Positions 1 through 64,000 of a stretch of DNA of 64,000 nt are shown here, piece by piece (position 1 is the stretch's first letter; each line of letters opens with the position of its first letter). A model generated the notes under the pieces. That model was not told the origin of the DNA, did no database searches, and saw only the letters and a list, made by a program, of their open reading frames with translations. The DNA is from Pseudomonadota bacterium (GTDB lineage: Bacteria > Pseudomonadota > Gammaproteobacteria > Burkholderiales > Thiobacillaceae), in contig JAKADC010000001.1 of the NCBI GenBank assembly GCA_021820845.1, positions 372,001-436,000 on the forward strand, in the 5' to 3' direction. The position numbers and the translations under genes were made by a program.

Positions 1-210
1 GACAGCAACATGAGCCAGCGTTCCGAGTTCCGCACGGCGGTCAAGAAGGTGCGCAAGGCGATCGAGGCCGGCGACAAGGCCGCCGCCCAGCAGGTGTTCC
101 AGGCTTCGATGAGCGTGATCGACAGCATCGCGGACAAGAAGATCGTCCACAAGAACAAGGCCGCGCGCCACAAGAGCCGTCTGTCGCAGGCCGTGAAGAG
201 CATGGCCTGA
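1..210 (+). CDS. rpsT: 30S ribosomal protein S20, 5'-truncated by window edge
   Basis: S20 is a primary 16S rRNA-binding protein of the small ribosomal subunit. The visible 69 codons match the conserved basic C-terminal two-thirds of the family, with [16 protein letters not shown] near the start and a lysine/arginine-rich helix at the end. S20 is normally about 87 residues, and the frame is open to base 1. The ATG at base 10 is therefore an internal methionine and the true start lies upstream of the window. A good intrinsic terminator follows about 45 bases after the stop, so the gene is probably monocistronic. Confidence 0.93.
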
Positions 211-254
211 GCGCCGGAGCGCCGGAGCGCTTCGGGCGAAACTGCCCGCGCCAA

Positions 255-282
255 GAAAAACGCCGCATCGCGGCGTTTTTTC
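255..282 (+). terminator. Intrinsic terminator of rpsT
   Basis: A perfect short stem, AACGCCG / CGGCGTT around the loop CATCG, is followed by a run of six T. It lies about 45 bases after the rpsT stop. The A-run on its left could also let it serve the convergent gene on the minus strand. Confidence 0.85.
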
Positions 283-302
283 ATTTCAGGGCCGGCGGCC
301 GC

Positions 303-584
303 TCAGTCCCCGTTTTCGGTGACCAGCTCGTTGCTCGCGGCAAACGCCTGAAGGAAGCGGTAGGCATCGGGGTCGGCCGCCTTGAGCTTCTTGTCCACCA
401 CGACGCAGGGAACGCCCTCCAGGGCCGTGGGCTGCACGTAAGGCGAATAGTTGGTGCGGTTGTTCGGGTCGATGACCGCGAAAACGCCTGCCAGCCGCTC
501 CGCCCAGTCGCTCGGCCGGAACCGCGAGCCCTTGGTGGTGAGGCCGCGAATGATGAAGGGAGCGTTGGCGGGGACGTCGTCCAT
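303..584 (-). CDS. DUF3579 family protein
   Basis: This 93-residue soluble protein matches the DUF3579 family, which is common in Betaproteobacteria and has no established function. Family-like segments include FIIRGLTTKGSRFRPSDWAERL near the start and a central SPYVQP. There is no signal peptide or membrane segment. The ATG at 584 gives the usual family length; an ATG about 50 bases further upstream lies in a different frame. The gene converges on rpsT and shares the terminator region with it. The family assignment rests on recalled sequence pattern only. Confidence 0.7.
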   Translation of the reverse strand: MDDVPANAPFIIRGLTTKGSRFRPSDWAERLAGVFAVIDPNNRTNYSPYVQPTALEGVPCVVVDKKLKAADPDAYRFLQAFAASNELVTENGD

Positions 585-702
585 GGGGCGGGCAGAAGGC
601 AGGCGGCTTAAGAGATTCGGAGGATTTTAGCATGCGGACAAAGCGGCACAGGGACGACGCCTTGCGCGAGCGTGTGGTTTTGAAGATACTTGCGCCGGTT
701 TA

Positions 703-721
703 CCTGACCAAATCGGTCAAC
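703..721. promoter_or_regulatory. Inverted repeat, candidate operator
   Basis: The sequence holds TGACC-AAATC-GGTCA (705-719) within a slightly longer near-palindrome, about 25 bases before the start of the small membrane gene at 745. Its size and spacing resemble the half-sites of Rrf2-type repressors. The position suits control of the 745-1352 gene pair. The regulator identity is inference. Confidence 0.35.
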
Positions 722-744
722 AATTCAAAGGAGGAGAGAGAGCC

Positions 745-840
745 ATGAAGAACCCGCTGGATTCGCTGTGGGGCACCGTCATCGCCGGCGTCGTGCTGAC
801 CGCGGTGCTGTACGTTTTCGCCAGAAACTTTCTGAGCTGA
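745..840 (+). CDS. Small single-pass membrane protein (31 aa)
   Basis: This short gene starts at an ATG behind an unusually strong ribosome binding site (AAAGGAGGAGAG, 731-742). It codes 31 residues: a short polar start, one hydrophobic helix (about residues 9-26, WGTVIAGVVLTAVLYVFA) and a basic end. It ends 11 bases before the PuuD-like membrane protein, so the two are probably co-transcribed. It may be an accessory subunit of that protein. I do not recognise a family. The ribosome binding site, position and clean transmembrane pattern are the evidence that it is real. Confidence 0.6.
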   Translation: MKNPLDSLWGTVIAGVVLTAVLYVFARNFLS

Positions 841-851
841 GGGGGCAAGCA

Positions 852-1352
852 ATGGAGAACATCGATATCGTTGCCGCGCTCGCCCGCTGGATTCACTTCA
901 TGGCAGGCGTGATGTGGATCGGCCTGCTGTATTACTTCAACTTCGTGCAGGTCGCGGCGCTGAAACATGCCACCGCCGACGGCACGGCGGCCGGCATCAG
1001 CAAACATGTCGCGCCGCGCGCCCTGCTGTTCTTCCGCTGGGCGGCGGTCGTGACCTGGCTCGCCGGCGCTGCCTTGCTCGGGCCGCTGTTCGTCGATGCC
1101 TTCCTGCTGCGCAACGGCATGGGCGGAATCGGCATCGGCGCGTGGCTGGGCACCATCATGCTGTTCAACGTCTGGGGGCTCATCTGGCCGAACCAGAAGA
1201 AGGTCCTCGGCATGGTTCCCGCGTCGGACGACGAGAAGAATACGGCGCGCCGGGTGGCCTTCCTCGCGTCCCGAACCAACACCATGCTGTCGATCCCGAT
1301 GCTGTTCTTCATGGCGGGCGGGTGGTCTCACCGGATGCTTTTCGGCCTATAA
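852..1352 (+). CDS. PuuD-like integral membrane protein (urate hydroxylase membrane-domain family)
   Basis: The protein has 166 residues and about four membrane helices. It resembles the membrane domain of the PuuD (urate hydroxylase) family, with an early ARWIHFMAGVMWIG segment carrying a histidine, and a later GAWLGTIMLFNVWGLIWPNQ. Full PuuD proteins carry a C-terminal cytochrome c domain, which is absent here, so a urate substrate should not be assumed. The ATG at 852 was chosen because it is 11 bases after the upstream membrane peptide and begins the conserved part. A hairpin terminator follows. Confidence 0.6.
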   Translation: MENIDIVAALARWIHFMAGVMWIGLLYYFNFVQVAALKHATADGTAAGISKHVAPRALLFFRWAAVVTWLAGAALLGPLFVDAFLLRNGMGGIGIGAWLGTIMLFNVWGLIWPNQKKVLGMVPASDDEKNTARRVAFLASRTNTMLSIPMLFFMAGGWSHRMLFGL

Positions 1353-1353
1353 T
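1325..1353 (+). promoter_or_regulatory. Possible sigma-70 promoter ahead of argD
   Basis: A perfect TATAAT lies at 1348-1353, overlapping the end of the PuuD-like gene, with only a weak -35 (GTCTCA) 17 bases upstream. Transcription from here would pass through the hairpin at 1374-1400 before reaching argD, so the pair could form an attenuated leader or could be coincidence. Confidence 0.3.
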
Positions 1354-1373
1354 CAAGACGCTGCATGACAAGC

Positions 1374-1400
1374 ACGGCGGCTTAGGCCGCCGTTTTCTAT
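1374..1400 (+). terminator. Intrinsic terminator between the PuuD-like gene and argD
   Basis: ACGGCGGC and GCCGCCGT form an eight-pair stem with a short loop, followed by TTTTCTATTTC. It most simply ends the transcript of the 745-1352 genes. Confidence 0.7.
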
Positions 1401-1443
1401 TTCAGCTACAACTATTTTCAGGACCGCCTGGTTGGGGACTGCC

Positions 1444-2625
1444 ATGACAACGCATTTGATGAACACCTATAACCGTCAGCCCGTCGCCTTCGTGCGCGGC
1501 GAGGGCGCCTACCTGTGGGACGAAGCCGGCAAGCGCTATCTCGACGCGGTCGCAGGCGTGGCGGTGAACGGCCTGGGACATGCGCATCCCGGCCTGGTCA
1601 AGGCGATTGCCGACCAGGCCGCGATGCTGATCCATTCGTCCAACCTCTATCGCATTCCACGGCAGGAAGAACTGGCCGATCGCCTGTGCGCGCTGTCGGG
1701 CATGGACAAGGCATTCTTCTGCAACTCGGGCTGCGAGGCCAACGAGGCGGCGATCAAGCTGGCGCGCCTGTATGGCCACAACAAGGGTATCGAGGTGCCG
1801 ACCATCATCGTGATGGAGAAGGCTTTCCACGGCCGCACCATGGCGACGCTGACCGCGACCGGAAGCCGCAAGATCCAGGCCGGGTTCGAGCCGCTGTTGT
1901 CGGGTTTCGCGCGGGTGCCGTTCAATGATCTGGACGCGATTCGCCACGTCGCCGAACACAACAAGAGCGTGGTGGCGGTGCTGGTGGAGGTCGTGCAGGG
2001 CGAGGGCGGCATCAACATCATGCCGTCCGACGTCCTCGGCGGCCTGCGGCAGATCTGCGACGACCATGGCTGGCTTCTGATGCTGGACGAAGTTCAGACC
2101 GGCATCGGCCGCACCGGCACCTGGTTCGGTTTTCAGCATTCCGGCGTGATGCCGGACGTGATGGCGCTCGCCAAGGGGCTGGGCGGCGGCGTGCCGATCG
2201 GCGCGTGCCTCGCCCGCGGCGCCGCCGCGGACGTGTTCCAGCCGGGCAATCACGGTTCGACCTTCGGCGGCAATCCGCTGGCATGCGCGGCGGCGCTGGC
2301 GACGCTCGACGCGATCGAGGATGAGAAGCTGCTCGACAACGCGCGGGTGCGCGGCGAGGCGATCCGTGCCGGCCTGCGGCAGGCGCTGGACGGCGTGCGC
2401 GGGGTCGTCGATATTCGCGGCGAGGGCATGATGATCGGCATCGAGCTCGGTCGTCCGTGCGGCGAGCTGGTCGGCGTGGCGCGCGATGCCGGCGTGCTGA
2501 TCAACGTCACCTCCGACACGGTCATCCGCCTGGTGCCGCCGCTGATCTACGGCGCGGCCGAGGTCGATGCGCTGGTCGCGGCGGTGGCCGGCATCGTCAA
2601 GAACTATCTGCAGCAGGCAGCGTGA
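1444..2625 (+). CDS. argD: Acetylornithine aminotransferase
   Basis: This class III PLP-dependent aminotransferase converts N-acetylglutamate semialdehyde to N-acetylornithine in arginine synthesis. It has 393 residues, the usual length. Recognisable parts are the FCNSGCEANEAAIKLAR cofactor-phosphate segment, LMLDEVQTGIGRTG, and the LAKGLGGGVPIG motif whose lysine (about residue 244) forms the Schiff base. The ATG at 1444 gives the standard N-terminus; an upstream in-frame GTG adds only four residues. The stop overlaps the argF start (TGATG), so argD and argF are translationally coupled. Confidence 0.95.
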   Translation: MTTHLMNTYNRQPVAFVRGEGAYLWDEAGKRYLDAVAGVAVNGLGHAHPGLVKAIADQAAMLIHSSNLYRIPRQEELADRLCALSGMDKAFFCNSGCEANEAAIKLARLYGHNKGIEVPTIIVMEKAFHGRTMATLTATGSRKIQAGFEPLLSGFARVPFNDLDAIRHVAEHNKSVVAVLVEVVQGEGGINIMPSDVLGGLRQICDDHGWLLMLDEVQTGIGRTGTWFGFQHSGVMPDVMALAKGLGGGVPIGACLARGAAADVFQPGNHGSTFGGNPLACAAALATLDAIEDEKLLDNARVRGEAIRAGLRQALDGVRGVVDIRGEGMMIGIELGRPCGELVGVARDAGVLINVTSDTVIRLVPPLIYGAAEVDALVAAVAGIVKNYLQQAA

Positions 2626-3542
2626 TGATCCGGCATTTCCTGCAATTCCGGGATCTCACGCGAGACGAACATCTGTACCTGTTCGAACGCGCCCGCGTGA
2701 TCAAGAGCCGCTTCAAGCGCTATCAGCCGTATCACCCGCTGGTCGATCGCACGCTGGCGATGATCTTCGAGAAAAGCTCGACCCGCACCCGGCTGTCGTT
2801 CGAGGCCGGCATGCACCAGCTCGGCGGCTCCGCGATCTATCTCAACACGCGCGATACCCAGCTCGGCCGCGGCGAGCCGGTGGAGGATGCGGGGGAGGTC
2901 ATTTCGCGCATGGTCGACATCGTGATGATCCGCACCTTCGAGCAGGACATCGTCGAGCGCTTCGCCGCGCACTCGCGCGTGCCGGTGATCAACGGGCTGA
3001 CCAACGAATATCACCCGTGCCAGATCCTCGCCGACATCTTCACCTTCATCGAGCATCGCGGGCCCATCCATGGCAAGACCGTGGCGTGGATCGGCGACTC
3101 CAACAACATGTGCAACACCTGGCTGCAGGCAGCCGAGGTGCTCGGCTTCAACGTGCACGTGTCGACGCCGCCGGGCTACGAAGTCGAGCCCGAACGCGCC
3201 AATCTCTACGGCACCGACCATTTCGAGAGCTTCGCCGACCCGATGGACGCGTGCCGCGGCGCCGACCTCGTGACGACCGACGTGTGGACCAGCATGGGCT
3301 GGGAAGAGGAAAGCGACGAACGCATGAAGGCCTTTGCCGACTGGCAGGTCGACGCCGACATGATGGCAGTGGCGAAGCCCGACGGCGTCTTCATGCACTG
3401 CCTGCCGGCGCATCGCGGCGAGGAGGTCACCGCCGAGGTCATCGACGGCCCGCGGTCGGTGGTGTGGGACGAGGCCGAAAATCGATTGCACGTGCAGAAG
3501 GCGCTGATGGAATATTTATTACTCGGACGAGTGGAAAGCTGA
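2625..3542 (+). CDS. argF: Ornithine carbamoyltransferase
   Basis: The enzyme condenses ornithine and carbamoyl phosphate to citrulline. It has 305 residues, the typical length. The carbamoyl-phosphate-binding FEKSSTRTRLSF motif is near residues 48-59. HPCQILAD is in the middle, and the ornithine/catalytic-cysteine motif MHCLPAHRGEEV is near residue 262. It starts on an ATG overlapping the argD stop and is followed two bases later by the DUF2283 gene. It lies in an argD-argF-argG cluster that converts N-acetylglutamate semialdehyde towards argininosuccinate. Confidence 0.96.
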   Translation: MIRHFLQFRDLTRDEHLYLFERARVIKSRFKRYQPYHPLVDRTLAMIFEKSSTRTRLSFEAGMHQLGGSAIYLNTRDTQLGRGEPVEDAGEVISRMVDIVMIRTFEQDIVERFAAHSRVPVINGLTNEYHPCQILADIFTFIEHRGPIHGKTVAWIGDSNNMCNTWLQAAEVLGFNVHVSTPPGYEVEPERANLYGTDHFESFADPMDACRGADLVTTDVWTSMGWEEESDERMKAFADWQVDADMMAVAKPDGVFMHCLPAHRGEEVTAEVIDGPRSVVWDEAENRLHVQKALMEYLLLGRVES

Positions 3543-3544
3543 AC

Positions 3545-3784
3545 ATGAACATCGCCTACCTGAAGGACATGGATTCGCTCTATGTCGAAATCAGCCCGGA
3601 AAACCCCGCCCAGGCGTGGGAAGCGCACGAGGGCATCGTGCTCAATCTGTCGGAGGACGGCCGCGTCGTCGGCATCGAGATCGAAAAGGCGAGTCTTGTC
3701 GCCAATCTCGACATCCTGAAAATTGGCGGCTTCCCTGGCCAGATCGAGATCATCGACAAGAACCAGTCCGGCTCCACCCACTGA
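3545..3784 (+). CDS. DUF2283 family protein
   Basis: This is a 79-residue acidic soluble protein with the DUF2283 pattern: an early MNIAYLKDMDSLYVEIS strand segment, then GIVLNLSEDGRVVGIEIE. Proteins of this family are small beta-rich domains of unknown function, often near toxin-antitoxin or metabolic genes. It sits two bases after argF and 16 bases before argG, so it is transcribed with the arginine genes. No catalytic residues are evident. A structural or regulatory role in the operon is only a guess. Confidence 0.75.
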   Translation: MNIAYLKDMDSLYVEISPENPAQAWEAHEGIVLNLSEDGRVVGIEIEKASLVANLDILKIGGFPGQIEIIDKNQSGSTH

Positions 3785-3800
3785 TCACCTTTAAACGCAT

Positions 3801-5033
<1,233 letters not shown>

Positions 5034-5035
5034 AG

Positions 5036-5350
5036 ATGTCACAGTTCGACAACGTATCGGTGGTCTCGAAGGCCAACGTCTATTTCGACGGCAAGTGCGT
5101 GTCGCACAGCATCACGCTGGCCGACGGCACCAAAAAATCGGTCGGGGTGATCCTGCCGGCCGCGCTCACCTTCACCACTGCCGCGCCCGAGATCATGGAG
5201 ACGGTGGCAGGGTCGTGCCGCGTCAAGCTGGCCGGAGAAAGCGAATGGAAGACCTACGGCGCCGGGCAGTCGTTCACGGTTCCGGCCAATTCCAGTTTCG
5301 ACATCGAGGTGGCGGACGAGCCTTACCACTACGTCTGCCACTTCGGTTGA
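5036..5350 (+). CDS. ppnP: Pyrimidine/purine nucleoside phosphorylase (DUF1255, cupin)
   Basis: PpnP is a small cupin-fold phosphorylase that splits many nucleosides with phosphate. The 104-residue product shows the family pattern: an early [13 protein letters not shown], the SVGVILP segment, [11 protein letters not shown], and a final [17 protein letters not shown]. The ATG at 5036 was chosen because GAGGAAG lies eight bases upstream. The in-frame ATG at 5030, overlapping the argG stop, has that site too close. It begins a tight run of plus-strand genes continuing to 6992. Confidence 0.88.
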
Positions 5351-5358
5351 GCTGAGCC

Positions 5359-5934
5359 ATGACCACCGTCACCGTCGTCAGGAAAGACGGCCGGATCGCG
5401 ATTGCGGCCGACACGCTGACGAAGTGGGGCGGCGGCAAGGAGTCCGCCGACTACGTCGCGAACCACGAAAAGATCATCCGGGTCGGCGACAGCTACGTCG
5501 CCATCACCGGTTCGGCGACCTTCAAGCTGATTCTTGCCGACTATTTTTCCTCGCTGGACGAGCCGCCGGAGCTCGATTCGGTGGGAAGCATCTTCAGCGT
5601 GTGGAACGCCTTGCACGGCGCGCTGAAGGAGCACTACTATCTTCAGACCGGCGAGGACAAGGAGGAGGACCTCGAGTCCAGCCGCATGGACGTGCTGATC
5701 GCCAACCCGCGCGGCATCTTCGGCGTGGCGGCGCATCGCACGGTGCAGGAGTTCTCCAAATTCTATGCCTACGGCAGCGGCAGCCCCTATGCGCTGGGGG
5801 CGATGTACGCGGCCTACCGCGCGCCCGCGCTCGATGCCGAGGCCATCGCCCGGCTCGGCGTGATGGCCGCCGCCGAATTCCACGACGAATCGGGTCTGCC
5901 GGTGCAGTCGTTCGTGATGGACGTTGAGGATTAA
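5359..5934 (+). CDS. HslV/proteasome-like Ntn-hydrolase family protein
   Basis: This 191-residue protein has the start of a proteasome-type Ntn hydrolase. It begins [11 protein letters not shown], so removal of Met would expose Thr, followed by IAIAADTL and later [13 protein letters not shown] and [13 protein letters not shown], which resemble HslV core strands. It is not HslV itself: no hslU is adjacent, and its acidic [10 protein letters not shown] insert is unlike HslV. Such lone homologues are often misnamed in databases. Peptidase activity and partner are unknown. It sits 8 bases after ppnP and 2 bases before yajQ. Confidence 0.65.
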
Positions 5935-5936
5935 GC

Positions 5937-6422
5937 ATGCCGAGTTTTGACATCGTCTCCGAGGTCGACAAGCAGGAAGTGCGTAACGCGGTCGATCAGG
6001 TCAACAAGGAAGTTTCCACCCGCTTCGACTTCAAGGGCTCCGATGCGCGCGTCGAGCAGGCCGAGTACGTGCTGACGGTCTACGCCGACACCGAATTCCA
6101 ACTCGACCAGGTGCAGGACATCCTGGCGCAGAAGCTCGCCAAGCGCAGCATCGACGTCAAATGCCTCGACGTCGGCAGCGTCGAGAAGGTGTCGGGCAAC
6201 AAGGTCAAGCGCAGCGTGACGGTGAAGACGGGCGTCGAGACCGAATTGGCGAAGAAGATCGTCAGGTGCATCAAGGACAGCAAGCTCAAGGTGCAGGCAA
6301 GCATCCAGGGCGACAGCGTGCGCGTATCGGGCGCCAAGCGCGACGTCCTGCAGGAGACCATCGCGCTGGTGCGCAAGACCATCACGGATTTCCCGCTGCA
6401 GTACCAGAATTTCCGCGACTGA
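5937..6422 (+). CDS. yajQ: YajQ family nucleotide-binding protein
   Basis: This 161-residue cytosolic protein matches YajQ, with [21 protein letters not shown] at the start, RFDFKGSD near residue 30, and [11 protein letters not shown] at the end. The family consists of two ferredoxin-like folds. YajQ binds nucleotides, and some members bind cyclic di-GMP and act on transcription factors. Whether this copy is a c-di-GMP effector cannot be read from sequence. A link to exopolysaccharide control by c-di-GMP would be inference only. Confidence 0.93.
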
Positions 6423-6446
6423 ACTGCGCGTCACGAGGAGACGACC

Positions 6447-6992
6447 ATGGCCAAGGTACTGATTCCGCTGGCGGAGGGCTGCGAGGAACTCGAAGCCGTC
6501 ACCATCATCGACCTGTTGCGCCGCGCGGGCGTCGAGGTCGTGAGCGCCGGGCTCAGGGCCGGCACGGTCAAGGCGAGCCGCGGCGTGCAACTGGTGCCGG
6601 ACGCGACGCTCGACGCCGTTCTACACGATGACTACGACATGGTGGTGCTGCCGGGCGGCATGCCGGGCGCGGCCAACCTGAAGCAGGACGACCGCATTGT
6701 CGATCTGCTGAAAAACATGGCGGCGGCCGGAAAGTACACGGCAGCCATCTGTGCCGCGCCGATGGTGCTGGCGGAGGCAGGCGTGCTCGAGGGCAAGCAG
6801 GCGACGAGCTACCCGGGCTTTCTCGATGGGCGCACCGGCATCGCCCTCAGCACCGCGGCGGTGGTACGGGATGGCAAGGTGCTGACTTCGCGCGGCCCGG
6901 GGACCGCGATGGATTTTGCGCTGGCGCTGGTGGAGACGCTGGCGGGCGCCGCCAAGCGCCAGGAGGTCGAGACCGCGCTGGTCAGGCCGTAG
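6447..6992 (+). CDS. DJ-1/PfpI family protein (YajL-like)
   Basis: The 181-residue protein has the DJ-1 fold pattern: MAKVLIPLAEGCEELEAVT at the start, with the conserved Glu about residue 14, VLPGGMPGAANL near residue 68, and the nucleophile elbow AAICAAPMVLAE with the reactive cysteine about residue 102. It is closest to the YajL/ThiJ subgroup, for which chaperone and glyoxalase/deglycase activities are reported. It starts 24 bases after yajQ behind GAGGAG. The exact substrate is unknown. Confidence 0.88.
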   Translation: MAKVLIPLAEGCEELEAVTIIDLLRRAGVEVVSAGLRAGTVKASRGVQLVPDATLDAVLHDDYDMVVLPGGMPGAANLKQDDRIVDLLKNMAAAGKYTAAICAAPMVLAEAGVLEGKQATSYPGFLDGRTGIALSTAAVVRDGKVLTSRGPGTAMDFALALVETLAGAAKRQEVETALVRP

Positions 6993-7057
6993 CTGCCACG
7001 CAATCGCGTTGTTATCATTGGATACCCAATCAGCACCAGGCCGAACCGGAGACCACC

Positions 7058-7489
7058 ATGCAGATTCGCGAAATTCTCACCCTGAAAAGCGACACCATCT
7101 ACAGCATCGCGCCGACCGATTCGGTTTCCAGCGCCGTTTCCAGAATGGTGGAACTGGGCGTCGGTTCGCTGGTGGTGCTGAAAAACGGCGAGATGGTGGG
7201 ACTCCTGACCGAGCGCGACGTGATCCACGGGATGGCGGAGGGCCACGACCTGAAGAATGCCGAAGTCAGCACGGTCATGGTGAGCGAGCCGGTCGTGGCG
7301 AACGCCGAGGACTCGGTCGACTACGCCCGCGACGTCATGACCAAGTCGCACATCGGCCATCTGCCGATATTCGACGGCAACAAGCTGCTCGGCATCATTT
7401 CCTTCCACGACGTCGCGCGCGCCTGTCTCAAGGAGGCCAAGTTCGAGAACAGCCTGCTGAAGCGCTACATCAAGCACTGGCCGGAATAA
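7058..7489 (+). CDS. Two-CBS-domain protein
   Basis: This 143-residue cytosolic protein consists of a tandem CBS pair. Repeat 1 covers about residues 8-60 (SSAVSRMVELGVGSLVVL, then GLLTERDVI). Repeat 2 covers about 72-130 (YARDVMTKSHIGHLPIF, then GIISFHDVA). CBS pairs bind adenosyl ligands such as AMP or ATP and usually regulate another protein. None is fused here. The gene has its own 65-base upstream gap, so it may be separately transcribed from the DJ-1 gene. Confidence 0.9.
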   Translation: MQIREILTLKSDTIYSIAPTDSVSSAVSRMVELGVGSLVVLKNGEMVGLLTERDVIHGMAEGHDLKNAEVSTVMVSEPVVANAEDSVDYARDVMTKSHIGHLPIFDGNKLLGIISFHDVARACLKEAKFENSLLKRYIKHWPE

Positions 7490-7559
7490 GGCGGCAAAAC
7501 CGCCTCTCCCCAGGCGTCTCCTGCCGGCGGAGACGGGGCAAACGCGGCGCCAGAACGAT

Positions 7560-8066
7560 TCAACGAATCGACTCGACGTCGATCGTCTTTTCCATCACCT
7601 TCGGCACGACCAGCGCATAGCCCTGCTGCTGCCAGTGCACCAGCTCGGTCATGGCGTTCGGCACGACTTCGACGAAGTCCTGGAAATCGTCGACCCGATA
7701 GCCGAAATCCGCCGCCGCCTGTCCACACACCTTGAATTTCACCCCGAGGCTGGCGTAATAGCGCATGCGGTCCACCGCGTCCTGGTATGTCGCCTCGTTC
7801 TTTTTCGCGACGGTCACGATCTCGTTGCCGTGGATCACGACGACGATGTGCAGGTCCTCGGGCGAATAATCGTAGGGAGATTCCAGCAAGGGGTTCATGA
7901 GCGAGCGCACCCAGTACAGCGCGCTGCCGATCTTTTGCGGATCGTCCAGGTAGAACTCGAACACGGCCTTGGCCGGGGCGTACGGCGTTGCCACCCATTT
8001 CCCGGCATGCGCGGGCGCCATCAGCCCTGCCGACAGCAGCATCAACACGGCCAGTGCAGCTTTCAT
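7560..8066 (-). CDS. Secreted DsrE-like protein
   Basis: The 168-residue product has a clear signal peptide (MKAALAVLMLLSAGLMAPAHA, cleavage about residue 21) followed by a DsrE-like domain. The hallmarks are strand IVVVIHGNEI near residue 74 and VKFKVCG with a single cysteine, Cys114. DsrE-fold proteins carry or sense sulfane sulfur in some systems; this periplasmic subtype has no fixed function. It starts 32 bases after rsgA on the same strand. Two more DsrE-like proteins are encoded nearby (10985-11440 and the end of 12127-12855), with cysteine at the equivalent place. Confidence 0.75.
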   Translation of the reverse strand: MKAALAVLMLLSAGLMAPAHAGKWVATPYAPAKAVFEFYLDDPQKIGSALYWVRSLMNPLLESPYDYSPEDLHIVVVIHGNEIVTVAKKNEATYQDAVDRMRYYASLGVKFKVCGQAAADFGYRVDDFQDFVEVVPNAMTELVHWQQQGYALVVPKVMEKTIDVESIR

Positions 8067-8098
8067 GACGCGCTCCCAGCAACTGCTCGAAGCCTGTT

Positions 8099-8971
8099 TT
8101 ATAGGCGTTGGGCAGCGTTTTGCTGAAGGCGGCGGAGGGTCTGGAAAAGCTGGAGGCGTGCCGGGTCGATCTCGCCGGCCGCTGCCGCCTCCCGCAGCCG
8201 GCAGCCTGGCTCGGCCTCGTGCCTGCAATCGCGGAAGCGGCATTGCCCGAGAAACGGACGGAACTCGACGAACGCCCGGGCCAGGGCGTCGGCATCGAGA
8301 TGCTGCAGGGCGAATTCCTGAAGACCCGGCGAGTCGATCACGGCCGAATCGGCGTCGAGCCGATACAGGCGGCTGTGCGTGGTGGTGTGGCGGCCGCTGT
8401 CGAGCGCCTCCGAATACTCGGCGGTGACCGCATCGGCGCCCGGAAAGAGCGCGTTGACGAGCGTCGACTTCCCCATTCCGGATTGCCCGATCAGGAGCGT
8501 CGTATGGCCGTGCAGGGCCGGCCGCAGCGGCGCGACGTCCCGCGTTGCCGACAGCGTGACGAGCGGATAGCCGAGGCGCGTGAGCAGGCCCAGGCGTTCG
8601 CGCGCGGCCGCAATCTCCGGCAGATCGGCCTTGTTGAGGATGAGCAGGCTGGCGATGCCCTGGTCTTCCGCGGCAAGGATGCAGCGCTGCACGAGTTCCA
8701 TCGAGAAGCTCGGGCGCGCGGCGACGACGACCGCCAGCTGTGTGACGTTGGCCGCGATGGCCTTGGATTTGAAAGCGTCGGAGCGATACAGCAAGCTGCT
8801 GCGGGTACACACGGCCTCGATGATCCCGTCGGCGCCGTCGCGCCTGACTTCGACGCGGTCGCCGCACACGACCTGCAGATGGCGGCCCTTGACCTGGCAG
8901 CGCAGGTCGCCCTCGGCAGTCGCGACGATGAAGCGGCGGCTGAAAGCGGCGACGACGCGGCCGGCCAGCAT
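8099..8971 (-). CDS. rsgA: Ribosome small-subunit-dependent GTPase A
   Basis: RsgA is a circularly permuted GTPase that checks 30S subunit maturation. The 290-residue protein shows an N-terminal OB domain (about 1-60). The permuted G motifs follow in order: G4 NKAD at 113-116, G1 GQSGMGKS at 162-169 and G3 DSPG at 213-216. A C-terminal zinc site uses Cys244, Cys249, His251 and Cys257. It starts two bases after the CZB gene stop and precedes the secreted DsrE gene, so the three are likely one minus-strand operon. Confidence 0.95.
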   Translation of the reverse strand: MLAGRVVAAFSRRFIVATAEGDLRCQVKGRHLQVVCGDRVEVRRDGADGIIEAVCTRSSLLYRSDAFKSKAIAANVTQLAVVVAARPSFSMELVQRCILAAEDQGIASLLILNKADLPEIAAARERLGLLTRLGYPLVTLSATRDVAPLRPALHGHTTLLIGQSGMGKSTLVNALFPGADAVTAEYSEALDSGRHTTTHSRLYRLDADSAVIDSPGLQEFALQHLDADALARAFVEFRPFLGQCRFRDCRHEAEPGCRLREAAAAGEIDPARLQLFQTLRRLQQNAAQRL

Positions 8972-8973
8972 CG

Positions 8974-9348
8974 TCAGAAGGGCGGGATGCCGTCGCTGGC
9001 CGCCTTGACCTGGCTGGAGAGGCCGATGATCCGGTGCTTGAGCTTTTCGGACAGCCTGGAATAGTCGCCCTGCAGCAATTTTTCGGCGCCGGCGGTATCG
9101 CCGCCCAGATGCAGACGGACCACTTCGGCTGCATATTGGTGGAACTGGGCATGCAAGCTACGCGCTTCCTCGTAGCGGGGCAGCGCCGACATGGCCTTGC
9201 CGGGGCCATACAACCACTGCCCGAGCGCGCAGCGGTCGTCCAGCTTGATCGTCTCGGGATCGAGTTGCTCCGTGCTGTTGCCGGCCAGGAAAGCCGTCAG
9301 TCGTTGTTTCCACATGACGTGGGCACCGATGATTTCCATCCAGTTCAT
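8974..9348 (-). CDS. Chemoreceptor zinc-binding (CZB) domain protein
   Basis: The 124-residue protein is a stand-alone CZB domain. Typical parts are an early AHVMWKQRL, the central DDRCALGQWLYGPG and the following SLHAQFHQYAAEVVRLH, which together supply the histidines and cysteine of the zinc site. CZB domains sense zinc or oxidants at the end of chemoreceptors and in diguanylate cyclase regulators. This copy has no attached signalling domain or membrane segment. It is upstream of rsgA with only a two-base gap. Confidence 0.8.
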   Translation of the reverse strand: MNWMEIIGAHVMWKQRLTAFLAGNSTEQLDPETIKLDDRCALGQWLYGPGKAMSALPRYEEARSLHAQFHQYAAEVVRLHLGGDTAGAEKLLQGDYSRLSEKLKHRIIGLSSQVKAASDGIPPF

Positions 9349-9526
9349 GGTCGCGCCGGCTCTCGGTTATTTGGGATCAGAGGGCTAAACGGAAGCAACG
9401 CGAGGCAACTTGAGGCCTTGGTTCGACGAGGCCTCCGCAGCGAACGCACGGACGCGGTTTTTTCGCTTCGCGGGGCGCGCCGCGTGGCAGGATCCCATTC
9501 AGACGGGCCCGCGCCGGCGCAGAGGT

Positions 9527-9868
9527 TCAGATCTCCAGGAGGGCATCGACCTTCGCGGCGCAGATGAAGTCGTTTTCGGACAGGCCGCCGATGGCGTGGG
9601 TCCAGAATTCGACCTTGACCGTGTTGTAGCCGACGATGAGATAGGGGTGATGGTCTTCGCGATGCGATACCCACATCACGGCGTTGGTAAAGGCCTGCGC
9701 CTGGTAGTGGTCCTTGAACTTGTATTCCTTGGCGATTTTCACGCCGTCGCGCTGCCAGCCCGAGAGGCCTTTCAGCATCGGTGCGATCTGCGCGTCGGTC
9801 AGGGGCGCGACGCCGCCTTCGCAGGGGGCGCATTTCTTGCGGACGAGTTCTTCGACGATGGTGGTCAT
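9527..9868 (-). CDS. phhB: Pterin-4a-carbinolamine dehydratase
   Basis: This small enzyme (113 residues) dehydrates 4a-hydroxytetrahydropterin made by aromatic amino acid hydroxylases. The family signature is clear: [14 protein letters not shown] in the N-terminal half, and [25 protein letters not shown] with the conserved E/D-HHP catalytic histidines. It starts 12 bases after the cytochrome c gene, so the two share a transcript. No phenylalanine hydroxylase is in the window, so a general pterin-recycling or other role is possible. Confidence 0.93.
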
Positions 9869-9880
9869 GAATGGCGTTCC

Positions 9881-10189
9881 TTACTTGAACTTGTAATATC
9901 GCTGGTTGAGGTAGGCGGCGACGTTCTCCTCGTCCGCGGGCAGCCATCCGGCGCCGGTATTGACGTTGCAGGCTGAAATACGCGCCGCGAGCTGGTCGGC
10001 GTTCTTCACCTTGCGGTCGGCGCGGGTGTAGAGCTTGCTGCCGTCGCCGCCCACCATGCGCGCATGGCAACTGATGCAGGCCTTGTCGTGTAGCGCCTTG
10101 CCTTTCGCGGGATCGCCCTTGGCGAACGGTTCGGCGTGGGCGCCAGCGGCCAGCGCTGCGCCACAGAACAGCGCGATCAGGATTTTCAT
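9881..10189 (-). CDS. Small periplasmic c-type cytochrome
   Basis: The 102-residue precursor has a signal peptide (about residues 1-19, ending AHA) and one haem c site, KACISCH, with Cys38, Cys41 and His42. A methionine that could be the sixth ligand, HARM, follows closely at residue 45, although true distal ligands usually come later. The mature protein of about 83 residues would be a class I-like electron carrier. It is divergent from orn and followed by phhB. Confidence 0.85.
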   Translation of the reverse strand: MKILIALFCGAALAAGAHAEPFAKGDPAKGKALHDKACISCHARMVGGDGSKLYTRADRKVKNADQLAARISACNVNTGAGWLPADEENVAAYLNQRYYKFK

Positions 10190-10303
10190 TGCGGGCTCTC
10201 CTAGAAACGTGATCCGCCCATTATCGCAGAGGGGCGCGATTGCGCCAGCGGCGGACGCGGCATGTGCGAAAATGGCGGCCTGATTTTCCGAAGGAATCCC
10301 GAT

Positions 10304-10852
10304 ATGCCCACGAATCCCATGCACCTCCTCTGGCTCGACATGGAAATGACCGGTCTGTCGCCCGACAGCGATCGCATCATCGAGCTCGCCATCGTGGTGA
10401 CCGATGCCGACCTCAACACGGTGGCGGAAGGTCCCGTTCTGGTGGTGCACCAGCCCGACGCGGTCATGAATACGATGGACAACTGGAACAAGGGCACGCA
10501 CGGCAAGTCGGGGCTGATCGACCGCGTCAAGGTCTCGCAATTGAACGAGGCCGACGCCGAGGCGCAGATGCTGGACTTCGTGAAGCAGCACGTGCCGGCC
10601 CGCACCTCGCCGATGTGCGGCAACTCCATTTGCCAGGACCGGCGTTTCCTGGCGCGCTACATGCCGCAACTCGAAGCGTTCTTCCATTACCGCAACCTCG
10701 ACGTCAGCACCTTGAAGGAACTGGCCAAGCGCTGGCGTCCCGGGCTATCCGAGGAATTCAAGAAATCCAACAAGCATGAGGCGCTGGCCGACATTTACGA
10801 GTCCATCGAGGAACTGAAGCACTACCGCGAGCACTTCATCCGCGCAGCATAA
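10304..10852 (+). CDS. orn: Oligoribonuclease
   Basis: Orn is the DEDDh 3'-5' exonuclease that degrades very short RNAs, including pGpG from c-di-GMP breakdown. The 182-residue protein shows [20 protein letters not shown] (DxE motif) at its start, [18 protein letters not shown] in the middle, and [14 protein letters not shown] with the catalytic His and Asp near the end. The ATG at 10304, behind AAGGAA, was preferred to an in-frame ATG 42 bases upstream. Confidence 0.96.
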
Positions 10853-10878
10853 AAAAAAGCGGCCGGGTGCGGCCGCTG
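10850..10878 (-). terminator. Minus-strand intrinsic terminator downstream of the DsrE gene
   Basis: AGCGGCCG and CGGCCGCT form a strong stem (10859-10877). Read on the minus strand it is followed by eight T, at the very end of orn. It is placed to stop transcripts from the DsrE gene at 10985-11440 about 105 bases after its stop. Confidence 0.75.
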
Positions 10879-10984
10879 CAGGAGGAAGACATGCGGTGAA
10901 GCTACGCAAAGGTAGCGTGGTGTCTGCCTGGAGAGAACACGCCTTTTTGCGAAGCCGCTCGTACCGTCGGCATGACCGGTTCGA

Positions 10985-11440
10985 TCAGGGCTTGATGTAG
11001 ACGTAGCCTTCCTTGGCCTCGAGGCGGGCAATTTCGGCGACGCCGGACGGAACGACCCGGGCTTCCATGATGACCGCGTCGGGCCCCAGGTTGCGCGACT
11101 TGAGCGTGTTGTTGCAGACGCGGAAATCGACGCCGCGATTCTTCAGCGCGGCGACCAGCGGCTCGTAGGCGCCCTTGTCGTCCTTGGCGTCGTTGAGCAG
11201 AAAATCGATGCCCTTGCCGTGGGCCACCACGACGATCTTGGCATCCGGACTGGCGTCGAGATGGTTCCTCACGTTGTTCAATGCCATGCGGGCGCGCGAG
11301 GAATCGTTGATGTGGTACACCACTTTTTCCTGATAGGGGGCCGTCGCCGACGCCGCGTCAGCGGCCTGCGCAGCGGCGTGGGCCATGGGAGCGGAAGCCA
11401 GCAGCAGGGCGGCGAGCAGCGGGGTGAGGGTGCGGGTCAT
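10985..11440 (-). CDS. Secreted DsrE-like protein, divergent from ECF sigma factor
   Basis: The 151-residue precursor has a signal peptide (residues 1 to about 25) and a DsrE-like domain. Recognisable parts are KVVYHINDSSRARMAL near residue 39, IVVVAHGKGIDFLL near 69 and VDFRVCNNTL with Cys109. The end, GYVYIKP, parallels the WTYIRV end of the nearby anti-sigma factor. It reads away from the sigma gene, from a promoter-like GGAATAA-N15-CGTC at 11491-11516 that matches the one before the sigma gene. GGAGAC precedes the start. It is probably a target of that sigma factor; the ligand is unknown. Confidence 0.8.
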   Translation of the reverse strand: MTRTLTPLLAALLLASAPMAHAAAQAADAASATAPYQEKVVYHINDSSRARMALNNVRNHLDASPDAKIVVVAHGKGIDFLLNDAKDDKGAYEPLVAALKNRGVDFRVCNNTLKSRNLGPDAVIMEARVVPSGVAEIARLEAKEGYVYIKP

Positions 11441-11490
11441 ACGAGTCTCCTGTTGATATTGGGTAACGGCCCGGGTAGGCCTGATGATAG

Positions 11491-11516
11491 GACGCGTCGA
11501 CTGGAACGCTTATTCC
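11491..11516 (-). promoter_or_regulatory. Candidate ECF-sigma promoter of the DsrE gene
   Basis: On the minus strand the sequence reads GGAATAA (11516-11510), 15 bases, then CGTC (11494-11491). This has the form of an ECF -35/-10 promoter. It gives a leader of about 45 bases before the start at 11440. The same pattern with the same spacer occurs on the plus strand 23 bases away. Confidence 0.65.
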
Positions 11517-11538
11517 ATTCCGGAAGCCGCTTTTTTCT

Positions 11539-11564
11539 GGAATAAACGGACTATCTTCCCCGTC
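11539..11564 (+). promoter_or_regulatory. Candidate ECF-sigma autoregulated promoter
   Basis: GGAATAA (11539-11545), a 15-base spacer and CGTC (11561-11564) match the divergent promoter exactly in both elements and spacing. The -10 ends only eight bases before the first possible start of the sigma gene, so the mRNA would have almost no leader. Confidence 0.65.
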
Positions 11565-11572
11565 ACCCGGAC

Positions 11573-12130
11573 ATGCTCATGCTCAACCGCCTCTTTTCTG
11601 GTCCTTCACGTCCCGGCATCGAGGCCCTGCGTCCGGTGCTCTATCGCATCGCGTATGCCTGGAGCCACGACGCCGCACTGGCCGACGATCTGGTGCAGGA
11701 GGCGCTTTCCAAGGGCTGGACACGGCGTGCGCAGTTGCGCGACGAGGCGGCACTGAAGGCATGGCTGGTGTCGATCATGAACCATTGCTGGCTCGATCAC
11801 CTGCGCAGCAGGCGCGACTTCGACGATGTGGAAGAGTGCCAGGACGAACTCGAATCCACGGGCGACACGCCGGAGGTGTGCTGTGACCGCGAACAGGTGA
11901 TCGCCTGCGTTCGCGAGGCCGTGGCGCGGCTGCCGCAGGGACAACGCCAGGTACTCACGCTGGTCGACCTCGAAGAGTTCAGCTACGCCGAGGTTGCCGA
12001 AATCCTGGAGATTCCGGTCGGCACCGTGATGAGTCGCCTGTCGCGCGCGCGCGCCTCGCTGAGAAACCTGCTCGGCGGCGCGTTGAAGAAGCACCCGGAG
12101 GAGCAGCCGTTGCTTAGGAGAATCAAATGA
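11573..12130 (+). CDS. ECF-type RNA polymerase sigma factor
   Basis: The 185-residue protein has sigma region 2 (about residues 15-85, with IAYAWSHDAALADDLVQEAL and LVSIMNHCWLDHLR) and region 4 (about 120-175, with LPQGQRQVLTLVDLEEFSYAEVAEILEIPVGTV), but no region 3, as in ECF sigma factors. The next gene starts inside its stop (ATGA overlap) and codes a membrane anti-sigma factor. ATGs at 11573 and 11579 are both possible; the first is used. Its own promoter-like element and that of the divergent DsrE gene suggest autoregulation and a small regulon. Confidence 0.9.
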   Translation: MLMLNRLFSGPSRPGIEALRPVLYRIAYAWSHDAALADDLVQEALSKGWTRRAQLRDEAALKAWLVSIMNHCWLDHLRSRRDFDDVEECQDELESTGDTPEVCCDREQVIACVREAVARLPQGQRQVLTLVDLEEFSYAEVAEILEIPVGTVMSRLSRARASLRNLLGGALKKHPEEQPLLRRIK

Positions 12131-12855
12131 AACCCGACATTTCGGACGAACTTCTGCATGCGTTCATCGATGGCGAACTCGACGTGGCCGAGAGCGAAAA
12201 GCTGCTCGCGCGCATGCAGGACGACGAGCTGCTGGCGCAGCGCGTCTGCGCGTTGCGCAGTCTGCGCAGCATGGTACGGCTGGCGTATGCGGAGCCGCCG
12301 CGCGTCGAACCGAAGATGCCCCTCGTCCGCCGCCGGCAGCTGGTTCAACGTTGCGCCTTTGGCTGTCTGATTCTGCTCGCGGGCCTGAGCAGCGGCTGGG
12401 CGCTGCGTGGACTCGGTGGGCACACGGCCGCCCTTCAGCCGGCCGTGTCCGCGGACGGTTATCGGACGGTCAGCCTGGTGCGCGAAGCCGATCCCGATCG
12501 CGTCATGCTGCACATCGACAGCGCCGCGCCGGACAAGATGCAGGCTGCGCTGGATCAGGCCGATCGGCTGTTGGACCGTGCTGCGCAGCAGGGGCGCCCG
12601 ATGCAGCTCGAGATCATCGCGAACAGCGGCGGAATCGAAATGCTGCGCGCGGGCAACAATCCCTTCGCGGAACGCATCGCACGCATGCAGCGGCATCACG
12701 CGAACGTGTATTGGGTGGCGTGCGGGCAGTCCCTCGAGCGTTTTGCCAGCGAGGGGAAACCGGTGACGCTGCTGCCGGCGACGCGGACCGCGCCGACGGC
12801 GATCGGCGAGATCGTCACGCGGCTCCAGCAGGGCTGGACCTACATTCGGGTCTGA
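12127..12855 (+). CDS. Membrane anti-sigma factor with DsrE-like periplasmic domain
   Basis: The 242-residue protein starts like an anti-sigma domain (SDELLHAFIDGELDVAESEKL, residues 6-26). It lacks the HxxxCxxC zinc motif. A basic stretch and one membrane helix follow at about residues 76-95. The outer part (about 122-242) resembles DsrE: VMLHIDSAAPDKMQAAL, LEIIANSGGIEML, VYWVACGQSLER with Cys199, and final WTYIRV. These align in order with the divergent secreted DsrE protein. The simplest model is that the periplasmic domain senses a sulfur or thiol signal and releases the sigma factor; this is inference. Confidence 0.75.
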   Translation: MKPDISDELLHAFIDGELDVAESEKLLARMQDDELLAQRVCALRSLRSMVRLAYAEPPRVEPKMPLVRRRQLVQRCAFGCLILLAGLSSGWALRGLGGHTAALQPAVSADGYRTVSLVREADPDRVMLHIDSAAPDKMQAALDQADRLLDRAAQQGRPMQLEIIANSGGIEMLRAGNNPFAERIARMQRHHANVYWVACGQSLERFASEGKPVTLLPATRTAPTAIGEIVTRLQQGWTYIRV

Positions 12856-12908
12856 AGCGGGGCGGCCGTGGGTGCGTCGCCTCGCGCACGCCGCGATGCC
12901 TTGCCGCG

Positions 12909-14093
12909 TTAATTTGCTTCGGGCGCCTCCAACGGCTCCACGCTGCGCTGGACCGGACGCCGCCCGACACGGATCTTCAGGTCCATCGACTGCTGCTTGC
13001 GCGCCACGGTGAGCCGTGCTTCTTCGCCCGGCTTGAGTGCCGCGATCAGATTGAGCAGCGATGCGGAGTCGGCCACCGCGCGGCCGTTGACCGCGAGCAG
13101 GACGTCGCCCGGGCGCACGCCGCCCGCATCGGCCGGGCCGCCTTTCAGCACGCCGGCGATCAGCGCGCCTTCCGCATTCTTCAGATTGAACGATTTCGCC
13201 AGATCGGGACTCAGGTCCTGCACCTCGACTCCGACCCAGCCGCGCGTCACGCTGCCCGTCTTGACGATCTGCTCCATCACCTTGCGGGCGATGCTGACCG
13301 GGATGGCGAAGCCGATGCCCTGCGAACCGCCGGTTCGCGAATAGATCGCGCTGTTGATGCCGACCAGATTGCCGGCCGCGTCGACGAGGGCGCCGCCCGA
13401 GTTGCCGGGGTTGATGGCGGCGTCGGTCTGAATGAAGTTCTCGAACGTGTTGATCCCGAGGTGGGTCCGCCCCAGCGCGCTGACGATCCCCGCGGTGACG
13501 GTCTGGCCGACGCCGAACGGATTGCCGACCGCCAGGACCCAGTCGCCCACCTTGAGGCTGTCCGGCTCGGCGAACGTGATCGCAGGCAGGTTGGAGACAT
13601 CGATTTTCACGACCGCCAGATCGGTTTCCGGATCGGAGCCGACCACCCGGGCGGGCACCGTCTTGCCATTGGCCAGGGCGACCTGGATTTCGTCGGCGGC
13701 CTCGACCACGTGCTGGTTGGTGAGAATGTAGCCGTTGGGGCTGATGATCACGCCGGAGCCCAGGTTCGATACCTCGCGCGGCCGGGTATCGAGCTGGTCG
13801 CCGAAGAAATATCGGAAGATCGGATCGCGCAGCGCCGGATGAGCCGGACTGTTGACCTTCTGTTGCGTGAATACGTTAACCACCGACGGAATGACTTTTT
13901 GTGCCGCCGGCGCGAACGATTCGAGGGGCACGGGCGTGCGGCCCGGCGCTTGCGCGGCCTGTCGTATGGTGAGACTCGGCGCGGATGTCGGCCAGTGGAG
14001 GAAGTCGGGCTTGAACAGCGCGATGATGAACAAGACCCCGAGCGCCACGGTGACGGACTGGGCGAACAGCAACCAGAGTTTTCGCATATGCAT
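12909..14093 (-). CDS. HtrA/DegQ-type serine protease, inner-membrane anchored, one PDZ
   Basis: The 394-residue protein has an N-terminal membrane anchor (about residues 10-27). A trypsin-like domain follows with the triad His128 (TNQHVV), Asp158 (ETDLAVVK) and Ser232 (NPGNSGGAL), then one PDZ domain (about 285-375). One anchor and one PDZ is the DegS-like layout, while the sequence resembles the AlgW/MucD group. It is divergent from petABC, a known betaproteobacterial arrangement. ATGs at 14093 and 14087 are both possible. A TATAAT-like -10 on the minus strand lies at 14142-14137. Likely role is periplasmic quality control. Confidence 0.92.
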   Translation of the reverse strand: MHMRKLWLLFAQSVTVALGVLFIIALFKPDFLHWPTSAPSLTIRQAAQAPGRTPVPLESFAPAAQKVIPSVVNVFTQQKVNSPAHPALRDPIFRYFFGDQLDTRPREVSNLGSGVIISPNGYILTNQHVVEAADEIQVALANGKTVPARVVGSDPETDLAVVKIDVSNLPAITFAEPDSLKVGDWVLAVGNPFGVGQTVTAGIVSALGRTHLGINTFENFIQTDAAINPGNSGGALVDAAGNLVGINSAIYSRTGGSQGIGFAIPVSIARKVMEQIVKTGSVTRGWVGVEVQDLSPDLAKSFNLKNAEGALIAGVLKGGPADAGGVRPGDVLLAVNGRAVADSASLLNLIAALKPGEEARLTVARKQQSMDLKIRVGRRPVQRSVEPLEAPEAN

Positions 14094-14248
14094 ATCGATT
14101 AAATTCAGAGACTTGGCGTAATTTTGGGACCACGCGATTATAGACCAGCCCCGAGGATGGTTGCCGTATACCCGCGACAGGCTTCCGGAGAAGGCGACAA
14201 TTTGGTTAGAATGCCGCCTTTATCGCAACACGTTCAGGGTAGGGAAAC

Positions 14249-14854
14249 ATGAGCCAGGAAGCCGATGGACAAAAAGTGGACACACGCAAACGAAAATTCC
14301 TGATCGCCGCGACCAGCGCCGTTGGCGGGGCCGCGGCGGTGGGAGTGGCCGTTCCGCTGGTGATGAGCATGCTGCCGAGCGCGCGCGCGAAGGCCGCGGG
14401 CGCGCCGGTCGAGGTCAATATCAGCAAGATCGAACCCGGCATGTTGCTGACGGCTGAGTGGCGCGGCAAGCCGGTGTGGATCGTCAACCGCACGAAGGAA
14501 ATGCTCGATCTCCTCGGCAAGCACGACGACAGACTGGTCGACCCGAAAAGCGAACAGCCGCAGCAACCTCCCTACTGCAAGAATCCCACCCGCTCGATCA
14601 AACCGGAATATCTGGTGGCAGTCGGCATCTGCACCCACCTCGGATGTTCCCCGACCTACCGCAAGGAAGTCGGCGCCGCGGATCTCGGTGCGGACTGGCC
14701 CGGCGGTTTCTTCTGTCCCTGCCATGGTTCGCGCTTCGACCTGGCCGCGCGCGTGTTCAAGAACGTGCCGGCGCCGACGAACCTCGTGATCCCGCCCCAT
14801 AAATACCTCAGCGACGCCAAGCTGCTGATCGGCGAAGACGGAAAAGGAGCCTAA
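14249..14854 (+). CDS. petA: Ubiquinol-cytochrome c reductase, Rieske iron-sulfur subunit
   Basis: PetA carries the 2Fe-2S cluster of the cytochrome bc1 complex and takes electrons from ubiquinol. The 201-residue protein has a Tat-like N-terminus followed by one membrane anchor (about 18-41). The cluster ligands are Cys128/His130 in CTHLGC and Cys156/His159 in CPCHGS; Cys133 and Cys158 form the stabilising disulfide. It is the first gene of petABC, with petB starting five bases after its stop. Confidence 0.97.
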   Translation: MSQEADGQKVDTRKRKFLIAATSAVGGAAAVGVAVPLVMSMLPSARAKAAGAPVEVNISKIEPGMLLTAEWRGKPVWIVNRTKEMLDLLGKHDDRLVDPKSEQPQQPPYCKNPTRSIKPEYLVAVGICTHLGCSPTYRKEVGAADLGADWPGGFFCPCHGSRFDLAARVFKNVPAPTNLVIPPHKYLSDAKLLIGEDGKGA

Positions 14855-14859
14855 ATAAC

Positions 14860-16095
14860 ATGTCTGCCATGCAAAAGCTGATGGGCTGGGTCGACGACCG
14901 TTTCCCGCTCACCGCAACCTACAAGGCGCATCTGTCCGAATACTACGCGCCCAAAAACTTCAACTTCTGGTACTTCTTCGGATCCCTGGCACTGCTGGTG
15001 CTGGTGATGCAGATCGTCACCGGCATCTTCCTCACCATGAACTACAAGCCGGATTCGGAGCTCGCCTTCGCGTCTGTCGAGTACATCATGCGCGACGTCG
15101 ACTGGGGCTGGCTGATCCGCTACATGCACTCCACCGGCGCGTCGATGTTCTTCGTCGTCGTCTACCTCCACATGTTCCGCGGCCTGATGTACGGTTCGTA
15201 TCGCAAGCCGCGCGAGCTGATCTGGATCTTCGGCATGCTGATCTATCTGGCGCTGATGGCGGAAGCCTTCCTGGGCTACCTGCTGCCCTGGGGCCAGATG
15301 TCCTTCTGGGGCGCGCAGGTGATCGTGAACCTGTTCGCCGCCGTGCCCTTCGTCGGCGAAGACCTGTCGGTCTGGATCCGCGGCGACTACGTGATCTCCG
15401 ATGCCACCCTGAACCGCTTCTTCGCCTTCCATGTGATCGCGCTTCCGCTGGTGCTGATCGCGCTGGTTGCCGTGCACCTCGTCGCACTGCACGAAGTCGG
15501 CTCCAACAACCCGGACGGCATCGAGATCAAGAAGAAGAAAGATCCGGTCACGCACATCCCGCTCGACGGCATTCCGTTCCATCCCTACTACACGGTGAAG
15601 GACATCGTCGGCGTGATCGTCTTCCTGATGGTCTTCTCGGCGATCGTGTTTTTCGGTCCGACGATGGGCGGCTACTTCCTCGAATCCAACAACTTCATTC
15701 CGGCAGACCCGTTCAAGACACCGCCGCATATCGCGCCGCTGTGGTACTTCACGCCGTTCTACGCGATTCTCCGCGCGGTGCCCCCGATGTTCGGTTCGCA
15801 GTTCCCGGGTGTCATCGCGATGGGCATGTCGATCGTGCTGATTTTCTTCCTGCCGTGGCTGGATCGCGGCAAGGTCAAATCGATCCGCTATCGCGGCCCG
15901 ATCTACAAGATCATGCTGGCGCTGTTCGTCGTGTCGTTCGTCGGCCTCGGCTATCTTGGCTTGCTGCCGCCTTCCCCGCTGGCGACGACGATTGCCCGGA
16001 CGTTCTCAGTGATCTACTTCCTGTTTTTCCTGTTGATGCCCTGGTATACCACGATTGACAAAACCAAACCGGAACCGGAAAGGGTGACTGGCTAA
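14860..16095 (+). CDS. petB: Cytochrome b of the bc1 complex
   Basis: The 411-residue integral membrane subunit holds haems bL and bH and both quinone sites. The four haem histidines lie in the helix pair RYMHSTGASMFFVVVYLHMFR and in FFAFHVIALPLVLIALVAVHLVALHE. The Qo-site PPHIAPLWYF (a variant of the PEWY region) is present near residue 290. It is full length, with the C-terminal helices fused as in bc1 rather than split as in b6f. It is followed two bases later by petC. Confidence 0.97.
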   Translation: MSAMQKLMGWVDDRFPLTATYKAHLSEYYAPKNFNFWYFFGSLALLVLVMQIVTGIFLTMNYKPDSELAFASVEYIMRDVDWGWLIRYMHSTGASMFFVVVYLHMFRGLMYGSYRKPRELIWIFGMLIYLALMAEAFLGYLLPWGQMSFWGAQVIVNLFAAVPFVGEDLSVWIRGDYVISDATLNRFFAFHVIALPLVLIALVAVHLVALHEVGSNNPDGIEIKKKKDPVTHIPLDGIPFHPYYTVKDIVGVIVFLMVFSAIVFFGPTMGGYFLESNNFIPADPFKTPPHIAPLWYFTPFYAILRAVPPMFGSQFPGVIAMGMSIVLIFFLPWLDRGKVKSIRYRGPIYKIMLALFVVSFVGLGYLGLLPPSPLATTIARTFSVIYFLFFLLMPWYTTIDKTKPEPERVTG

Positions 16096-16096
16096 A

Positions 16097-16822
16097 ATGA
16101 AACGCTTGAAGAATTTTCTTTTCCTGTTGGCCCTTATTCCCGTCATTGCAAGCGCATCGGAAGAGGGCCCCCCGTTGGACAAGGCGCCGATCAACCTGTC
16201 GGACCACGAGTCCCTGCAACGCGGCGCGCGCGTGTTCGTGAACTATTGCCTCAACTGCCACAGCGCCGCCTCCATGCGCTACTCGCGCATGGAGGATCTG
16301 GGATTGACCGAAAACCAGATCAAGGAAAACCTCATGTTCGCGGCCGAAAAGCCGGGCGAAACCATGACGGTGGGCATGAACAAGAAGGACGCGAAGGCCT
16401 GGTTCGGATCGGCTCCGCCCGATCTCAGCGTGATCGCGCGTGCACGCGGCTCCGACTGGCTGTACACGTACCTGCGCAGCTTCTACCGTGACGACTCGCG
16501 GCCCACCGGCTGGAACAACGTCGTCTTCGACAAGGTCGCGATGCCGCACGTGCTGTGGAGCCTGCAGGGCGAAATGGTGCCGCACTACAAGAAAGAGGGC
16601 GACCATGAGGTGATCGATCGGCTCGAACTGGCGAAGCCCGGAAGCATGACGCTGGCGGAGTACGACGCCATGGTCGGCGATCTGGTCAACTATCTGACGT
16701 GGATGGGCGAACCCGCTCAACTCCAGCGGAAGGAAATCGGCCTGTTCGTCCTGGCTTTCCTGGCTGTTTTCTTCGTGGTGGCCTACTACTTGAAGAAAGA
16801 GTTCTGGAAAGACATTCACTGA
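16097..16822 (+). CDS. petC: Cytochrome c1 of the bc1 complex
   Basis: The 241-residue protein has a signal peptide (about 1-20) and the haem c site CLNCH (Cys51, Cys54, His55). A probable methionine ligand lies in the VAMPHVLW region near residue 154. A C-terminal membrane anchor (about 213-233) precedes a short basic tail. It receives electrons from PetA and passes them to soluble cytochromes. It ends the operon before a strong terminator. Confidence 0.96.
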   Translation: MKRLKNFLFLLALIPVIASASEEGPPLDKAPINLSDHESLQRGARVFVNYCLNCHSAASMRYSRMEDLGLTENQIKENLMFAAEKPGETMTVGMNKKDAKAWFGSAPPDLSVIARARGSDWLYTYLRSFYRDDSRPTGWNNVVFDKVAMPHVLWSLQGEMVPHYKKEGDHEVIDRLELAKPGSMTLAEYDAMVGDLVNYLTWMGEPAQLQRKEIGLFVLAFLAVFFVVAYYLKKEFWKDIH

Positions 16823-16839
16823 AGCCGGTCCTGCCGCTC

Positions 16840-16876
16840 GCCAACAGCCGGACAGTGTCCGGCTGTTGGCGTTTTA
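16840..16876 (+). terminator. Terminator of petABC
   Basis: GCCAACAGCCGGACA pairs fully with TGTCCGGCTGTTGGC around a single-base gap, followed by GTTTTA. The stem is very strong and the T tract is short. It ends 38 bases before the sspA start. Confidence 0.8.
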
Positions 16877-16914
16877 AGCCTTAAACACTTGCAATACGAG
16901 AGGGAGCCCCCGCC

Positions 16915-17514
16915 ATGATGACCCTGTATTCCGGCAGTACCGACCCGTACAGCCATCGTTGCCGCATCGTCCTGTTCGAAAAGGACATGGATTTCGAGGT
17001 CATCGATGTGGACATGCACAACAAGCCGGAAGAAATTGCGAGCATCAGTCCCAGCGGCAAGATGCCCGTGCTGGTCGAGCGCGATCTGGTTCTGACCGAG
17101 TCCAACATCATCAACGAATACATCGACGAGCGCTTCCCCCATCCCCAGCTGATGCCGCCCGACCCCGTCATGCGCGCGCGGGCGCGGCTGGTCTTGTTCA
17201 ACTTCGAGCATGATCTGTTCACCCATGTGAATACGCTCGAACACAGCCTCGGCAAGTCTTCCGACAAGGCGCGCCAGGAAATCCGGGACAGCCTGTCGCA
17301 ACTCACGCCCATCCTCACCAAGCAGAAATACCTGATGAACGACGAGTTCTCCATGCTGGACGTGGCGATTGCGCCCCTGCTGTGGCGGCTCGAACATTAC
17401 GGCATCGATCTTCCCAAGGTCGCCGCCCCGGTGCTCAAGTACCGCGAGCGCCTGTTCAGCCGCCCCGCGTTCATCAACGCGCTGACGCCCACCGAAAAGG
17501 CGTTGCGCAAATAA
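16915..17514 (+). CDS. sspA: Stringent starvation protein A (glutathione S-transferase fold)
   Basis: SspA binds RNA polymerase and adjusts transcription during stress. The 199-residue protein has a GST-like N-terminal thioredoxin domain (MTLYSGSTDPYSHRCRIVLFEKD, SGKMPVLVERDLVLTESNIINEYIDERFPHP) and an all-helical C-terminal domain. Glutathione catalysis is not expected of this family. A second ATG three bases later is equally usable. The gene is between petC and sspB, the usual order in Betaproteobacteria. Confidence 0.94.
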   Translation: MMTLYSGSTDPYSHRCRIVLFEKDMDFEVIDVDMHNKPEEIASISPSGKMPVLVERDLVLTESNIINEYIDERFPHPQLMPPDPVMRARARLVLFNFEHDLFTHVNTLEHSLGKSSDKARQEIRDSLSQLTPILTKQKYLMNDEFSMLDVAIAPLLWRLEHYGIDLPKVAAPVLKYRERLFSRPAFINALTPTEKALRK

Positions 17515-17526
17515 GCGGGACCGGGC

Positions 17527-17925
17527 GTGGGCGAGATTTCTACCAAACCGTATCTGATCCGCGCACTGTACGAATGGTGCGCCGACTCGGGATACACGCC
17601 GCAGCTTCTGGTCGCCGTGGATGCCCGCACGCGGGTGCCGCCGGGCTTCGTCAAGGATGGGCAGATCGTGCTGAACGTCAGTGCCGGCGCGACCCGCAAT
17701 CTCACGCTGGAGAACGATTGGATCCAGTTTTCCGCGCGCTTCGGCGGCGTCTCGCACGAGATCGCCATTCCGGTCGACCGGGTCGCCGCGATCTTCGCCC
17801 GCGAAAACGGCCAGGGGCTGCATTTCGAGGTAGAGGTGCCCGGGACGCCGGAACCGACGCCGCCCGCACCGGACGAAATGCCCGCGCCGGCGCGGAGCAA
17901 GCCTTCGCTCAAGGTCGTCAAGTAA
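17527..17925 (+). CDS. sspB: ClpXP protease specificity-enhancing factor SspB
   Basis: SspB delivers ssrA-tagged peptides to ClpXP. The 132-residue product has the folded domain (TKPYLIRALYEWCADSGYTPQLLV, NLTLENDWIQFSARFGGVSHEI), a proline-rich linker (about 105-121) and the short C-terminal tail SLKVVK. That tail matches the ClpX-docking peptide. It begins with GTG 12 bases after sspA, so the two are co-transcribed. Confidence 0.93.
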   Translation: MGEISTKPYLIRALYEWCADSGYTPQLLVAVDARTRVPPGFVKDGQIVLNVSAGATRNLTLENDWIQFSARFGGVSHEIAIPVDRVAAIFARENGQGLHFEVEVPGTPEPTPPAPDEMPAPARSKPSLKVVK

Positions 17926-17964
17926 TCCCAACCCTTCGCGCGGCATCGCTATAATGTCGCCCTC

Positions 17965-18040
17965 GCCGCTTTAGCTCAGCTGGTAGAGCAACCGCCTTGT
18001 AAGCGGTAGGTCATCCGTTCGATTCGGATAAGCGGCACCA
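17965..18040 (+). tRNA. tRNA-Thr (anticodon TGT)
   Basis: The 76-base sequence folds as a tRNA. The acceptor stem is GCCGCTT/AAGCGGC, the D arm is AGCTCAGCTGGTAGAGC, the anticodon loop CTTGTAA carries TGT, and the T arm is TCCGTTCGATTCGGA. The 3' CCA is encoded. A TATAAT -10 at 17950-17955 could be its own promoter. No second copy of the 3' end, which would mark an integrated element, was seen nearby. Confidence 0.96.
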
Positions 18041-18152
18041 ATAAAATCGACGTATTTCAGGCGTCATGCTTATGACGCAGCGCAGGATTCTCCGGCCCAT
18101 GTATCGCGCGTCGGAAACCTGCAATCTCTTCGCTCTCCGTCTGTCGGTAATC

Positions 18153-18159
18153 TTTACAC
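18153..18159 (+). promoter_or_regulatory. TTTACAC box upstream of a sigma-54 promoter
   Basis: TTTACAC lies 105 bases before the GG of the -24 element at 18258. The same heptamer occupies nearly the same place before the other two PEP-CTERM genes (25207 and 26386). It is probably an activator-binding site; the activator is not identified. Confidence 0.55.
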
Positions 18160-18256
18160 CCAACGGTTCTGCTGACCGAGTGACGTAGCAGCTCACCCCC
18201 AACAGTCTGCCGTAGGCCATTGTTCCTTAATGGCTTCATATTCAAGATCGATGTCA

Positions 18257-18273
18257 TGGCGTAGCTCTTGCTT
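18257..18273 (+). promoter_or_regulatory. Sigma-54 (-24/-12) promoter of the PEP-CTERM gene at 18343
   Basis: TGGCGTAGCTCTTGCTT keeps the invariant GG-N10-GC spacing (18258-18259 and 18270-18271) and the TTGCTT of the -12 element. Transcription would start near 18283, about 60 bases before the start codon. Confidence 0.65.
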
Positions 18274-18342
18274 CAGCCATCGCTGAATGCCGCGCAGGTT
18301 GGCAGAACGACGCGCCAAAAATTTAGACACGGGGAAAGTAAG

Positions 18343-19167
18343 ATGAAAACAGGCTTCTTGAATGTTGCGTGTGCCGCTGCCGTGGGATTTTGCTTGTCGG
18401 CCCCCACGGAAACGCAAGCAGTGGTTATTTACAACTCTGAATCATCCTTCCGCAGCGCTGCGGCAATCGAGTCAACCGAAAACTTTGACGCCTACACCAC
18501 CGATGACGGGTTCGTCACGCCGGTCATCGCTTTGGACGGCGTGTCTTATTCCACGACCAGCTGCACGAACCGTTGCTGGGGTTTCGGTATTAATCATGTT
18601 TCACCACCGATGAGTCTTAGCTCAGATAGTCTTGCCTCCGACACTTTGAGTTTTGGCAGTGGGCGTTACGTCAATTCGCTTGGCTTTTGGTGGGGTGGCC
18701 TGAGTGGATGGGTCGGCGGTTCATTCTTGGGCTGGCAAATAATCGTCAACGAAAAAAACGGGTCATCGACCGTGATCGCGATTCCGCAGGGTAGCGCCAA
18801 TACACATTACTTTGGTTTTACCTCTGAATCGGGGATTGATAATGTTGTCGTTCGCGATAATCCCCTGGACAGTGGAGCAACAAATTGGTGGTATGACGAT
18901 GTCGCTCGTGGGGCGATCATTGGAGGCGACCCCGTGACAGACTCGATCCCGGTGCCTTCTCCGGCGCTTGGTGGTCCCGATTATTGGATTGGCGTAGTGC
19001 CCGAACCCGGTACGTACGCACTATTCGCCGCGGGCCTTCTGATGCTCGCGTTTCGCGTCAAGCGACGGCCGGGTGGGAACGCCCCGTTTTTAGTGAACGA
19101 CGCCGTTTCCCCGCCGTATGGATCAGTGCTGGCCTCGCGAAAAAACTCGATGCTGAATAAGCGCTGA
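18343..19167 (+). CDS. PEP-CTERM sorting-domain protein with extra C-terminal tail
   Basis: The 274-residue protein has a signal peptide (about 1-26) and a beta-rich extracellular domain of unknown function with two close cysteines (TSCTNRCWGFG). The sorting signal is VPEP at 219-222, a hydrophobic helix, and the basic cluster RVKRR. Exosortase should cut at the PEP motif. Unusually, about 30 further residues follow the basic cluster, where most such proteins end. Composition is less GC-rich than the neighbours. An AGGGGAAAG-like site precedes the ATG. It is probably a surface or matrix protein handled by XrtB. Confidence 0.85.
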   Translation: MKTGFLNVACAAAVGFCLSAPTETQAVVIYNSESSFRSAAAIESTENFDAYTTDDGFVTPVIALDGVSYSTTSCTNRCWGFGINHVSPPMSLSSDSLASDTLSFGSGRYVNSLGFWWGGLSGWVGGSFLGWQIIVNEKNGSSTVIAIPQGSANTHYFGFTSESGIDNVVVRDNPLDSGATNWWYDDVARGAIIGGDPVTDSIPVPSPALGGPDYWIGVVPEPGTYALFAAGLLMLAFRVKRRPGGNAPFLVNDAVSPPYGSVLASRKNSMLNKR

Positions 19168-19239
19168 CGGCCTCGCCTTCATGGCGCCTCGGCCTGCTGG
19201 CCCTCTCCCGAGGTTCAAGTCGGCCGCAAGACTATCGCA

Positions 19240-19653
19240 TCAAGGGCGAGGCGGCTCGTCTTTTCCCCACTTCTTGACCCACCCCGGAGGTGGATCCGTC
19301 GTGATGTGGTAGCCGCGTGCCTTCATGCATGCCTCATAACGCGGCTTGATTTCCCTCTGTATGGTTGCGTGACTCACCCAGCGGCCTGCGCCGGATTCCC
19401 GCTTCGCCAGGGACCAGCACTCGTCGCGCTCCGCGTCCGCCTGCTGCCGGTTGCCGCCTTCTTTTACCCAGTAGACGCCCGGACACATCTCCGGGCCGCA
19501 TTCGATGAATTCGATCGCTGGGCCGATCGCCTGGCAGCCGGACGCCAAAGCGGTCGCCGCGAGTACCAACAACGCAGACAAGCGTCGAAGCGGGGGAACC
19601 CCGTCAGACGGGGTAGCGGGAACCTTGCCGGGAAGAAAACCGCGGCCGCGCAC
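19240..19653 (-). CDS. Putative lipoprotein
   Basis: The 137-residue product contains a hydrophobic segment ending in a lipobox, ALASGC, so it should be lipidated at that cysteine (about residue 40). The mature part has three more cysteines (IECGPEMCPG and RDECW) and a C-terminal MKARGYHITTDPPPGW. That end resembles small envelope lipoproteins with a cysteine-containing KARGY segment. The GTG start gives an unusually long n-region; a later TTG just before the hydrophobic core is an alternative. No function is recognised. Confidence 0.6.
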   Translation of the reverse strand: MRGRGFLPGKVPATPSDGVPPLRRLSALLVLAATALASGCQAIGPAIEFIECGPEMCPGVYWVKEGGNRQQADAERDECWSLAKRESGAGRWVSHATIQREIKPRYEACMKARGYHITTDPPPGWVKKWGKDEPPRP

Positions 19654-19656
19654 CAG

Positions 19657-19926
19657 CTAGGTGCCAAGGTGCTGATGAATCCGAGGCGGGTGCCGGTTCC
19701 CGGCGATTCGGCGGCCGGTGCCCTCATCGCCGATGCGTCCTGCGGTGCCGGAACAGTGCCACAAGCCCATAGCCAGGAGGATGCAGACGATTGCCCACGC
19801 GGGCAGTGCGATCTGGATATCCTCGATCGCCAGATCGAAGAGCGTCATCGCGATCAATACGAGCGCGAGGAGAGCAAAGAATGCGGCCAAGATGCGAAGC
19901 TCCCACTTCATTGCGAAGTCGACCAT
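19657..19926 (-). CDS. Small two-helix membrane protein
   Basis: The ATG at 19926 has a good GGAGGG site upstream on the minus strand. The 89-residue product has two hydrophobic helices (about residues 10-30 and 38-56), a short loop IEDIQ between them, and a basic soluble tail. The stop is three bases before the putative lipoprotein gene, suggesting one transcript. No family is recognised. Confidence 0.5.
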   Translation of the reverse strand: MVDFAMKWELRILAAFFALLALVLIAMTLFDLAIEDIQIALPAWAIVCILLAMGLWHCSGTAGRIGDEGTGRRIAGNRHPPRIHQHLGT

Positions 19927-20134
19927 TTCCCCATCCCTCCATTCTGACGCTGCGGGCTCAGACTGTTTCCAGCATAGGCCATCGGGCGGAGATTGTTTCG
20001 GGAAACCGGGGCAGGCGGATTCCTGTGCTGGGAAGCCTCAAAACGGCCGCAAGCGGAGCGTGTCCGCGACGTACCAAGGGGCGGTCGGATCCCGCAGCGG
20101 CCCTTCGGCTCCGTCAGCCGGGGGCCTTGGGCGG

Positions 20135-21448
20135 TTACTCGATCCCCAGCCGCTCGAGCCGGTAGCGCAGGCTGCGGAAGGTGACGCCAAGGACGCGCGC
20201 CGCCGCGGTCTTGTTGTAGCGCGTCTGCTCCAGCGCTTCGAGAATCGCGGCACGCTCCATCTCGTCGAGATAGTCCTGCAGCGGGTATTTGCTGCCGGCG
20301 GAAGGGGATGCGGCCGGAGCCGGCGCCAGATTGAGGTCGGCGGCAGTGATGTGCTGGTCCTCGCAGAGCGCGAGCGCGCGTTCCAGCGTGTTTTCCAGCT
20401 CGCGCACGTTGCCGGGAAAGGCATAGGCGCCCAGCGCCTTTTCCGCATCGCGATCGAGCTTGACTCCGGTTCCCCCGAGCTTGTCGAGGAGATAACGCGC
20501 CATGTCCGGGATATCCTCGGCACGGTCGCGCAGGCTCGGCATCACCAGGTCGATCACGTTGAGCCGGTAATAGAGGTCCTGGCGGAACCGGCCGGCTTCG
20601 ACCAGCGCCGACAAATTCTGGTGCGTGGCGCTGATGATCCGCACGTCGACCGCTTCTTCGCCGGTGGCGCCGACCTTGCGCACCTTCTTTTCCTGCAGCA
20701 CGCGCAGCAGCTTCACCTGCATCGACAGCGGCAGGTCCGCCACCTCGTCGAGGAACAGCGTGCCGCCGTCGGCAGCCTGAAAGAAGCCCTCGCGGTCGGA
20801 CTCGGCGCCGGTGAAGGCGCCTTTGCGGTAGCCGAAGAACTCGCTTTCCATCAGCGTTTCGGGGATCGCGCCGCAGTTGACGGCGACGAAAGGCTTGTCG
20901 GCGCGACTCCCGAGCCGGTGGATCAGGCGCGCCGCCAGTTCCTTGCCGCTGCCCGATTCGCCCGCGATGTGAACGGGGGCCTGGGTGCGCGCGAGCTTGG
21001 CGATGCGCGCGCGGACGTCCTGCATGGCGGCCGACTCGCCGATCAGATCGCGAGCCGGATCATCGGCCTGCGCGGGCGCCGGGATTTTCAGCGCGGACTT
21101 GACCAGCGCACGAAGCTGGTCGAGCGCCACCGGCTTGGCCAGATAATCGAATGCGCCCGCTTTCAGGGCGGCCACGGCGTTGCCGGCATTCCCATAGGCG
21201 GTGATGACGGCGACCGGCACCGGCGTCGCGAGCGTGCTGGCACGGGTGATCACCTCCAGACCGTCGCCGTCGCCCAGCCGCATGTCGGTCAGGCACAGCT
21301 CGTAATGCGCTTCGGCCAGCCGGGTCTGCGCCTCGGCCACGCTCTCGGCGCGGTCGGTCTCCAGCCCCATCTTGGCCAGCGTCAATTCCATCAAGTCGAG
21401 CAGGTCCGGCTCGTCGTCCACGAGCAGGATGCGCGGGCTCGTTGCCAT
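20135..21448 (-). CDS. pilR: PilR-type response regulator, sigma-54 activator
   Basis: The 437-residue protein has three domains. A receiver (about 1-120) carries the phospho-acceptor Asp55 in LTDMRLGDG. An AAA+ sigma-54 interaction domain (about 140-370) has GESGSGKE and the GAFTGA loop. A Fis-type helix-turn-helix ends the protein (NKTAAARVLGVTFRSLRYRLERLGIE). It starts two bases after pilS. Gene order and sequence fit PilR, activator of pilin transcription. It could also act on the sigma-54 promoters in this window, but that is untested. Confidence 0.88.
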   Translation of the reverse strand: MATSPRILLVDDEPDLLDLMELTLAKMGLETDRAESVAEAQTRLAEAHYELCLTDMRLGDGDGLEVITRASTLATPVPVAVITAYGNAGNAVAALKAGAFDYLAKPVALDQLRALVKSALKIPAPAQADDPARDLIGESAAMQDVRARIAKLARTQAPVHIAGESGSGKELAARLIHRLGSRADKPFVAVNCGAIPETLMESEFFGYRKGAFTGAESDREGFFQAADGGTLFLDEVADLPLSMQVKLLRVLQEKKVRKVGATGEEAVDVRIISATHQNLSALVEAGRFRQDLYYRLNVIDLVMPSLRDRAEDIPDMARYLLDKLGGTGVKLDRDAEKALGAYAFPGNVRELENTLERALALCEDQHITAADLNLAPAPAASPSAGSKYPLQDYLDEMERAAILEALEQTRYNKTAAARVLGVTFRSLRYRLERLGIE

Positions 21449-21450
21449 GC

Positions 21451-23031
21451 TTATTCGCTCCTGCCCAGGCTGAGACGGAAGCGCGCCCCGCCCGACCCCG
21501 GAACGTAAGCGAGCGCGGCGTGGTTGGCTTCGGCCAGTTCGCGCGCGAGGAACAGCCCGAGTCCCGTTCCCTGTGCGTCGGTGGTGAAGAACGGTTCGAA
21601 CAGCTTGCCGAGGTGTTCGGGCGACAGGCCGGGGCCGTCGTCCTCGAGCTCGATCTGAACGGCGTCGGCGAGGATCCGGGCGCTGAAGCGAAGGCTGCCC
21701 GGCTGTTTGCGGCTGAAGCGCCAGGCATTGCGCATGAGATTCCAGATGATCTGGCGCAGATGATCGGGGTCGAACTGGAAGTGCAGGGTGTCGGGCATGC
21801 TGACAATGACGGCGTTCGCCGGGATTTCTTCAGTCTGGCGCAACTCGTCGATCAGCGCGCGGAGCGTCGCCGCATCGAAGGGGGCCGGGCTGAGGCGGTC
21901 GCGCCGGTTGAGGGTCAGCACTTCCTCCACCAGCCGGTTCAGCCGTTGCGCGTTGGCTTCGATGATCCCGGTCAGGCGCGTCTGACCGGGATCGTGCGCT
22001 TCCTCGTCCAGCAACTGGGCAGCGTGGCTGATCGCCGAGAGCGGATTGCGGATTTCGTGGGCGATGTTGGCGGTGAGGCGTCCGAGTGCCGCCAGTTTCA
22101 GGCGTTGCGCCGCCTGTTCCGCCTGGGTCTGGTCCTCGAGAACGAGCACGCGGGTGTCGCCGGCCGTCTCCAGGGGAATGCAGCGTACCCGCAACTGCGC
22201 GGTCTCGGTGTTCAAGGTCAGCATCGCGCCGCAGCGCGCTTGCTCAGCCAGGCGGGCCAGCTCCGGCGAGATCGCCTCCACCGCCGTCGCGCCGGGCGTC
22301 ACCGGCGACGTGACGCCGAGCAGCGCCAGCGCGCGCGGACTGGCGTGGCGCACGACACCGTCCTTGCGAACCGCGAGCAACCCGTCGGGCGAGCTCTCGA
22401 CGGCGAGCGCATTGATCCTGTTCAGCAGCGCGAGCTCGTCGGCCTGTTGCTGCGCCAGTCTCTCGGAGCGAAGCGCGCGAACCGTCAGGGCGTGCGACAG
22501 CAAGCCGATGGCGAAGTAACCCGCGCACAGCAAGCCGACCTGAAAAAAACTGTCGAGGCTGACATTGCCGCCGAGGATCGTGAAGCCGCGCTGCAGCAGG
22601 ACGGCAATCGACGCCATCGCGGCGTAGAGCAGCGTCAGCCGGCTGCTCCCGACCAGTCCGCCCGAGGCGATGGAAATCGCCAACAGCAGGCCCAGCCCGC
22701 CAGCCAACTGGTCGCTCGTCGACATCATCAGCATGATCAGCACGATGTCGGCGGTGATGTGGGTCGTGAGCTGGACCTCGAAGCTCGGCCAGCGCGCACG
22801 GATGCCGAGCACGAACAGGGCCGTGATCACCAGGTAGGCATAGGCAAAGGCCTGGAAACGTCCGCCCGCGCCTTCCCTAAAGAGGCCCGACGCGCTGAAC
22901 AGGATCCCGGTGAACACCAGCGCGACCGCGAGCACCAGGCGATACAGGTTGAAGTAGTCGAGGCTGCGCCAGTGTGAGGCAAAATAACCCGGCGTTGCCG
23001 GGCGTGGCATCGGCGTCGCCGCCGTGCTCAT
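21451..23031 (-). CDS. pilS: PilS-type sensor histidine kinase
   Basis: The 526-residue protein has about six membrane helices (residues 28-180), a PAS-like linker (about 205-300), a phospho-acceptor helix with His325 (NIAHEIRNPLSA) and a catalytic ATPase domain (NLMRNAWRF, DDGPGL, GTGLGL). PilS senses pilin subunits in the membrane and phosphorylates PilR. The ATG at 23031 overlaps the stop of the small PP0621-type gene (ATGA); in-frame upstream starts would read into that gene's region and were rejected. Confidence 0.88.
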   Translation of the reverse strand: MSTAATPMPRPATPGYFASHWRSLDYFNLYRLVLAVALVFTGILFSASGLFREGAGGRFQAFAYAYLVITALFVLGIRARWPSFEVQLTTHITADIVLIMLMMSTSDQLAGGLGLLLAISIASGGLVGSSRLTLLYAAMASIAVLLQRGFTILGGNVSLDSFFQVGLLCAGYFAIGLLSHALTVRALRSERLAQQQADELALLNRINALAVESSPDGLLAVRKDGVVRHASPRALALLGVTSPVTPGATAVEAISPELARLAEQARCGAMLTLNTETAQLRVRCIPLETAGDTRVLVLEDQTQAEQAAQRLKLAALGRLTANIAHEIRNPLSAISHAAQLLDEEAHDPGQTRLTGIIEANAQRLNRLVEEVLTLNRRDRLSPAPFDAATLRALIDELRQTEEIPANAVIVSMPDTLHFQFDPDHLRQIIWNLMRNAWRFSRKQPGSLRFSARILADAVQIELEDDGPGLSPEHLGKLFEPFFTTDAQGTGLGLFLARELAEANHAALAYVPGSGGARFRLSLGRSE

Positions 23032-23252
23032 TTTCTGCCGAGCTGCTTGTGCTCGAGCGTGCAGAAGAAGTCGCGGCCGGAATAGATGGCTTCGCTGCGA
23101 GGCAGGTTCACGCCGCAGTGGGCGCATTTCACCATGTCCTCGACCTTGTTCTCGCGCGTGGACGAAGGCGGGCGGCCGAGCGTGCGCTGACTGGCGCGGA
23201 ACAGCGCCAGCACCACAAATCCAATCGCGATCAGCACCAGAAATTTGAACAC
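23028..23252 (-). CDS. PP0621-family small membrane protein
   Basis: The 74-residue product has one N-terminal helix (FKFLVLIAIGFVVLAL) and a C-terminal zinc-ribbon-like part with MVKCAHCGVNLPRSEA and later FFCTLEHKQ. This fits the PP0621 family, which is commonly found before pilS in Proteobacteria. The GTG start at 23252 is behind GGGAGGGG. Its stop overlaps the pilS start, indicating translational coupling. Function is unknown. Confidence 0.75.
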   Translation of the reverse strand: MFKFLVLIAIGFVVLALFRASQRTLGRPPSSTRENKVEDMVKCAHCGVNLPRSEAIYSGRDFFCTLEHKQLGRK

Positions 23253-23740
23253 GCCGCCCCTCCCAAATGGCGTTGAGGATAGCACGGCGCCGCGTTCGAC
23301 GCCCCGGCGGCAGCCGGCGAGGAGAGAAGAGAAGGGGCTTTGTTCGAGGTGGCACGTGTCGTGCTTGAAACGGAACCGTGGGCAAGCGACAACAAAACAA
23401 TGGGAACGGCGGAGGCAGACACGATGAACGCATACGATGCGGCGCGCGAACTCGCGCCTCCGAGCCGCATGCGGACAGGCTCTCGCCGGCCCGTCTTCGC
23501 GTCCCGCAGGCCCCCGAAACCGGCCTTTGTCATCGCCGGAGCGTTTTTCGGTGCAAGACGCCTCCTGCATGTGTCATGCTTCGCGCTGGACGGATTTCAA
23601 ATTTCGGCAACGTTTTCCCGTTAGTTTTGTCACATAATAGGTCACGCCAGCGAGCCGCCAGCCGGCGGCTCTGTCCGTAGCAACCATGCGTTTTCTCAAA
23701 GAACGCCACACCACACGCATCGATCGATGCCTTCGGAGTA
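23253..23740. other. Long gap upstream of epsB
   Basis: Divergent intergenic stretch between the PP0621 gene and epsB. I see no supported gene; open frames lack ribosome binding sites and protein-like composition. It holds a good sigma-54 promoter candidate at 23350-23366, which would leave a leader of about 365 bases before epsB. Confidence 0.5.
23350..23366 (+). promoter_or_regulatory. Candidate sigma-54 promoter for epsB
   Basis: TGGCACGTGTCGTGCTT has GG-N10-GC (23351-23352, 23363-23364) and a full TGGCACG -24 element. A degenerate box, TTTGAACAC (23244-23252), lies about 107 bases upstream, the position of the TTTACAC boxes elsewhere. That box overlaps the PP0621 start codon. Confidence 0.45.
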
Positions 23741-25123
23741 ATGACAAACCGTAACCAATGGCTCTTCCGGCAGCAGCTTTCCGTCGTGTCGCTGACCAAG
23801 ATCCTGCTCGACCCCTTCGTGGCCGTGCTGGTCCTGATCGGCTGCGCGGCCTATTTCGGCGAAGCCTTCAACGGACCGTATCCCATCCTGGCCTTGATCG
23901 TCTTCACGCTGACTTTTCCCGGCAAATGGCCCGAGGTCACGCTGGGCGCCTTCTGGAACGAGGTCGTGATGCCCTGGTTCTTCCTGTCCGGGCTGATCAT
24001 GCTGTTCGGCTACTCCACCGGTTATCTCGGCTGGTTTCCGCCCGACCTCGTGATGGCCTGGATGCTCGTCACCCCCATCGCCATGTGGGTCGCGCACCGC
24101 ATCGTGCGCAAGATCCTGCCGCGGCTGCTGCTTCTGGAAGGCGGGCGCCGCCGTGCGATCATCGTCGGTGCCGGCAATCTCGGTACCGAACTGCTCGACC
24201 GCTTTACGGGTGACAGCGCGCTGGGCGTGGACGTGGTCGGCTTCTTCGATGACCGCGGGCTCGACCGCACCGAACTCGCGGACGCCGAAAAGCTGCTCGG
24301 GCGTTTGGCCGACATTCCCGCATACGCCAACCGCAACGGCATCGACCTCGTCTACATCACGTTGCCGATGGCTTCGCAGCCGCGCACGCTGAACCTGCTC
24401 GATGCCCTCCGCGATACCACCGCGTCGGTCTATTTCGTGCCCGACATCTTCGTCTCCGACCTGATCCAGGCGCGGGTCGACCACATCCACGGCATGCCCG
24501 TCGTGGCCCTCACCGAATCGCCCACCCTCGGCGTGAGCGGGATCGGCAAGCGCATCAGCGACGTCATCCTCGCCATGCTCATCCTGCTGTTGATCTGGCC
24601 GGTGCTGCTCATTCTCGCCATCGGCGTCAAGCTGTCCTCGAAGGGGCCCATCATCTTCAAGCAGCGCCGCTATGGCCTCGACGGCCAGGAAATCCTCGTC
24701 TACAAATTCCGCTCGATGAAGGTCTGCGAAGACGGCGGCACCATCAACCAGGCCAGTCGCAGCGATCCGCGCATCACCCGCTTCGGCGCTTTCATTCGCC
24801 GCACCTCGCTCGACGAGCTGCCGCAGTTCATCAACGTGCTGCAGGGCCGCATGAGCGTCGTCGGTCCGCGTCCTCATGCCGTCTCCCACAATGAGCAGTA
24901 CCGCAAGCTCATCAAGGGTTACATGCTGCGCCACAAGGTCAAGCCCGGCATCACCGGCTGGGCGCAGGTGAACGGGCTGCGCGGCGAGACCGAAACCGTC
25001 GACAAGATGAGGGCGCGCGTTCAGTACGACATCGACTACATGCGCAACTGGTCATTCATGTTCGACCTCATGATCATCGGCAAGACGCTCGCCGTCGTCT
25101 GGCGCGACCAGAACGCTTACTAG
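23741..25123 (+). CDS. epsB: Undecaprenyl-phosphate glucose phosphotransferase EpsB
   Basis: This polyprenyl-phosphate sugar-phosphotransferase starts exopolysaccharide repeat units by placing a hexose-phosphate on undecaprenyl phosphate. The 460-residue protein has about four N-terminal helices and a central nucleotide-fold domain (RRAIIVGAGNLGTELL). After a fifth helix comes the catalytic C-terminal domain, with SKGPIIFKQRRYGLDGQEILVYKFRSM, RRTSLDELPQFINVLQGRMSVVGPRP and KPGITGWAQVNGLRGET. It matches the EpsB subgroup of exosortase-linked loci. The rest of the eps cluster begins about 4.7 kb downstream. Confidence 0.93.
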   Translation: MTNRNQWLFRQQLSVVSLTKILLDPFVAVLVLIGCAAYFGEAFNGPYPILALIVFTLTFPGKWPEVTLGAFWNEVVMPWFFLSGLIMLFGYSTGYLGWFPPDLVMAWMLVTPIAMWVAHRIVRKILPRLLLLEGGRRRAIIVGAGNLGTELLDRFTGDSALGVDVVGFFDDRGLDRTELADAEKLLGRLADIPAYANRNGIDLVYITLPMASQPRTLNLLDALRDTTASVYFVPDIFVSDLIQARVDHIHGMPVVALTESPTLGVSGIGKRISDVILAMLILLLIWPVLLILAIGVKLSSKGPIIFKQRRYGLDGQEILVYKFRSMKVCEDGGTINQASRSDPRITRFGAFIRRTSLDELPQFINVLQGRMSVVGPRPHAVSHNEQYRKLIKGYMLRHKVKPGITGWAQVNGLRGETETVDKMRARVQYDIDYMRNWSFMFDLMIIGKTLAVVWRDQNAY

Positions 25124-25206
25124 GCGGCCGCGCGGAGGGCGCGGGCTTTCGGGATGCGGCGGAATCCCCGGCGAGCGTGCTTCCTTGCGGAAGAGAATCG
25201 GAAATT

Positions 25207-25213
25207 TTTACAC
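25207..25213 (+). promoter_or_regulatory. TTTACAC box upstream of a sigma-54 promoter
   Basis: TTTACAC, within ATTTTTACACACGCC, lies 102 bases before the GG of the sigma-54 promoter at 25309. It matches the boxes at 18153, 26275 and 26386. Confidence 0.6.
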
Positions 25214-25307
25214 ACGCCTTTCCCAACGCCTTCCTGACCGTCCCTTCACGCCGCCGGACGACAAAAAAGATCGATTATTCAGTCGCCTAGCTTCGCGCCG
25301 GCGCGGC

Positions 25308-25324
25308 TGGAACGCTTTCTGCTG
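25308..25324 (+). promoter_or_regulatory. Sigma-54 promoter of the PEP-CTERM gene at 25383
   Basis: TGGAACGCTTTCTGCTG has GG at 25309-25310, ten bases, then GC at 25321-25322. Transcription would begin near 25334 and give a leader of about 50 bases. Confidence 0.65.
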
Positions 25325-25382
25325 GTAGTTTTGTACCCACACTTTGCTGCGGGAACAAAAACCCATAACCAGAGGAGCGTCC

Positions 25383-26117
25383 ATGTTGCAATCCAGATTC
25401 ATCCAAAACAAAAATGTCTTGCCCAGCCTTGCCGGAGGCGCCCTGCTGGCCCTGTCGGCGAACGCGCATGCGGTGCTGGGGGTGCTACCCGACACGATCC
25501 TGACTTTCGATTTCAATGGTCAATTCGCGCTCTATGACTCGACCGGCGCGGCCGTCCCCAACGACACCCCGGCCGTGAGCGGAACCATCCTGCTCGACGC
25601 CTACACGCTGGGAGGGACGGCGGCGATGGGCGGGGATTTCTGGACCTTGCCGTGGACCGCCAACGGCGACTTGTCGGCCTACATCGGAACGCCCATCGAC
25701 GACCCGTGCGGCGGCGCGCCGATGTGCGCCCACTCGAATATCGACTTTTCATGGAACGGCAACGTGATGCCGGTGCAGGCGGCCTTCGGCATGACGCCCC
25801 TTTTCCCCACGTTCACCGATTTGGCGAGCCTCGATCTCGGGGTCCAATTCAGTGTGGAGTCTCTCGACACCGAGCCGGACGGCATCAAGGGCACGGCAAT
25901 GACGACCGGGCCGTTCGCGGGCTTTACACCCTATTTCACGGGCACCGCGACGCTGGTCGGAATCAACCTGCTCGGCTCGCCCATTGCCAATCGAGATATC
26001 TTCGTCAGCCCGGTGCCCGAGCCGTCCGAAGCCGCCCTGATGCTCGTGGGGATGGGCCTCGTGGCGGGCATGGCACGCCGTGCTCGCGCGAAACGCGCCC
26101 GAACGGGCGCCGGTTGA
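25383..26117 (+). CDS. PEP-CTERM sorting-domain protein
   Basis: The 244-residue precursor has a signal peptide (about 1-30, ending ANAHA) and a beta-rich secreted domain with one cysteine pair (DDPCGGAPMCAHS). The C-terminal sorting signal has VPEP at 211-214, a hydrophobic stretch (LMLVGMGLVAGMA) and the basic tail RRARAKRAR. The ATG at 25383 follows AGAGGAG; an in-frame ATG 39 bases upstream was rejected for lack of a site. It is a probable substrate of XrtB. No known function for the secreted domain. An intrinsic terminator follows. Confidence 0.88.
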   Translation: MLQSRFIQNKNVLPSLAGGALLALSANAHAVLGVLPDTILTFDFNGQFALYDSTGAAVPNDTPAVSGTILLDAYTLGGTAAMGGDFWTLPWTANGDLSAYIGTPIDDPCGGAPMCAHSNIDFSWNGNVMPVQAAFGMTPLFPTFTDLASLDLGVQFSVESLDTEPDGIKGTAMTTGPFAGFTPYFTGTATLVGINLLGSPIANRDIFVSPVPEPSEAALMLVGMGLVAGMARRARAKRARTGAG

Positions 26118-26135
26118 GACCGTCGGCGCCTCGCG

Positions 26136-26165
26136 AAAAAGCCCCGGTACGACGGGGCTTTTTTA
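26136..26165 (+). terminator. Intrinsic terminator after PEP-CTERM gene
   Basis: AAAAAGCCCCG and CGGGGCTTTTTT pair around GTACGA, with the T run continuing. It lies about 20 bases after the stop. Confidence 0.9.
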
Positions 26166-26274
26166 TGCCGAGTGGCCCGCACTCAGGCGATGCGAGCGCA
26201 CCGTTCCGGCCGCGACTGCAGGGGGCTTTATGAATATATTTAAAAAACTGATTGCGGCGCCCGTGTCGATAAAT

Positions 26275-26281
26275 TTTACAC
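26275..26281 (+). promoter_or_regulatory. Distal TTTACAC box
   Basis: TTTACAC within AATTTTACACATGCC is 111 bases upstream of the proximal box, close to a whole number of helical turns, and 214 bases before the promoter GG. It could be a second activator site. Confidence 0.45.
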
Positions 26282-26385
26282 ATGCCTGGTCGAGCACACT
26301 TCCTTGATTCGAATGCATTAAATTCGTTTTGGGCGAAGCTTTTCCGCTTCAGCCGGGATTTGGCCTGCTGAGGCTGTCGGTTTTT

Positions 26386-26392
26386 TTTACAC
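26386..26392 (+). promoter_or_regulatory. Proximal TTTACAC box
   Basis: TTTACAC at the end of an eight-T run lies 103 bases before the GG of the sigma-54 promoter at 26489, matching the spacing at the other PEP-CTERM genes. Confidence 0.6.
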
Positions 26393-26487
26393 ATATGGTC
26401 CAAACCTACTGCGCGATTCGCGGCGGGCGCTCCGATTCAACCCATAACGCTTTGACGCTAAACGGAAAAACATTGAATTTCGGCACC

Positions 26488-26504
26488 TGGAACGGGGGTT
26501 GCTT
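26488..26504 (+). promoter_or_regulatory. Sigma-54 promoter of the PEP-CTERM gene at 26616
   Basis: TGGAACGGGGGTTGCTT is a near-consensus -24/-12 element, with GG at 26489-26490 and GC at 26501-26502. It is the best match of the three in the TTGCTT part. Confidence 0.7.
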
Positions 26505-26615
26505 AACTAGGCCAGCCGCGTGGAATCCATTCGATAGATCGTTTTGCAACCTCGTGGCAGGAGGAATGTAGTTGCAAGTTGTTTGATACCCAACCTACAT
26601 GAGGAGATTTACAAG

Positions 26616-27239
26616 ATGAAACTCACAATGACCAAGATCGCTGCCGCCACCGCTCTGGCCATGGCTTCGACTGCCGCAATGGCCGTCCCTGTTGCGGCGA
26701 CCAGCATGCATGCCCTGACCGGTTCGTTCGACCTCGGCGGCAGCCCCGGTACTCCCGGTACCTGGAACTTCTCGGGCGCGGCTACGGAGCTGATCGGCGC
26801 CCAGAACACGGCCTTCGGTTCGTCGTTCACGTTCTTCGGCAACCCCGTCAACACGTTCGTTGGCGACGGCACGTTCGCGCCGTACGGCGGCACCGCCGTG
26901 TCGGGCGGCAGCCCCATCTCGGCTTCGGTCGACGCGGCCGCCGGCACGATCACGGTTGATCTGTCGAGCTTTACCGCCTACTGGAACGGCACCAACTTCA
27001 ACCAGGGCACGCCGTCCGCCACCGGCACCTACAACGCAGGCAACGGCACCTTCGACATCGCGTGGTCTTCCACGGTCGTGGGCGGCCCGTTCGACGGCCA
27101 GACCGGCCACTGGAGCCTGCAGGGCAACGTGGTCGCCGGAAGCGTCGCGGCGGTGCCCGAGGCGTCCACCTACGGCATGATGCTCGCCGGCCTCGGCCTG
27201 GTTGGCTTCGCGGTGCGTCGCCGCAAACTGACTGCCTGA
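26616..27239 (+). CDS. PEP-CTERM sorting-domain protein (VPEAS variant)
   Basis: The 207-residue precursor has a signal peptide (about 1-23) and a glycine-, threonine- and serine-rich beta domain without cysteine. The sorting signal is VPEAS at 180-184, the helix MMLAGLGLVGFAV and final RRRKLTA. The middle A in place of P in PEP is a common variant. The ATG at 26616 follows GAGGAG. It is expected to be processed by XrtB and exposed at the surface or in the matrix. A strong terminator follows. Confidence 0.88.
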   Translation: MKLTMTKIAAATALAMASTAAMAVPVAATSMHALTGSFDLGGSPGTPGTWNFSGAATELIGAQNTAFGSSFTFFGNPVNTFVGDGTFAPYGGTAVSGGSPISASVDAAAGTITVDLSSFTAYWNGTNFNQGTPSATGTYNAGNGTFDIAWSSTVVGGPFDGQTGHWSLQGNVVAGSVAAVPEASTYGMMLAGLGLVGFAVRRRKLTA

Positions 27240-27275
27240 TTCGTCTCGTCAGACACTCAGTCATCGTGACGTAAG

Positions 27276-27310
27276 GACTACGGCGGGCGAACCCCGCCGT
27301 AGTCTTGTTG
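27276..27310 (+). terminator. Intrinsic terminator after PEP-CTERM gene
   Basis: GACTACGGCGGG pairs with CCCGCCGTAGTC around a five-base loop, followed by TTGTTG. The T tract is imperfect but the 12-pair stem is strong. Confidence 0.75.
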
Positions 27311-27407
27311 CGTTCTAAAGCGTCCCTGGTTTGTCGGGTGCGCCGTCGCCGGTTCCGTAGAAGGCAAAGGCACGCGCGCTCAATTTCAATAAGAGTCTGG
27401 AGGAGAC

Positions 27408-29327
27408 ATGCGTTTCACACTCAAACACGCGGCGCTGGCCGCGGCTTGCGCATCGGCGTTTCCCGCCTACGCGACCAATGGTTATTTCCTGCCGGGTTTC
27501 GGCATCCGTTCCGAAGGCATGGGCGGCGTCGGCATCGCCTACGGGCGCGACTCGCTCTCCACCGCCGCCAACCCGGCCAACGCCGTCAATACTGGCATGC
27601 GCGGCGATCTCGGGTTCGCCGTATTCAACCCCGAGCGCTCGGCCGCCACCGGCACCGGCGCGGGTGGAGGAAGCTTCTACGGTTTCGATGGCAAGGTCGA
27701 AAGCGATGCCAAATATTTCCTGATGCCGGAAATGGGTTTCAGCATGCCTCTGGACGAGAAGCTGCATGTCGCCCTGGCGGTGGTCGGAAACGGCGGCATG
27801 AATACGACCTACCGTGAAAATTTCTTCATGTCTCGATTCAGTTCCAAGCCGCGCGACAACACGGTCGGCGTGGACATGATGCAGTTGCTGGTCCCCGTGA
27901 CCGCTGCCTACAAAGTCAATGAGAACCACGCCTTCGGTGCCTCGCTGGTGTTGGCGGAGACCCGCTTTCGGGCTTATGGGCTCGATACGTTCAAGGCCTT
28001 CAATATCAGCAGCGACAACGATCATTTGACCGGGGTAGGGTACGACTTCAGCTACGGCGCCGGCGTCAAGGTCGGCTGGCAGGGAAATTTCCTCGACAAG
28101 CGATTGACGCTCGGTGCCACCTATGCGTCCAGAACGTGGATGAGCAAGCTCGACAAGTATCGCGGGCTGTTCGCCGAGCAGGGCGATTTCGACATCCCCG
28201 AGAATTACGGCGTCGGCATCGCGGTCAGGCCGGTCAGGAATCTCGTGATCGCCGCCGACGTGGTGCGCATCAACTATAACGACGTGGCCTCGGTAGGGGA
28301 CCGCGGGCCGGGCGCCGCGACGGATCCGGGCGGCGGCATTCCCGCTTATGCCGATCCCAGCACCAAACTCGGCCTGGACAACGGCATGGGCTTCGGCTGG
28401 CGGAACCAGACCGTCTACAAGCTTGGCGTCCAGTATGGCGTGAACAACCGCCTGCAGGTGCGCGCCGGCTACAACTACGGCAGGAGTCCCATCCCCAACG
28501 ACCAGTTGACCTTCAATACCCTGGCGCCCGCGACGGTCGAGCGGCACTACACCCTGGGCTTCACCTACAAGGCCAATGACAATCTCGAGGTTACCGGCAC
28601 CTATCTTTACGCCGCCTCGCACAACCAGTCCGCCTGCGGTCAGAACATCGTCAATTGCGTGCAGATCGGCATGCACCAGAACATGTTCGGCCTGACGTTG
28701 GGATGGGTGCTCGATCCCGGCGCCGGCGAGATGGAAGAATATGGCGACGGCGACTGGGCCGGCCTCAACTTCGACGGCTGGTATGCCGGCCTGGGTGTGG
28801 GACAGTCCCATTACCGCGACGTCGCATCGAGCATCGACTCGGAGGCGGCCGCGGCGGGCGGAAGCGCCTCGACGTCGGTCAGTCCCCTCAGCGAAGGCTG
28901 GAAGGTCTATGGGGGCTACCAGTTCAACAAGTATCTGGCCATGGAAGGCGGCTACACCAATCTGAACGACGCCCACGCGAATACCACCATCACTGCGCCT
29001 TCTGCGGGTTCGCTTCGCACCAATGTCGCAACCGATGCGTGGTCGCTGGCGCTCGTGGGAACCTTGCCGATCACCGAGAAGTTTTCGCTGATGGGCAAGG
29101 CGGGGGCGGCTTACGTCCTCCCGGAGGTGACGACCCATGCGACCGGGTCGGCGTCGGGCGCGACTGCCGCGGCGGCGATCGGGCATGACAGCTATCGCCC
29201 CGTCTACGGCGTGGGCGCAAGCTATGCGCTGCTGGACAACCTGAATCTGCGGGCGGAGTACGAACGCTTCGATCTGAAGCACGTCAACATCGACCTCCTT
29301 ACCGCTGGGGTGGCCATGAAGTTCTGA
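27408..29327 (+). CDS. Outer-membrane protein: FadL/OmpP1-like barrel fused to OmpA-like barrel
   Basis: The 639-residue protein begins with a signal peptide (1 to about 22) and then a FadL/TodX-type transporter part: ATNGYFLPGFGIRSEGMGGVGIAYGRDSLSTAANPA is the classic NGY hatch and the motif after it, followed by alternating beta strands to about residue 435. From about residue 450 a second domain begins, NFDGWYAGLGVG, with WKVYGGYQFNKYLAMEGGY and final NLRAEYERFDLKHV. This looks like an eight-strand OmpA-type barrel ending in a terminal phenylalanine. FadL homologues are normally about 430 residues, so the second barrel is an addition. The substrate is unknown. Confidence 0.8.
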   Translation: MRFTLKHAALAAACASAFPAYATNGYFLPGFGIRSEGMGGVGIAYGRDSLSTAANPANAVNTGMRGDLGFAVFNPERSAATGTGAGGGSFYGFDGKVESDAKYFLMPEMGFSMPLDEKLHVALAVVGNGGMNTTYRENFFMSRFSSKPRDNTVGVDMMQLLVPVTAAYKVNENHAFGASLVLAETRFRAYGLDTFKAFNISSDNDHLTGVGYDFSYGAGVKVGWQGNFLDKRLTLGATYASRTWMSKLDKYRGLFAEQGDFDIPENYGVGIAVRPVRNLVIAADVVRINYNDVASVGDRGPGAATDPGGGIPAYADPSTKLGLDNGMGFGWRNQTVYKLGVQYGVNNRLQVRAGYNYGRSPIPNDQLTFNTLAPATVERHYTLGFTYKANDNLEVTGTYLYAASHNQSACGQNIVNCVQIGMHQNMFGLTLGWVLDPGAGEMEEYGDGDWAGLNFDGWYAGLGVGQSHYRDVASSIDSEAAAAGGSASTSVSPLSEGWKVYGGYQFNKYLAMEGGYTNLNDAHANTTITAPSAGSLRTNVATDAWSLALVGTLPITEKFSLMGKAGAAYVLPEVTTHATGSASGATAAAAIGHDSYRPVYGVGASYALLDNLNLRAEYERFDLKHVNIDLLTAGVAMKF

Positions 29328-29334
29328 CGTCGTG

Positions 29335-29393
29335 TGCCGGGCCGGCGTCGCGGAACGCGCGAAGCGTTTCCGCCTCGTTCCCTCGGCCCGGCA
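29335..29393. repeat. Large nested inverted repeat after the double-barrel gene
   Basis: TGCCGGGCCG (29335-29344) pairs with CGGCCCGGCA (29384-29393). Inside, GCGGAACGC and GCGTTTCCGC form a second stem (29350-29373). No T run follows directly. It may act as a terminator or RNA-stabilising structure for the gene ending at 29327. Confidence 0.5.
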
Positions 29394-29786
29394 CTTCGTC
29401 GTCGAGCTTTTTTGCCCGTGCTGGGCGCGGAAAGGTCCGCTGCCACGACCGTCGTTTTTCGGGCGCTGCAGCGTCAGGATGGCGTTTCCATGCGGGATTC
29501 GGGCCGCTGGAACCCAGTTTGTAAGACTATTCCTATTTGGACCATTCGCGGACTCAACCGAGGATCGAGCTTATACAATGGGTCGCGTCATGAAAGACGA
29601 AGGTATGAAGGATGAGTGGAAAAATGCATCGGCTTTCTGAATTCCTCGGGATGCGTGCTGCATAGGTCTGGCTTGGTACGACATTCAGGTTTTTTTTGCG
29701 CTTTTCGCTCGGCGCGCCTGATTGAGATAGCATCCGTACCGCCGTACCGCATTAATCCAATCATCCGGATAAAGAGGAAAACAGGC
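29394..29786. other. Leader region of the epsD operon
   Basis: No supported gene. Short frames here lack ribosome binding sites and protein character. The stretch is AT-richer towards its end and is the likely promoter/leader region for epsD. I see no TTTACAC box and no clear sigma-54 element. Confidence 0.45.
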
Positions 29787-30782
29787 ATGCAAGAACTCAA
29801 GAAGCTGTATCTGCCGCTGCTGGTTGTTGTTCTGATGGCCGGCTGTGGCGACAAAAAGGACGGGGCGACCGCGGAGAACAAGCCCACCCAGGTGGCAGCG
29901 AAGGTCAACGGAACCGAGTTGACTGTCTCTCAGGTGAACTACGCGCTGCAGCGCATTCCCAATCTCGACAAGGACCAGTCCAAAGCGGCATCGCTGCAGG
30001 TGGTGCGCAATCTGGTCGATCAGGAAGTGCTCGCGCAGAAGGCGCAGTCCGAAAAGCTCGACCGCGATCCGACGGTGGTGCAGGCGCTCGACGCTGCGCG
30101 TCGCCAGATCATGGCTGAGGCGTACATGAGCCGCAAGCTCGGCACGCCCTCGGAGCCGACCGACGCGGAGATAACGGACTACTTCAACAAGCATCCCGAG
30201 CTGTTTTCCAAACGCAAGATCTATCGCCTGCAGGAAATCTCGATCAAGGCGCCCGCGGAAAAACAGGAGGCGATCCGCAAGCAGCTGGATGCGTCCAAAA
30301 CGCTCGACGACTTCGCCGCATGGCTGAAGAGTGAAAAATATCCGATCCAGGCATCGCAGGGCGTGAAGCCCGCCGAACAACTGCCGCAGGCACTCCTGCC
30401 CAAGTTGGCCCAGATGCCGGATGGCCAGGCGATGGTCGTGAACATTCCCGATGGCATGCTCGTGATCGTGCTCGCCGACTCCCAGTTGCAGCCGGTGACG
30501 CTCGAGCAGGCGAGGCCCGCCATTGCGCGCGTATTGCAGAACGAAGCGCGCCAGCAGGCGGCCAAGGCCGAGCTGGATAACCTGAAGAGCGCGGCCAAGA
30601 TCGAATACGTGGGCGAATTCGCCGATGCCGGCAAGACGCCGGCCGCGCCAGCGGCCGGGTCCGCTCCGGCTCCCGCTGCAGCGGCGCCGAATACGGGGCC
30701 CGCCGCCGCTCCCACTCCCGCCGCGGACTCATCCGCAGCCGACGCCGACGCGATGAGCCGCGGCATTTCCGGTCTCAAGTAA
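29787..30782 (+). CDS. epsD: EpsD family peptidyl-prolyl isomerase-like lipoprotein
   Basis: The 331-residue protein has a lipoprotein signal ending LMAGC (Cys20). A SurA-like N-terminal helical region follows (VNGTELTVSQVNYALQ, VRNLVDQEVLAQKAQSEKLDRDP), then a parvulin-like region around 135-260 and an alanine/proline-rich tail from about 285. EpsD proteins occur only in exosortase-linked eps loci and probably help fold or assemble envelope components of the export machine. The ATG at 29787 follows AGAGGAAAA. The CAAX-type gene follows after 37 bases. Confidence 0.88.
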   Translation: MQELKKLYLPLLVVVLMAGCGDKKDGATAENKPTQVAAKVNGTELTVSQVNYALQRIPNLDKDQSKAASLQVVRNLVDQEVLAQKAQSEKLDRDPTVVQALDAARRQIMAEAYMSRKLGTPSEPTDAEITDYFNKHPELFSKRKIYRLQEISIKAPAEKQEAIRKQLDASKTLDDFAAWLKSEKYPIQASQGVKPAEQLPQALLPKLAQMPDGQAMVVNIPDGMLVIVLADSQLQPVTLEQARPAIARVLQNEARQQAAKAELDNLKSAAKIEYVGEFADAGKTPAAPAAGSAPAPAAAAPNTGPAAAPTPAADSSAADADAMSRGISGLK

Positions 30783-30819
30783 TCAGGCAGGCACGGCGCC
30801 AAGCCGTGCCGGTTCTCAT

Positions 30820-31479
30820 ATGTCTCCGATATTCGTTCGAAGCCTGCCGTTTGGGCTCTATATCACGGTGCTCGTGCTGGAGGGGCTGTTGCCCGGTTGG
30901 GCCCCGGCTTTCGACCTGCGCTGGCTTTATCCGGTGAAGGCCGGGCTGGTGGCGCTCGCGCTGGCGGTGCTGTGGCGCCACTACACCGAGCTGAGGTCCT
31001 ACGGGCTGCCGCTGAAACATTTGCTGCTTGCACTCGGCGTCGGTGTCGTGGTGCTGCTGCTGTGGGTCAGCCTCGACGCCGCGTGGATGATCATGGGCGA
31101 CGCGGGAAAGGGTTACAACCCCACTGACTCTGCAGGACGCATCGATTGGCTGCTCGTGGCGTTCCGCGTCGCGGGGGCCGCGCTCGTCGTGCCGATCATG
31201 GAGGAGCTCTTCTGGCGCTCGTTCATGCAGCGCTGGGTGCAGCGCGCCGAGTTCCTGGCGCTCGATCCGTCGCGCATCGGCCTGAAGGCATTGCTCGTCG
31301 CCAGCGCCCTGTTCGCCGTCGAGCATTCGCAATGGCTGGCCGGGCTGGTCGCCGGCCTTGCATACGGCTGGCTCTACATCCGCACGCGCAACCTGTGGGC
31401 GCCCGTCATCGCGCATGGTGTGACGAACGGCGCGCTCGGCGCGTACGTCGTGACCACCGGCCGCTGGAGTTTCTGGTGA
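30820..31479 (+). CDS. CAAX-protease-related membrane protein of the exosortase locus
   Basis: This 219-residue integral membrane protein has about six helices and the Abi/CPBP (Rce1-type) motifs: Glu128-Glu129 with Arg133 (MEELFWRSF), then EHSQWLAG with His169, and HGVTNG with His199 and Asn203. These make up the expected glutamate-histidine protease site. It fits the subgroup found in PEP-CTERM eps loci. Its stop overlaps the GTG start of epsL (GTGA), so the two are translationally coupled. The substrate is unknown; a second processing step after XrtB is conceivable. Confidence 0.85.
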   Translation: MSPIFVRSLPFGLYITVLVLEGLLPGWAPAFDLRWLYPVKAGLVALALAVLWRHYTELRSYGLPLKHLLLALGVGVVVLLLWVSLDAAWMIMGDAGKGYNPTDSAGRIDWLLVAFRVAGAALVVPIMEELFWRSFMQRWVQRAEFLALDPSRIGLKALLVASALFAVEHSQWLAGLVAGLAYGWLYIRTRNLWAPVIAHGVTNGALGAYVVTTGRWSFW

Positions 31480-32708
31480 AGTCGGCGCTGCGGTTCGCAG
31501 GCGTGACGCTGGGCGCGTTGTTGGCGCTGCCCGCGCACGCGAGGGAAGGCGACACGTTCAGCCCGTTCGTTTCCTACGGCTGGTTCTACGACAGCAACCT
31601 GTTCCGCCTGGCGGACAGCGAGCAGCCGGGTTTTCCGCGCGACGATCGCTACAGCATATTGAGCGCCGGGTTGAACATGGACTGGAAGCCGGGTCGCCAG
31701 CAGATCATCGCCAACGCGACCAAGACCTGGGTACGCTACGACCGCAATACGATGTTCGATTCGGAGGGCAGGGATTATCTGGGCACCTGGAACTGGCGTC
31801 TTGGCAACCACCTGAGCGGCAATGTGGGCGCCGGCCAGAATCTCAGCCAGAGCGGTTTCGACAACGTCGGCCGAGTCAACAACATGGTGACGCGCGACCG
31901 CCGCTTCGGGCGGGCGAAATGGCAGTTCCATCCGCGCTGGGGCATCGAGGGCGGCGTCGACGAAGCGGACTACTCCAACAGCGCACCGTCGTTGAGCTCC
32001 CAGGATGCGAACCAGCAGGCACGCGACGCCATCCTGAGATACACCACGCCGAAGGGGAGCAAGCTTGGCTTCCAGGTGCGCAGGACCGATGCCGAGTTCC
32101 CCAATCTGCAGTGCCTGAGTCCGTTCTTCGGCATTTGCCTCGAAGTGGCGGACAACAGCTTCAAGCAGACCGAATACAACCTGCTCGGCGACTGGGCCCT
32201 GTCGGGCAAGCTGAAGCTGCACGGCCAGGCCGGCTGGGTCGATCGTCAGTATGAGAACACGATGCGGAACACCTACCCCTACACGCCGGCGCTCAAGCAG
32301 CGCCCGGATTTCAGCGGATTCGCCGGTCGGCTGTCGGCGGACTGGTACGCGACGGCCAAGACGCTGCTGAATGTGACCATGTATCAGGAACTCGGCGGCG
32401 CCGCGGACATCAATGCCAGTTCAGTGCTGAAGCGCGGCGCAGGTATCAACGGCGTCTGGCTGATGCGCGAGAAATGGCGCATGAATGTGGGCGCGACCTA
32501 CCTCAACCGCGATTTCAAGGGCGATCCGGGCACGACGCAGACGCAGCGCAACGACGATACGGTCGCCGCGTCGCTGTCGGTGAGCTACATGCCGATTCAA
32601 ATGATGTCCCTCGACGTCGGCGTCAGCGCCGGACGCCGGGATTCCAACATGCCCGCCGACGATTACAAGTTTCATTCGGTCTTCGCCAACATCAGGGCCG
32701 ATTTCTAG
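31476..32708 (+). CDS. epsL: Exosortase-B-associated outer-membrane beta-barrel EpsL
   Basis: The 410-residue precursor has a signal peptide (1 to about 23, ending PAHA) and then a continuous series of amphipathic strands ending in phenylalanine, as in outer-membrane barrels. It has FSPFVSYGWFYDSNLFRLAD near the start, typical of EpsL. EpsL is thought to pass polymer across the outer membrane. The GTG start at 31476 was chosen because it begins the signal peptide and overlaps the previous stop. It is followed by a 186-base gap before epsE. Confidence 0.88.
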   Translation: MKSALRFAGVTLGALLALPAHAREGDTFSPFVSYGWFYDSNLFRLADSEQPGFPRDDRYSILSAGLNMDWKPGRQQIIANATKTWVRYDRNTMFDSEGRDYLGTWNWRLGNHLSGNVGAGQNLSQSGFDNVGRVNNMVTRDRRFGRAKWQFHPRWGIEGGVDEADYSNSAPSLSSQDANQQARDAILRYTTPKGSKLGFQVRRTDAEFPNLQCLSPFFGICLEVADNSFKQTEYNLLGDWALSGKLKLHGQAGWVDRQYENTMRNTYPYTPALKQRPDFSGFAGRLSADWYATAKTLLNVTMYQELGGAADINASSVLKRGAGINGVWLMREKWRMNVGATYLNRDFKGDPGTTQTQRNDDTVAASLSVSYMPIQMMSLDVGVSAGRRDSNMPADDYKFHSVFANIRADF

Positions 32709-32894
32709 GCGGTTCCGGCCACATCGGCAGTGGGTATGGATTTTGCAAGGGCAGACGGATTCGGGGTATCGGACCGTGAATTGCGAGGGTTTTGTCGTCT
32801 GGCGATCGCCTCGCCACTTCGCGGGGCGTGACCTGGAAGTTCAACTGCCAGAAGAGCGGGTGTCCATCGGGCTCCCCGCCTATCGGAGAAAAAC

Positions 32895-33689
32895 ATGATC
32901 GCATTGTGGCGTAGAGTATTGATGGTGTGCGCGTTGCTGGTGGCTTCGACTGCATGGAGCGCGGACAGTGACTACCTCATGGGAACTGGCGACGTCGTGC
33001 ACATCACCGTGTACGGGCAGCCCGATCTCACCACCGACGCCCGCGTAGGCGAGAACGGGACGATCACCTTCCCGCTCATTGGCGTCGTCAAGATGGCCGG
33101 GATCACGCCGTCGCAGGGCGAGACCGAAATCGCGCAGCGCCTGAGCAAGGGACGTTTCATCGTCAAGCCCTTCGTGACGCTCAACGTGGTGCAATACCGC
33201 AGCCAGCATATTTCGGTGCTGGGCAGGGTCAACCGGCCTGGCGAATATTCGCTGGAGAAAATCAGCCGCGTGACCGACGCGCTGGCCCTCGCCGGCGGCA
33301 TCGTCACCGACGGCGCCGATACGGTGACGCTGGTGCGGACGCGCGACGGCAAGACGACCTATCACCAGATCGACGTGATCGCGCTGTTCCAGCCGGGCGG
33401 CGAAACCCTCAACGAGCGCGTTCAGGATGGCGACATCGTCAACGTCGCGCGCCAGCCCGTGTTCTACATCTACGGCGAGGTGCAGCGTCCGGGCGCTTTC
33501 CGGCTCGAGCAGAACATGACCGTGGTGCAGGCGCTGTCCCTGGGCGGCGGTCTGACCCAGCGCGGCACGCAGCGCGGCATCAAGATTCTGCGCGTCGACG
33601 GCAAGGGCTCGGTGAAGGAAATGGGCGCGCAGCTCGGCGATCCGGTGAAGAAAGACGACGTGATCTACGTCAAGGAAAGCCTTTTCTAA
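32895..33689 (+). CDS. epsE: Polysaccharide export protein EpsE
   Basis: The 264-residue protein is of the Wza/OPX type. It has a signal peptide (1-22, ending TAWSA) with no lipobox and an N-terminal poly-export domain (MGTGDVVHITVYGQPDLTTDARVGENGTITFPLIG). Two SLBB domains follow (ISVLGRVNRPGEYSL, YIYGEVQRPGAFRL). It is shorter than Wza, without the C-terminal membrane helix, as usual for EpsE. It would form the periplasmic channel between EpsF and EpsL. epsF starts ten bases after its stop. Confidence 0.92.
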   Translation: MIALWRRVLMVCALLVASTAWSADSDYLMGTGDVVHITVYGQPDLTTDARVGENGTITFPLIGVVKMAGITPSQGETEIAQRLSKGRFIVKPFVTLNVVQYRSQHISVLGRVNRPGEYSLEKISRVTDALALAGGIVTDGADTVTLVRTRDGKTTYHQIDVIALFQPGGETLNERVQDGDIVNVARQPVFYIYGEVQRPGAFRLEQNMTVVQALSLGGGLTQRGTQRGIKILRVDGKGSVKEMGAQLGDPVKKDDVIYVKESLF

Positions 33690-33699
33690 GAGACCCGCG

Positions 33700-35088
33700 A
33701 TGAACTTCACTCAATTTCTGCTGATTCTGAAGGCGCGCAAGGCGATCATCCTCGGCGTGCTCATGCTTACCGTGGCTGTCGCGACGGCCGTGAGCCTGTG
33801 GCTTCCCGAGGAATACACGGCAACGACGTCGCTGATCATCGACTCGAAGAGCAAGGATCCCTTCACCGGGCAACTGATGCCGTCGCAGATGTTCCCGGGT
33901 TACATGGCGACGCAGGTGGACGTCATCCAGAGCACGTCGGTCGCGCAAAAAGTCGTGAGCGACATGAAGCTGGCGGACAGCCCCGGCACGCGGGAGCAGT
34001 TCATGGAGGCGACCCAGGGCAAGGGCAACATCAACCTCTGGCTGGCCGGCCTGCTGATGAAGAAGCTCGACGTGGAGCCTTCGCGCGAATCCAGCGTGAT
34101 CTCCATCAGCTTCACCGGCACCGATCCGCGATTCTCGGCCGCGGTCGCCAATGCTTTCGCCAAGGCCTATCTCGAAACCAGCCTCGATCTGCGCGTCGAG
34201 CCGGCCCGGCAGACCGCCGCCTGGTTCGATCAGCAGATCGTCGAGTTGCGCCACAATCTGGACGACGCGCAGCAAAAGCTCACCGCCTACCAGCGTGAAA
34301 AAGGCATCGTCGAATCGGACGAGAGGCTGGACGTGGAGACGCGCCGCATGAGCGAGATCGCGAGCCAGATGGTCGAGGCGCAATCGGCCTTGTTCGACGC
34401 CAGCTCGCGCGCGCGCAACAGCGGCAGCCTGCCGGAGGTGATCAACAATCCGGTCGTGCAGGGACTCAAGTCCCAGGTCTCGCAGGGCGAGGGAAAACTG
34501 GCCGACCTTGCCAAGCGGGTGGGCGTGAATCATCCTGACTACCAGCGCACGCTGGCCGAAGTGAACAGCTACAAGGCGCTTCTCGCCAACGAGCTGGCCC
34601 TGGCGAAGCGCGGGGTCGGCGCCACCGCCGGCGCGGCGCGCCAGCGCTACGACGAATTGAGCGGCGCGTTCGCGCAGCAGAAGGCGAAGGTTCTGGCGCT
34701 CAAGCAGCAACGCGAAGAAGCCGCGCTGCTGTCGCGCAACGTGCAGAATGCACAGCAGATCTATGATTCGGCCCTGCAGCGCTATGGCCAGAGCCGCATG
34801 GAGGCCCAGTCCACGCAGACCGACATCTCCGTGCTGAATCCTGCGACCCCGCCCCCCAAACCCTCCCAGCCGAAAGTGCTGCTGAACATTCTGTTGGCGG
34901 TGTTTCTGGGCTCGCTGCTCGGCGTGGGCGTCGGCTTCCTGGTGGAGATGCTGGATCGCAGGGTTCGGTCGGGGATGGATATCATCGTCGGTCTGGAAGT
35001 CCCGGTGCTGGCGGAGGTCACGAGAAAGGGCCGCCGTCTGCCCGTCCTGCGCCGCATGCTCCCGGGCAGGCGCCCTGCGCTGGCCTGA
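33700..35088 (+). CDS. epsF: Chain-length determinant protein EpsF
   Basis: The 462-residue Wzz-type inner-membrane protein has one helix near each end (about 15-33 and 388-412), enclosing a long periplasmic coiled-coil part (about 170-360, rich in Gln, Ala, Glu and Lys). The proline-rich segment before the second helix, NPATPPPKPSQPKVLLN, is the family hallmark. It regulates polymer length and contacts EpsE outside and EpsG inside. The short cytoplasmic tail has no kinase domain, which is supplied by the next gene. Confidence 0.93.
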   Translation: MNFTQFLLILKARKAIILGVLMLTVAVATAVSLWLPEEYTATTSLIIDSKSKDPFTGQLMPSQMFPGYMATQVDVIQSTSVAQKVVSDMKLADSPGTREQFMEATQGKGNINLWLAGLLMKKLDVEPSRESSVISISFTGTDPRFSAAVANAFAKAYLETSLDLRVEPARQTAAWFDQQIVELRHNLDDAQQKLTAYQREKGIVESDERLDVETRRMSEIASQMVEAQSALFDASSRARNSGSLPEVINNPVVQGLKSQVSQGEGKLADLAKRVGVNHPDYQRTLAEVNSYKALLANELALAKRGVGATAGAARQRYDELSGAFAQQKAKVLALKQQREEAALLSRNVQNAQQIYDSALQRYGQSRMEAQSTQTDISVLNPATPPPKPSQPKVLLNILLAVFLGSLLGVGVGFLVEMLDRRVRSGMDIIVGLEVPVLAEVTRKGRRLPVLRRMLPGRRPALA

Positions 35089-35126
35089 TGTGTCGTTCAT
35101 TTCCAACCGCATAAGCCGAGGTTCAC

Positions 35127-36017
35127 ATGAAGTCACTTATCAGCGCCAGCGAACAGGGCACCATCGTCGAACCGGCTGCAACGAGCATCCGGGCCGAGAC
35201 CAATATCGGGAAATTGCTCCAGGATGCGGGCAAGCTGAAGCCGCAGGACATGGAACGCGTCCTCAAGCTCCAGGAGAAACACAGCCTTCGTTTTGGCGAA
35301 GCCGCAAAAAAACTCGGCCTTGTGAGCGAGGCCGACATCCAGAAGGCGCTCTCGCAGCAGTTCGAGTATCCCTACATTTCCCCATCCGACACCCGGCTGA
35401 GCCCCGAAGTCACCGTCGCCTTCGCACCCTACGGCAAGGAAGCCGAAGCGCTGCGCACGCTTCGCTCCGAACTGATGCTGCGGTGGTTCGGCAATGGGCG
35501 AAAAACGCTGGCGATCGGCAGCACGCGGGCTGACGAGGGTGCGAGTTATCTGGCCGCCAACCTGGCCGTGCTGTTCGCGCAGATGCGACGGAAGGTGCTG
35601 CTCATCGACACCAACATGAGGCAGCCCCGCCAGCAAGAGCTCTTTCATCTGGGCAACGGCATGGGGCTGTCGGATCTCCTGGCCGAGCGCGTGCCATCGC
35701 TGCAGGTGCACCTGATCAAGCCGTTCCACACGCTGGCCGTGTTGCCGGCGGGCTCGCCGCCGCCCAACCCGACGGAACTGCTGGCGCGGCCCACGTTCGG
35801 CGCGCTGCTTTCCGGGCTGGAAACCAGCTACGACATCATCCTGCTCGACACCGTCCCCGCGCAGTCCAGTTCGGATTTCCAGCTGATCGCCGCGCGTGCG
35901 GGCGGCATGCTGGTCTCCACCCGACGCAACGTTACCCGCATGAACGCGCTGGCCGAGCTGAAGGACAAGATCACCTTCGCGGGTGCGCAGGTCGTCGGCG
36001 CCGCCGTACTGGATTGA
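35127..36017 (+). CDS. epsG: EpsG-type tyrosine kinase/ATPase partner of EpsF, Walker A altered
   Basis: The 296-residue cytosolic protein has an N-terminal GspE/PilB-N-like domain (about 25-85: IGKLLQDAGKLKPQDMERVL). A BY-kinase-like P-loop domain follows, with Walker A' VLLID (157-161) and Walker B IILLDT (236-241). At the expected Walker A site the sequence is GSTRADEGASYLAANLA: the usual Lys before Ser/Thr is Ala139. There is no C-terminal tyrosine cluster. It may be a regulatory pseudokinase or bind ATP differently. xrtB begins four bases after its stop. Confidence 0.85.
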   Translation: MKSLISASEQGTIVEPAATSIRAETNIGKLLQDAGKLKPQDMERVLKLQEKHSLRFGEAAKKLGLVSEADIQKALSQQFEYPYISPSDTRLSPEVTVAFAPYGKEAEALRTLRSELMLRWFGNGRKTLAIGSTRADEGASYLAANLAVLFAQMRRKVLLIDTNMRQPRQQELFHLGNGMGLSDLLAERVPSLQVHLIKPFHTLAVLPAGSPPPNPTELLARPTFGALLSGLETSYDIILLDTVPAQSSSDFQLIAARAGGMLVSTRRNVTRMNALAELKDKITFAGAQVVGAAVLD

Positions 36018-36021
36018 CTGC

Positions 36022-36912
36022 ATGAGTACGCTCACCCCACGGGCGTCGGTATCCGACGCGCTGGGTCCGCTCAAAACCGGGTGGCCGATCGTGTTCGGCC
36101 TGCTGATGCTGTACGTGCCGACGTACTGGATGCTGGCGCACGGGATCTGGAACACGGAAGAACAGGCGCACGGGCCGATCGTGCTGGCGGTGAGCCTGTA
36201 CCTGATCTGGCAGCGGCGCTCGATATTCACGAGCGACGATGGCCGCGTGCCCACGGGGATCGAGGCGGGAACGGGCTGGATTCTGCTGATCGCGGGACTG
36301 CTCGCGTATGCGCTGGGCCGCTCGCTGCAAATCCTGCTGCTGGAAGTCGGCTCGCAGATACCGGTCATTCTCGGCGTCCTGCTCATCACCCGGGGCGTCC
36401 GCGCCGCGCGTGCGCTGTGGTTCGCGCTGTTTTTCCTGGTGTTCATGATTCCGCTGCCGAGCTTCATCGTGGACACCGCGACGGGGCCGCTCAAGCAATA
36501 CATTTCGATCATCGCCGAGCAGGTGCTGTACGCGGCCGGATACCCGATCGCGCGAAGCGGCGTCACACTTACTATCGGCCCCTATCAGCTGCTCGTGGCC
36601 GACGCCTGTTCCGGCCTGCATTCGATGTTCAGCCTGTCGGCCATGGGATTGCTGTATCTGTATCTGGTGCAGCGGACCAGCATCGCGCGCAATCTCATCA
36701 TCATGGCCGCCATCCTGCCGATCGCCTTCGTTGCCAACGTCGTGCGGGTGATGGTATTGGTGCTCGTGACGTACCATCTCGGTGACGAAGCCGGCCAGGG
36801 GTTCCTGCATGGTTTCGCTGGCGTCATGCTGTTCATCATCGGCTTGCTGTTTCTGTTCGTGCTGGACTGGGTGCTGGGTTTCATCTTTCCCGACCGCAAG
36901 ACGCCGCAGTAA
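36022..36912 (+). CDS. xrtB: Exosortase B
   Basis: XrtB is an eight-helix transpeptidase-like membrane enzyme thought to cut PEP-CTERM proteins at the sorting signal. The 296-residue protein has the three catalytic residues: Cys196 in ADACSGLHS, Arg242 in ANVVRV and His263 in FLHGFAG. An ATG at 36022 was chosen; the longer frame upstream overlaps epsG. Three PEP-CTERM proteins in this window are candidate substrates. Its accessory gene epsI lies 2.2 kb downstream, separated by gmd and fcl. Confidence 0.94.
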   Translation: MSTLTPRASVSDALGPLKTGWPIVFGLLMLYVPTYWMLAHGIWNTEEQAHGPIVLAVSLYLIWQRRSIFTSDDGRVPTGIEAGTGWILLIAGLLAYALGRSLQILLLEVGSQIPVILGVLLITRGVRAARALWFALFFLVFMIPLPSFIVDTATGPLKQYISIIAEQVLYAAGYPIARSGVTLTIGPYQLLVADACSGLHSMFSLSAMGLLYLYLVQRTSIARNLIIMAAILPIAFVANVVRVMVLVLVTYHLGDEAGQGFLHGFAGVMLFIIGLLFLFVLDWVLGFIFPDRKTPQ

Positions 36913-36984
36913 AGCGCGGGCCGATCACAGAGCCGGGACCCAGTCATTCACCGCTTCCATTTCGTGTTTTCCAAATCAAACAAC

Positions 36985-38070
36985 ATGACAAAAAAAGCCC
37001 TCATCACCGGCATCACCGGCCAGGACGGTGCCTACCTTGCCGAATTCCTGCTGGGCAAAGGCTATGAAGTGCACGGCATCAAGCGCCGCACGTCGCTGTT
37101 CAACACCGACCGCATCGACCACCTCTACCAGGACCCGCACGAGACCGGCCGCAAGTTCATCCTGCACCACGGCGACCTCACCGACTCGTCGAGCCTCATC
37201 CGCATCATCCAGCAGGTCCAGCCCGACGAGATCTACAATCTCGCCGCGCAAAGCCACGTCGCCGTCTCCTTCGAGGAACCGGAATACACCGCCAACTCCG
37301 ACGCCCTCGGCGCATTGCGCATCCTCGAAGCCATCCGCATCCTCGGCCTCGAAAAGAAAACCCGCTTCTACCAGGCGTCGACCTCCGAACTCTTCGGCCT
37401 CGTCCAGGAAATCCCGCAGAAGGAGACCACCCCCTTCTACCCGAGAAGCCCGTATGCGGTCGCCAAGCTCTACGCCTACTGGATCACCGTCAACTACCGC
37501 GAAGCCTACGGCATGTATGCCTGCAACGGCATCCTCTTCAACCACGAGAGCCCGATCCGCGGCGAGACCTTCGTCACCCGCAAGATCACCCGTGCGCTCG
37601 CCAGAATCAAACTCGGGCTGCAGGACTGCCTCTTCCTCGGCAACATGGACGCCAAGCGCGACTGGGGCCATGCCAAGGACTACGTCGAAATGCAGTGGCT
37701 CATGCTGCAGCAGGACAAGCCCGAGGACTTCGTCATCGCCACCGGCGTCCAGTACTCGGTCAGGGACTTCGTCAACGCAGCCGCCAAGGAGCTTGGCATG
37801 GCCATCCGCTGGGAAGGGCAGGGCGTCGACGAGAAGGGCTACGACGCCAACGGCAAATGCATCGTCGCCGTCGACCCGCGCTACTTCCGCCCGACCGAAG
37901 TCGAGACCCTGCTCGGCGACCCCGCCAAGGCCAAGAACAAGCTCGGCTGGACGCCCAAGATCGGCTTCGGCGAACTGGTCAGCGAGATGGTGCGCGAAGA
38001 CCTCAAGGCCGCCGAGCGCGACGAACTGGTGAAGAAGCATGGCTACAAGGCCATGGACTATCACGAGTAA
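36985..38070 (+). CDS. gmd: GDP-mannose 4,6-dehydratase
   Basis: This short-chain dehydrogenase-type enzyme turns GDP-mannose to GDP-4-keto-6-deoxymannose, the first step to GDP-L-fucose. The 361-residue protein has the NADP motif [19 protein letters not shown], the catalytic ASTSELFG and [10 protein letters not shown], and [16 protein letters not shown] in the middle. The ATG at 36985 is used rather than one seven codons earlier because it matches the family N-terminus. Its codons lean strongly to C endings (CTC, ATC, GCC). fcl starts four bases after the stop. Confidence 0.96.
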
Positions 38071-38074
38071 GCTG

Positions 38075-39082
38075 ATGGATCGCCAAGCCAGGATTTATAT
38101 CGCCGGCCATCGCGGCCTGGTCGGCTCCGCCCTGATCCGCAACCTGCGCGACAAGGGCTACGCCAACTTCGTCACGCGCACCCACGCCGAACTCGACCTC
38201 ACCAGCCAGGCCGCGGTCGACGCCTTCTTCGAACAGGAGAAGCCGGACTACGTGTTTCTCGCCGCGGCGAAGGTGGGTGGCATCCACGCCAACGACACCT
38301 ATCCGGCCGAGTTCATCCGCGACAACCTCGCCATCCAGACCAACATCATCCACGCCGCATACAGGAACGGCGTCGAGCGCCTGCTGTTCCTCGGCTCGAG
38401 CTGCATCTATCCCAGGCTCGCGCCGCAGCCGATGAAGGAAGAGCATCTGCTCACCAGCGAACTCGAGCCGACCAACCGGCCGTACGCCCTGGCGAAAATC
38501 GCCGGCATCGAGATGTGCTGGGCGTACAACCGGCAATACAAGACGCGGTTCCTCGCCGTCATGCCGACCAACCTCTACGGCCCGGGGGACAACTACCACC
38601 CGGAGAATTCGCACGTCATCCCGGCGCTGATCCGCCGCTTCCATGAAGCGAAGCTCGCGAATGCGCCGAGCGTCACCGTCTGGGGCAGCGGCACGCCCAG
38701 ACGCGAATTCCTCTACAGCGAAGACATGGCCGACGCCTGCGTGCATCTCATGAACCTGCCCGACGCGCAGTTCGTCCCGCTGCTGGGGCAGGACCGCAAC
38801 GACGGCCTGCCGCCGCTGATCAACATCGGCGTGGGGCACGATCTCAGCATCTGCGAACTCGCCGAAACCGTGAAGGACGTGGTGGGCTACACGGGCACGA
38901 TCGAGTTCGACGCGACCAAGCCCGACGGCACGCCGCGCAAGCTGATGGACGTCGGGCGGCTGAATGGCATGGGGTGGTCGGCGCGCACCGCGATGCGCGA
39001 GGGACTGGCGCTCGCCTATCGCGATTTCATGAACCAGGATGGCTCATCCGGCCGCCCGGCCCCGGCTCGCGCGCCCGGCTAG
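38075..39082 (+). CDS. fcl: GDP-L-fucose synthase
   Basis: This epimerase-reductase makes GDP-L-fucose from the product of Gmd. The 335-residue protein shows [18 protein letters not shown] (NADP site), [15 protein letters not shown] and the catalytic [12 protein letters not shown], and [28 protein letters not shown]. The ATG at 38075 follows the gmd stop closely. With gmd it forms a complete fucose-donor pair, so the exopolymer probably contains fucose or a derivative. Confidence 0.96.
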
Positions 39083-39141
39083 GGTCGCGAGCGCGCGCCC
39101 GGAAACCCCGGGCGAAGGCATAGCGTAACAAGGAGTGTGTC

Positions 39142-39831
39142 ATGCTCAGATTCAGTTTCAAGCACATCATGGTCGGCCTTGTCATGGTAGGTGCCGTCGG
39201 CTTGTCGTATGCGCTGACGCCCAAGGCGAAGATCGCCGATCAGCGTTCGAAGCTCGATCTGGAAACCATGATTCCCCAGCAGTTCGGCGACTGGAAGGTG
39301 GATGAAACCATCGTTCCGCTGCAGGTCAGCCCCGACCTTCAGGCTGCGCTGAACAAGGTCTACAACCAGACGCTGAGCCGGACCTACGTCAATTCGAAGG
39401 ATGAACGCATCATGCTCTCGATCGCGTATGGCACGGACCAGAGCGACAACGTGCAGGTCCACCTTCCCGAAGGCTGCTATCGCGGACAGGGCTTCGCCAT
39501 CAGCAAGAAGACCGAGTCGGTGATGCAGACCCTGTTCGGCAACATTCCCGTCGCCAAGCTCGTCGCGACCCGGGAAGCGCGCGAAGAGCCGATCACCTAC
39601 TGGGTGCTCGTCGGCGGGCAGATTGCGCGGGACAACTGGGAAATGAAAAAAGCCAAGCTCAAGTTCGCGCTGAAAGGGGAAGTGCCGGACGGCATCCTGA
39701 TCCGGGTTTCGAGCATCACCTCCGACGTGAGCCGGGGATACGAATTGCAGCGCGAGTTTTCCGAGGCGATGCTCGCGGCCCTCCCGGCCAGTTACCGCTC
39801 GCGCCTGATCGGCTCCGGGAGCGCCGGATGA
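39142..39831 (+). CDS. epsI: EpsI family protein, exosortase-associated
   Basis: The 229-residue protein has one N-terminal helix (about 7-25) and an outer domain of the EpsI family: MIPQQFGDWKVDE, the characteristic VHLPEGCYRGQGF with its cysteine, and YWVLVGGQ. EpsI is found with, or fused to, exosortases and is needed for exopolymer production in related loci, though its activity is unclear. It overlaps the flippase gene by four bases. Its distance from xrtB is caused by gmd-fcl lying in between. Confidence 0.9.
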   Translation: MLRFSFKHIMVGLVMVGAVGLSYALTPKAKIADQRSKLDLETMIPQQFGDWKVDETIVPLQVSPDLQAALNKVYNQTLSRTYVNSKDERIMLSIAYGTDQSDNVQVHLPEGCYRGQGFAISKKTESVMQTLFGNIPVAKLVATREAREEPITYWVLVGGQIARDNWEMKKAKLKFALKGEVPDGILIRVSSITSDVSRGYELQREFSEAMLAALPASYRSRLIGSGSAG

Positions 39832-41330
39832 GCGGACCGCGCTCGGGCGAGCACGGCATCGCCCGCAACACGGCGTACAACATGGCCGGAAGCATTCTTC
39901 CGATCGCGGTCACGCTCGTCACGGTTCCGCTTTATCTGCACCAGATCGGGCAGGCCCGCTACGGCCTCCTTGCCATCGTCTGGCTGATCCTCGGCTATTT
40001 CAGCATCTTCGACATGGGGCTTTCGCGGGCCACCGCCAACCTCACCGCCAAGTGGCGCGAGCACCCAGCGGAGGACCGGCAGAGCCTGTTCTGGACGGCG
40101 CTGTCGATGAATGCACTGTTCGGTCTCCTCGGCGGCTTGCTCTTCTGGCTGCTCGGCGGGCTGCTGCTGGAGGACGTCGTGAAGATGCCGCTCGCGCTGC
40201 GCACCGAGGTCACCTCGGCGCTGCCCTGGATCACGCTGGCGATCCCGCTCATCACGGTGTCGGGCGTGCTCACGGGCACGCTGGAAGGCAACAACCGCTT
40301 TCTCACCGTCAACGTCATCAGCGTCGTCGGCAGCGTCATGTTCGCCGTGGTTCCGCTCGTCATCGCGTTTGCGTGGAGCCACAGCCTGGTGTGGCTGATC
40401 CCGGCCGCGGTGCTGACGCGCGCGATCTTCGCCGTCCCGCTCCTGGTTTTCGCCCTGCGCGCCCTGCCGCGGCCCGGCTTCGTCAGGCCCAGTCCGGCCA
40501 TCGCCCGCAAGCTCGTCGGCTACGGCGGCTGGGTCATGGTCACGAACGTGCTCAGCCCCGTGCTGGAAGCGGCGGATCGCATGCTGATCGCGACGGTCCT
40601 CGGCGTGACGGCCGTGACCGCCTATACCATTCCGTTCAATCTCGCTGACCGCCTGAGGATCATCCCGCGCGCCCTCGGGCGCACGCTGTTTCCCCATCTG
40701 TCGACGCTCGATGCCGACATGGCGAAGCGGACCTCGCAGGCGAACGTCCGTGCGCTCGGCAAGGTAATGGCGCTGATGGTTTCGCTCGCCATCCTCGGAC
40801 TGCACCTCTTCTTCAGCCTCTGGATCAAGCCCGAGTTCGCGGAGCAATCTGCTCCCGTGGGCGAGATCCTGCTGGTGGGCCTGTGGATCAACGGGATCGC
40901 ATTCCTGCCTTTCTCGCTCCTTCAATCGCAGGGCCGTCCCGACCTGACCGCGAAGTTCCATGCGCTCGAACTGATTCCGTTCCTCGGGATATTGTGGGTC
41001 GGCATGCAATGGCTCGGCCTGGAGGGCGCGGCGCTGGCCTGGGCGCTGCGTGCCCTCGTCGACGCGGCCCTGCTGTTCTGGGTCACGGGGCTGACGGCCG
41101 CCGCCGTCGCCGATCTGTGGCCGGCATTTTTCGCGCTCGGGGGAAGCGCGCTTCTCGCCGCGACCCTGCCTGACGAAAGCCTGCTGAAATGGGGCCTCGG
41201 CGCGCTGTTGGCGCTCGGCCTCGCGGCGTGGATCTGGCAAAGCGAGCCCGGCTTGCGCGGGCATGTTCTGAGACGGTTTCCCAACCTGCGGCGCATTCCG
41301 TTCTGCAAAACGCCGTCGCCCCTGCCATGA
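39828..41330 (+). CDS. Polysaccharide flippase (Wzx-like, MOP superfamily)
   Basis: The 500-residue protein has about 12-14 membrane helices and the polysaccharide transporter pattern: NTAYNMAGSILPIAVTLVTVPLYLHQIG at the start, GYFSIFDMGLSRATANLTAK and later NLADRLRIIPRALGRTLFPHLS. It should turn lipid-linked repeat units from the inner to the outer face of the inner membrane. Start and stop both overlap the neighbouring genes by four bases, so translation is coupled along the operon. Confidence 0.9.
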   Translation: MSGPRSGEHGIARNTAYNMAGSILPIAVTLVTVPLYLHQIGQARYGLLAIVWLILGYFSIFDMGLSRATANLTAKWREHPAEDRQSLFWTALSMNALFGLLGGLLFWLLGGLLLEDVVKMPLALRTEVTSALPWITLAIPLITVSGVLTGTLEGNNRFLTVNVISVVGSVMFAVVPLVIAFAWSHSLVWLIPAAVLTRAIFAVPLLVFALRALPRPGFVRPSPAIARKLVGYGGWVMVTNVLSPVLEAADRMLIATVLGVTAVTAYTIPFNLADRLRIIPRALGRTLFPHLSTLDADMAKRTSQANVRALGKVMALMVSLAILGLHLFFSLWIKPEFAEQSAPVGEILLVGLWINGIAFLPFSLLQSQGRPDLTAKFHALELIPFLGILWVGMQWLGLEGAALAWALRALVDAALLFWVTGLTAAAVADLWPAFFALGGSALLAATLPDESLLKWGLGALLALGLAAWIWQSEPGLRGHVLRRFPNLRRIPFCKTPSPLP

Positions 41331-42328
41331 ATCCGAGCATCCCGGGCGCACCGCGCATTTCGATCGCGATGGCGACCTACAACGGGTCGAAATATCTGCT
41401 CGAGCAACTGGACAGTCTCGACGCCCAGACGCTGACGCCGCATGAACTGGTGGTCACCGACGACGGGTCGACGGACGCGACCCTCGAACTTCTCGAGGCG
41501 TTCGCCCGACGCGCGGCATTCCCTGTGCGCGTCCATCGCAACGAGCACCGGCTCGGCTATCGCGACAATTTTCTCAAGGCTGCCAGGCTGTGCAGCGGCG
41601 AGCTCATCGCTTTCTGCGACCAGGACGACGTCTGGATGGCGAACAAGCTCGAGAGGGCGGCGCAGGCGTTCGCCGATCCCGACGTGCTGCTCGTGATCCA
41701 CGACATCCAGGTGGTAACGGAAGCGCTCGGCGCGCCGCGCTACTACCGGGCGCCCAACTGCAATTCGCCGTTTGCCGTGCAGTACGGCAACTCGATGGTG
41801 TTTCGCGCAGACCTGCCGCTCGATCTCGACATCGTCCGCCCGCCTTCCGAGCGCGATCCGGACGCGTCGCCGCTGGCGCACGACGAGTGGATTCCGTTTC
41901 TGGCTTCCAGCCTGGGGAAATGTGTCAATCTGCACAGCCCGCTGCTTCTGTACCGCCAACACGAAAGCAATACGTGCGGCTTCGGTCAGCGCACCGGGCC
42001 CTCGCCGGAATCCCAGCGGGAGCAGAACGCGCGCCGGTTTCGGCACCGGTCCCAGCGCGCCCGCGAGCACGCCGCGACGCTCAGGGTCTTGATCGAGGAA
42101 ACCGAGCTTTCCGAAAAGCGGTGCGCCCATGCGCAAGCGAGCCTCGCGCGCTGGGAGCGCTACGCGCGCCTCCTGCAACACCGGTCCGAACTGTACAAGG
42201 ACGATTCGGAATTCCTGTCGCGCCTGCAACGCGTGATGCATATCCTGCTTTTGCAGGGGTACACGAAGAATCAGCTCGGCCGCCGGGCATTGGTGAAGGA
42301 CGCCATCGCGGCGTTCAGGCGCGCCTGA
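41327..42328 (+). CDS. Family 2 glycosyltransferase
   Basis: The 333-residue GT-A protein has ISIAMATYNGSKYLLEQLDSLDAQTLTPHELVVTDDGSTD at the start, the metal-binding acidic motif FCDQDDVW near residue 98, and a later HDEW. This is the pattern of rhamnosyl- and related transferases that act on lipid-linked sugars. The start overlaps the flippase stop; a longer frame upstream was rejected. The donor and linkage cannot be told from sequence. Confidence 0.9.
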   Translation: MNPSIPGAPRISIAMATYNGSKYLLEQLDSLDAQTLTPHELVVTDDGSTDATLELLEAFARRAAFPVRVHRNEHRLGYRDNFLKAARLCSGELIAFCDQDDVWMANKLERAAQAFADPDVLLVIHDIQVVTEALGAPRYYRAPNCNSPFAVQYGNSMVFRADLPLDLDIVRPPSERDPDASPLAHDEWIPFLASSLGKCVNLHSPLLLYRQHESNTCGFGQRTGPSPESQREQNARRFRHRSQRAREHAATLRVLIEETELSEKRCAHAQASLARWERYARLLQHRSELYKDDSEFLSRLQRVMHILLLQGYTKNQLGRRALVKDAIAAFRRA

Positions 42329-42340
42329 GGCCGCAGGGAC

Positions 42341-43630
42341 ATGCAATCCGTGAACGCAAAGACGAAGCTCCTCGTCGTTTCACCCGTCGCCTTCGCGCCC
42401 GACTGGCAGGGAAGCCGCAAGCGCGTGAAACAGATGGTCGAGATGATGGAGCGCCTCGGCTTTGAAGTCCATTTCGTGTTCGTGCGCGGAAAGGACCAGC
42501 GCGACGCCGACAGTGCTGCGATGTCTCAACGGCTGCAGGGGCGTTTCGTCGAGCTGCGGGACAAGAAGTCGACGAGCCGCCTGAGTCCGTGGTATCTGCA
42601 GGCAAGAATCGCCAGCAAGCTGAGGCTGTACCGGTTCTGCAACATCTCGCCCGATGCCTGGTATTTCGACGAGATCGGGCACATGGTCAAGGAGATCGTC
42701 GCGCGGGAGGGCATCGACGTTCTCCTGGTCGAATATCCGTTCTATTCGAAGGTACTCGAGTCGACGCCCGGCGTTCTGAAAATCATCGACATGCACGATG
42801 TGTTCGCCGACCGCTACAAGGAATTCCTGCGCAACGGAAAACGCCCGGTGCCGTGGTATTCGGTATCCAGGGCCGGCGAACGGAAATCGATCGGCCGCGC
42901 CGACATCGTGCTGGCCATCCAGGAAGACGACGCGGCGGTCTTTCGCGCCTACGGGCATCCCGGCGTCGTCACGCTTTCCTACGCGCCGGCGCCGGTCGAA
43001 GCGGTCGAACCGCGCCACCCCGGCATGCTGAAGGTCTGCTTTCTTGGAACGGGAAACTTCTTCAACATCAACGCGCTCGAGCACTACTTGCAGCACATTC
43101 ATCCCGCGATCCTGCGCGCCGGAATCGAGTACGAACTGGTCGTGATCGGCGCGGTGTCCGAGCCGTTCAGGCAGGTGCGCGTCGAAGGCAACGTGACGAT
43201 GCTCGGCAAGGTCGCGGAACTCGAACGCGAATTGTCGAAATGCGACGCGCTGGTCAACTCGCTGAGCGCGGGAACGGGGCTGCCCATCAAGGTGCTCGAT
43301 TCGCTGGCGTGCGGACTGCAGGTGCTCGCGACGCCCGCCGGCGCGCGGGGACTGCCTTTGCATCGCAACCTCGGCGCGGTCAGGATCTGCCGCGAGACGC
43401 AGGACTGGGTCGACGCGGTGCAGACGCTTTCGCGCAAGAAGCGCGAAGGCGCCGATCTCGCTGCCGACGCGCGGCGCGATCTCGAAATCATCCGCAAGGA
43501 CATCGAGGACGCCACGCGAAATCTGTTTGCGCTGATCACGGAGGCGTTGCCGGGCGCGGCAACTGCCCGGCAGGCTCCTTCGGCGGGACGCTATGAGGAA
43601 CTCGGGAACAAGCTTCCGTCAAATGTATAG
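42341..43630 (+). CDS. GT-B glycosyltransferase (family 4-like)
   Basis: The 429-residue protein has a two-domain GT-B pattern: an N-terminal LVVSPVAFAPDWQGSRKRVKQMVEMM, and a C-terminal donor domain with LKVCFLGTGNFFNINALEHYL and the acidic-to-glycine motif NSLSAGTGLPIKVLDSLACGLQVLATPAGARGL. The classic EX7E is replaced by LSAGTGLPIKVLD, so it is a divergent member. It begins 12 bases after the family 2 gene. The specific sugar is unknown. Confidence 0.85.
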   Translation: MQSVNAKTKLLVVSPVAFAPDWQGSRKRVKQMVEMMERLGFEVHFVFVRGKDQRDADSAAMSQRLQGRFVELRDKKSTSRLSPWYLQARIASKLRLYRFCNISPDAWYFDEIGHMVKEIVAREGIDVLLVEYPFYSKVLESTPGVLKIIDMHDVFADRYKEFLRNGKRPVPWYSVSRAGERKSIGRADIVLAIQEDDAAVFRAYGHPGVVTLSYAPAPVEAVEPRHPGMLKVCFLGTGNFFNINALEHYLQHIHPAILRAGIEYELVVIGAVSEPFRQVRVEGNVTMLGKVAELERELSKCDALVNSLSAGTGLPIKVLDSLACGLQVLATPAGARGLPLHRNLGAVRICRETQDWVDAVQTLSRKKREGADLAADARRDLEIIRKDIEDATRNLFALITEALPGAATARQAPSAGRYEELGNKLPSNV

Positions 43631-43727
43631 CGAAGGCGGAACTTCGATGTGCCGCGCCCTCGCGGTTTCCCCGGGAAGTCCGAAGCGGGGCGGCCGGCAT
43701 CGATCCCCAATTTGGAAATGTCGTGAG

Positions 43728-44810
43728 ATGAAGCAGATGAAACAGGACCCGGTGCTCGGGCACTGGCCAGCCGACGAAATCGAGGCGGTGCCGTGCTGTC
43801 CCATCTGCAAGGGCGCAGCGCGCGCCACCTTGTACGAAGGCGTGGAGGACAGTGTATTTCATTGCGCGCCCGGCCGCTGGGACCTGCATGCCTGTGCCGA
43901 CTGCGGCGCGGCCTATCTCGGCCCGCGTCCCACGCCCGCGAGCATCGGGCGCGCCTACGCAAGCTACTACACCCACACCGGAAGCGGGCGTTCGCTCGAT
44001 ACCGCAACGCCGGGCAGCGCTCTTGGCAGGCTGCGCCGCGCGTTTCGAAACGGATATTTTCAGCGCCGCTACGGCGCGCGTTTCGAACCGGCCAATCGTT
44101 TCGGATGGCTTGCGATGCAGGCCACGCGCGGCAAGAAGCTCCAGCTCGACCGGGAAAACCGGCACCTGCCGCGATTGCAGCCCGGCCGCGCGAAGGTGCT
44201 CGATATCGGGTGCGGGGACGGCGCATTCCTGAGGCGTGCGGCGCAGATCGGCTGGGACGCTTGGGGGGTGGAACCGGATGCCAGCGCCGCTGCGCGCCTG
44301 GGCGGCTTCAACGTGCTGCAAGGCAGCCTGCCGGACATCCCGCTCCCCGACGCGAGCTTCGATTACATCACCCTGAGCCATGTCATCGAGCATCTGCACG
44401 ACCCGGTTGCCGCGCTCAAGGAAATCCATCGCCTGCTGAAACCCGGCGGCGAGGTGTGGATAGCCACGCCCAATATCGAAAGCCTCGGGCATCGTCTTTT
44501 CGGAGAAATATGGATCGGGATCCAGTCGCCCACCCATCTGGTTCTCTTCAACCGGAAGGCTATCCGCCATGCGTTTGCATCTGCGGGCTTTCAGACGGTG
44601 CGATTCATGCCGATGCACGCTCAGGCAAAGATCTTTTTCGGCATGAGCTACTGGCTGAACGAGGGCCGGAATCCGTTCACGGAGCGTCAGCGCCTCCCGC
44701 TCGGGCTGCGCGTCGCAAGCGCGGCCGCGGACGTGGTGGCCGGGATGATCCCGCGGTTCCGTGAAGAAATCGTGGCCGTCGCGCGGAAGCCGGGTGAGGC
44801 CGATGCTTGA
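43728..44810 (+). CDS. SAM-dependent methyltransferase with zinc-ribbon-like N-terminus
   Basis: The 360-residue protein starts with a cysteine-rich part (CCPICKGAA near residue 24, then ACADCGAAYLGPRP), as in exopolysaccharide methyltransferases with a zinc-binding N-terminus. A class I methyltransferase fold follows with KVLDIGCGDGAFL (SAM site, about residue 155) and LSHVIEHLHDPVAAL. It probably methylates a sugar of the repeat unit. The ATG at 43728 is used; earlier in-frame starts overlap the previous gene and lack good sites. Confidence 0.85.
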   Translation: MKQMKQDPVLGHWPADEIEAVPCCPICKGAARATLYEGVEDSVFHCAPGRWDLHACADCGAAYLGPRPTPASIGRAYASYYTHTGSGRSLDTATPGSALGRLRRAFRNGYFQRRYGARFEPANRFGWLAMQATRGKKLQLDRENRHLPRLQPGRAKVLDIGCGDGAFLRRAAQIGWDAWGVEPDASAAARLGGFNVLQGSLPDIPLPDASFDYITLSHVIEHLHDPVAALKEIHRLLKPGGEVWIATPNIESLGHRLFGEIWIGIQSPTHLVLFNRKAIRHAFASAGFQTVRFMPMHAQAKIFFGMSYWLNEGRNPFTERQRLPLGLRVASAAADVVAGMIPRFREEIVAVARKPGEADA

Positions 44811-45969
44811 TGAGCGGTCTGGCGGTGAAACGGCCATGAAACGCTGCGTGGTGGTGACGCGGTTCGCGCCGTCGCAACCGGGTTACCTGGATTTTGCCTA
44901 TCGCATCGAAGCGCTGTCGCGGCACTTCGAGGTGTTGCTCGTCAGCGATCATCCGCTCGACGTGCCGGAGATGGACATCGAATGCGTGCGGCAGTACACG
45001 CTTCCGGGCGGCGAATCCCAGCTGGGGTGGTTCCGGTATCTGTGGAACGCCGCGCGTTTCGTCAGGCAGCAGCGCCCCGATTGCGTGATTCTGCTGCATA
45101 CGCTGGCGGCCCCCCTGGCGCATTGGGTGGGCGGAATACCGACGGCGCTTTATTGGAACGAGCACGCCATACGACTGAAATCCGGCGGGCCGGCCCCTCT
45201 GGTCAAGCGCCTCTACCAGGACTGGCGCCATCGTTATTTCTTTATCGACGCGGCGCGCCGGGTCGATCTGCTCATGCCGATCGGCGAAGCGCATCACCAC
45301 GACTTGCTCGCGCAGGGGTGCCGACCCGAGCGGACGAAGATGATCTACATGGGGGTCGACGAGCGCTTTCGCGGCGTCTCGCTCGCGCGCGATCGCCGCG
45401 ACCCGGACGCGCCGCTCGAACTGATCTACACCGGCACGGTCCAGAAGGCGCGCGGCAGGGACGTGATGCTCGACGCCATGGCGACGGTCGCGCGCGCAGG
45501 CGTCCCCGCGCGCCTGACGCTGGTGGGGGCGAGCCCCGAGGAGCGCGACTACTGCATGGCGCGCGCCGGCCAGCTCGGCATCGCGGATGCGGTGACGGTG
45601 CACGGGCGCGTGCCCGGCGGCGAGATCCCGTCGCATATCGCGCAAGCCGACGCCGGCATCTGCATCTGGGAAGACAAGCCGTGGTGGCGCTTCAACCCGC
45701 CGACCAAGCTGTTCGAATATCTGGTCGCGGGCCTGCCGGTGCTGGCGAGCAATATCCGGACGCACACGCAGTACATCTCGGAAGGGCGCAACGGCCTCAT
45801 TTTCGAGTACGACAGCGATAGCCTGGCGGGGGCCATCCGGACGTTATGGGAACGCCGCGGCGAACTGCCGGCATTCAAGCAGCGTGCCTTCGAAAGCAGC
45901 ACGCCGTACCTGTGGGAAAACATCGAGCCGGTATTTCTGCAATCGATCGAGGAGCTGGCATGCAGATAG
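44803..45969 (+). CDS. Family 4 glycosyltransferase
   Basis: The GT-B protein (about 388 residues) has LELIYTGTVQKARGRDVMLDAM at the start of the donor domain, ARLTLVGASPEERD, and the family 4 EX7E-like region NPPTKLFEYLVAGLPVLASN. The start at 44803 overlaps the previous stop and has GGGTGAGG upstream; an ATG at 44836, just before the conserved N-terminus MKRCVVVTRFAP, is an alternative. The sugar specificity is unknown. Confidence 0.88.
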   Translation: MLDERSGGETAMKRCVVVTRFAPSQPGYLDFAYRIEALSRHFEVLLVSDHPLDVPEMDIECVRQYTLPGGESQLGWFRYLWNAARFVRQQRPDCVILLHTLAAPLAHWVGGIPTALYWNEHAIRLKSGGPAPLVKRLYQDWRHRYFFIDAARRVDLLMPIGEAHHHDLLAQGCRPERTKMIYMGVDERFRGVSLARDRRDPDAPLELIYTGTVQKARGRDVMLDAMATVARAGVPARLTLVGASPEERDYCMARAGQLGIADAVTVHGRVPGGEIPSHIAQADAGICIWEDKPWWRFNPPTKLFEYLVAGLPVLASNIRTHTQYISEGRNGLIFEYDSDSLAGAIRTLWERRGELPAFKQRAFESSTPYLWENIEPVFLQSIEELACR

Positions 45970-47468
45970 CACAAAACAAATTATCAAGCCGCGTGAGCGG
46001 CGCGGACTTCGGGAAGGTGGCGCTTTGGCTGGGCTTCAGCATTCTGGTCATGGCGCTGGCGCTGTTTTTCGGACTGCTCGCGGTGACCGCCAATCCCATC
46101 CTGGTGGGCCTCGGCGGCGGGCTCGTCGTCGGCGTCTTCCTGCTCATGAAGCCCGACTTCCTGATCTGGCTGATCCTGTTGCTGGGCCTCGCGGCGGGCA
46201 CCTTCATCTCGCTCGCGGGCCCGCAGTTCGCCAAGCTGACCTGGGCCGTGTCCATCCTCGGATTCATCCTTCTTTTTCTCTCGATGTTCAACCTGCTGCT
46301 GGTCGGCAAGTCGCGCGCGCAACCGCCCTTCATCTGGATCGGTGTGGTGTTTCTGACGGTCGCATTGGCGTCGACGATCGCCCAGTGGTATTCCGTCGGC
46401 GAGGTCGTGGCGGGGGTCAAGCGGCTGTTCCAGACCTATGGCCTGATGTTCGCCTTCGCAACCCTCGCGCTGAGCGCGCGCCAGGTGGGGCGATACCAGA
46501 AGCTGCTGCTCGTGATCGCGCTTCTGCAACTGCCCTTTGCGCTGTATGAGTTTTTCGTTCTGGTCGGCGAGCGCGGCGGTCTCGCGTCCGGCTCCGATTC
46601 CACCGACGTCGTCGCGGGCACCTTCGGCGCCAACCTGCGCGGCGGAAGCCCCAACTCCGTGATGGCGGTCTACCTGCTGATCGCGATGGGATTCCTGTTC
46701 GCGCGCTGGAAGGAAAAGCTGCTTTCCACGCCGCGGCTCGTCCTGCTCGTCCTGCCGATGGTGGTCGTGTTCTTCCTGGGAGAGGTGAAGATCCTGTTCA
46801 TCCTGATTCCCCTGGCGTATTTCGTCCTGATGAAACGGGACATTCCGCGCCGCCCGGTTTTCTTCCTGATGATGACGCTGTTCGCGCTGGGCTTCATCCT
46901 GCTGCTCGGCCACCTGTACGCGACCTTCATCATCAACCGGCCCATCGACGACATCATCCAGGATACGCTGGCCTACAACGCGACGGCGGACAGGGGCTAC
47001 GGACAGTATGTCCTCAACCGCTTCACCGTTCTCAGCTTCTGGTGGCAGCAGCAGGGCTGGAACGACCCGATCGCGCTGTTTTTCGGACACGGCCTGGGCA
47101 GCGCGTTCTCGGCGCCCAGCGTGATCCCGGGTCACATCGCCATGAAATGGCCGCTTTACGGCATCGACCTCACCACCGCGTCGTCGCTGCTGTGGGACAC
47201 GGGCATCGCGGGACTTGCACTGTTCGTGCTGATGCTCGGATCGGCGTGGCGGACCTGCAGCGTGCTGCAACGCGAGTCGAAAGACGCGCGGGTCATCGCG
47301 GACGCGACCGCGATCCAGGCGGCGATCACGTTGTTCGGCGTCTTCGTGATTTACAACAATACGCTCGTCAACCATCCGTCGATGGAACTCATCGTTGCCT
47401 GCGTGCTGGGATACCTCGCGTATCTTTATCGCCGGCATCGCCTCGGCGTGACTGCGGCGGTGTCCTGA
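45960..47468 (+). CDS. O-antigen ligase/polymerase-like membrane protein
   Basis: The 502-residue protein has about 12 membrane helices and one large periplasmic loop (about 310-400) with RPIDDIIQDTLAYNATADRGYGQY and GHGLGSAFSAP. This is the layout of Wzy polymerases and WaaL ligases. As the only such protein here, next to a flippase and EpsF/EpsG, it is the best candidate for the repeat-unit polymerase. The ATG at 45960 overlaps the previous stop. Sequence alone cannot separate polymerase from ligase. Confidence 0.8.
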   Translation: MQIAQNKLSSRVSGADFGKVALWLGFSILVMALALFFGLLAVTANPILVGLGGGLVVGVFLLMKPDFLIWLILLLGLAAGTFISLAGPQFAKLTWAVSILGFILLFLSMFNLLLVGKSRAQPPFIWIGVVFLTVALASTIAQWYSVGEVVAGVKRLFQTYGLMFAFATLALSARQVGRYQKLLLVIALLQLPFALYEFFVLVGERGGLASGSDSTDVVAGTFGANLRGGSPNSVMAVYLLIAMGFLFARWKEKLLSTPRLVLLVLPMVVVFFLGEVKILFILIPLAYFVLMKRDIPRRPVFFLMMTLFALGFILLLGHLYATFIINRPIDDIIQDTLAYNATADRGYGQYVLNRFTVLSFWWQQQGWNDPIALFFGHGLGSAFSAPSVIPGHIAMKWPLYGIDLTTASSLLWDTGIAGLALFVLMLGSAWRTCSVLQRESKDARVIADATAIQAAITLFGVFVIYNNTLVNHPSMELIVACVLGYLAYLYRRHRLGVTAAVS

Positions 47469-48668
47469 ATGCGACTGCTTTTTCTCACCGCAGAAACCTG
47501 TCCGACGTTCCGGGCCGACGTCGCCGCATTGTTCGGCAAATACCTGCCGCGGCACGGCGTGTATTCCGATATCGTCGCCGGTCGCACCCCCGGCCACGAC
47601 GGCAGCGTGCACTGGGCCGCGGGTGAAACGCTGTTGTGCGACATCTCCGGGGGGCAGGCCAAGAAGCACGTCAAGACGCTGCTGCACGGCATCCGGACGC
47701 TCTTCAAGGCGGGGGGCGCGCGCTATCAGGCCATACAGGTCAGGGACATGCCGGTGCTGGCGGCTTTTGGTCTTGCCGCCGCGCGCGCGAAGCGACTGCC
47801 GTTCTATTACTGGATGTCCTTCCCGATGCCGGAGGGGCAGATCGATCTGGCGCGGGAGCGCGGCCTGTCGGCCGGCCTGATGAAATTCCTGTTTCCATGG
47901 GTCAGCGGGCGCGTGGGGCGCTTTCTGCTTTACCGCATGGTTCTGCACCGCGCGGACCACGTGTTCGTCCAGTCCGAGCGCATGAAGGAGGACATGGCGG
48001 CCCTCGGCGTGGATCCGGCGCGAATGACGCCGGTTCTCATGGGCGTCGACATGGAGGATATCCGCCTCGACGACCTGCCGCCGGCGGACGACGCCCGTCT
48101 CGAAGGGAAACGCGTCCTGGCGTACCTCGGCACGCTGGACCGCCCGCGCCGCATCGAGATCCTGTTCGACATGCTGGCGCGGGTGAGGCGGCAAGTCCCC
48201 GACGCGCTGCTCGTTCTCATCGGCGACACCGCGGACGACGTCCATCGCGCATGGCTCCGGAAGCAGGCGGCGGCGGCAGGCGTCGCGGACGCGGTGCTAT
48301 GGACCGGCTGGCTTCCCATGAAGGAAGGCTGGCGCTACGTGCGGGCGGCCGAGGTCGCCTTGTCGCCCATTCCGCGCGGTCCGCTCCTCGACTGCGGTTC
48401 GCCGACGAAGGTGCCGGAGTATCTGGCGCTCGGGGTGCCCGTCGTGTGCAACGACAACCCGGATCAGGCCACCGTGATCGGTGAAAGCGGCGCGGGCCTG
48501 TGCGTGCCCTACACGGGAGAGGCGTTTGCCGATGCCGCGCTGGCGCTGCTGGGAGCGAAGCCAGAGCAGGCCGGTCCGCGCGCGTCGGGCGCCGAGTATG
48601 TCAAAACGCAGCGCAGCTACGAACGCATCGCTGCGATGCTTGCCGAGGTCTACAAAAAATGTCTCTAG
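47469..48668 (+). CDS. Family 4 glycosyltransferase
   Basis: The 399-residue GT-B protein has RLLFLTAETCPTFRADVAALFGKYL at the start and KRVLAYLGTLDRPRRIEILFDML opening the donor domain. The motif SPIPRGPLLDCGSPTKVPEYLALGVPVVCND near residue 320 has the conserved glutamate. It follows the polymerase stop without a gap and overlaps the sulfotransferase start by ten bases. The substrate is unknown. Confidence 0.88.
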   Translation: MRLLFLTAETCPTFRADVAALFGKYLPRHGVYSDIVAGRTPGHDGSVHWAAGETLLCDISGGQAKKHVKTLLHGIRTLFKAGGARYQAIQVRDMPVLAAFGLAAARAKRLPFYYWMSFPMPEGQIDLARERGLSAGLMKFLFPWVSGRVGRFLLYRMVLHRADHVFVQSERMKEDMAALGVDPARMTPVLMGVDMEDIRLDDLPPADDARLEGKRVLAYLGTLDRPRRIEILFDMLARVRRQVPDALLVLIGDTADDVHRAWLRKQAAAAGVADAVLWTGWLPMKEGWRYVRAAEVALSPIPRGPLLDCGSPTKVPEYLALGVPVVCNDNPDQATVIGESGAGLCVPYTGEAFADAALALLGAKPEQAGPRASGAEYVKTQRSYERIAAMLAEVYKKCL

Positions 48669-49600
48669 AAAACAAAAGCCGACACCGCAACGTGTTCATC
48701 TGCTCCGCCGGCCACAGCGGCTCGACGCTGCTGGACATGATTTTGGGCAGCCATTCCACCGCCGAGTCGCTTGGCGAGCTGATCAATCTGCCGATGGACA
48801 TGGCGTTGAACCGGGGCTGTGCGTGCGGCAGCGCGATGCGCGACTGCAGCCTGTGGCCGGAGGTGATGCGCCGGATGCGCGTCGACCCGGCGCGCGATCC
48901 GTACGCGCTGGTTCTGGGCCACACGCTTGCGAAGATGGGCGACGCCAGGCGCACGTCGCGGTGGCACCGGATCCTGACGCGGCCGAAGATCGCGATGAAG
49001 TATTTCCAGCTCCGTTACGACGTGCCGTTTCTCGGCCCGCTCACGTCGGGCTTCGATCTCGGCATGCGCAACACGCTCGCCGTCTACGATCACGTGCGGA
49101 CGCTGACCGGCAAGAACGTCATCGTGGATTCCTCCAAGCACTACGTCCGCGCCGTGTCGCTCTACCTGGCCGAACCTGAGCAGACCCGCGTCGTCGTGCT
49201 CGTTCGCGACGGCCGCGGCGTGTTTTATTCGGGCCTGAAGCGCGGATTCGGGCGGGATTTTTCGCTGCGCGCCTGGAACAATCACTACCGGCGCGCGCTC
49301 GAGCTGCTCGAGCGGCATGTGCCCGAGAAGCATCGCAAGCTGGTCCGCTACGAGGACATGGTGACCGGCACCGGGCGCGCCGTCGCGGAACTGTGCGATT
49401 TCCTCGGCATGGATTTCGAGCCCTCGATGCTCGATTTTCGCGCGGTCACGCACCACAACGTCAACGGCAACGACATGAAGTTCGCGTCGACGTCCGAGCT
49501 GCGCCTGGACGAAACCTGGAAGAGCATGCTCGACCCCGGCGACCGGGAATATTTCGAAGTCCACGCCGGCGCGCTCAATCAGCGGCTGGGTTACACGTGA
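48659..49600 (+). CDS. PAPS-dependent sulfotransferase
   Basis: The 313-residue protein has the 5'-phosphosulfate loop ICSAGHSGSTLLDMILGSH (residues 14-32) and the 3'-phosphate region IVDSSKHYVRAVSLY followed by VVVLVRDGRGVFYSGLKR (about 170-190), which together bind PAPS. VRYEDMV near residue 226 is also typical. It probably transfers sulfate to a sugar of the exopolymer or its lipid-linked unit. The ATG at 48659 overlaps the preceding transferase gene; the longer upstream frame lacks family similarity. Confidence 0.9.
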   Translation: MSLENKSRHRNVFICSAGHSGSTLLDMILGSHSTAESLGELINLPMDMALNRGCACGSAMRDCSLWPEVMRRMRVDPARDPYALVLGHTLAKMGDARRTSRWHRILTRPKIAMKYFQLRYDVPFLGPLTSGFDLGMRNTLAVYDHVRTLTGKNVIVDSSKHYVRAVSLYLAEPEQTRVVVLVRDGRGVFYSGLKRGFGRDFSLRAWNNHYRRALELLERHVPEKHRKLVRYEDMVTGTGRAVAELCDFLGMDFEPSMLDFRAVTHHNVNGNDMKFASTSELRLDETWKSMLDPGDREYFEVHAGALNQRLGYT

Positions 49601-49700
49601 GGCGAGCCGTGGCCGTTCCTCATCGCGAGGCACGCCGGCAATCCCGGAGGGGACATCACGGAGGGCAATCGGCCGCTCGTGCCGAAACAGGAGCTGATAC

Positions 49701-51998
49701 ATGAGACATTTCCTTTCGCTGTCGCAACTGCCCAGCCTCGAGTCGAACGGCGCGGGCCGTTTCGTGAAACACCGCACCGGGATCGTGGCATCGGCCGTTC
49801 TGTGCCTGCTCGCCTTCGCCGCCCCGGAATCGTTCGCCGCCGACAACTGGTACCCGATGAGCGATCGCTCGCTGGAAGTCGCCCCGGGCAGCGTGCTCGA
49901 TTTCTCGGCGATCCCTCCCAGCGGCCCGGCGGGCGCGAACGGCTGGGTGAAAATCGACGGGAACGGCCGCCTCGGCTTTGCCGGGCGCGCGTCGCCGCAA
50001 CGTTTTCTCTGCGCCTCGATCGTGCCCAGTCCCCCCAACGGCGGGTTTCCCGACAAGGCGGAAGCCGATCGCTGGGTGACGCAGCTGAAGCGAACGGGTT
50101 ACAACCTGGTGCGCTTCCATTACGTTGACGCCAGCCTCATGACGAACCGCAAGGGCGATTTCGATTTCGATCCCGTGGCGCTCGATCGCCTGCGCTACCT
50201 GATGGCCAAGCTCAAGGCGGCGGGAATCTACTGGGTGGTCGACGGCCTCACGTCGGAGAACGGCGCCTACGGGGACGTCAAGCCGAACCGCTGGGTCAAC
50301 CGCTACAATCTGAAGGCGCGGCTGTATTACGACCCCGCCGCGCTGGAGCACTGGAAGCGCCTGGTCACGGCGCTGTGGGGCAGCGTGAACCCGTACACGG
50401 GCGTGGCGCCGCTGAAGGACCCCGCGATGCTCGGCATGATCCTGGTCAACGAAGGCGGGTTGGCCTTCGTCGTCAATCCCGGCGGCCGTTACCCGAAAGA
50501 GCTGAACGCCGCGTTCGGCGCGTGGCTGGCGTCGCGCTATCCCGACGACGCGGCGCTCGGAAAGGCGTGGGGCCGCGATGCCACCGGCGGCGATCACGTC
50601 GGACGGCCCGTCGAGGTGCCGGACCAGATGCGTGGGAACGGCAAGCGCGCACGCGATTTCGCGGCGTTCGTCGCGGACCGGGAAACTGAGCTCTATCGCG
50701 CCATGGAAGCGCATGTTCGCTCGCTCGGCTTCAAGGGCATCGTCACGAGCTACGACAACTGGAATTTCAATCATGAGGACGTGGTCCGCGCCCAGCTTCA
50801 ATGGGTCGACATGCATGCCTATCAGTCGTTGCCGTCGCGATTCGCCCAACCCGGCTCCACGATGGCGCAGACGAGCATCCTCGACGACGCCGGGCGCTAC
50901 GGCCGGATCCTGGCGAACGCGCGGCAATGGGGCAAGCCGTTTACCGTGAGCGAGTACGGGCAGCCGTTCTGGAACCAGTGGCGCTTCGAGTCGGCCGCGT
51001 GGATTCCCGCGCTGGCGGCCTTCCAGGGCTGGGACGGGATCTGCCAGTTCGCCGAGTTGCCGGTGCTGCTGAAATACGACGAGGCGGGAACGGGGCGCCG
51101 TCAGGCGATGTATCCATTCGGCGTCGGGGCCGATCCGATCGCGCGCGCGGGAGAGCGCCTTGCCGCCTTGCTGTTCCTGCGCGGCGACGTCCAGCAGTCG
51201 CGTTCACGCGTCGTCCTCGACAGCGATCCCAAGGCACTCTTCGCGGGCGGGAACATCTGGGGACAGATTCCCGAACGACTGAGCCGGCTTGCCCTGGTCT
51301 CCGGCACGGGCGAGAACTCGACGGGATCGCCGGCCGGCACCGGCAGCGCACGCGAGGTTCATTTCCAGGTGGGCCTGGGCCCGGGCCAGATGGAAAAAGT
51401 GCGAAACGTCGCGCTCAGGCAGGGGTTCCTGCTGGGCGACGATCCGGTGGCGAAGCTCAGGGCCGCGGGGGCGCTGAGCGCGGCGAATCGAACCAACATG
51501 CCGGCGGGGCTCTTCGAGTCGGACACCGGGCAGATGCTGTTCGACATGGCCGGCAAGACACTGTCCATCACGACGCCGCGCACGGTCGCGCTGGTCCTGC
51601 GGTCGGGTTCGATGCGAACCGGTCCCGTCGAGCTGACCAACCTGTCGTCGCCGGCGACGGTCGCGGTGGGCGCGGTCGACAATCAGGCGATCGGAACGAG
51701 CCGGCGGCTTCTGGTCTGGGTGCTGACCGATGCGGAAAACACGGGGATGGAGTTTGCCGACCCGGGCAGGGCGACGCTGAAGGCGATCGGTCGGTTCCCG
51801 CCTCGCCTGCGCCCGGTGACCGGGCAACTCGCGATTCGCAGCTCGGTGCCAGGGCTCAAGGTGTGGGCGGTGGACCAGACCGGCCGCCGTGTCGCCGAAG
51901 TGCCGTCGCGTTTCCAGGACGGCGCGCTGCGCTTTGCGGTCGACAACATGGCGCCGGGCTTTGGTCCGGTCACGTATTTCGAGGTCGCGGACCATTGA
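49701..51998 (+). CDS. Secreted glycoside hydrolase, clan A type
   Basis: The 765-residue protein has an N-terminal signal segment (helix about 27-46, ending SFAAD). A TIM-barrel hydrolase of clan GH-A (about 95-460) follows. The acid/base glutamate is Glu251 in ILVNEGG and the probable nucleophile is Glu418 in FTVSEYGQPFWNQW. YNLVRFHYVDAS and WVVDGLTSENGAYGDVK fit barrel strands. The rest (about 480-765) is beta-rich. It may trim or release the exopolymer in the periplasm or outside. AGGAG precedes the ATG. The substrate is not predictable. Confidence 0.8.
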   Translation: MRHFLSLSQLPSLESNGAGRFVKHRTGIVASAVLCLLAFAAPESFAADNWYPMSDRSLEVAPGSVLDFSAIPPSGPAGANGWVKIDGNGRLGFAGRASPQRFLCASIVPSPPNGGFPDKAEADRWVTQLKRTGYNLVRFHYVDASLMTNRKGDFDFDPVALDRLRYLMAKLKAAGIYWVVDGLTSENGAYGDVKPNRWVNRYNLKARLYYDPAALEHWKRLVTALWGSVNPYTGVAPLKDPAMLGMILVNEGGLAFVVNPGGRYPKELNAAFGAWLASRYPDDAALGKAWGRDATGGDHVGRPVEVPDQMRGNGKRARDFAAFVADRETELYRAMEAHVRSLGFKGIVTSYDNWNFNHEDVVRAQLQWVDMHAYQSLPSRFAQPGSTMAQTSILDDAGRYGRILANARQWGKPFTVSEYGQPFWNQWRFESAAWIPALAAFQGWDGICQFAELPVLLKYDEAGTGRRQAMYPFGVGADPIARAGERLAALLFLRGDVQQSRSRVVLDSDPKALFAGGNIWGQIPERLSRLALVSGTGENSTGSPAGTGSAREVHFQVGLGPGQMEKVRNVALRQGFLLGDDPVAKLRAAGALSAANRTNMPAGLFESDTGQMLFDMAGKTLSITTPRTVALVLRSGSMRTGPVELTNLSSPATVAVGAVDNQAIGTSRRLLVWVLTDAENTGMEFADPGRATLKAIGRFPPRLRPVTGQLAIRSSVPGLKVWAVDQTGRRVAEVPSRFQDGALRFAVDNMAPGFGPVTYFEVADH

Positions 51999-52020
51999 CC
52001 ACCAGCCGAGGTAGCCAATC

Positions 52021-53253
52021 TTGAGAACGACGCGCATCCGCACCTTTTACCCCGCCGATCCCGCCGGCGTCGTCCCGGGCGGCGTGGACACGTTCATTCG
52101 CGGGCTGATCAAATGGGCGCCGGACGACATCGAGTTCAGCCTGGTCGGCATGACGACCGACGAGCCGGGCCGTCCGGTCGGACGCTGGACGCGCTGCGAT
52201 CTCGGTCGCCGCGAGTTCGATTTCTTTCCGGTGGTGAAGGTGGACGAGGCGGGCGGTCGCTCGCGCATTCCGCTCTCGCTGCGGTTCAGCCTCGGCGCGC
52301 GTCGATACCGCCGATCCTGTTCGCGCGACTTCGACATCTACGAGTTCCATCGTGTCGAGCCCGCGCTGCTCTATCTCGGCGACACGCGACCGAAGAATGC
52401 CTTCTTCCACACCGACATGGCCGTGATCCGCACCGAGCGCAAGACCGACATCCTGTGGCGCGGCCTGCCCGGGCTGTATTTCGCCCTCGAATCCAGGGTC
52501 TTCCGCTCGCTCTCGAGCGCGTGGTCCGTGCGCGAGCAGGCGGCCGAATCGCTCCGCGAACGCTATCCCTTCCTGGCCGAGCACATTCACTACACGCCGA
52601 CGTGGGTCGACACCGAGGTGTTCTTTCCGCTTCCGGATGACGCACGGCGTCGCCTCAGAACGGAAACGGAAGCCGCGTTCGACCTCGACCCCGCTGCGTT
52701 CCGCGTCGTCACCGTCGGACGTCTGGACACCTCGAAGGATCCCGACCTGCTGCTTTCGGCGGTGGGAAAGCTGGTTGCCGAAGGGGCGAACGTCGAACTG
52801 CTGTTCATCGGCGACGGCGTCCTGCGGGACCATCTGGCGCAACGGGCGGCCGACGAGGGATTGTCCGGCCGGGTTCGTTTTCTCGGCCTGCGAAGCGCCG
52901 CGGAGATCGCGCGGTATCTGCAGGCGGCCGACTGCTTCGCGCTGTCCTCGGCGTACGAGGGAATGCCCATGGCCTTGCTCGAAGCGCAGGGGGCCGGCGT
53001 GCCCGTCGTGACGACGCCCGTCGGCGAGGTGCGGCGGATCGTCGTCAACGGCGTCAACGGCGAGATCACGCCGGACCGGAGCGTGGCGTCGTTCGCGCAC
53101 GGGCTCGACCAGGTCCGCCGCCATCCCGAACGCTATTCGGTCGCGAATTGCACGCGTGCGGTCGAACCGTTCACGCCGTCGCGGGTTCTCGCGCCGGTCT
53201 ATGACAACTACCGTGCATTGGAAGCGAGCTCGCACGTTCGCGTACGCAGCTAA
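52021..53253 (+). CDS. Family 4 glycosyltransferase
   Basis: The 410-residue GT-B protein begins on TTG behind GAGGT. It contains ADPAGVVPGGVDTFIRGLIKW (acceptor-side glycine loop), FRVVTVGRLDTSKDPDLLLSAV at the donor domain, and the EX7E region SSAYEGMPMALLEAQGAGVPVVTT near residue 315. It starts 22 bases after the glycoside hydrolase. It is the last plus-strand transferase before the divergent beta-helix gene. Confidence 0.9.
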   Translation: MRTTRIRTFYPADPAGVVPGGVDTFIRGLIKWAPDDIEFSLVGMTTDEPGRPVGRWTRCDLGRREFDFFPVVKVDEAGGRSRIPLSLRFSLGARRYRRSCSRDFDIYEFHRVEPALLYLGDTRPKNAFFHTDMAVIRTERKTDILWRGLPGLYFALESRVFRSLSSAWSVREQAAESLRERYPFLAEHIHYTPTWVDTEVFFPLPDDARRRLRTETEAAFDLDPAAFRVVTVGRLDTSKDPDLLLSAVGKLVAEGANVELLFIGDGVLRDHLAQRAADEGLSGRVRFLGLRSAAEIARYLQAADCFALSSAYEGMPMALLEAQGAGVPVVTTPVGEVRRIVVNGVNGEITPDRSVASFAHGLDQVRRHPERYSVANCTRAVEPFTPSRVLAPVYDNYRALEASSHVRVRS

Positions 53254-53292
53254 GCCAGCCCGGACGCGAGCCGGACGACGCGGCGGCCCTCG

Positions 53293-56200
53293 CTATTGTC
53301 CCAGCGCGCATCCTTCTCCGTTGACCGCCGTCGAGGGTGGCGTGCCGCTGCAGCTGTCCTGCGAGTCGGCGATGCCGTCGCCGTCCTGGTCCACGAGGCT
53401 GCTGTCCCGCGTATAGACGGCCTCCGACGCATGGGGCAGGAGCGAATAGGGCCACGTCACGCTCTGGTTGTCGCTGAAGCGGACGTACTGGCTGCACGCG
53501 GGCGCGCCGTTGCCGTCGGGGCAGTCGACGCTCAGCGTCGACGCGCCGGGATTGACGAGGATGTTGGTGCGCACCGTCGCGTCCACGGAACTCAGGGGAA
53601 CGAGTTCGAGATTCCCCACGGAAATGTTCTGCCCGGGTGCGATCTTGTGGAAGTCGACCCGCGCACCGAGGTCGCCGGTCACCGGGTCGCCCGCGTTGAC
53701 GGTTTCGGTCGCCTTGAAGATGAAACTGTAGCGGTGCCAGGCGGTGGCACCGGCGAACGAATACGGCGCGTCCATCAGGTACTCGTATCCGTTGCCACCA
53801 CCGTCGCCGCGCCGGACGACGACGTACACCGCCTGGCCGTCGATTCCGGTTTTGAGATCGAAGCTCGCCTTGTACCACTGGTCCTGCTTCACCGAAAAAT
53901 TCGGGCTGCTCAGGATGCTGACGGTGCCGCCTGCCGTGTACGTGAGACACGCACCGACGACGTCGCAGGACGCCAGCGTGATCTGTCCGTAGGGCGCGCT
54001 CGAATTGTAGCCATGCCAGCCCGTGGTGCCGGCGCTGAAGTTTCCGTTCGGCACGATGTTGGCGCCGAGAACGCGGAATGCGGCGTAGCCCATTGTGGTG
54101 CTGTTCACCTGGACGCCGGTGGGATCGAGATTGCGTGGCCCGTTGGCAGGCGTCGTCGCCGCCCGCCATTGCGGCATCGTGTAGACGGCAGAGCCGCTGG
54201 GCCACGATTCGGAGGCCATCGTCGGATACAGGTAGGTGAAGTAGCGGTTCTGGTCGAAGTCGGCGAAGCGGTCGGTGTCGGTCTTCGCAAGATAAGTCTG
54301 CTGCCGGACGGCCGGGGTGACGCTGGTGGGAAACAGGAGGTTGCCGATGATCTGGTTGTCGTGCACGTCGCCCTGGGAATCGAGAACCTTGGTGCCTTCC
54401 TGCAGCCAGATCTGCTGGCGGCGGTTCCCGTAGAACATGTTGTTCTCGATCAGGTTGTTTGCCGCGTTATGGACCTGGATCCCGTTGTCGGCGTCGATCA
54501 CCGTGTTGCCGCGCACGGTCGCGCCGGAAAGAAGTTCGTCGAGATAAATGCCCTGGGCTTCGCTCGGCGTCGTAGCCGGCTTTCCGGGAAGGCCTCCGAT
54601 GACGTGCTGGATCGTATTGTTTTCGATGGTGGTGCCGGTGTTGTACCGGCCGCCGGTGTAGATCCCGCCGCAGTCGTCGAAAACCAGGCAGGCATTCTCG
54701 ATGTTGTTGCCGGAAACGACGCTGTTGCCGAGCGGAAAGATGCCGACATAGCCGGTGTTGTAAATCCGGTTGTCGCGAATGTCGGATTCGCGCCCCGACG
54801 ATATCGCGGAGGCCACCCCTACGGGGAGGCTCGTCACGACGCCGTTCTCGAAGATCGCGCCGGAATTGGTGATGCCGTTGTCATAGGCGTGAAAACGGGC
54901 GCCGCCGAAATGACCGGCGTAGATGGCGGAACCCGTGGTGCGGTCGATCTCGCTGCTTTCCACGCCGCTGTCGACGGAGCCCATGGCATCGATGCCGGCG
55001 CCGAGGGTGTCGGAGATGTACATGTTGGTCAGCACGACGCCGGTCGCCTTGCGCATGGCGACACCGGTCTCGACGTCGCGTATCGCGATCCCGTCGATAC
55101 GTATGTAACTCCGGTTGCTGGCATCGATGCCGATCCCGAGCTGGCCGAGCGATACGCGGTCCCCTGGCGAGCGGCTGTCCGGCGTCCATATCGAGACCGT
55201 TTTCGTATCCGGTTCGTAGCTCCACTCGCCGGGTTCGTCGAGCATCCAGCGCTGGCCGTAGAAAAAATATCCCCAATCCTTGGAAACCGGATACTCAGTC
55301 GGGCTGTCGAGATTCACGCTCGAGCCGGAGACGGACGCCACTTTGCGGTCGTCAAAAATCCAGGAACTGGTCCGGATCCGGATGCCCGTGCCAGGCGTGA
55401 TCCCCGGGTGCGGCAGCGCGGCGAAATCGGTGCCGGTCGTCACGTAGGCGCTGCCGAAGCGGCCGTTCGGAAGGAGGACTTTTTCGGAGTCCGCGGCGGT
55501 GTAGAAATAGAGCGAATCGGGCCGCTTGGGGTCGTAACCGCGATTCGGGAAGTGCGCGACGTTGACCATCCTCCCGTTCATGAAGACGCCCCGCACGTTG
55601 GGGATGTCCGCCGTGATCCTGACGCCGTCGACGCCGATGTTCCTGCCCGCCGGAACGCTGAAATCCAGTCGCGCCCGCGGCACGCTCGCGGTTGCGGTGA
55701 ACGGCACGGTGACCGTTTGCCATGCGCCGGTGCCCGTGATCCAGCGGCTGAAGCCGACGGCGTCCCACGGCGTGGCATTTCGACGCAGGGTCACCCAGAT
55801 CGAGGTGCCCACGGGCACATTGACGGCAAAGCTCGCGGTATAGGCCTGCCCGCCCTGAAGCGCGAAATTGTTGCTGATGAAGAAGCTGTTGCCGGTGCCG
55901 CTGCCGGCCGTGTAGGACACGCAGCTGCCGGCCTGTGCGCAATTGCTGACGAGGCTGACCGTCGCATTGTTTTGCGGCGACCAGCTCGCCCAGTTGCCGA
56001 GCCCGTTTTCGAAGGACCCGTACGTGATCAGATCGATGACCGAAGAGAGCTTGTAGATGTTGCCAGCGTCCTTGATCCAGTTCTGTCCGGGCACCGGCAA
56101 CGCACCGTTGATGACCGGCTTGTTGGTGCAGCCGGCGGGATACGTGCCGATGCTGATCGGATTCGCCGATGTGCCCGAGCTCGAAAGCTTCAGGCTCTCG

Positions 56201-56433
56201 TACCAGGTGGACCCGCACTTGAGCAGCACGCTGTCGCCGGGCACGAGCGACTGGGCGGACACCTTGGACAGGGATTGCCACGGGCCGTCGCTTACCGGCG
56301 AGCCGGCCGGCGAGGGCTGCTGTCCGCTCCATTTGTCGTTGCCGGCGGCGGCATCCACGTAATAGATGGCCGCGTTCACGAGTTTGATTGGCAGGAAAAC
56401 GGCAAGCAGAAAAAGGATAAAGGATGACTTCAT
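53293..56433 (-). CDS. Large secreted right-handed beta-helix protein with carbohydrate-binding-like domains
   Basis: The 1046-residue protein has a signal peptide (1 to about 22), then a start typical of secreted polysaccharide lyases (YYVDAAAGNDKWSGQQP). Two jelly-roll modules resemble carbohydrate-binding domains, near 140-280 (GSFENGLGNWASW) and 805-935 (NGNFSAGTTGWHGY). Between them is a parallel beta-helix (about 430-720) rich in N-x-I turns such as VSGNNIENA and IENNTIQHV. The end carries a thrombospondin-3-like calcium motif, DQDGDGIADSQDSC. The ATG at 56433 begins the signal peptide. It may cut, epimerise or bind the exopolymer. It has no PEP-CTERM signal. Confidence 0.85.
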   Translation of the reverse strand: MKSSFILFLLAVFLPIKLVNAAIYYVDAAAGNDKWSGQQPSPAGSPVSDGPWQSLSKVSAQSLVPGDSVLLKCGSTWYESLKLSSSGTSANPISIGTYPAGCTNKPVINGALPVPGQNWIKDAGNIYKLSSVIDLITYGSFENGLGNWASWSPQNNATVSLVSNCAQAGSCVSYTAGSGTGNSFFISNNFALQGGQAYTASFAVNVPVGTSIWVTLRRNATPWDAVGFSRWITGTGAWQTVTVPFTATASVPRARLDFSVPAGRNIGVDGVRITADIPNVRGVFMNGRMVNVAHFPNRGYDPKRPDSLYFYTAADSEKVLLPNGRFGSAYVTTGTDFAALPHPGITPGTGIRIRTSSWIFDDRKVASVSGSSVNLDSPTEYPVSKDWGYFFYGQRWMLDEPGEWSYEPDTKTVSIWTPDSRSPGDRVSLGQLGIGIDASNRSYIRIDGIAIRDVETGVAMRKATGVVLTNMYISDTLGAGIDAMGSVDSGVESSEIDRTTGSAIYAGHFGGARFHAYDNGITNSGAIFENGVVTSLPVGVASAISSGRESDIRDNRIYNTGYVGIFPLGNSVVSGNNIENACLVFDDCGGIYTGGRYNTGTTIENNTIQHVIGGLPGKPATTPSEAQGIYLDELLSGATVRGNTVIDADNGIQVHNAANNLIENNMFYGNRRQQIWLQEGTKVLDSQGDVHDNQIIGNLLFPTSVTPAVRQQTYLAKTDTDRFADFDQNRYFTYLYPTMASESWPSGSAVYTMPQWRAATTPANGPRNLDPTGVQVNSTTMGYAAFRVLGANIVPNGNFSAGTTGWHGYNSSAPYGQITLASCDVVGACLTYTAGGTVSILSSPNFSVKQDQWYKASFDLKTGIDGQAVYVVVRRGDGGGNGYEYLMDAPYSFAGATAWHRYSFIFKATETVNAGDPVTGDLGARVDFHKIAPGQNISVGNLELVPLSSVDATVRTNILVNPGASTLSVDCPDGNGAPACSQYVRFSDNQSVTWPYSLLPHASEAVYTRDSSLVDQDGDGIADSQDSCSGTPPSTAVNGEGCALGQ

Positions 56434-56753
56434 GACGAATGCCCGGCCTGCCCGGTGTGTGCCGTGCCCTGAGGTTTTGATCATGGCGAACGGAAAAAGC
56501 AGAATGTGCTGATTCGCATCGACATGATCGAGGCGACCCGCGTCCCAGGCTGTGAAGTTAATATCGCCGGAGCCCAGGCCGATGTAGGTCTTTGCTGATA
56601 TGTTTGTACAGAAACCGGAAGACGCGAAATCGGCGCGCGCCATCGGTTACGATCGACGTTTCCGCCTGGCGGCCAAGCGCGGCGGAACGGAAACCGTGTG
56701 GGCCGCCTCGTCTCCGCGTGTTCATTAGCTTGCCTATCGAGAGGAAACCCGCT
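56434..56753. other. Divergent regulatory gap
   Basis: The stretch lies between the minus-strand beta-helix gene and the plus-strand WecB-type gene. Both continuing frames are open for some distance but lack good starts. No TTTACAC box or clear sigma-54 element was seen. Promoters for both genes should lie here. Confidence 0.4.
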
Positions 56754-57536
56754 TTGGAATTTTCGAACGAAGCCTCTGCCGCAACCGTCACCGAGCGCGC
56801 CACCGGTTCGGTGCTGGGTGCGCGCATCGACGCGCTGACGTGGGATGCCACGCTCGATCGACTGCTTCGGTGGGCGCGCGCGCGCGAAAGCCGCTACGTG
56901 GCGATCTGCAATGTTCACGTGGTGGTGAGTGCGTCGCGCGACGCCGACTATCGCGCGGTGATCAACGGTGCCGACATGGCGACGCCCGACGGCGCGCCGG
57001 TGGCATGGATGCTGCGGCGGCAGGGATTTGCGGAGCAGGCACGCATCAGCGGCCCCGACCTGATGTGGGCGCTTTGCGAGCGCGCGGCGAAGGCGCGCCT
57101 GCCGATCTACTGCTACGGCAGCGTCGAGGCGACGCTCGCGCTGTTGGCGCAGCGCCTTCGGATCGCGTTTCCCGACTTGCAGATGACGATGGAGTCGCCG
57201 CCATTCCGCCCATTGACCGCGGAGGAGGATGCCGCGGCGGTGGAGCGGATCAACGCCAGCGGCGCCGGCATCGTGTTCGTCGGATTGGGGTGTCCGAAGC
57301 AGGAGCGCTGGATGGCCGAGCATCGCGGGCGCGTCAACGCGGTCATGATCGGCGTCGGTGCGGCGTTCGATTTTCATGCAGGCACGGTGCAGCGTGCGCC
57401 CGCGTGGATGCGCGCGAACGGCCTGGAGTGGCTTCATCGTCTCGCATCGGAACCCGGGCGTCTGTGGAAACGCTACCTGGTGACGAACACGCTCTTCATC
57501 GTCGGCGCGGCGCGGCAACTGCTGTTCGGGCGGTAG
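56754..57536 (+). CDS. WecB/TagA/CpsF family glycosyltransferase
   Basis: The 260-residue protein belongs to the WecG/TagA/CpsF fold, which adds the second sugar to a lipid-linked first sugar. Signature parts are VAICNVHVVVSASRDADYRAVINGADMATPDGAPVAWM, the later IVFVGLGCPKQERWM and AVMIGVGAAFDFHAGTVQRAP. It would use the EpsB product as acceptor. The TTG at 56754 behind GAGAGGAAA gives the usual family length; upstream in-frame starts add an atypical basic stretch. Confidence 0.88.
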   Translation: MEFSNEASAATVTERATGSVLGARIDALTWDATLDRLLRWARARESRYVAICNVHVVVSASRDADYRAVINGADMATPDGAPVAWMLRRQGFAEQARISGPDLMWALCERAAKARLPIYCYGSVEATLALLAQRLRIAFPDLQMTMESPPFRPLTAEEDAAAVERINASGAGIVFVGLGCPKQERWMAEHRGRVNAVMIGVGAAFDFHAGTVQRAPAWMRANGLEWLHRLASEPGRLWKRYLVTNTLFIVGAARQLLFGR

Positions 57537-57623
57537 AATCCGGGCAGCGAAAAGATGGCTTCCGGATCATTCTCATCGCGCCCGGCATCCGGGTCTTGCA
57601 ACTTTCGTGAATAGGCAATTATC

Positions 57624-58691
57624 GTGATTTTGGTGACAGGCGGCGCCGGCTTCATCGGCGCAAACTTCATTCTGGACTGGCTGCGGGCGAGCGACGAACC
57701 CGTGGTCAATCTGGACAAGCTCACTTATGCGGGCAACCTCGAGAGCCTCGCGAGCCTGAAGGGCGACATGCGGCACATCTTCGTGCAGGGCGACATCGGC
57801 GACCGCGCCCTGGTCGGCAAGCTGCTTCATGAATACCGGCCGCGCGCGATCGTCAACTTCGCGGCCGAGTCGCACGTCGACCGGTCGATCCATGGGCCGG
57901 AGGATTTCATCCAGACCAACGTGGTGGGCACCTTTCATTTGCTCGAGGAGGCGCGCGGCCACTGGATGGGCCTGCCGGAAGACGAAAAGGCCGCGTTCCG
58001 TTTTCTGCACGTGTCGACCGACGAGGTCTACGGTTCGCTGGAACCGGGCGATGCGCCGTTCACCGAGACGACGCCCTTCGCGCCCAACAGCCCGTATTCG
58101 GCCAGCAAGGCGTCGTCCGACCACCTGGTGCGCGCGTATCACCACACCTACGGCCTGCCGGTGCTGACGACGAACTGCTCGAACAATTACGGCCCCTTCC
58201 AGTTTCCGGAAAAGCTGATCCCCCTGATGATCCTCAATGCCACCCGCGGCCAGCCGCTACCGATCTACGGCGACGGCATGAACGTGCGCGACTGGCTGTA
58301 CGTCGCCGACCACTGCTCGGCGATCCGCACGGTGCTGGCACACGGAAGGACGGGCGAGACCTACAACGTCGGCGGCTGGAACGAGATGCCGAACATCGAG
58401 ATCGTGAAGACGGTGTGCGCGCTGCTCGACGAGATGCGTCCCGACGCCGCCGGCCCCTATGCGCGCCTTCTGACCTACGTCAAGGATCGGCCCGGACACG
58501 ACCGCCGCTACGCGATCGACGCCGGCAAGATACACCGCGAGCTCGGCTGGAAACCGGCCGAGACGTTCGCGACGGGCATCCGCAAGACGGTGCGCTGGTA
58601 TCTCGACAACATGGCCTGGGTCGAGCACGTCGCCAGCGGCGAATACCGTAAATGGCTAGATACGAATTACGCAGAAAGAGGTGCGCAATGA
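57624..58691 (+). CDS. rfbB: dTDP-glucose 4,6-dehydratase
   Basis: This enzyme oxidises and dehydrates dTDP-glucose to the 4-keto-6-deoxy sugar in dTDP-rhamnose synthesis. The 355-residue SDR protein has [12 protein letters not shown] (NAD site), HVSTDEVYG, the catalytic [15 protein letters not shown], and [16 protein letters not shown]. It starts with GTG. rfbA overlaps its stop (ATGA). The gene order is rfbB-rfbA-rfbC-rfbD. Confidence 0.96.
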
Positions 58692-59569
58692 GTCGCAAGG
58701 GCATCATCCTCGCCGGCGGATCCGGCACCCGCCTGTATCCGGCGACGCTCGCCGTGTCCAAGCAACTGCTGCCGATCTACGACAAGCCGATGATCTATTA
58801 CCCGCTCACGACGCTGATGCTGGCGGGGATACGCGACATCCTGATCATTTCGACGCCCCAGGACACGCCGCGTTTCGAGCAGCTGCTCGGCGGAGGCAGC
58901 CAGTGGGGGATCAACCTCCGCTACGCGGTGCAGCCGAACCCGGAGGGGCTGGCGCAGGCTTTCGTCATCGGCGCGGATTTCGTCGGCGACGGTCCCAGCG
59001 CGCTCGTGCTGGGCGACAACATTTTCTACGGCCACGAGATGACGGACGGCCTTCGCGCCGCGAGCAGGCAGGAAGCGGGCGCCACCGTGTTCGCGTATCG
59101 CGTGCACGACCCGGAGCGATACGGGGTGGTGGAGTTCGATTCGACGGGAAAGGCGGTGAGCCTGGAAGAGAAACCCGCGCAGCCGAAGTCGCACTATGCG
59201 GTGACGGGCCTTTATTTCTACGACGGCCAGGTCGTGGACATGGCCCGCAACCTGAAGCCGTCGCCGCGCGGCGAACTCGAGATCACCGACATCAACCGGA
59301 ACTATCTCGATGCGGGGCAGCTCGATGTATCGATCATGGGACGCGGCCACGCCTGGCTCGACACCGGCACGCACGAATCGATGCTGGAAGCCTCGTTGTT
59401 CATCGAGACGATCGAAAAACGCCAGGGACTGAAGATCGCCTGCCCGGAGGAAATCGCTTATCGCCAGGGCTACATCACGGCGGGACAGGTGGAGGAACTG
59501 GCCGCACCCATGCGAAAGAACGGGTACGGCCAGTATTTGCTCAACATGCTGAACGAACGGATCTTCTGA
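58688..59569 (+). CDS. rfbA: Glucose-1-phosphate thymidylyltransferase
   Basis: The enzyme joins glucose-1-phosphate and dTTP to dTDP-glucose, the first step of dTDP-rhamnose synthesis. The 293-residue protein has the nucleotidyltransferase start [36 protein letters not shown], the metal-binding [11 protein letters not shown], and [10 protein letters not shown]. It is end-product regulated in the family. The start overlaps the rfbB stop. A 64-base gap precedes rfbC. Confidence 0.97.
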
Positions 59570-59633
59570 AATCACGGCCGGCACGCGCACGAGCGAAGTC
59601 CGTCTGCCGCTTGCCCGTCACGACCTCCACAAA

Positions 59634-60176
59634 ATGAACGTAATCGAAACCCCTCTTCCCGGCGTCCTCGTCCTCGAACCCAAGGTGTTCGGCGACGCGC
59701 GGGGATTTTTTCTCGAAAGCTGGAACCGCGCGGTCTTCGCCGGGCTCGGCCTCGACCTGGATTTCGTGCAGGACAACCATTCGCGTTCGGCGAAGGGCGT
59801 GCTGCGCGGCCTGCATTACCAGCTCGACGAGCCGCAGGGCAAGCTGGTGCGCGCGGTGAGCGGCGCGGTGTTCGACGTGGCGGTCGACGTGCGCAGGTCA
59901 TCGACGCATTTCGGGCAATGGTTCGGATGCGAACTTTCGGCGGAGAACCACCGCATGATGTGGATTCCTCCCGGCTTCGCGCATGGCTTTCTCGTGCTGT
60001 CCGAGAGCGCCGATTTTCTCTACAAGGCCACGGCCTATTACGCGCCGCAGTCGGACCGCGGCATCCGCTGGAACGATCCGCGGATCGGAGTGCAGTGGCC
60101 GCTCGAAGCTGAGCCGGTTCTGTCTGCCAAGGATCAGGTCCAGCCCCTGCTCGAGGATGCGGAGGTTTATCCGTGA
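59634..60176 (+). CDS. rfbC: dTDP-4-dehydrorhamnose 3,5-epimerase
   Basis: This cupin-fold enzyme epimerises C3 and C5 of the keto sugar. The 180-residue protein shows DARGFFLESWN, the catalytic-histidine motif GVLRGLHYQ near residues 56-64, and WIPPGFAHGFLVLSE with the following LYKATAYYAPQSDRGIRWND. It overlaps the rfbD start by four bases. Confidence 0.97.
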   Translation: MNVIETPLPGVLVLEPKVFGDARGFFLESWNRAVFAGLGLDLDFVQDNHSRSAKGVLRGLHYQLDEPQGKLVRAVSGAVFDVAVDVRRSSTHFGQWFGCELSAENHRMMWIPPGFAHGFLVLSESADFLYKATAYYAPQSDRGIRWNDPRIGVQWPLEAEPVLSAKDQVQPLLEDAEVYP

Positions 60177-61084
60177 CGCGCGCGCGCATTCTGCTCACAG
60201 GCGCGCGCGGCCAGGTCGGCTGGGAACTGCAGCGGACGCTGAGTTGCCTCGGCGACGTGACGGCGCTGGATTCCGCGGCGATGAACCTCGCGGACGGTGA
60301 AGCGGTGCGCCGGCGCGTGCGCGACGTTGCGCCGGACATCATCGTCAATCCGGCCGCCTATACCGCGGTGGACAGGGCGGAGGCCGACCCCGATCTGGCG
60401 CACGCGGTGAACGCGGCGGCGCCCGGCATTCTTGCGGAGGAGGCGGGCCGGCTCGGTGCGCTGCTGGTGCATTATTCCACCGACTACGTGTTCGACGGCA
60501 GCGGCGAGGCAGCCCGGCGCGAGGACGATCCCTCCGGTCCGCTGAATGTCTATGGCGCGACGAAGCTCGCCGGCGAACACGCCATCGAGGCCAGCGGCTG
60601 CCGCCATCTCATCTTCCGCACCTCCTGGGTGTACGGCGCGCGCGGCAGCAATTTCCTGCTCACCATGCGGCGCCTGATGCGGGAACGGCCCGAGCTCAAG
60701 ATCGTGTCGGACCAGATCGGCGCGCCGACGTGGTGCCGCGATCTGGCCGAAGCGACCGCGCAGGTGCTGGGTCAGGTCGCCGCGCCGTCGCGTGCGGCGA
60801 CCCAGCCCGAGCCCTGGGGCGTCTACCACATGACGAATTCGGGCGAGACGTCCTGGCATGGCTTCGCGCAGGCGATTCAGGCGCTGGATGAATTCGACGA
60901 GACGTGCGCGCCGGGTCACCTGCTGCCGATCCCCAGCAGCGCGTACCCGACGCCCGCCAGGCGGCCGCTCAATTCGCGCCTCGACAACGACAAGCTGGAG
61001 CGGACCTTCGGCATTCGGCTGCAGGGCTGGCGCGACGCGCTGGCGCTTTGCCTGGACGCAAGCAACAGCCGCCGCAGAAAATGA
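60173..61084 (+). CDS. rfbD: dTDP-4-dehydrorhamnose reductase
   Basis: The last step of dTDP-L-rhamnose synthesis reduces the 4-keto group. The 303-residue SDR protein has [41 protein letters not shown], the catalytic [11 protein letters not shown] and [18 protein letters not shown]. The start overlaps the rfbC stop, and galE follows ten bases after its end. Confidence 0.96.
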
Positions 61085-61094
61085 GGAGACAGTC

Positions 61095-62105
61095 GTGAAA
61101 GTGTTGCTGACCGGCGGCGCGGGCTATATCGGCTCGCATACCGCGGTGGAATGCCTGGCAGCGGGCCACGAGGTGGTCGTGTTCGACAATCTTTCGAACA
61201 GCAGCCCGGTATCGCTGGAACGCGTCGCGCGCATTGCCGGAAAACCGGTCGCCTTCGTGCAAGGCGACATTCGTGATCGCGCCGCGCTGCGAGCGCTGTT
61301 CGCCGAGCACCGCATCGAGGCGGTCGTGCATTTCGCCGGGCTGAAGGCGGTGGGCGAGTCGGTGGAGAAGCCCCTCTTTTATTACGACAACAATATCGCC
61401 GGCAGCATCGCGCTGTTCGAAGAGATGGCGGAAGCCGGCGTGAAGGCGCTCGTGTTCTCGTCGTCCGCCACCGTCTACGGCGATCCGGCGACGGTGCCGA
61501 TCACCGAGGATTTTCCGCTGTCGGCGACCAATCCGTACGGGCGTTCCAAGCTCTTCATCGAAGACATGCTGCGCGACATCGCGCTGAGCGATCCCGGCTG
61601 GAACGTCGCGCTGTTGCGCTATTTCAACCCCGTCGGCGCGCACGAGTCGGGCCTGATCGGCGAAGATCCGCGCGGCGTCCCCAACAATCTGATGCCGTAC
61701 GTGGCGCAGGTCGCGGTGGGTCGCCGCCCGCATCTCAACGTATTCGGCGGCGACTATCCGACGCCGGACGGCACCGGGGTGCGCGACTACATCCACGTCG
61801 TCGACCTCGCCCGCGGCCACGTGGCGGCGCTGAACCGGCTGCCTCAGCTCGGCGGCGTGGGCACATGGAATCTGGGAACCGGGCGCGGGGTGAGCGTGCT
61901 CGACATGGTGCGCGCGTTCGAGGCGGCCAGCGGCAAGCAGGTACCGTACCGCATCGTGGCACGCCGCGCGGGCGATGTCGCGCAATGCTGGGCCGACCCG
62001 GCCCGCGCGGCTCGCGACCTGGGCTGGCGCGCGGAATACGATCTGGCGCGCATGTGCGTCGACGCGTGGCGCTGGCAGGCGAGCAACCCGGACGGCTACG
62101 CCTGA
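61095..62105 (+). CDS. galE: UDP-glucose 4-epimerase
   Basis: The enzyme interconverts UDP-glucose and UDP-galactose. The 336-residue SDR protein begins [24 protein letters not shown] (NAD site), has [11 protein letters not shown], catalytic [15 protein letters not shown], and [18 protein letters not shown], and ends with [22 protein letters not shown]. The start is GTG at 61095 behind GAGGAG. It is the last gene of the nucleotide-sugar cluster. Confidence 0.96.
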
Positions 62106-62162
62106 CGCGAGGTTCGGCGAACCGGCGGCTCGCTCCCGGCAAGATCGGCAGCCCGGCCTCGC

Positions 62163-62762
62163 CTAGCTTTTGCGCTTGCCGAACATCCCGCGCCCGCGGA
62201 AATACTGCACGCCCAGCCAGCCGCCGAACAGTCCGCCGAGATGGGCGAAGTGGGCGACGCCCGCATCGGTGCTGGTCAGGCCGAGGATGAGCTCGACGAC
62301 GCCGTAGCCCAGGACGAAGGTGCGCGCGGGAATGCGGACGAAGGGCAGGAAGACGATGCTGATGACGTTGCGGGGAAAATAGAGCGCGTAGGCCAGAAGC
62401 AGGCCGAACACCCCGCCGGACGCGCCGATGACCGCGCTGCTGCTGTGCAGGAAGTAGCCGGACACCGCAATCTGCGTCATCGCGGCCACGACGATGCTGA
62501 GCAGGTAGGTCAGCAGATAGCGCAGGTCGTTCCAGCGCTTTTCCAGTTCTGCGCCGAACATCCAGACGGCGAGCATGTTGAATCCAAGGTGCGCAGGCGA
62601 TCCGTGCAGGAAGCTATAGGTGACGAGCTGCCACAGGTGGAATGTGCCGTCCGAACCGGGTGGCCAAAGACCGAAAACACGGATAATCTCAGGCCCGGTG
62701 ACGACCTCGAGCGCGTAGACGAGAACATTCAAAAGAATGAGGGCGAAGGTGATCGGCGGCAT
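62163..62762 (-). CDS. Rhomboid-family intramembrane serine protease
   Basis: The 199-residue membrane protein has six helices. The catalytic serine motif is GASGGVFGLL (about residues 115-124) and the histidine is in VAHFAHLGGLFGGW. HLWQLVTYSFLHGSPAHLGFNMLAVWMFG fits the second helix and the preceding loop. It lies 42 bases after recJ on the same strand. Rhomboids cut within membrane helices; the substrate is unknown. Confidence 0.93.
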   Translation of the reverse strand: MPPITFALILLNVLVYALEVVTGPEIIRVFGLWPPGSDGTFHLWQLVTYSFLHGSPAHLGFNMLAVWMFGAELEKRWNDLRYLLTYLLSIVVAAMTQIAVSGYFLHSSSAVIGASGGVFGLLLAYALYFPRNVISIVFLPFVRIPARTFVLGYGVVELILGLTSTDAGVAHFAHLGGLFGGWLGVQYFRGRGMFGKRKS

Positions 62763-62804
62763 GGATGCAGTGTCGGGATTCGGCGTCCGGGATGCAAGAA
62801 AAAA

Positions 62805-64000
62805 TCAGGCGGCGGGCTCCCAATGTTGCAGCTTGAGTTGCAGCGACCGCTGGCCGTTGAATTCATTCGGCATCAGCGCGTAGACGGCGCGGATGCGGTC
62901 GGGCAGAGGATCGGCCTGAAAAAACCGCATGGCATCGAACGAAACGTTTCCGCGCGCCAGTTTGAGCTTCAGGTGTTTCTCGCCGACGACGCGCTGGGCG
63001 ACGACGTCGAAAGCCGCGGTGAACAGCGGCGCGGGGAAGCCCTGCCCCCAGACCGCGCGGTCGAATTGCTCGGCAAGCTCGTAGCTGTGTTCGGCGAGAT
63101 CCAGTTCGCCGTCGGTTTCGATCGCGCCGTCGAGATCGGCCGGATCGATCAGTTCGCGCACGACGGCTTCGAAGACCTCGCTGAATTCGGCGTGGCGGCC
63201 CGCAGGAATGCTGAGTCCCGCGGCCATCGCGTGGCCGCCGAATTTCAGGATGAGACCGGGATGGCGCTTGTTCACGAGGTCGAGCGCATCGCGCAGATGC
63301 AGGCCGGGGATCGAGCGGCCGGAGCCTTTCAGTTCACCCGCGGTCGGCGGGTCGGCCACGTCGCGCTGGGACGCGGCAGAGGCCTCCGGGCGCGCGTGGG
63401 ACGCGAAGACGATCGTGGGGCGGTGGAACTTGTCCTTGAGGCGCGACGCGAGGATGCCGATGACGCCGATATGCCAGTCCGGCCGGTATGCGGTAAGGCT
63501 GTGGCTGTCGTCGGGGTTGAAGGTGGCGAGGATCGCGAGCGCTTCTTCAAGCATGTCGGCTTCGACGTCGCGGCGGGCCCGGTTGAGCGCGTCGAGCCGC
63601 TGGGCCAGTTGCTGCGCGGCCGCGGGATCGTCGGCCAGCAGGCATTCGATCCCCAGCGCCATGTCGTCGATGCGGCCGGCAGCGTTCAGCCGCGGCCCGA
63701 GCATGAAGCCCAGATCGAACACGGTGGCGTGCGCGGGGTCGCGACCCGCGGCGCGGAAGAGCGCGTCGACGCCCGCGCTCGCCTGGCCCGCGCGCATGCG
63801 CGCGAGGCCCTGGGCGACGAGGATGCGGTTGTTGCTGTCGAGCCGGACCACGTCCGCAACGGTGCCGAGCGCGACCAGATCGAGCAGGGCGCGCAGATCC
63901 GGCTCGGGCTTGTCGACATAGGCGCCGCGCCGGCGCAATTCGGCCCGCAGCGCGAGCAGCACGTAGAACATGACGCCGACCCCGGCCAGATTCTTCGAGG
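62805..64000 (-). CDS. recJ: Single-stranded-DNA exonuclease RecJ, 5' part outside window
   Basis: RecJ is a 5'-3' single-strand exonuclease used in recombination and repair. The visible 398 codons are the C-terminal part: LLDLVALGTVADVVRLDSNNR, then GFMLGPRLNAAGRIDDMALGIE, a DHHA1 domain with LKFGGHAMAAGLSI, and a C-terminal OB domain. The methionine codon at 63971 follows an open frame (NLAGVGV) and is internal. The gene therefore runs off the right edge, and the DHH metal-binding half is not visible. Confidence 0.93.
   Translation of the reverse strand, partial: SKNLAGVGVMFYVLLALRAELRRRGAYVDKPEPDLRALLDLVALGTVADVVRLDSNNRILVAQGLARMRAGQASAGVDALFRAAGRDPAHATVFDLGFMLGPRLNAAGRIDDMALGIECLLADDPAAAQQLAQRLDALNRARRDVEADMLEEALAILATFNPDDSHSLTAYRPDWHIGVIGILASRLKDKFHRPTIVFASHARPEASAASQRDVADPPTAGELKGSGRSIPGLHLRDALDLVNKRHPGLILKFGGHAMAAGLSIPAGRHAEFSEVFEAVVRELIDPADLDGAIETDGELDLAEHSYELAEQFDRAVWGQGFPAPLFTAAFDVVAQRVVGEKHLKLKLARGNVSFDAMRFFQADPLPDRIRAVYALMPNEFNGQRSLQLKLQHWEPAA

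Follow-up and report, generated by a model that had tools for sequence, protein, structure and literature searches.

The regulatory systems closest to the locus described here are those of the ECF26 sigma factors, represented by RpoE1 and RpoE4 of S. meliloti and by SigE of Starkeya novella. In the portions of the literature consulted, their promoters have a published consensus of GGAAT in the -35 element and CGTC in the -10 element (PMC6527743, PMC6180224, PMC3511301), and sigma factors with this consensus control sulfite oxidation (PMC6527743, PMC3511301). According to the same excerpts, a membrane anti-sigma factor is encoded downstream, the regulons are small and linked to inorganic sulfur oxidation, RpoE1 and RpoE4 are autoregulated, and the sulfite oxidase operon sorT is the strongest known target of RpoE4. 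The S. meliloti factors are activated on thiosulfate and taurine, and externally added sulfite does not induce the system (PMC3511301, in part); the mechanism of activation is termed hypothetical in the excerpted text of PMC6180224. Another ECF pair that touches sox expression is that of Arcobacter butzleri, in which ECF sigma-2 activates sox genes; the excerpted description mentions no DsrE domain, and it is by this description only that the system is set apart from the present one (PMC3445524).

Some characterized proteins of the DsrE fold bear sulfur groups on their cysteine. In the excerpted account, the cysteine of DsrE3A is converted by tetrathionate to a Cys-S-thiosulfonate; it is inert towards sulfide, persulfide, polysulfide, thiosulfate and sulfite, and DsrE2B shows no reaction with any of the compounds (PMC4175335). 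The same excerpt describes DsrE3A as a homotrimer that binds TusA (PMC4175335).

The locus analyzed here has the ECF26 promoter type and, like the ECF26 systems, a downstream gene for a putative membrane anti-sigma factor, a small candidate regulon and a link to sulfur oxidation. It apparently acts on genes for DsrE proteins and for an anion porin, and the presumed outer half of its anti-sigma factor is itself DsrE-like.

Locus organization

The features of the locus, numbered within the window (the whole stretch of 64,000 nucleotides that was analyzed), are the following.

10985-11440, minus strand: predicted secreted DsrE-like protein (target 1), 151 aa; open reading frame, Pfam DsrE
11114-11116, minus strand: codon of Cys109 of the DsrE-like protein, conserved
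11441-11572: divergent intergenic region of 132 bases with both promoters
11491-11516, minus strand: promoter-like element GGAATAA-N15-CGTC towards the DsrE gene; motif search
11539-11564, plus strand: promoter-like element GGAATAA-N15-CGTC towards the sigma gene; motif search
11573-12130, plus strand: ECF sigma factor, 185 aa; Pfam Sigma70_r2 and Sigma70_r4_2
12127-12855, plus strand: putative membrane anti-sigma factor, 242 aa; 4-base overlap with the end of the sigma gene
12127-12297, plus strand: presumed cytoplasmic anti-sigma domain, residues ~1-57; weak likeness to known anti-sigma domains
12331-12405, plus strand: presumed transmembrane helix, residues 69-93; predicted helix, hydrophobicity
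12487-12852, plus strand: DsrE-fold domain, the putative sensor, residues ~121-242; profile, fold and structure matches
12721-12723, plus strand: codon of Cys199 of the anti-sigma factor, invariant

The initial annotation had placed the three open reading frames at these positions, around a gap of 132 bases, and had assigned their products correctly: the sigma factor contains Sigma70_r2 and Sigma70_r4_2 and the secreted protein matches Pfam DsrE. It had missed the DsrE-like C-terminal half of the anti-sigma factor. The two identical, outward-facing copies of GGAATAA-N15-CGTC that it reported in the gap are exactly the two present in the window. A gene for a trypsin-PDZ (DegQ-type) protease adjoins the locus, and a PADLOC search returned no match.

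Relatives were compared at two levels. The family set of 51 loci comprises the window, 45 further genomes of its family with a full-length match (46 of the 61 family genomes searched have a full-length anti-sigma match) and five named loci. It omits L037, which shares its contig with L052, and L041 and L042, which share theirs with L144 and L145; these three are still included in the 54-protein profile comparison and in the background count of the promoter motif given below. The class set consists of 60 loci chosen from matches across the class, 57 of them with the fusion of anti-sigma and DsrE parts (hereafter, the fusion), and eight further fusion genomes lie outside it. Among the named relatives of the anti-sigma protein are MAGs of Thiobacillus, 69% and 51% identical to it, one of Hydrogenophilales and further ones that bear no label beyond Proteobacteria, which suggests Thiobacillus or a near relation as the probable source of the window.

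The sigma factor and its promoters

The sigma factor carries Sigma70_r2 (residues 16-81, E 5.9e-14) and Sigma70_r4_2 (residues 111-163, E 3.8e-19), that is, sigma-70 regions 2 and 4 only, as is typical of an ECF factor with its 185 aa; its NCBIfam matches are to general sigma families only. Its gene lies directly upstream of the anti-sigma gene in 110 of 110 cases (51 + 59). It is 36% identical to RpoE6 over 154 aa (E 6e-26), and the elements of the locus contain both the GGAAT and the CGTC of ECF26. By pairwise likeness and promoter type, sigma factor and promoter fit a known, ECF26-like kind, and the sigma factor may belong to the ECF26 clade. That the motif might be new to science was rejected, as it is the ECF26 consensus of the excerpted reports (PMC6527743, PMC6180224).

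A chance origin of the motif pair was rejected by shuffling, genome count, background and conservation. The two copies in the window compare with a mean of 0.01 in dinucleotide shuffles, none of 100 reaching two. The genome-wide search that had been proposed along with the initial annotation gave four exact matches in the 2.85 Mb of the genome (reversed control, 0): one precedes the sigma gene, two precede genes for secreted DsrE proteins and one precedes a gene for an anion porin. When motifs up to 400 bases upstream of a gene are counted, GGAATA-N15..17-CGTC precedes 49 of the 51 sigma genes and all 44 divergent DsrE genes of the family set, whose upstream regions contain the reversed motif 0 times; of 2841 stretches sampled at random elsewhere in these loci, clear of the sigma and DsrE genes, 1 contains it. 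The conservation of both promoters before orthologous genes strongly supports the autoregulated ECF divergon that had been proposed from the window. In the 57 fusion loci of the class set, only 39 of the 59 sigma genes have the strict motif upstream; among the DsrE genes, it is found before 14 of the 27 divergent ones and before 1 of 13 that lie downstream of the anti-sigma gene in the same direction, as expected if the latter are co-transcribed with it.

Relaxed to GGAATA-N15..18-CGTC, the motif has 28 matches in the window's own genome against 3 for the reversed control. Four are the exact element before the matching genes, and 22 of the other 24 fall inside an open reading frame of more than 700 bases on either strand, the exceptions being L095 (471 bases) and L107 (198 bases); this length criterion is rough, because the true site of the second secreted DsrE gene (DsrE2) also lies in a long opposite-strand frame. 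At L099 (spacer 17), an open reading frame of 217 aa, methyltransferase-like by eye, begins 27 bases downstream. The motif offers a ready route to candidate sulfur-responsive genes in many uncultured sulfur oxidizers.

The anti-sigma factor

In the ECF26 group the downstream gene encodes a membrane anti-sigma factor of the COG5662 type. Residues 1-62 of the window's anti-sigma factor are 35% identical to S. meliloti EcfR6 (E 7.6e-7). EcfR6, which is encoded on pSymA and is the sole ECF26 anti-sigma factor compared, matches in this N-terminal part only and has no detectable DsrE domain. The predicted layout, with a cytoplasmic anti-sigma domain, one transmembrane helix and a periplasmic domain, is common to anti-sigma factors of the RseA/MucA type; unlike in RseA and MucA, the periplasmic part is DsrE-like, and the N-terminal likeness (residues 3-47 against 6in7, E 0.22, and 8z6g, E 0.27) is not significant for either structure alone. 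Zinc-binding anti-sigma factors of the ZAS type carry the motif HxxxCxxC. On reading the sequence, this motif is absent from the window's protein, which has one cytoplasmic cysteine only, Cys41, present in 88 of 109 anti-sigma proteins. Weak matches to Pfam zf-HC2 speak the other way: the protein itself scores E 0.034, and of 20 members 12 reach E<=0.1, the best of them 7.4e-4. The transmembrane helix at residues 69-93 is predicted with low confidence (hydrophobicity peak at 75-93, mean 1.5). The protein probably spans the membrane, and would inhibit the sigma factor and release it again.

The C-terminal half, presumed to be periplasmic, is, as judged by sequence comparison, DsrE-like and homologous to the product of the gene that the system controls. 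At E<=1e-3 a DsrE profile matches every one of the 54 anti-sigma proteins, among them a duplicate from one genome, two loci of Gammaproteobacteria and a fragment of 105 residues, and matches no sigma factor or shuffled control. In profile-profile comparison this half matches DsrE with 99% probability, against 0.2% for a sigma-family control. The window's protein, used as query, finds the neighbouring DsrE genes of its relatives through residues 125-241 (E 1e-7 to 3e-5), and a profile of 20 anti-sigma proteins matches the DsrE-like structures 1l1s (E 2.2e-15) and 2pd2 (4e-7), which the secreted protein also matches by sequence and which are the best PDB matches in Foldseek for both the anti-sigma domain and the secreted DsrE. 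AlphaFold models (from 10 and 11 sequences) are for the most part confident over the DsrE domain, with block means of 73-93 from residue 121, and the order of elements is identical in the anti-sigma domain and the DsrE protein. Cys199 is found in all 109 anti-sigma proteins counted, which do not include L040, where the anti-sigma gene lies in two frames. In the alignment it falls on the DsrE cysteine. Homology, fold and cysteine place the domain in the DsrE/DsrF-like family, whose members MTH1491 (1l1s), ST0148 (2pd2), DsrE3A (3mc3), YchN (1jx7) and DsrEFH (2hy5) have the fold in common with it by Foldseek; with 1l1s and 2pd2 it also shares sequence likeness and the aligned cysteine. Whereas DsrE3A and DsrEFH, the latter a sulfurtransferase complex of DsrE with DsrF and DsrH, are cytoplasmic proteins of sulfur trafficking, here one copy is apparently secreted and another is fused to an anti-sigma factor.

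Two results speak against the homology. BLASTP between the DsrE and anti-sigma proteins of the window gave no significant match, and Pfam DsrE does not match this anti-sigma protein; of 20 relatives, 6 are matched at E<=0.1, the best at 6.7e-6. NCBIfam gave nothing above cut-off for either the anti-sigma factor or the secreted protein. Since Pfam does not reach its threshold for this domain in the window's protein, such proteins may easily be labelled simply as anti-sigma factors or as hypothetical.

Secreted DsrE proteins, porin and other genes behind the promoter

The protein encoded divergently from the sigma factor matches Pfam DsrE at 47.1 bits (E 3.1e-12; cut-off 22.7) and contains the cysteine conserved in 101 of 102 DsrE proteins, which places it in the DsrE/DsrF-like family. 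Its secretion is predicted from a hydrophobic, signal-like N-terminal stretch, on hydrophobicity only. A DsrE gene adjoins the sigma/anti-sigma pair in 82 of 108 loci; it is missing there from 7 of the 51 loci of the family set and from 19 of the 57 of the class set.

The divergent DsrE gene had been regarded as the one extra target of the sigma factor. It is well supported as a target, and the number is too low: the genes of DsrE2 and of the anion porin carry the same promoter. The exact motif stands 53 bases before the start codon of DsrE2 (L088, 4523-4960) and 120 bases before the Porin_O_P gene (L089, 3957-5294). Of the 10 DsrE2 copies from the same genus with at least 57% identity, the own genome's among them, 8 retain it; over all 28 matches, many of which are distant paralogues, the number is 12.

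By gene clustering, the OprO/P-type porin, Porin_O_P (PF07396), is the commonest recurrent neighbour of the pair. It was detected in at least 36 of 108 loci, a count that misses cases such as G056, where a porin of 83% identity follows about 100 bases behind the DsrE gene. In 34 of 38 porin loci, duplicates included, it lies downstream of the DsrE gene; in the three loci where it faces the sigma gene with no DsrE-like gene between (L156, L170, L193), it has a motif of its own in all three. No motif was found at porin starts of other family genomes, where many starts fell on wrong or truncated open reading frames, so that this negative carries no weight; the porin has no match in a plasmid collection. 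At L169 and L175 the gene behind the motif encodes a SoxB-related phosphatase, for which SoxB is the best NCBIfam model (E 1e-51 to 1e-53, far below cut-off).

Association with sulfur oxidation genes

Among 369 genomes of the class, soxB is present in 65 of the 66 in which the fusion was found and in 84 of the 303 others (odds ratio 169). The number of fusion genomes is at least 66, read by hand from the matches listed with at most seven candidates scored per genome, and the partial matches in G150, G319 and G324 are counted as negative; the 149 soxB positives were likewise taken by hand at E<=1e-130 (148 by automatic count, the difference being G159). Conversely, 84 of the 149 soxB genomes are among those counted without the fusion. 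The p-values of these comparisons should not be taken at face value, because related genomes are not independent and kinship is handled by the family-level count only, in which soxB occurs in 40 of 41 fusion families and 38 of 142 others (the total of 183 being the highest family label among those listed). The control, NapA, is linked far more weakly (odds ratio 2.8, p 0.0013): it is found in 22 of the 66 genomes counted with the fusion and in 46 of the 303 counted without it, and within soxB genomes it shows no association (22 of 65 against 21 of 84, p 0.28). Inside the window's family no soxB association is visible (43 of 46 fusion genomes, 13 of 15 others), since soxB is near-universal there; the family's fusion genomes with no soxB match are G035, G037 and G057, which are 84, 71 and 96% complete.

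In two loci, sox genes stand beside genes of the kinds found here. L263 encodes, on one strand, the sigma factor, the anti-sigma factor, soxX, soxY, soxZ, soxA and soxB, the sox genes being named by curated models. L264 has soxX, soxZ, soxA and soxB on one strand and, 12 bases after soxB, a gene that is DsrE-like by profile (E 2e-20) and has no match in Pfam or NCBIfam. In a phylum-wide sample at E<=1e-25, a full-length match was found in 3 of 299 genomes, and in another 5 the match begins at residue 61 or beyond; no sigma gene lies beside 3 of these 5, the three loci examined. Two matches on Rhizobium plasmids cover the DsrE part, with no sigma gene within the 3 kb flanks. The switch appears to occur mostly in bacteria with thiosulfate oxidation genes, and to sense through the DsrE-related outer half of a membrane protein. 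Of the sulfur- or thiol-stress switch suggested by the initial annotation, the sulfur part is backed by the class-level soxB association and the sox-operon linkage, and thiol stress found no support.

The initial annotation had not recognized the system as a described one. Its promoter type is published, as ECF26; for a DsrE-domain anti-sigma factor with a DsrE target, no description was found in open-licence PMC papers, nor was one found there for the pairing of DsrE targets with an anion porin or for the near restriction to soxB genomes. The words DsrE and ECF26 do not occur in the ECF papers PMC7406223 and PMC8103513, and the excerpted text of the Riftia symbiont paper PMC7787665, which mentions a porin, DsrE and a sigma factor, contains nothing on this system. 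What seems to be new is an anti-sigma factor with a DsrE domain and its combination with targets of the DsrE type and an anion porin; what is known is the ECF26-like sigma factor and promoter.

A model of signal sensing and its alternatives

We favour, with moderate confidence, an autoregulated ECF switch of Sox-type sulfur-oxidizing bacteria that senses a sulfur intermediate through a domain resembling a sulfur carrier. Domain homology, the cysteine, the conserved promoters and the genes behind them, and the class-level soxB association, all read from sequence, point to this arrangement. At rest, the N-terminal cytoplasmic domain of the anti-sigma factor would keep the sigma factor at the membrane, and the periplasmic DsrE-fold domain with its one invariant cysteine would serve as the sensor. 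A periplasmic intermediate of sulfur oxidation (for example tetrathionate, sulfane sulfur, thiosulfate or sulfite) would modify Cys199 or bind beside it, changing the shape or the partner of the DsrE domain, upon which the sigma factor would be released. The free sigma factor would then act on its own operon, on the secreted DsrE protein or proteins and on the OprO/P-type anion porin through GGAATAA-N15-CGTC promoters, and free DsrE proteins may act on that sulfur species too, which would weaken the signal. What the signal is, the covalent modification of Cys199 and the feedback by free DsrE are steps that we infer; sensing at Cys199 is proposed by analogy with the cysteine chemistry of DsrE3A (PMC4175335) and with the response of ECF26 systems to thiosulfate and taurine (PMC3511301), as given in the excerpts of both. 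Such a sensor suggests how Sox-type bacteria may perceive the sulfur they live on, and, with its recognizable sulfur-carrier fold and single invariant cysteine, it opens the nature of the signal to direct experiment.

Only tentatively would we go as far as a covalent sulfur receptor, in which Cys199 takes a thiosulfonate or persulfide from Sox intermediates and the sigma factor is released; the induced DsrE proteins would strip the sulfur or compete for it and reset the switch, and the porin would import thiosulfate. If true, the sensor would control the making of its own relatives as acceptor proteins.

A less likely alternative is modelled on RseB with RseA. The free DsrE protein would be the sensor, forming a mixed oligomer with the anti-sigma domain and releasing or clamping it according to its sulfur load. 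The homology of domain and free protein, the 82 of 108 loci with an adjoining DsrE gene and the 13 class-set DsrE genes downstream of the anti-sigma gene in the same direction would all suit it, and the homotrimer of DsrE3A and its binding to TusA, as excerpted, make mixed oligomers plausible (PMC4175335). However, the pair is kept in the 7 of 51 and 19 of 57 loci with no DsrE gene nearby (one elsewhere in those genomes is possible), and the anti-sigma domain has an invariant cysteine of its own, which mere docking would not need.

A reading in which the DsrE fold serves just as a cap, to bind a ligand or for structure, and general envelope or thiol stress acts through proteolysis of the anti-sigma factor, is improbable. 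The resemblance of the N-terminal domain to RseA/MucA, not a significant one, and the neighbouring DegQ-type protease gene speak for such a route, but Cys199 is present in 109 of 109 proteins, soxB is associated with the fusion, and the genes behind the motif encode DsrE proteins, the porin and, at two loci, the SoxB-related phosphatase, with no folding factors among them. Least likely is a switch for anion starvation, in which the porin would import a scarce oxyanion such as phosphate or sulfate with DsrE as an accessory: Porin_O_P is indeed a repeated member of the regulon, but soxB is found in 65 of 66 carriers (at least 66 in the class sample), whereas the need for phosphate is universal, and a DsrE gene is the more frequent neighbour of the pair, at 82 of 108 loci against at least 36 in which a porin was detected.

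Promoter spacing and gene content around the divergon

The promoter facing the ECF sigma gene leaves only 8 bases between its -10 element and the sigma start codon at 11573 (window 11561-11579). Among the same-genus loci whose sigma factor aligns from residue 1 (L043-L051 and L053), GGAATA precedes the aligned start by 34-36 bases. In the window's genus the sigma message may be leaderless, or the sigma factor may start at a later Met (11579).

The surroundings of the divergon include the following genes:

7560-8150, minus strand, third secreted DsrE-like gene (Pfam DsrE, 1.5e-15)
12909-14093, minus strand, trypsin-PDZ (DegQ-type) protease gene

The third DsrE-like gene, which adjoins rsgA, has no GGAATA/CGTC element upstream. 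Some same-genus loci (L043, L044, L050-L052) repeatedly carry more DsrE genes at 2.5-4 kb from the divergon. The protease gene is convergent with the anti-sigma gene, its end close behind, and its product could be a candidate for cleavage of the anti-sigma factor.

Variants in relatives

At two loci of relatives (L169, L175), the divergon's DsrE position is occupied by a gene for a SoxB-related phosphatase of 710-724 aa, which carries the same promoter element as the divergon DsrE genes. The switch is duplicated on two other contigs (L041/L144 and L042/L145), where two consecutive pairs of sigma factor and DsrE-fold anti-sigma factor stand in tandem, flanked by two DsrE genes and a porin.

DsrE genes also occur with no sigma gene beside them (L256-L260). 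The match of their proteins to the anti-sigma profile begins at about residue 92-115, and in Rhizobium (L257) the neighbour of the DsrE gene carries the annotation TlpA-family protein.
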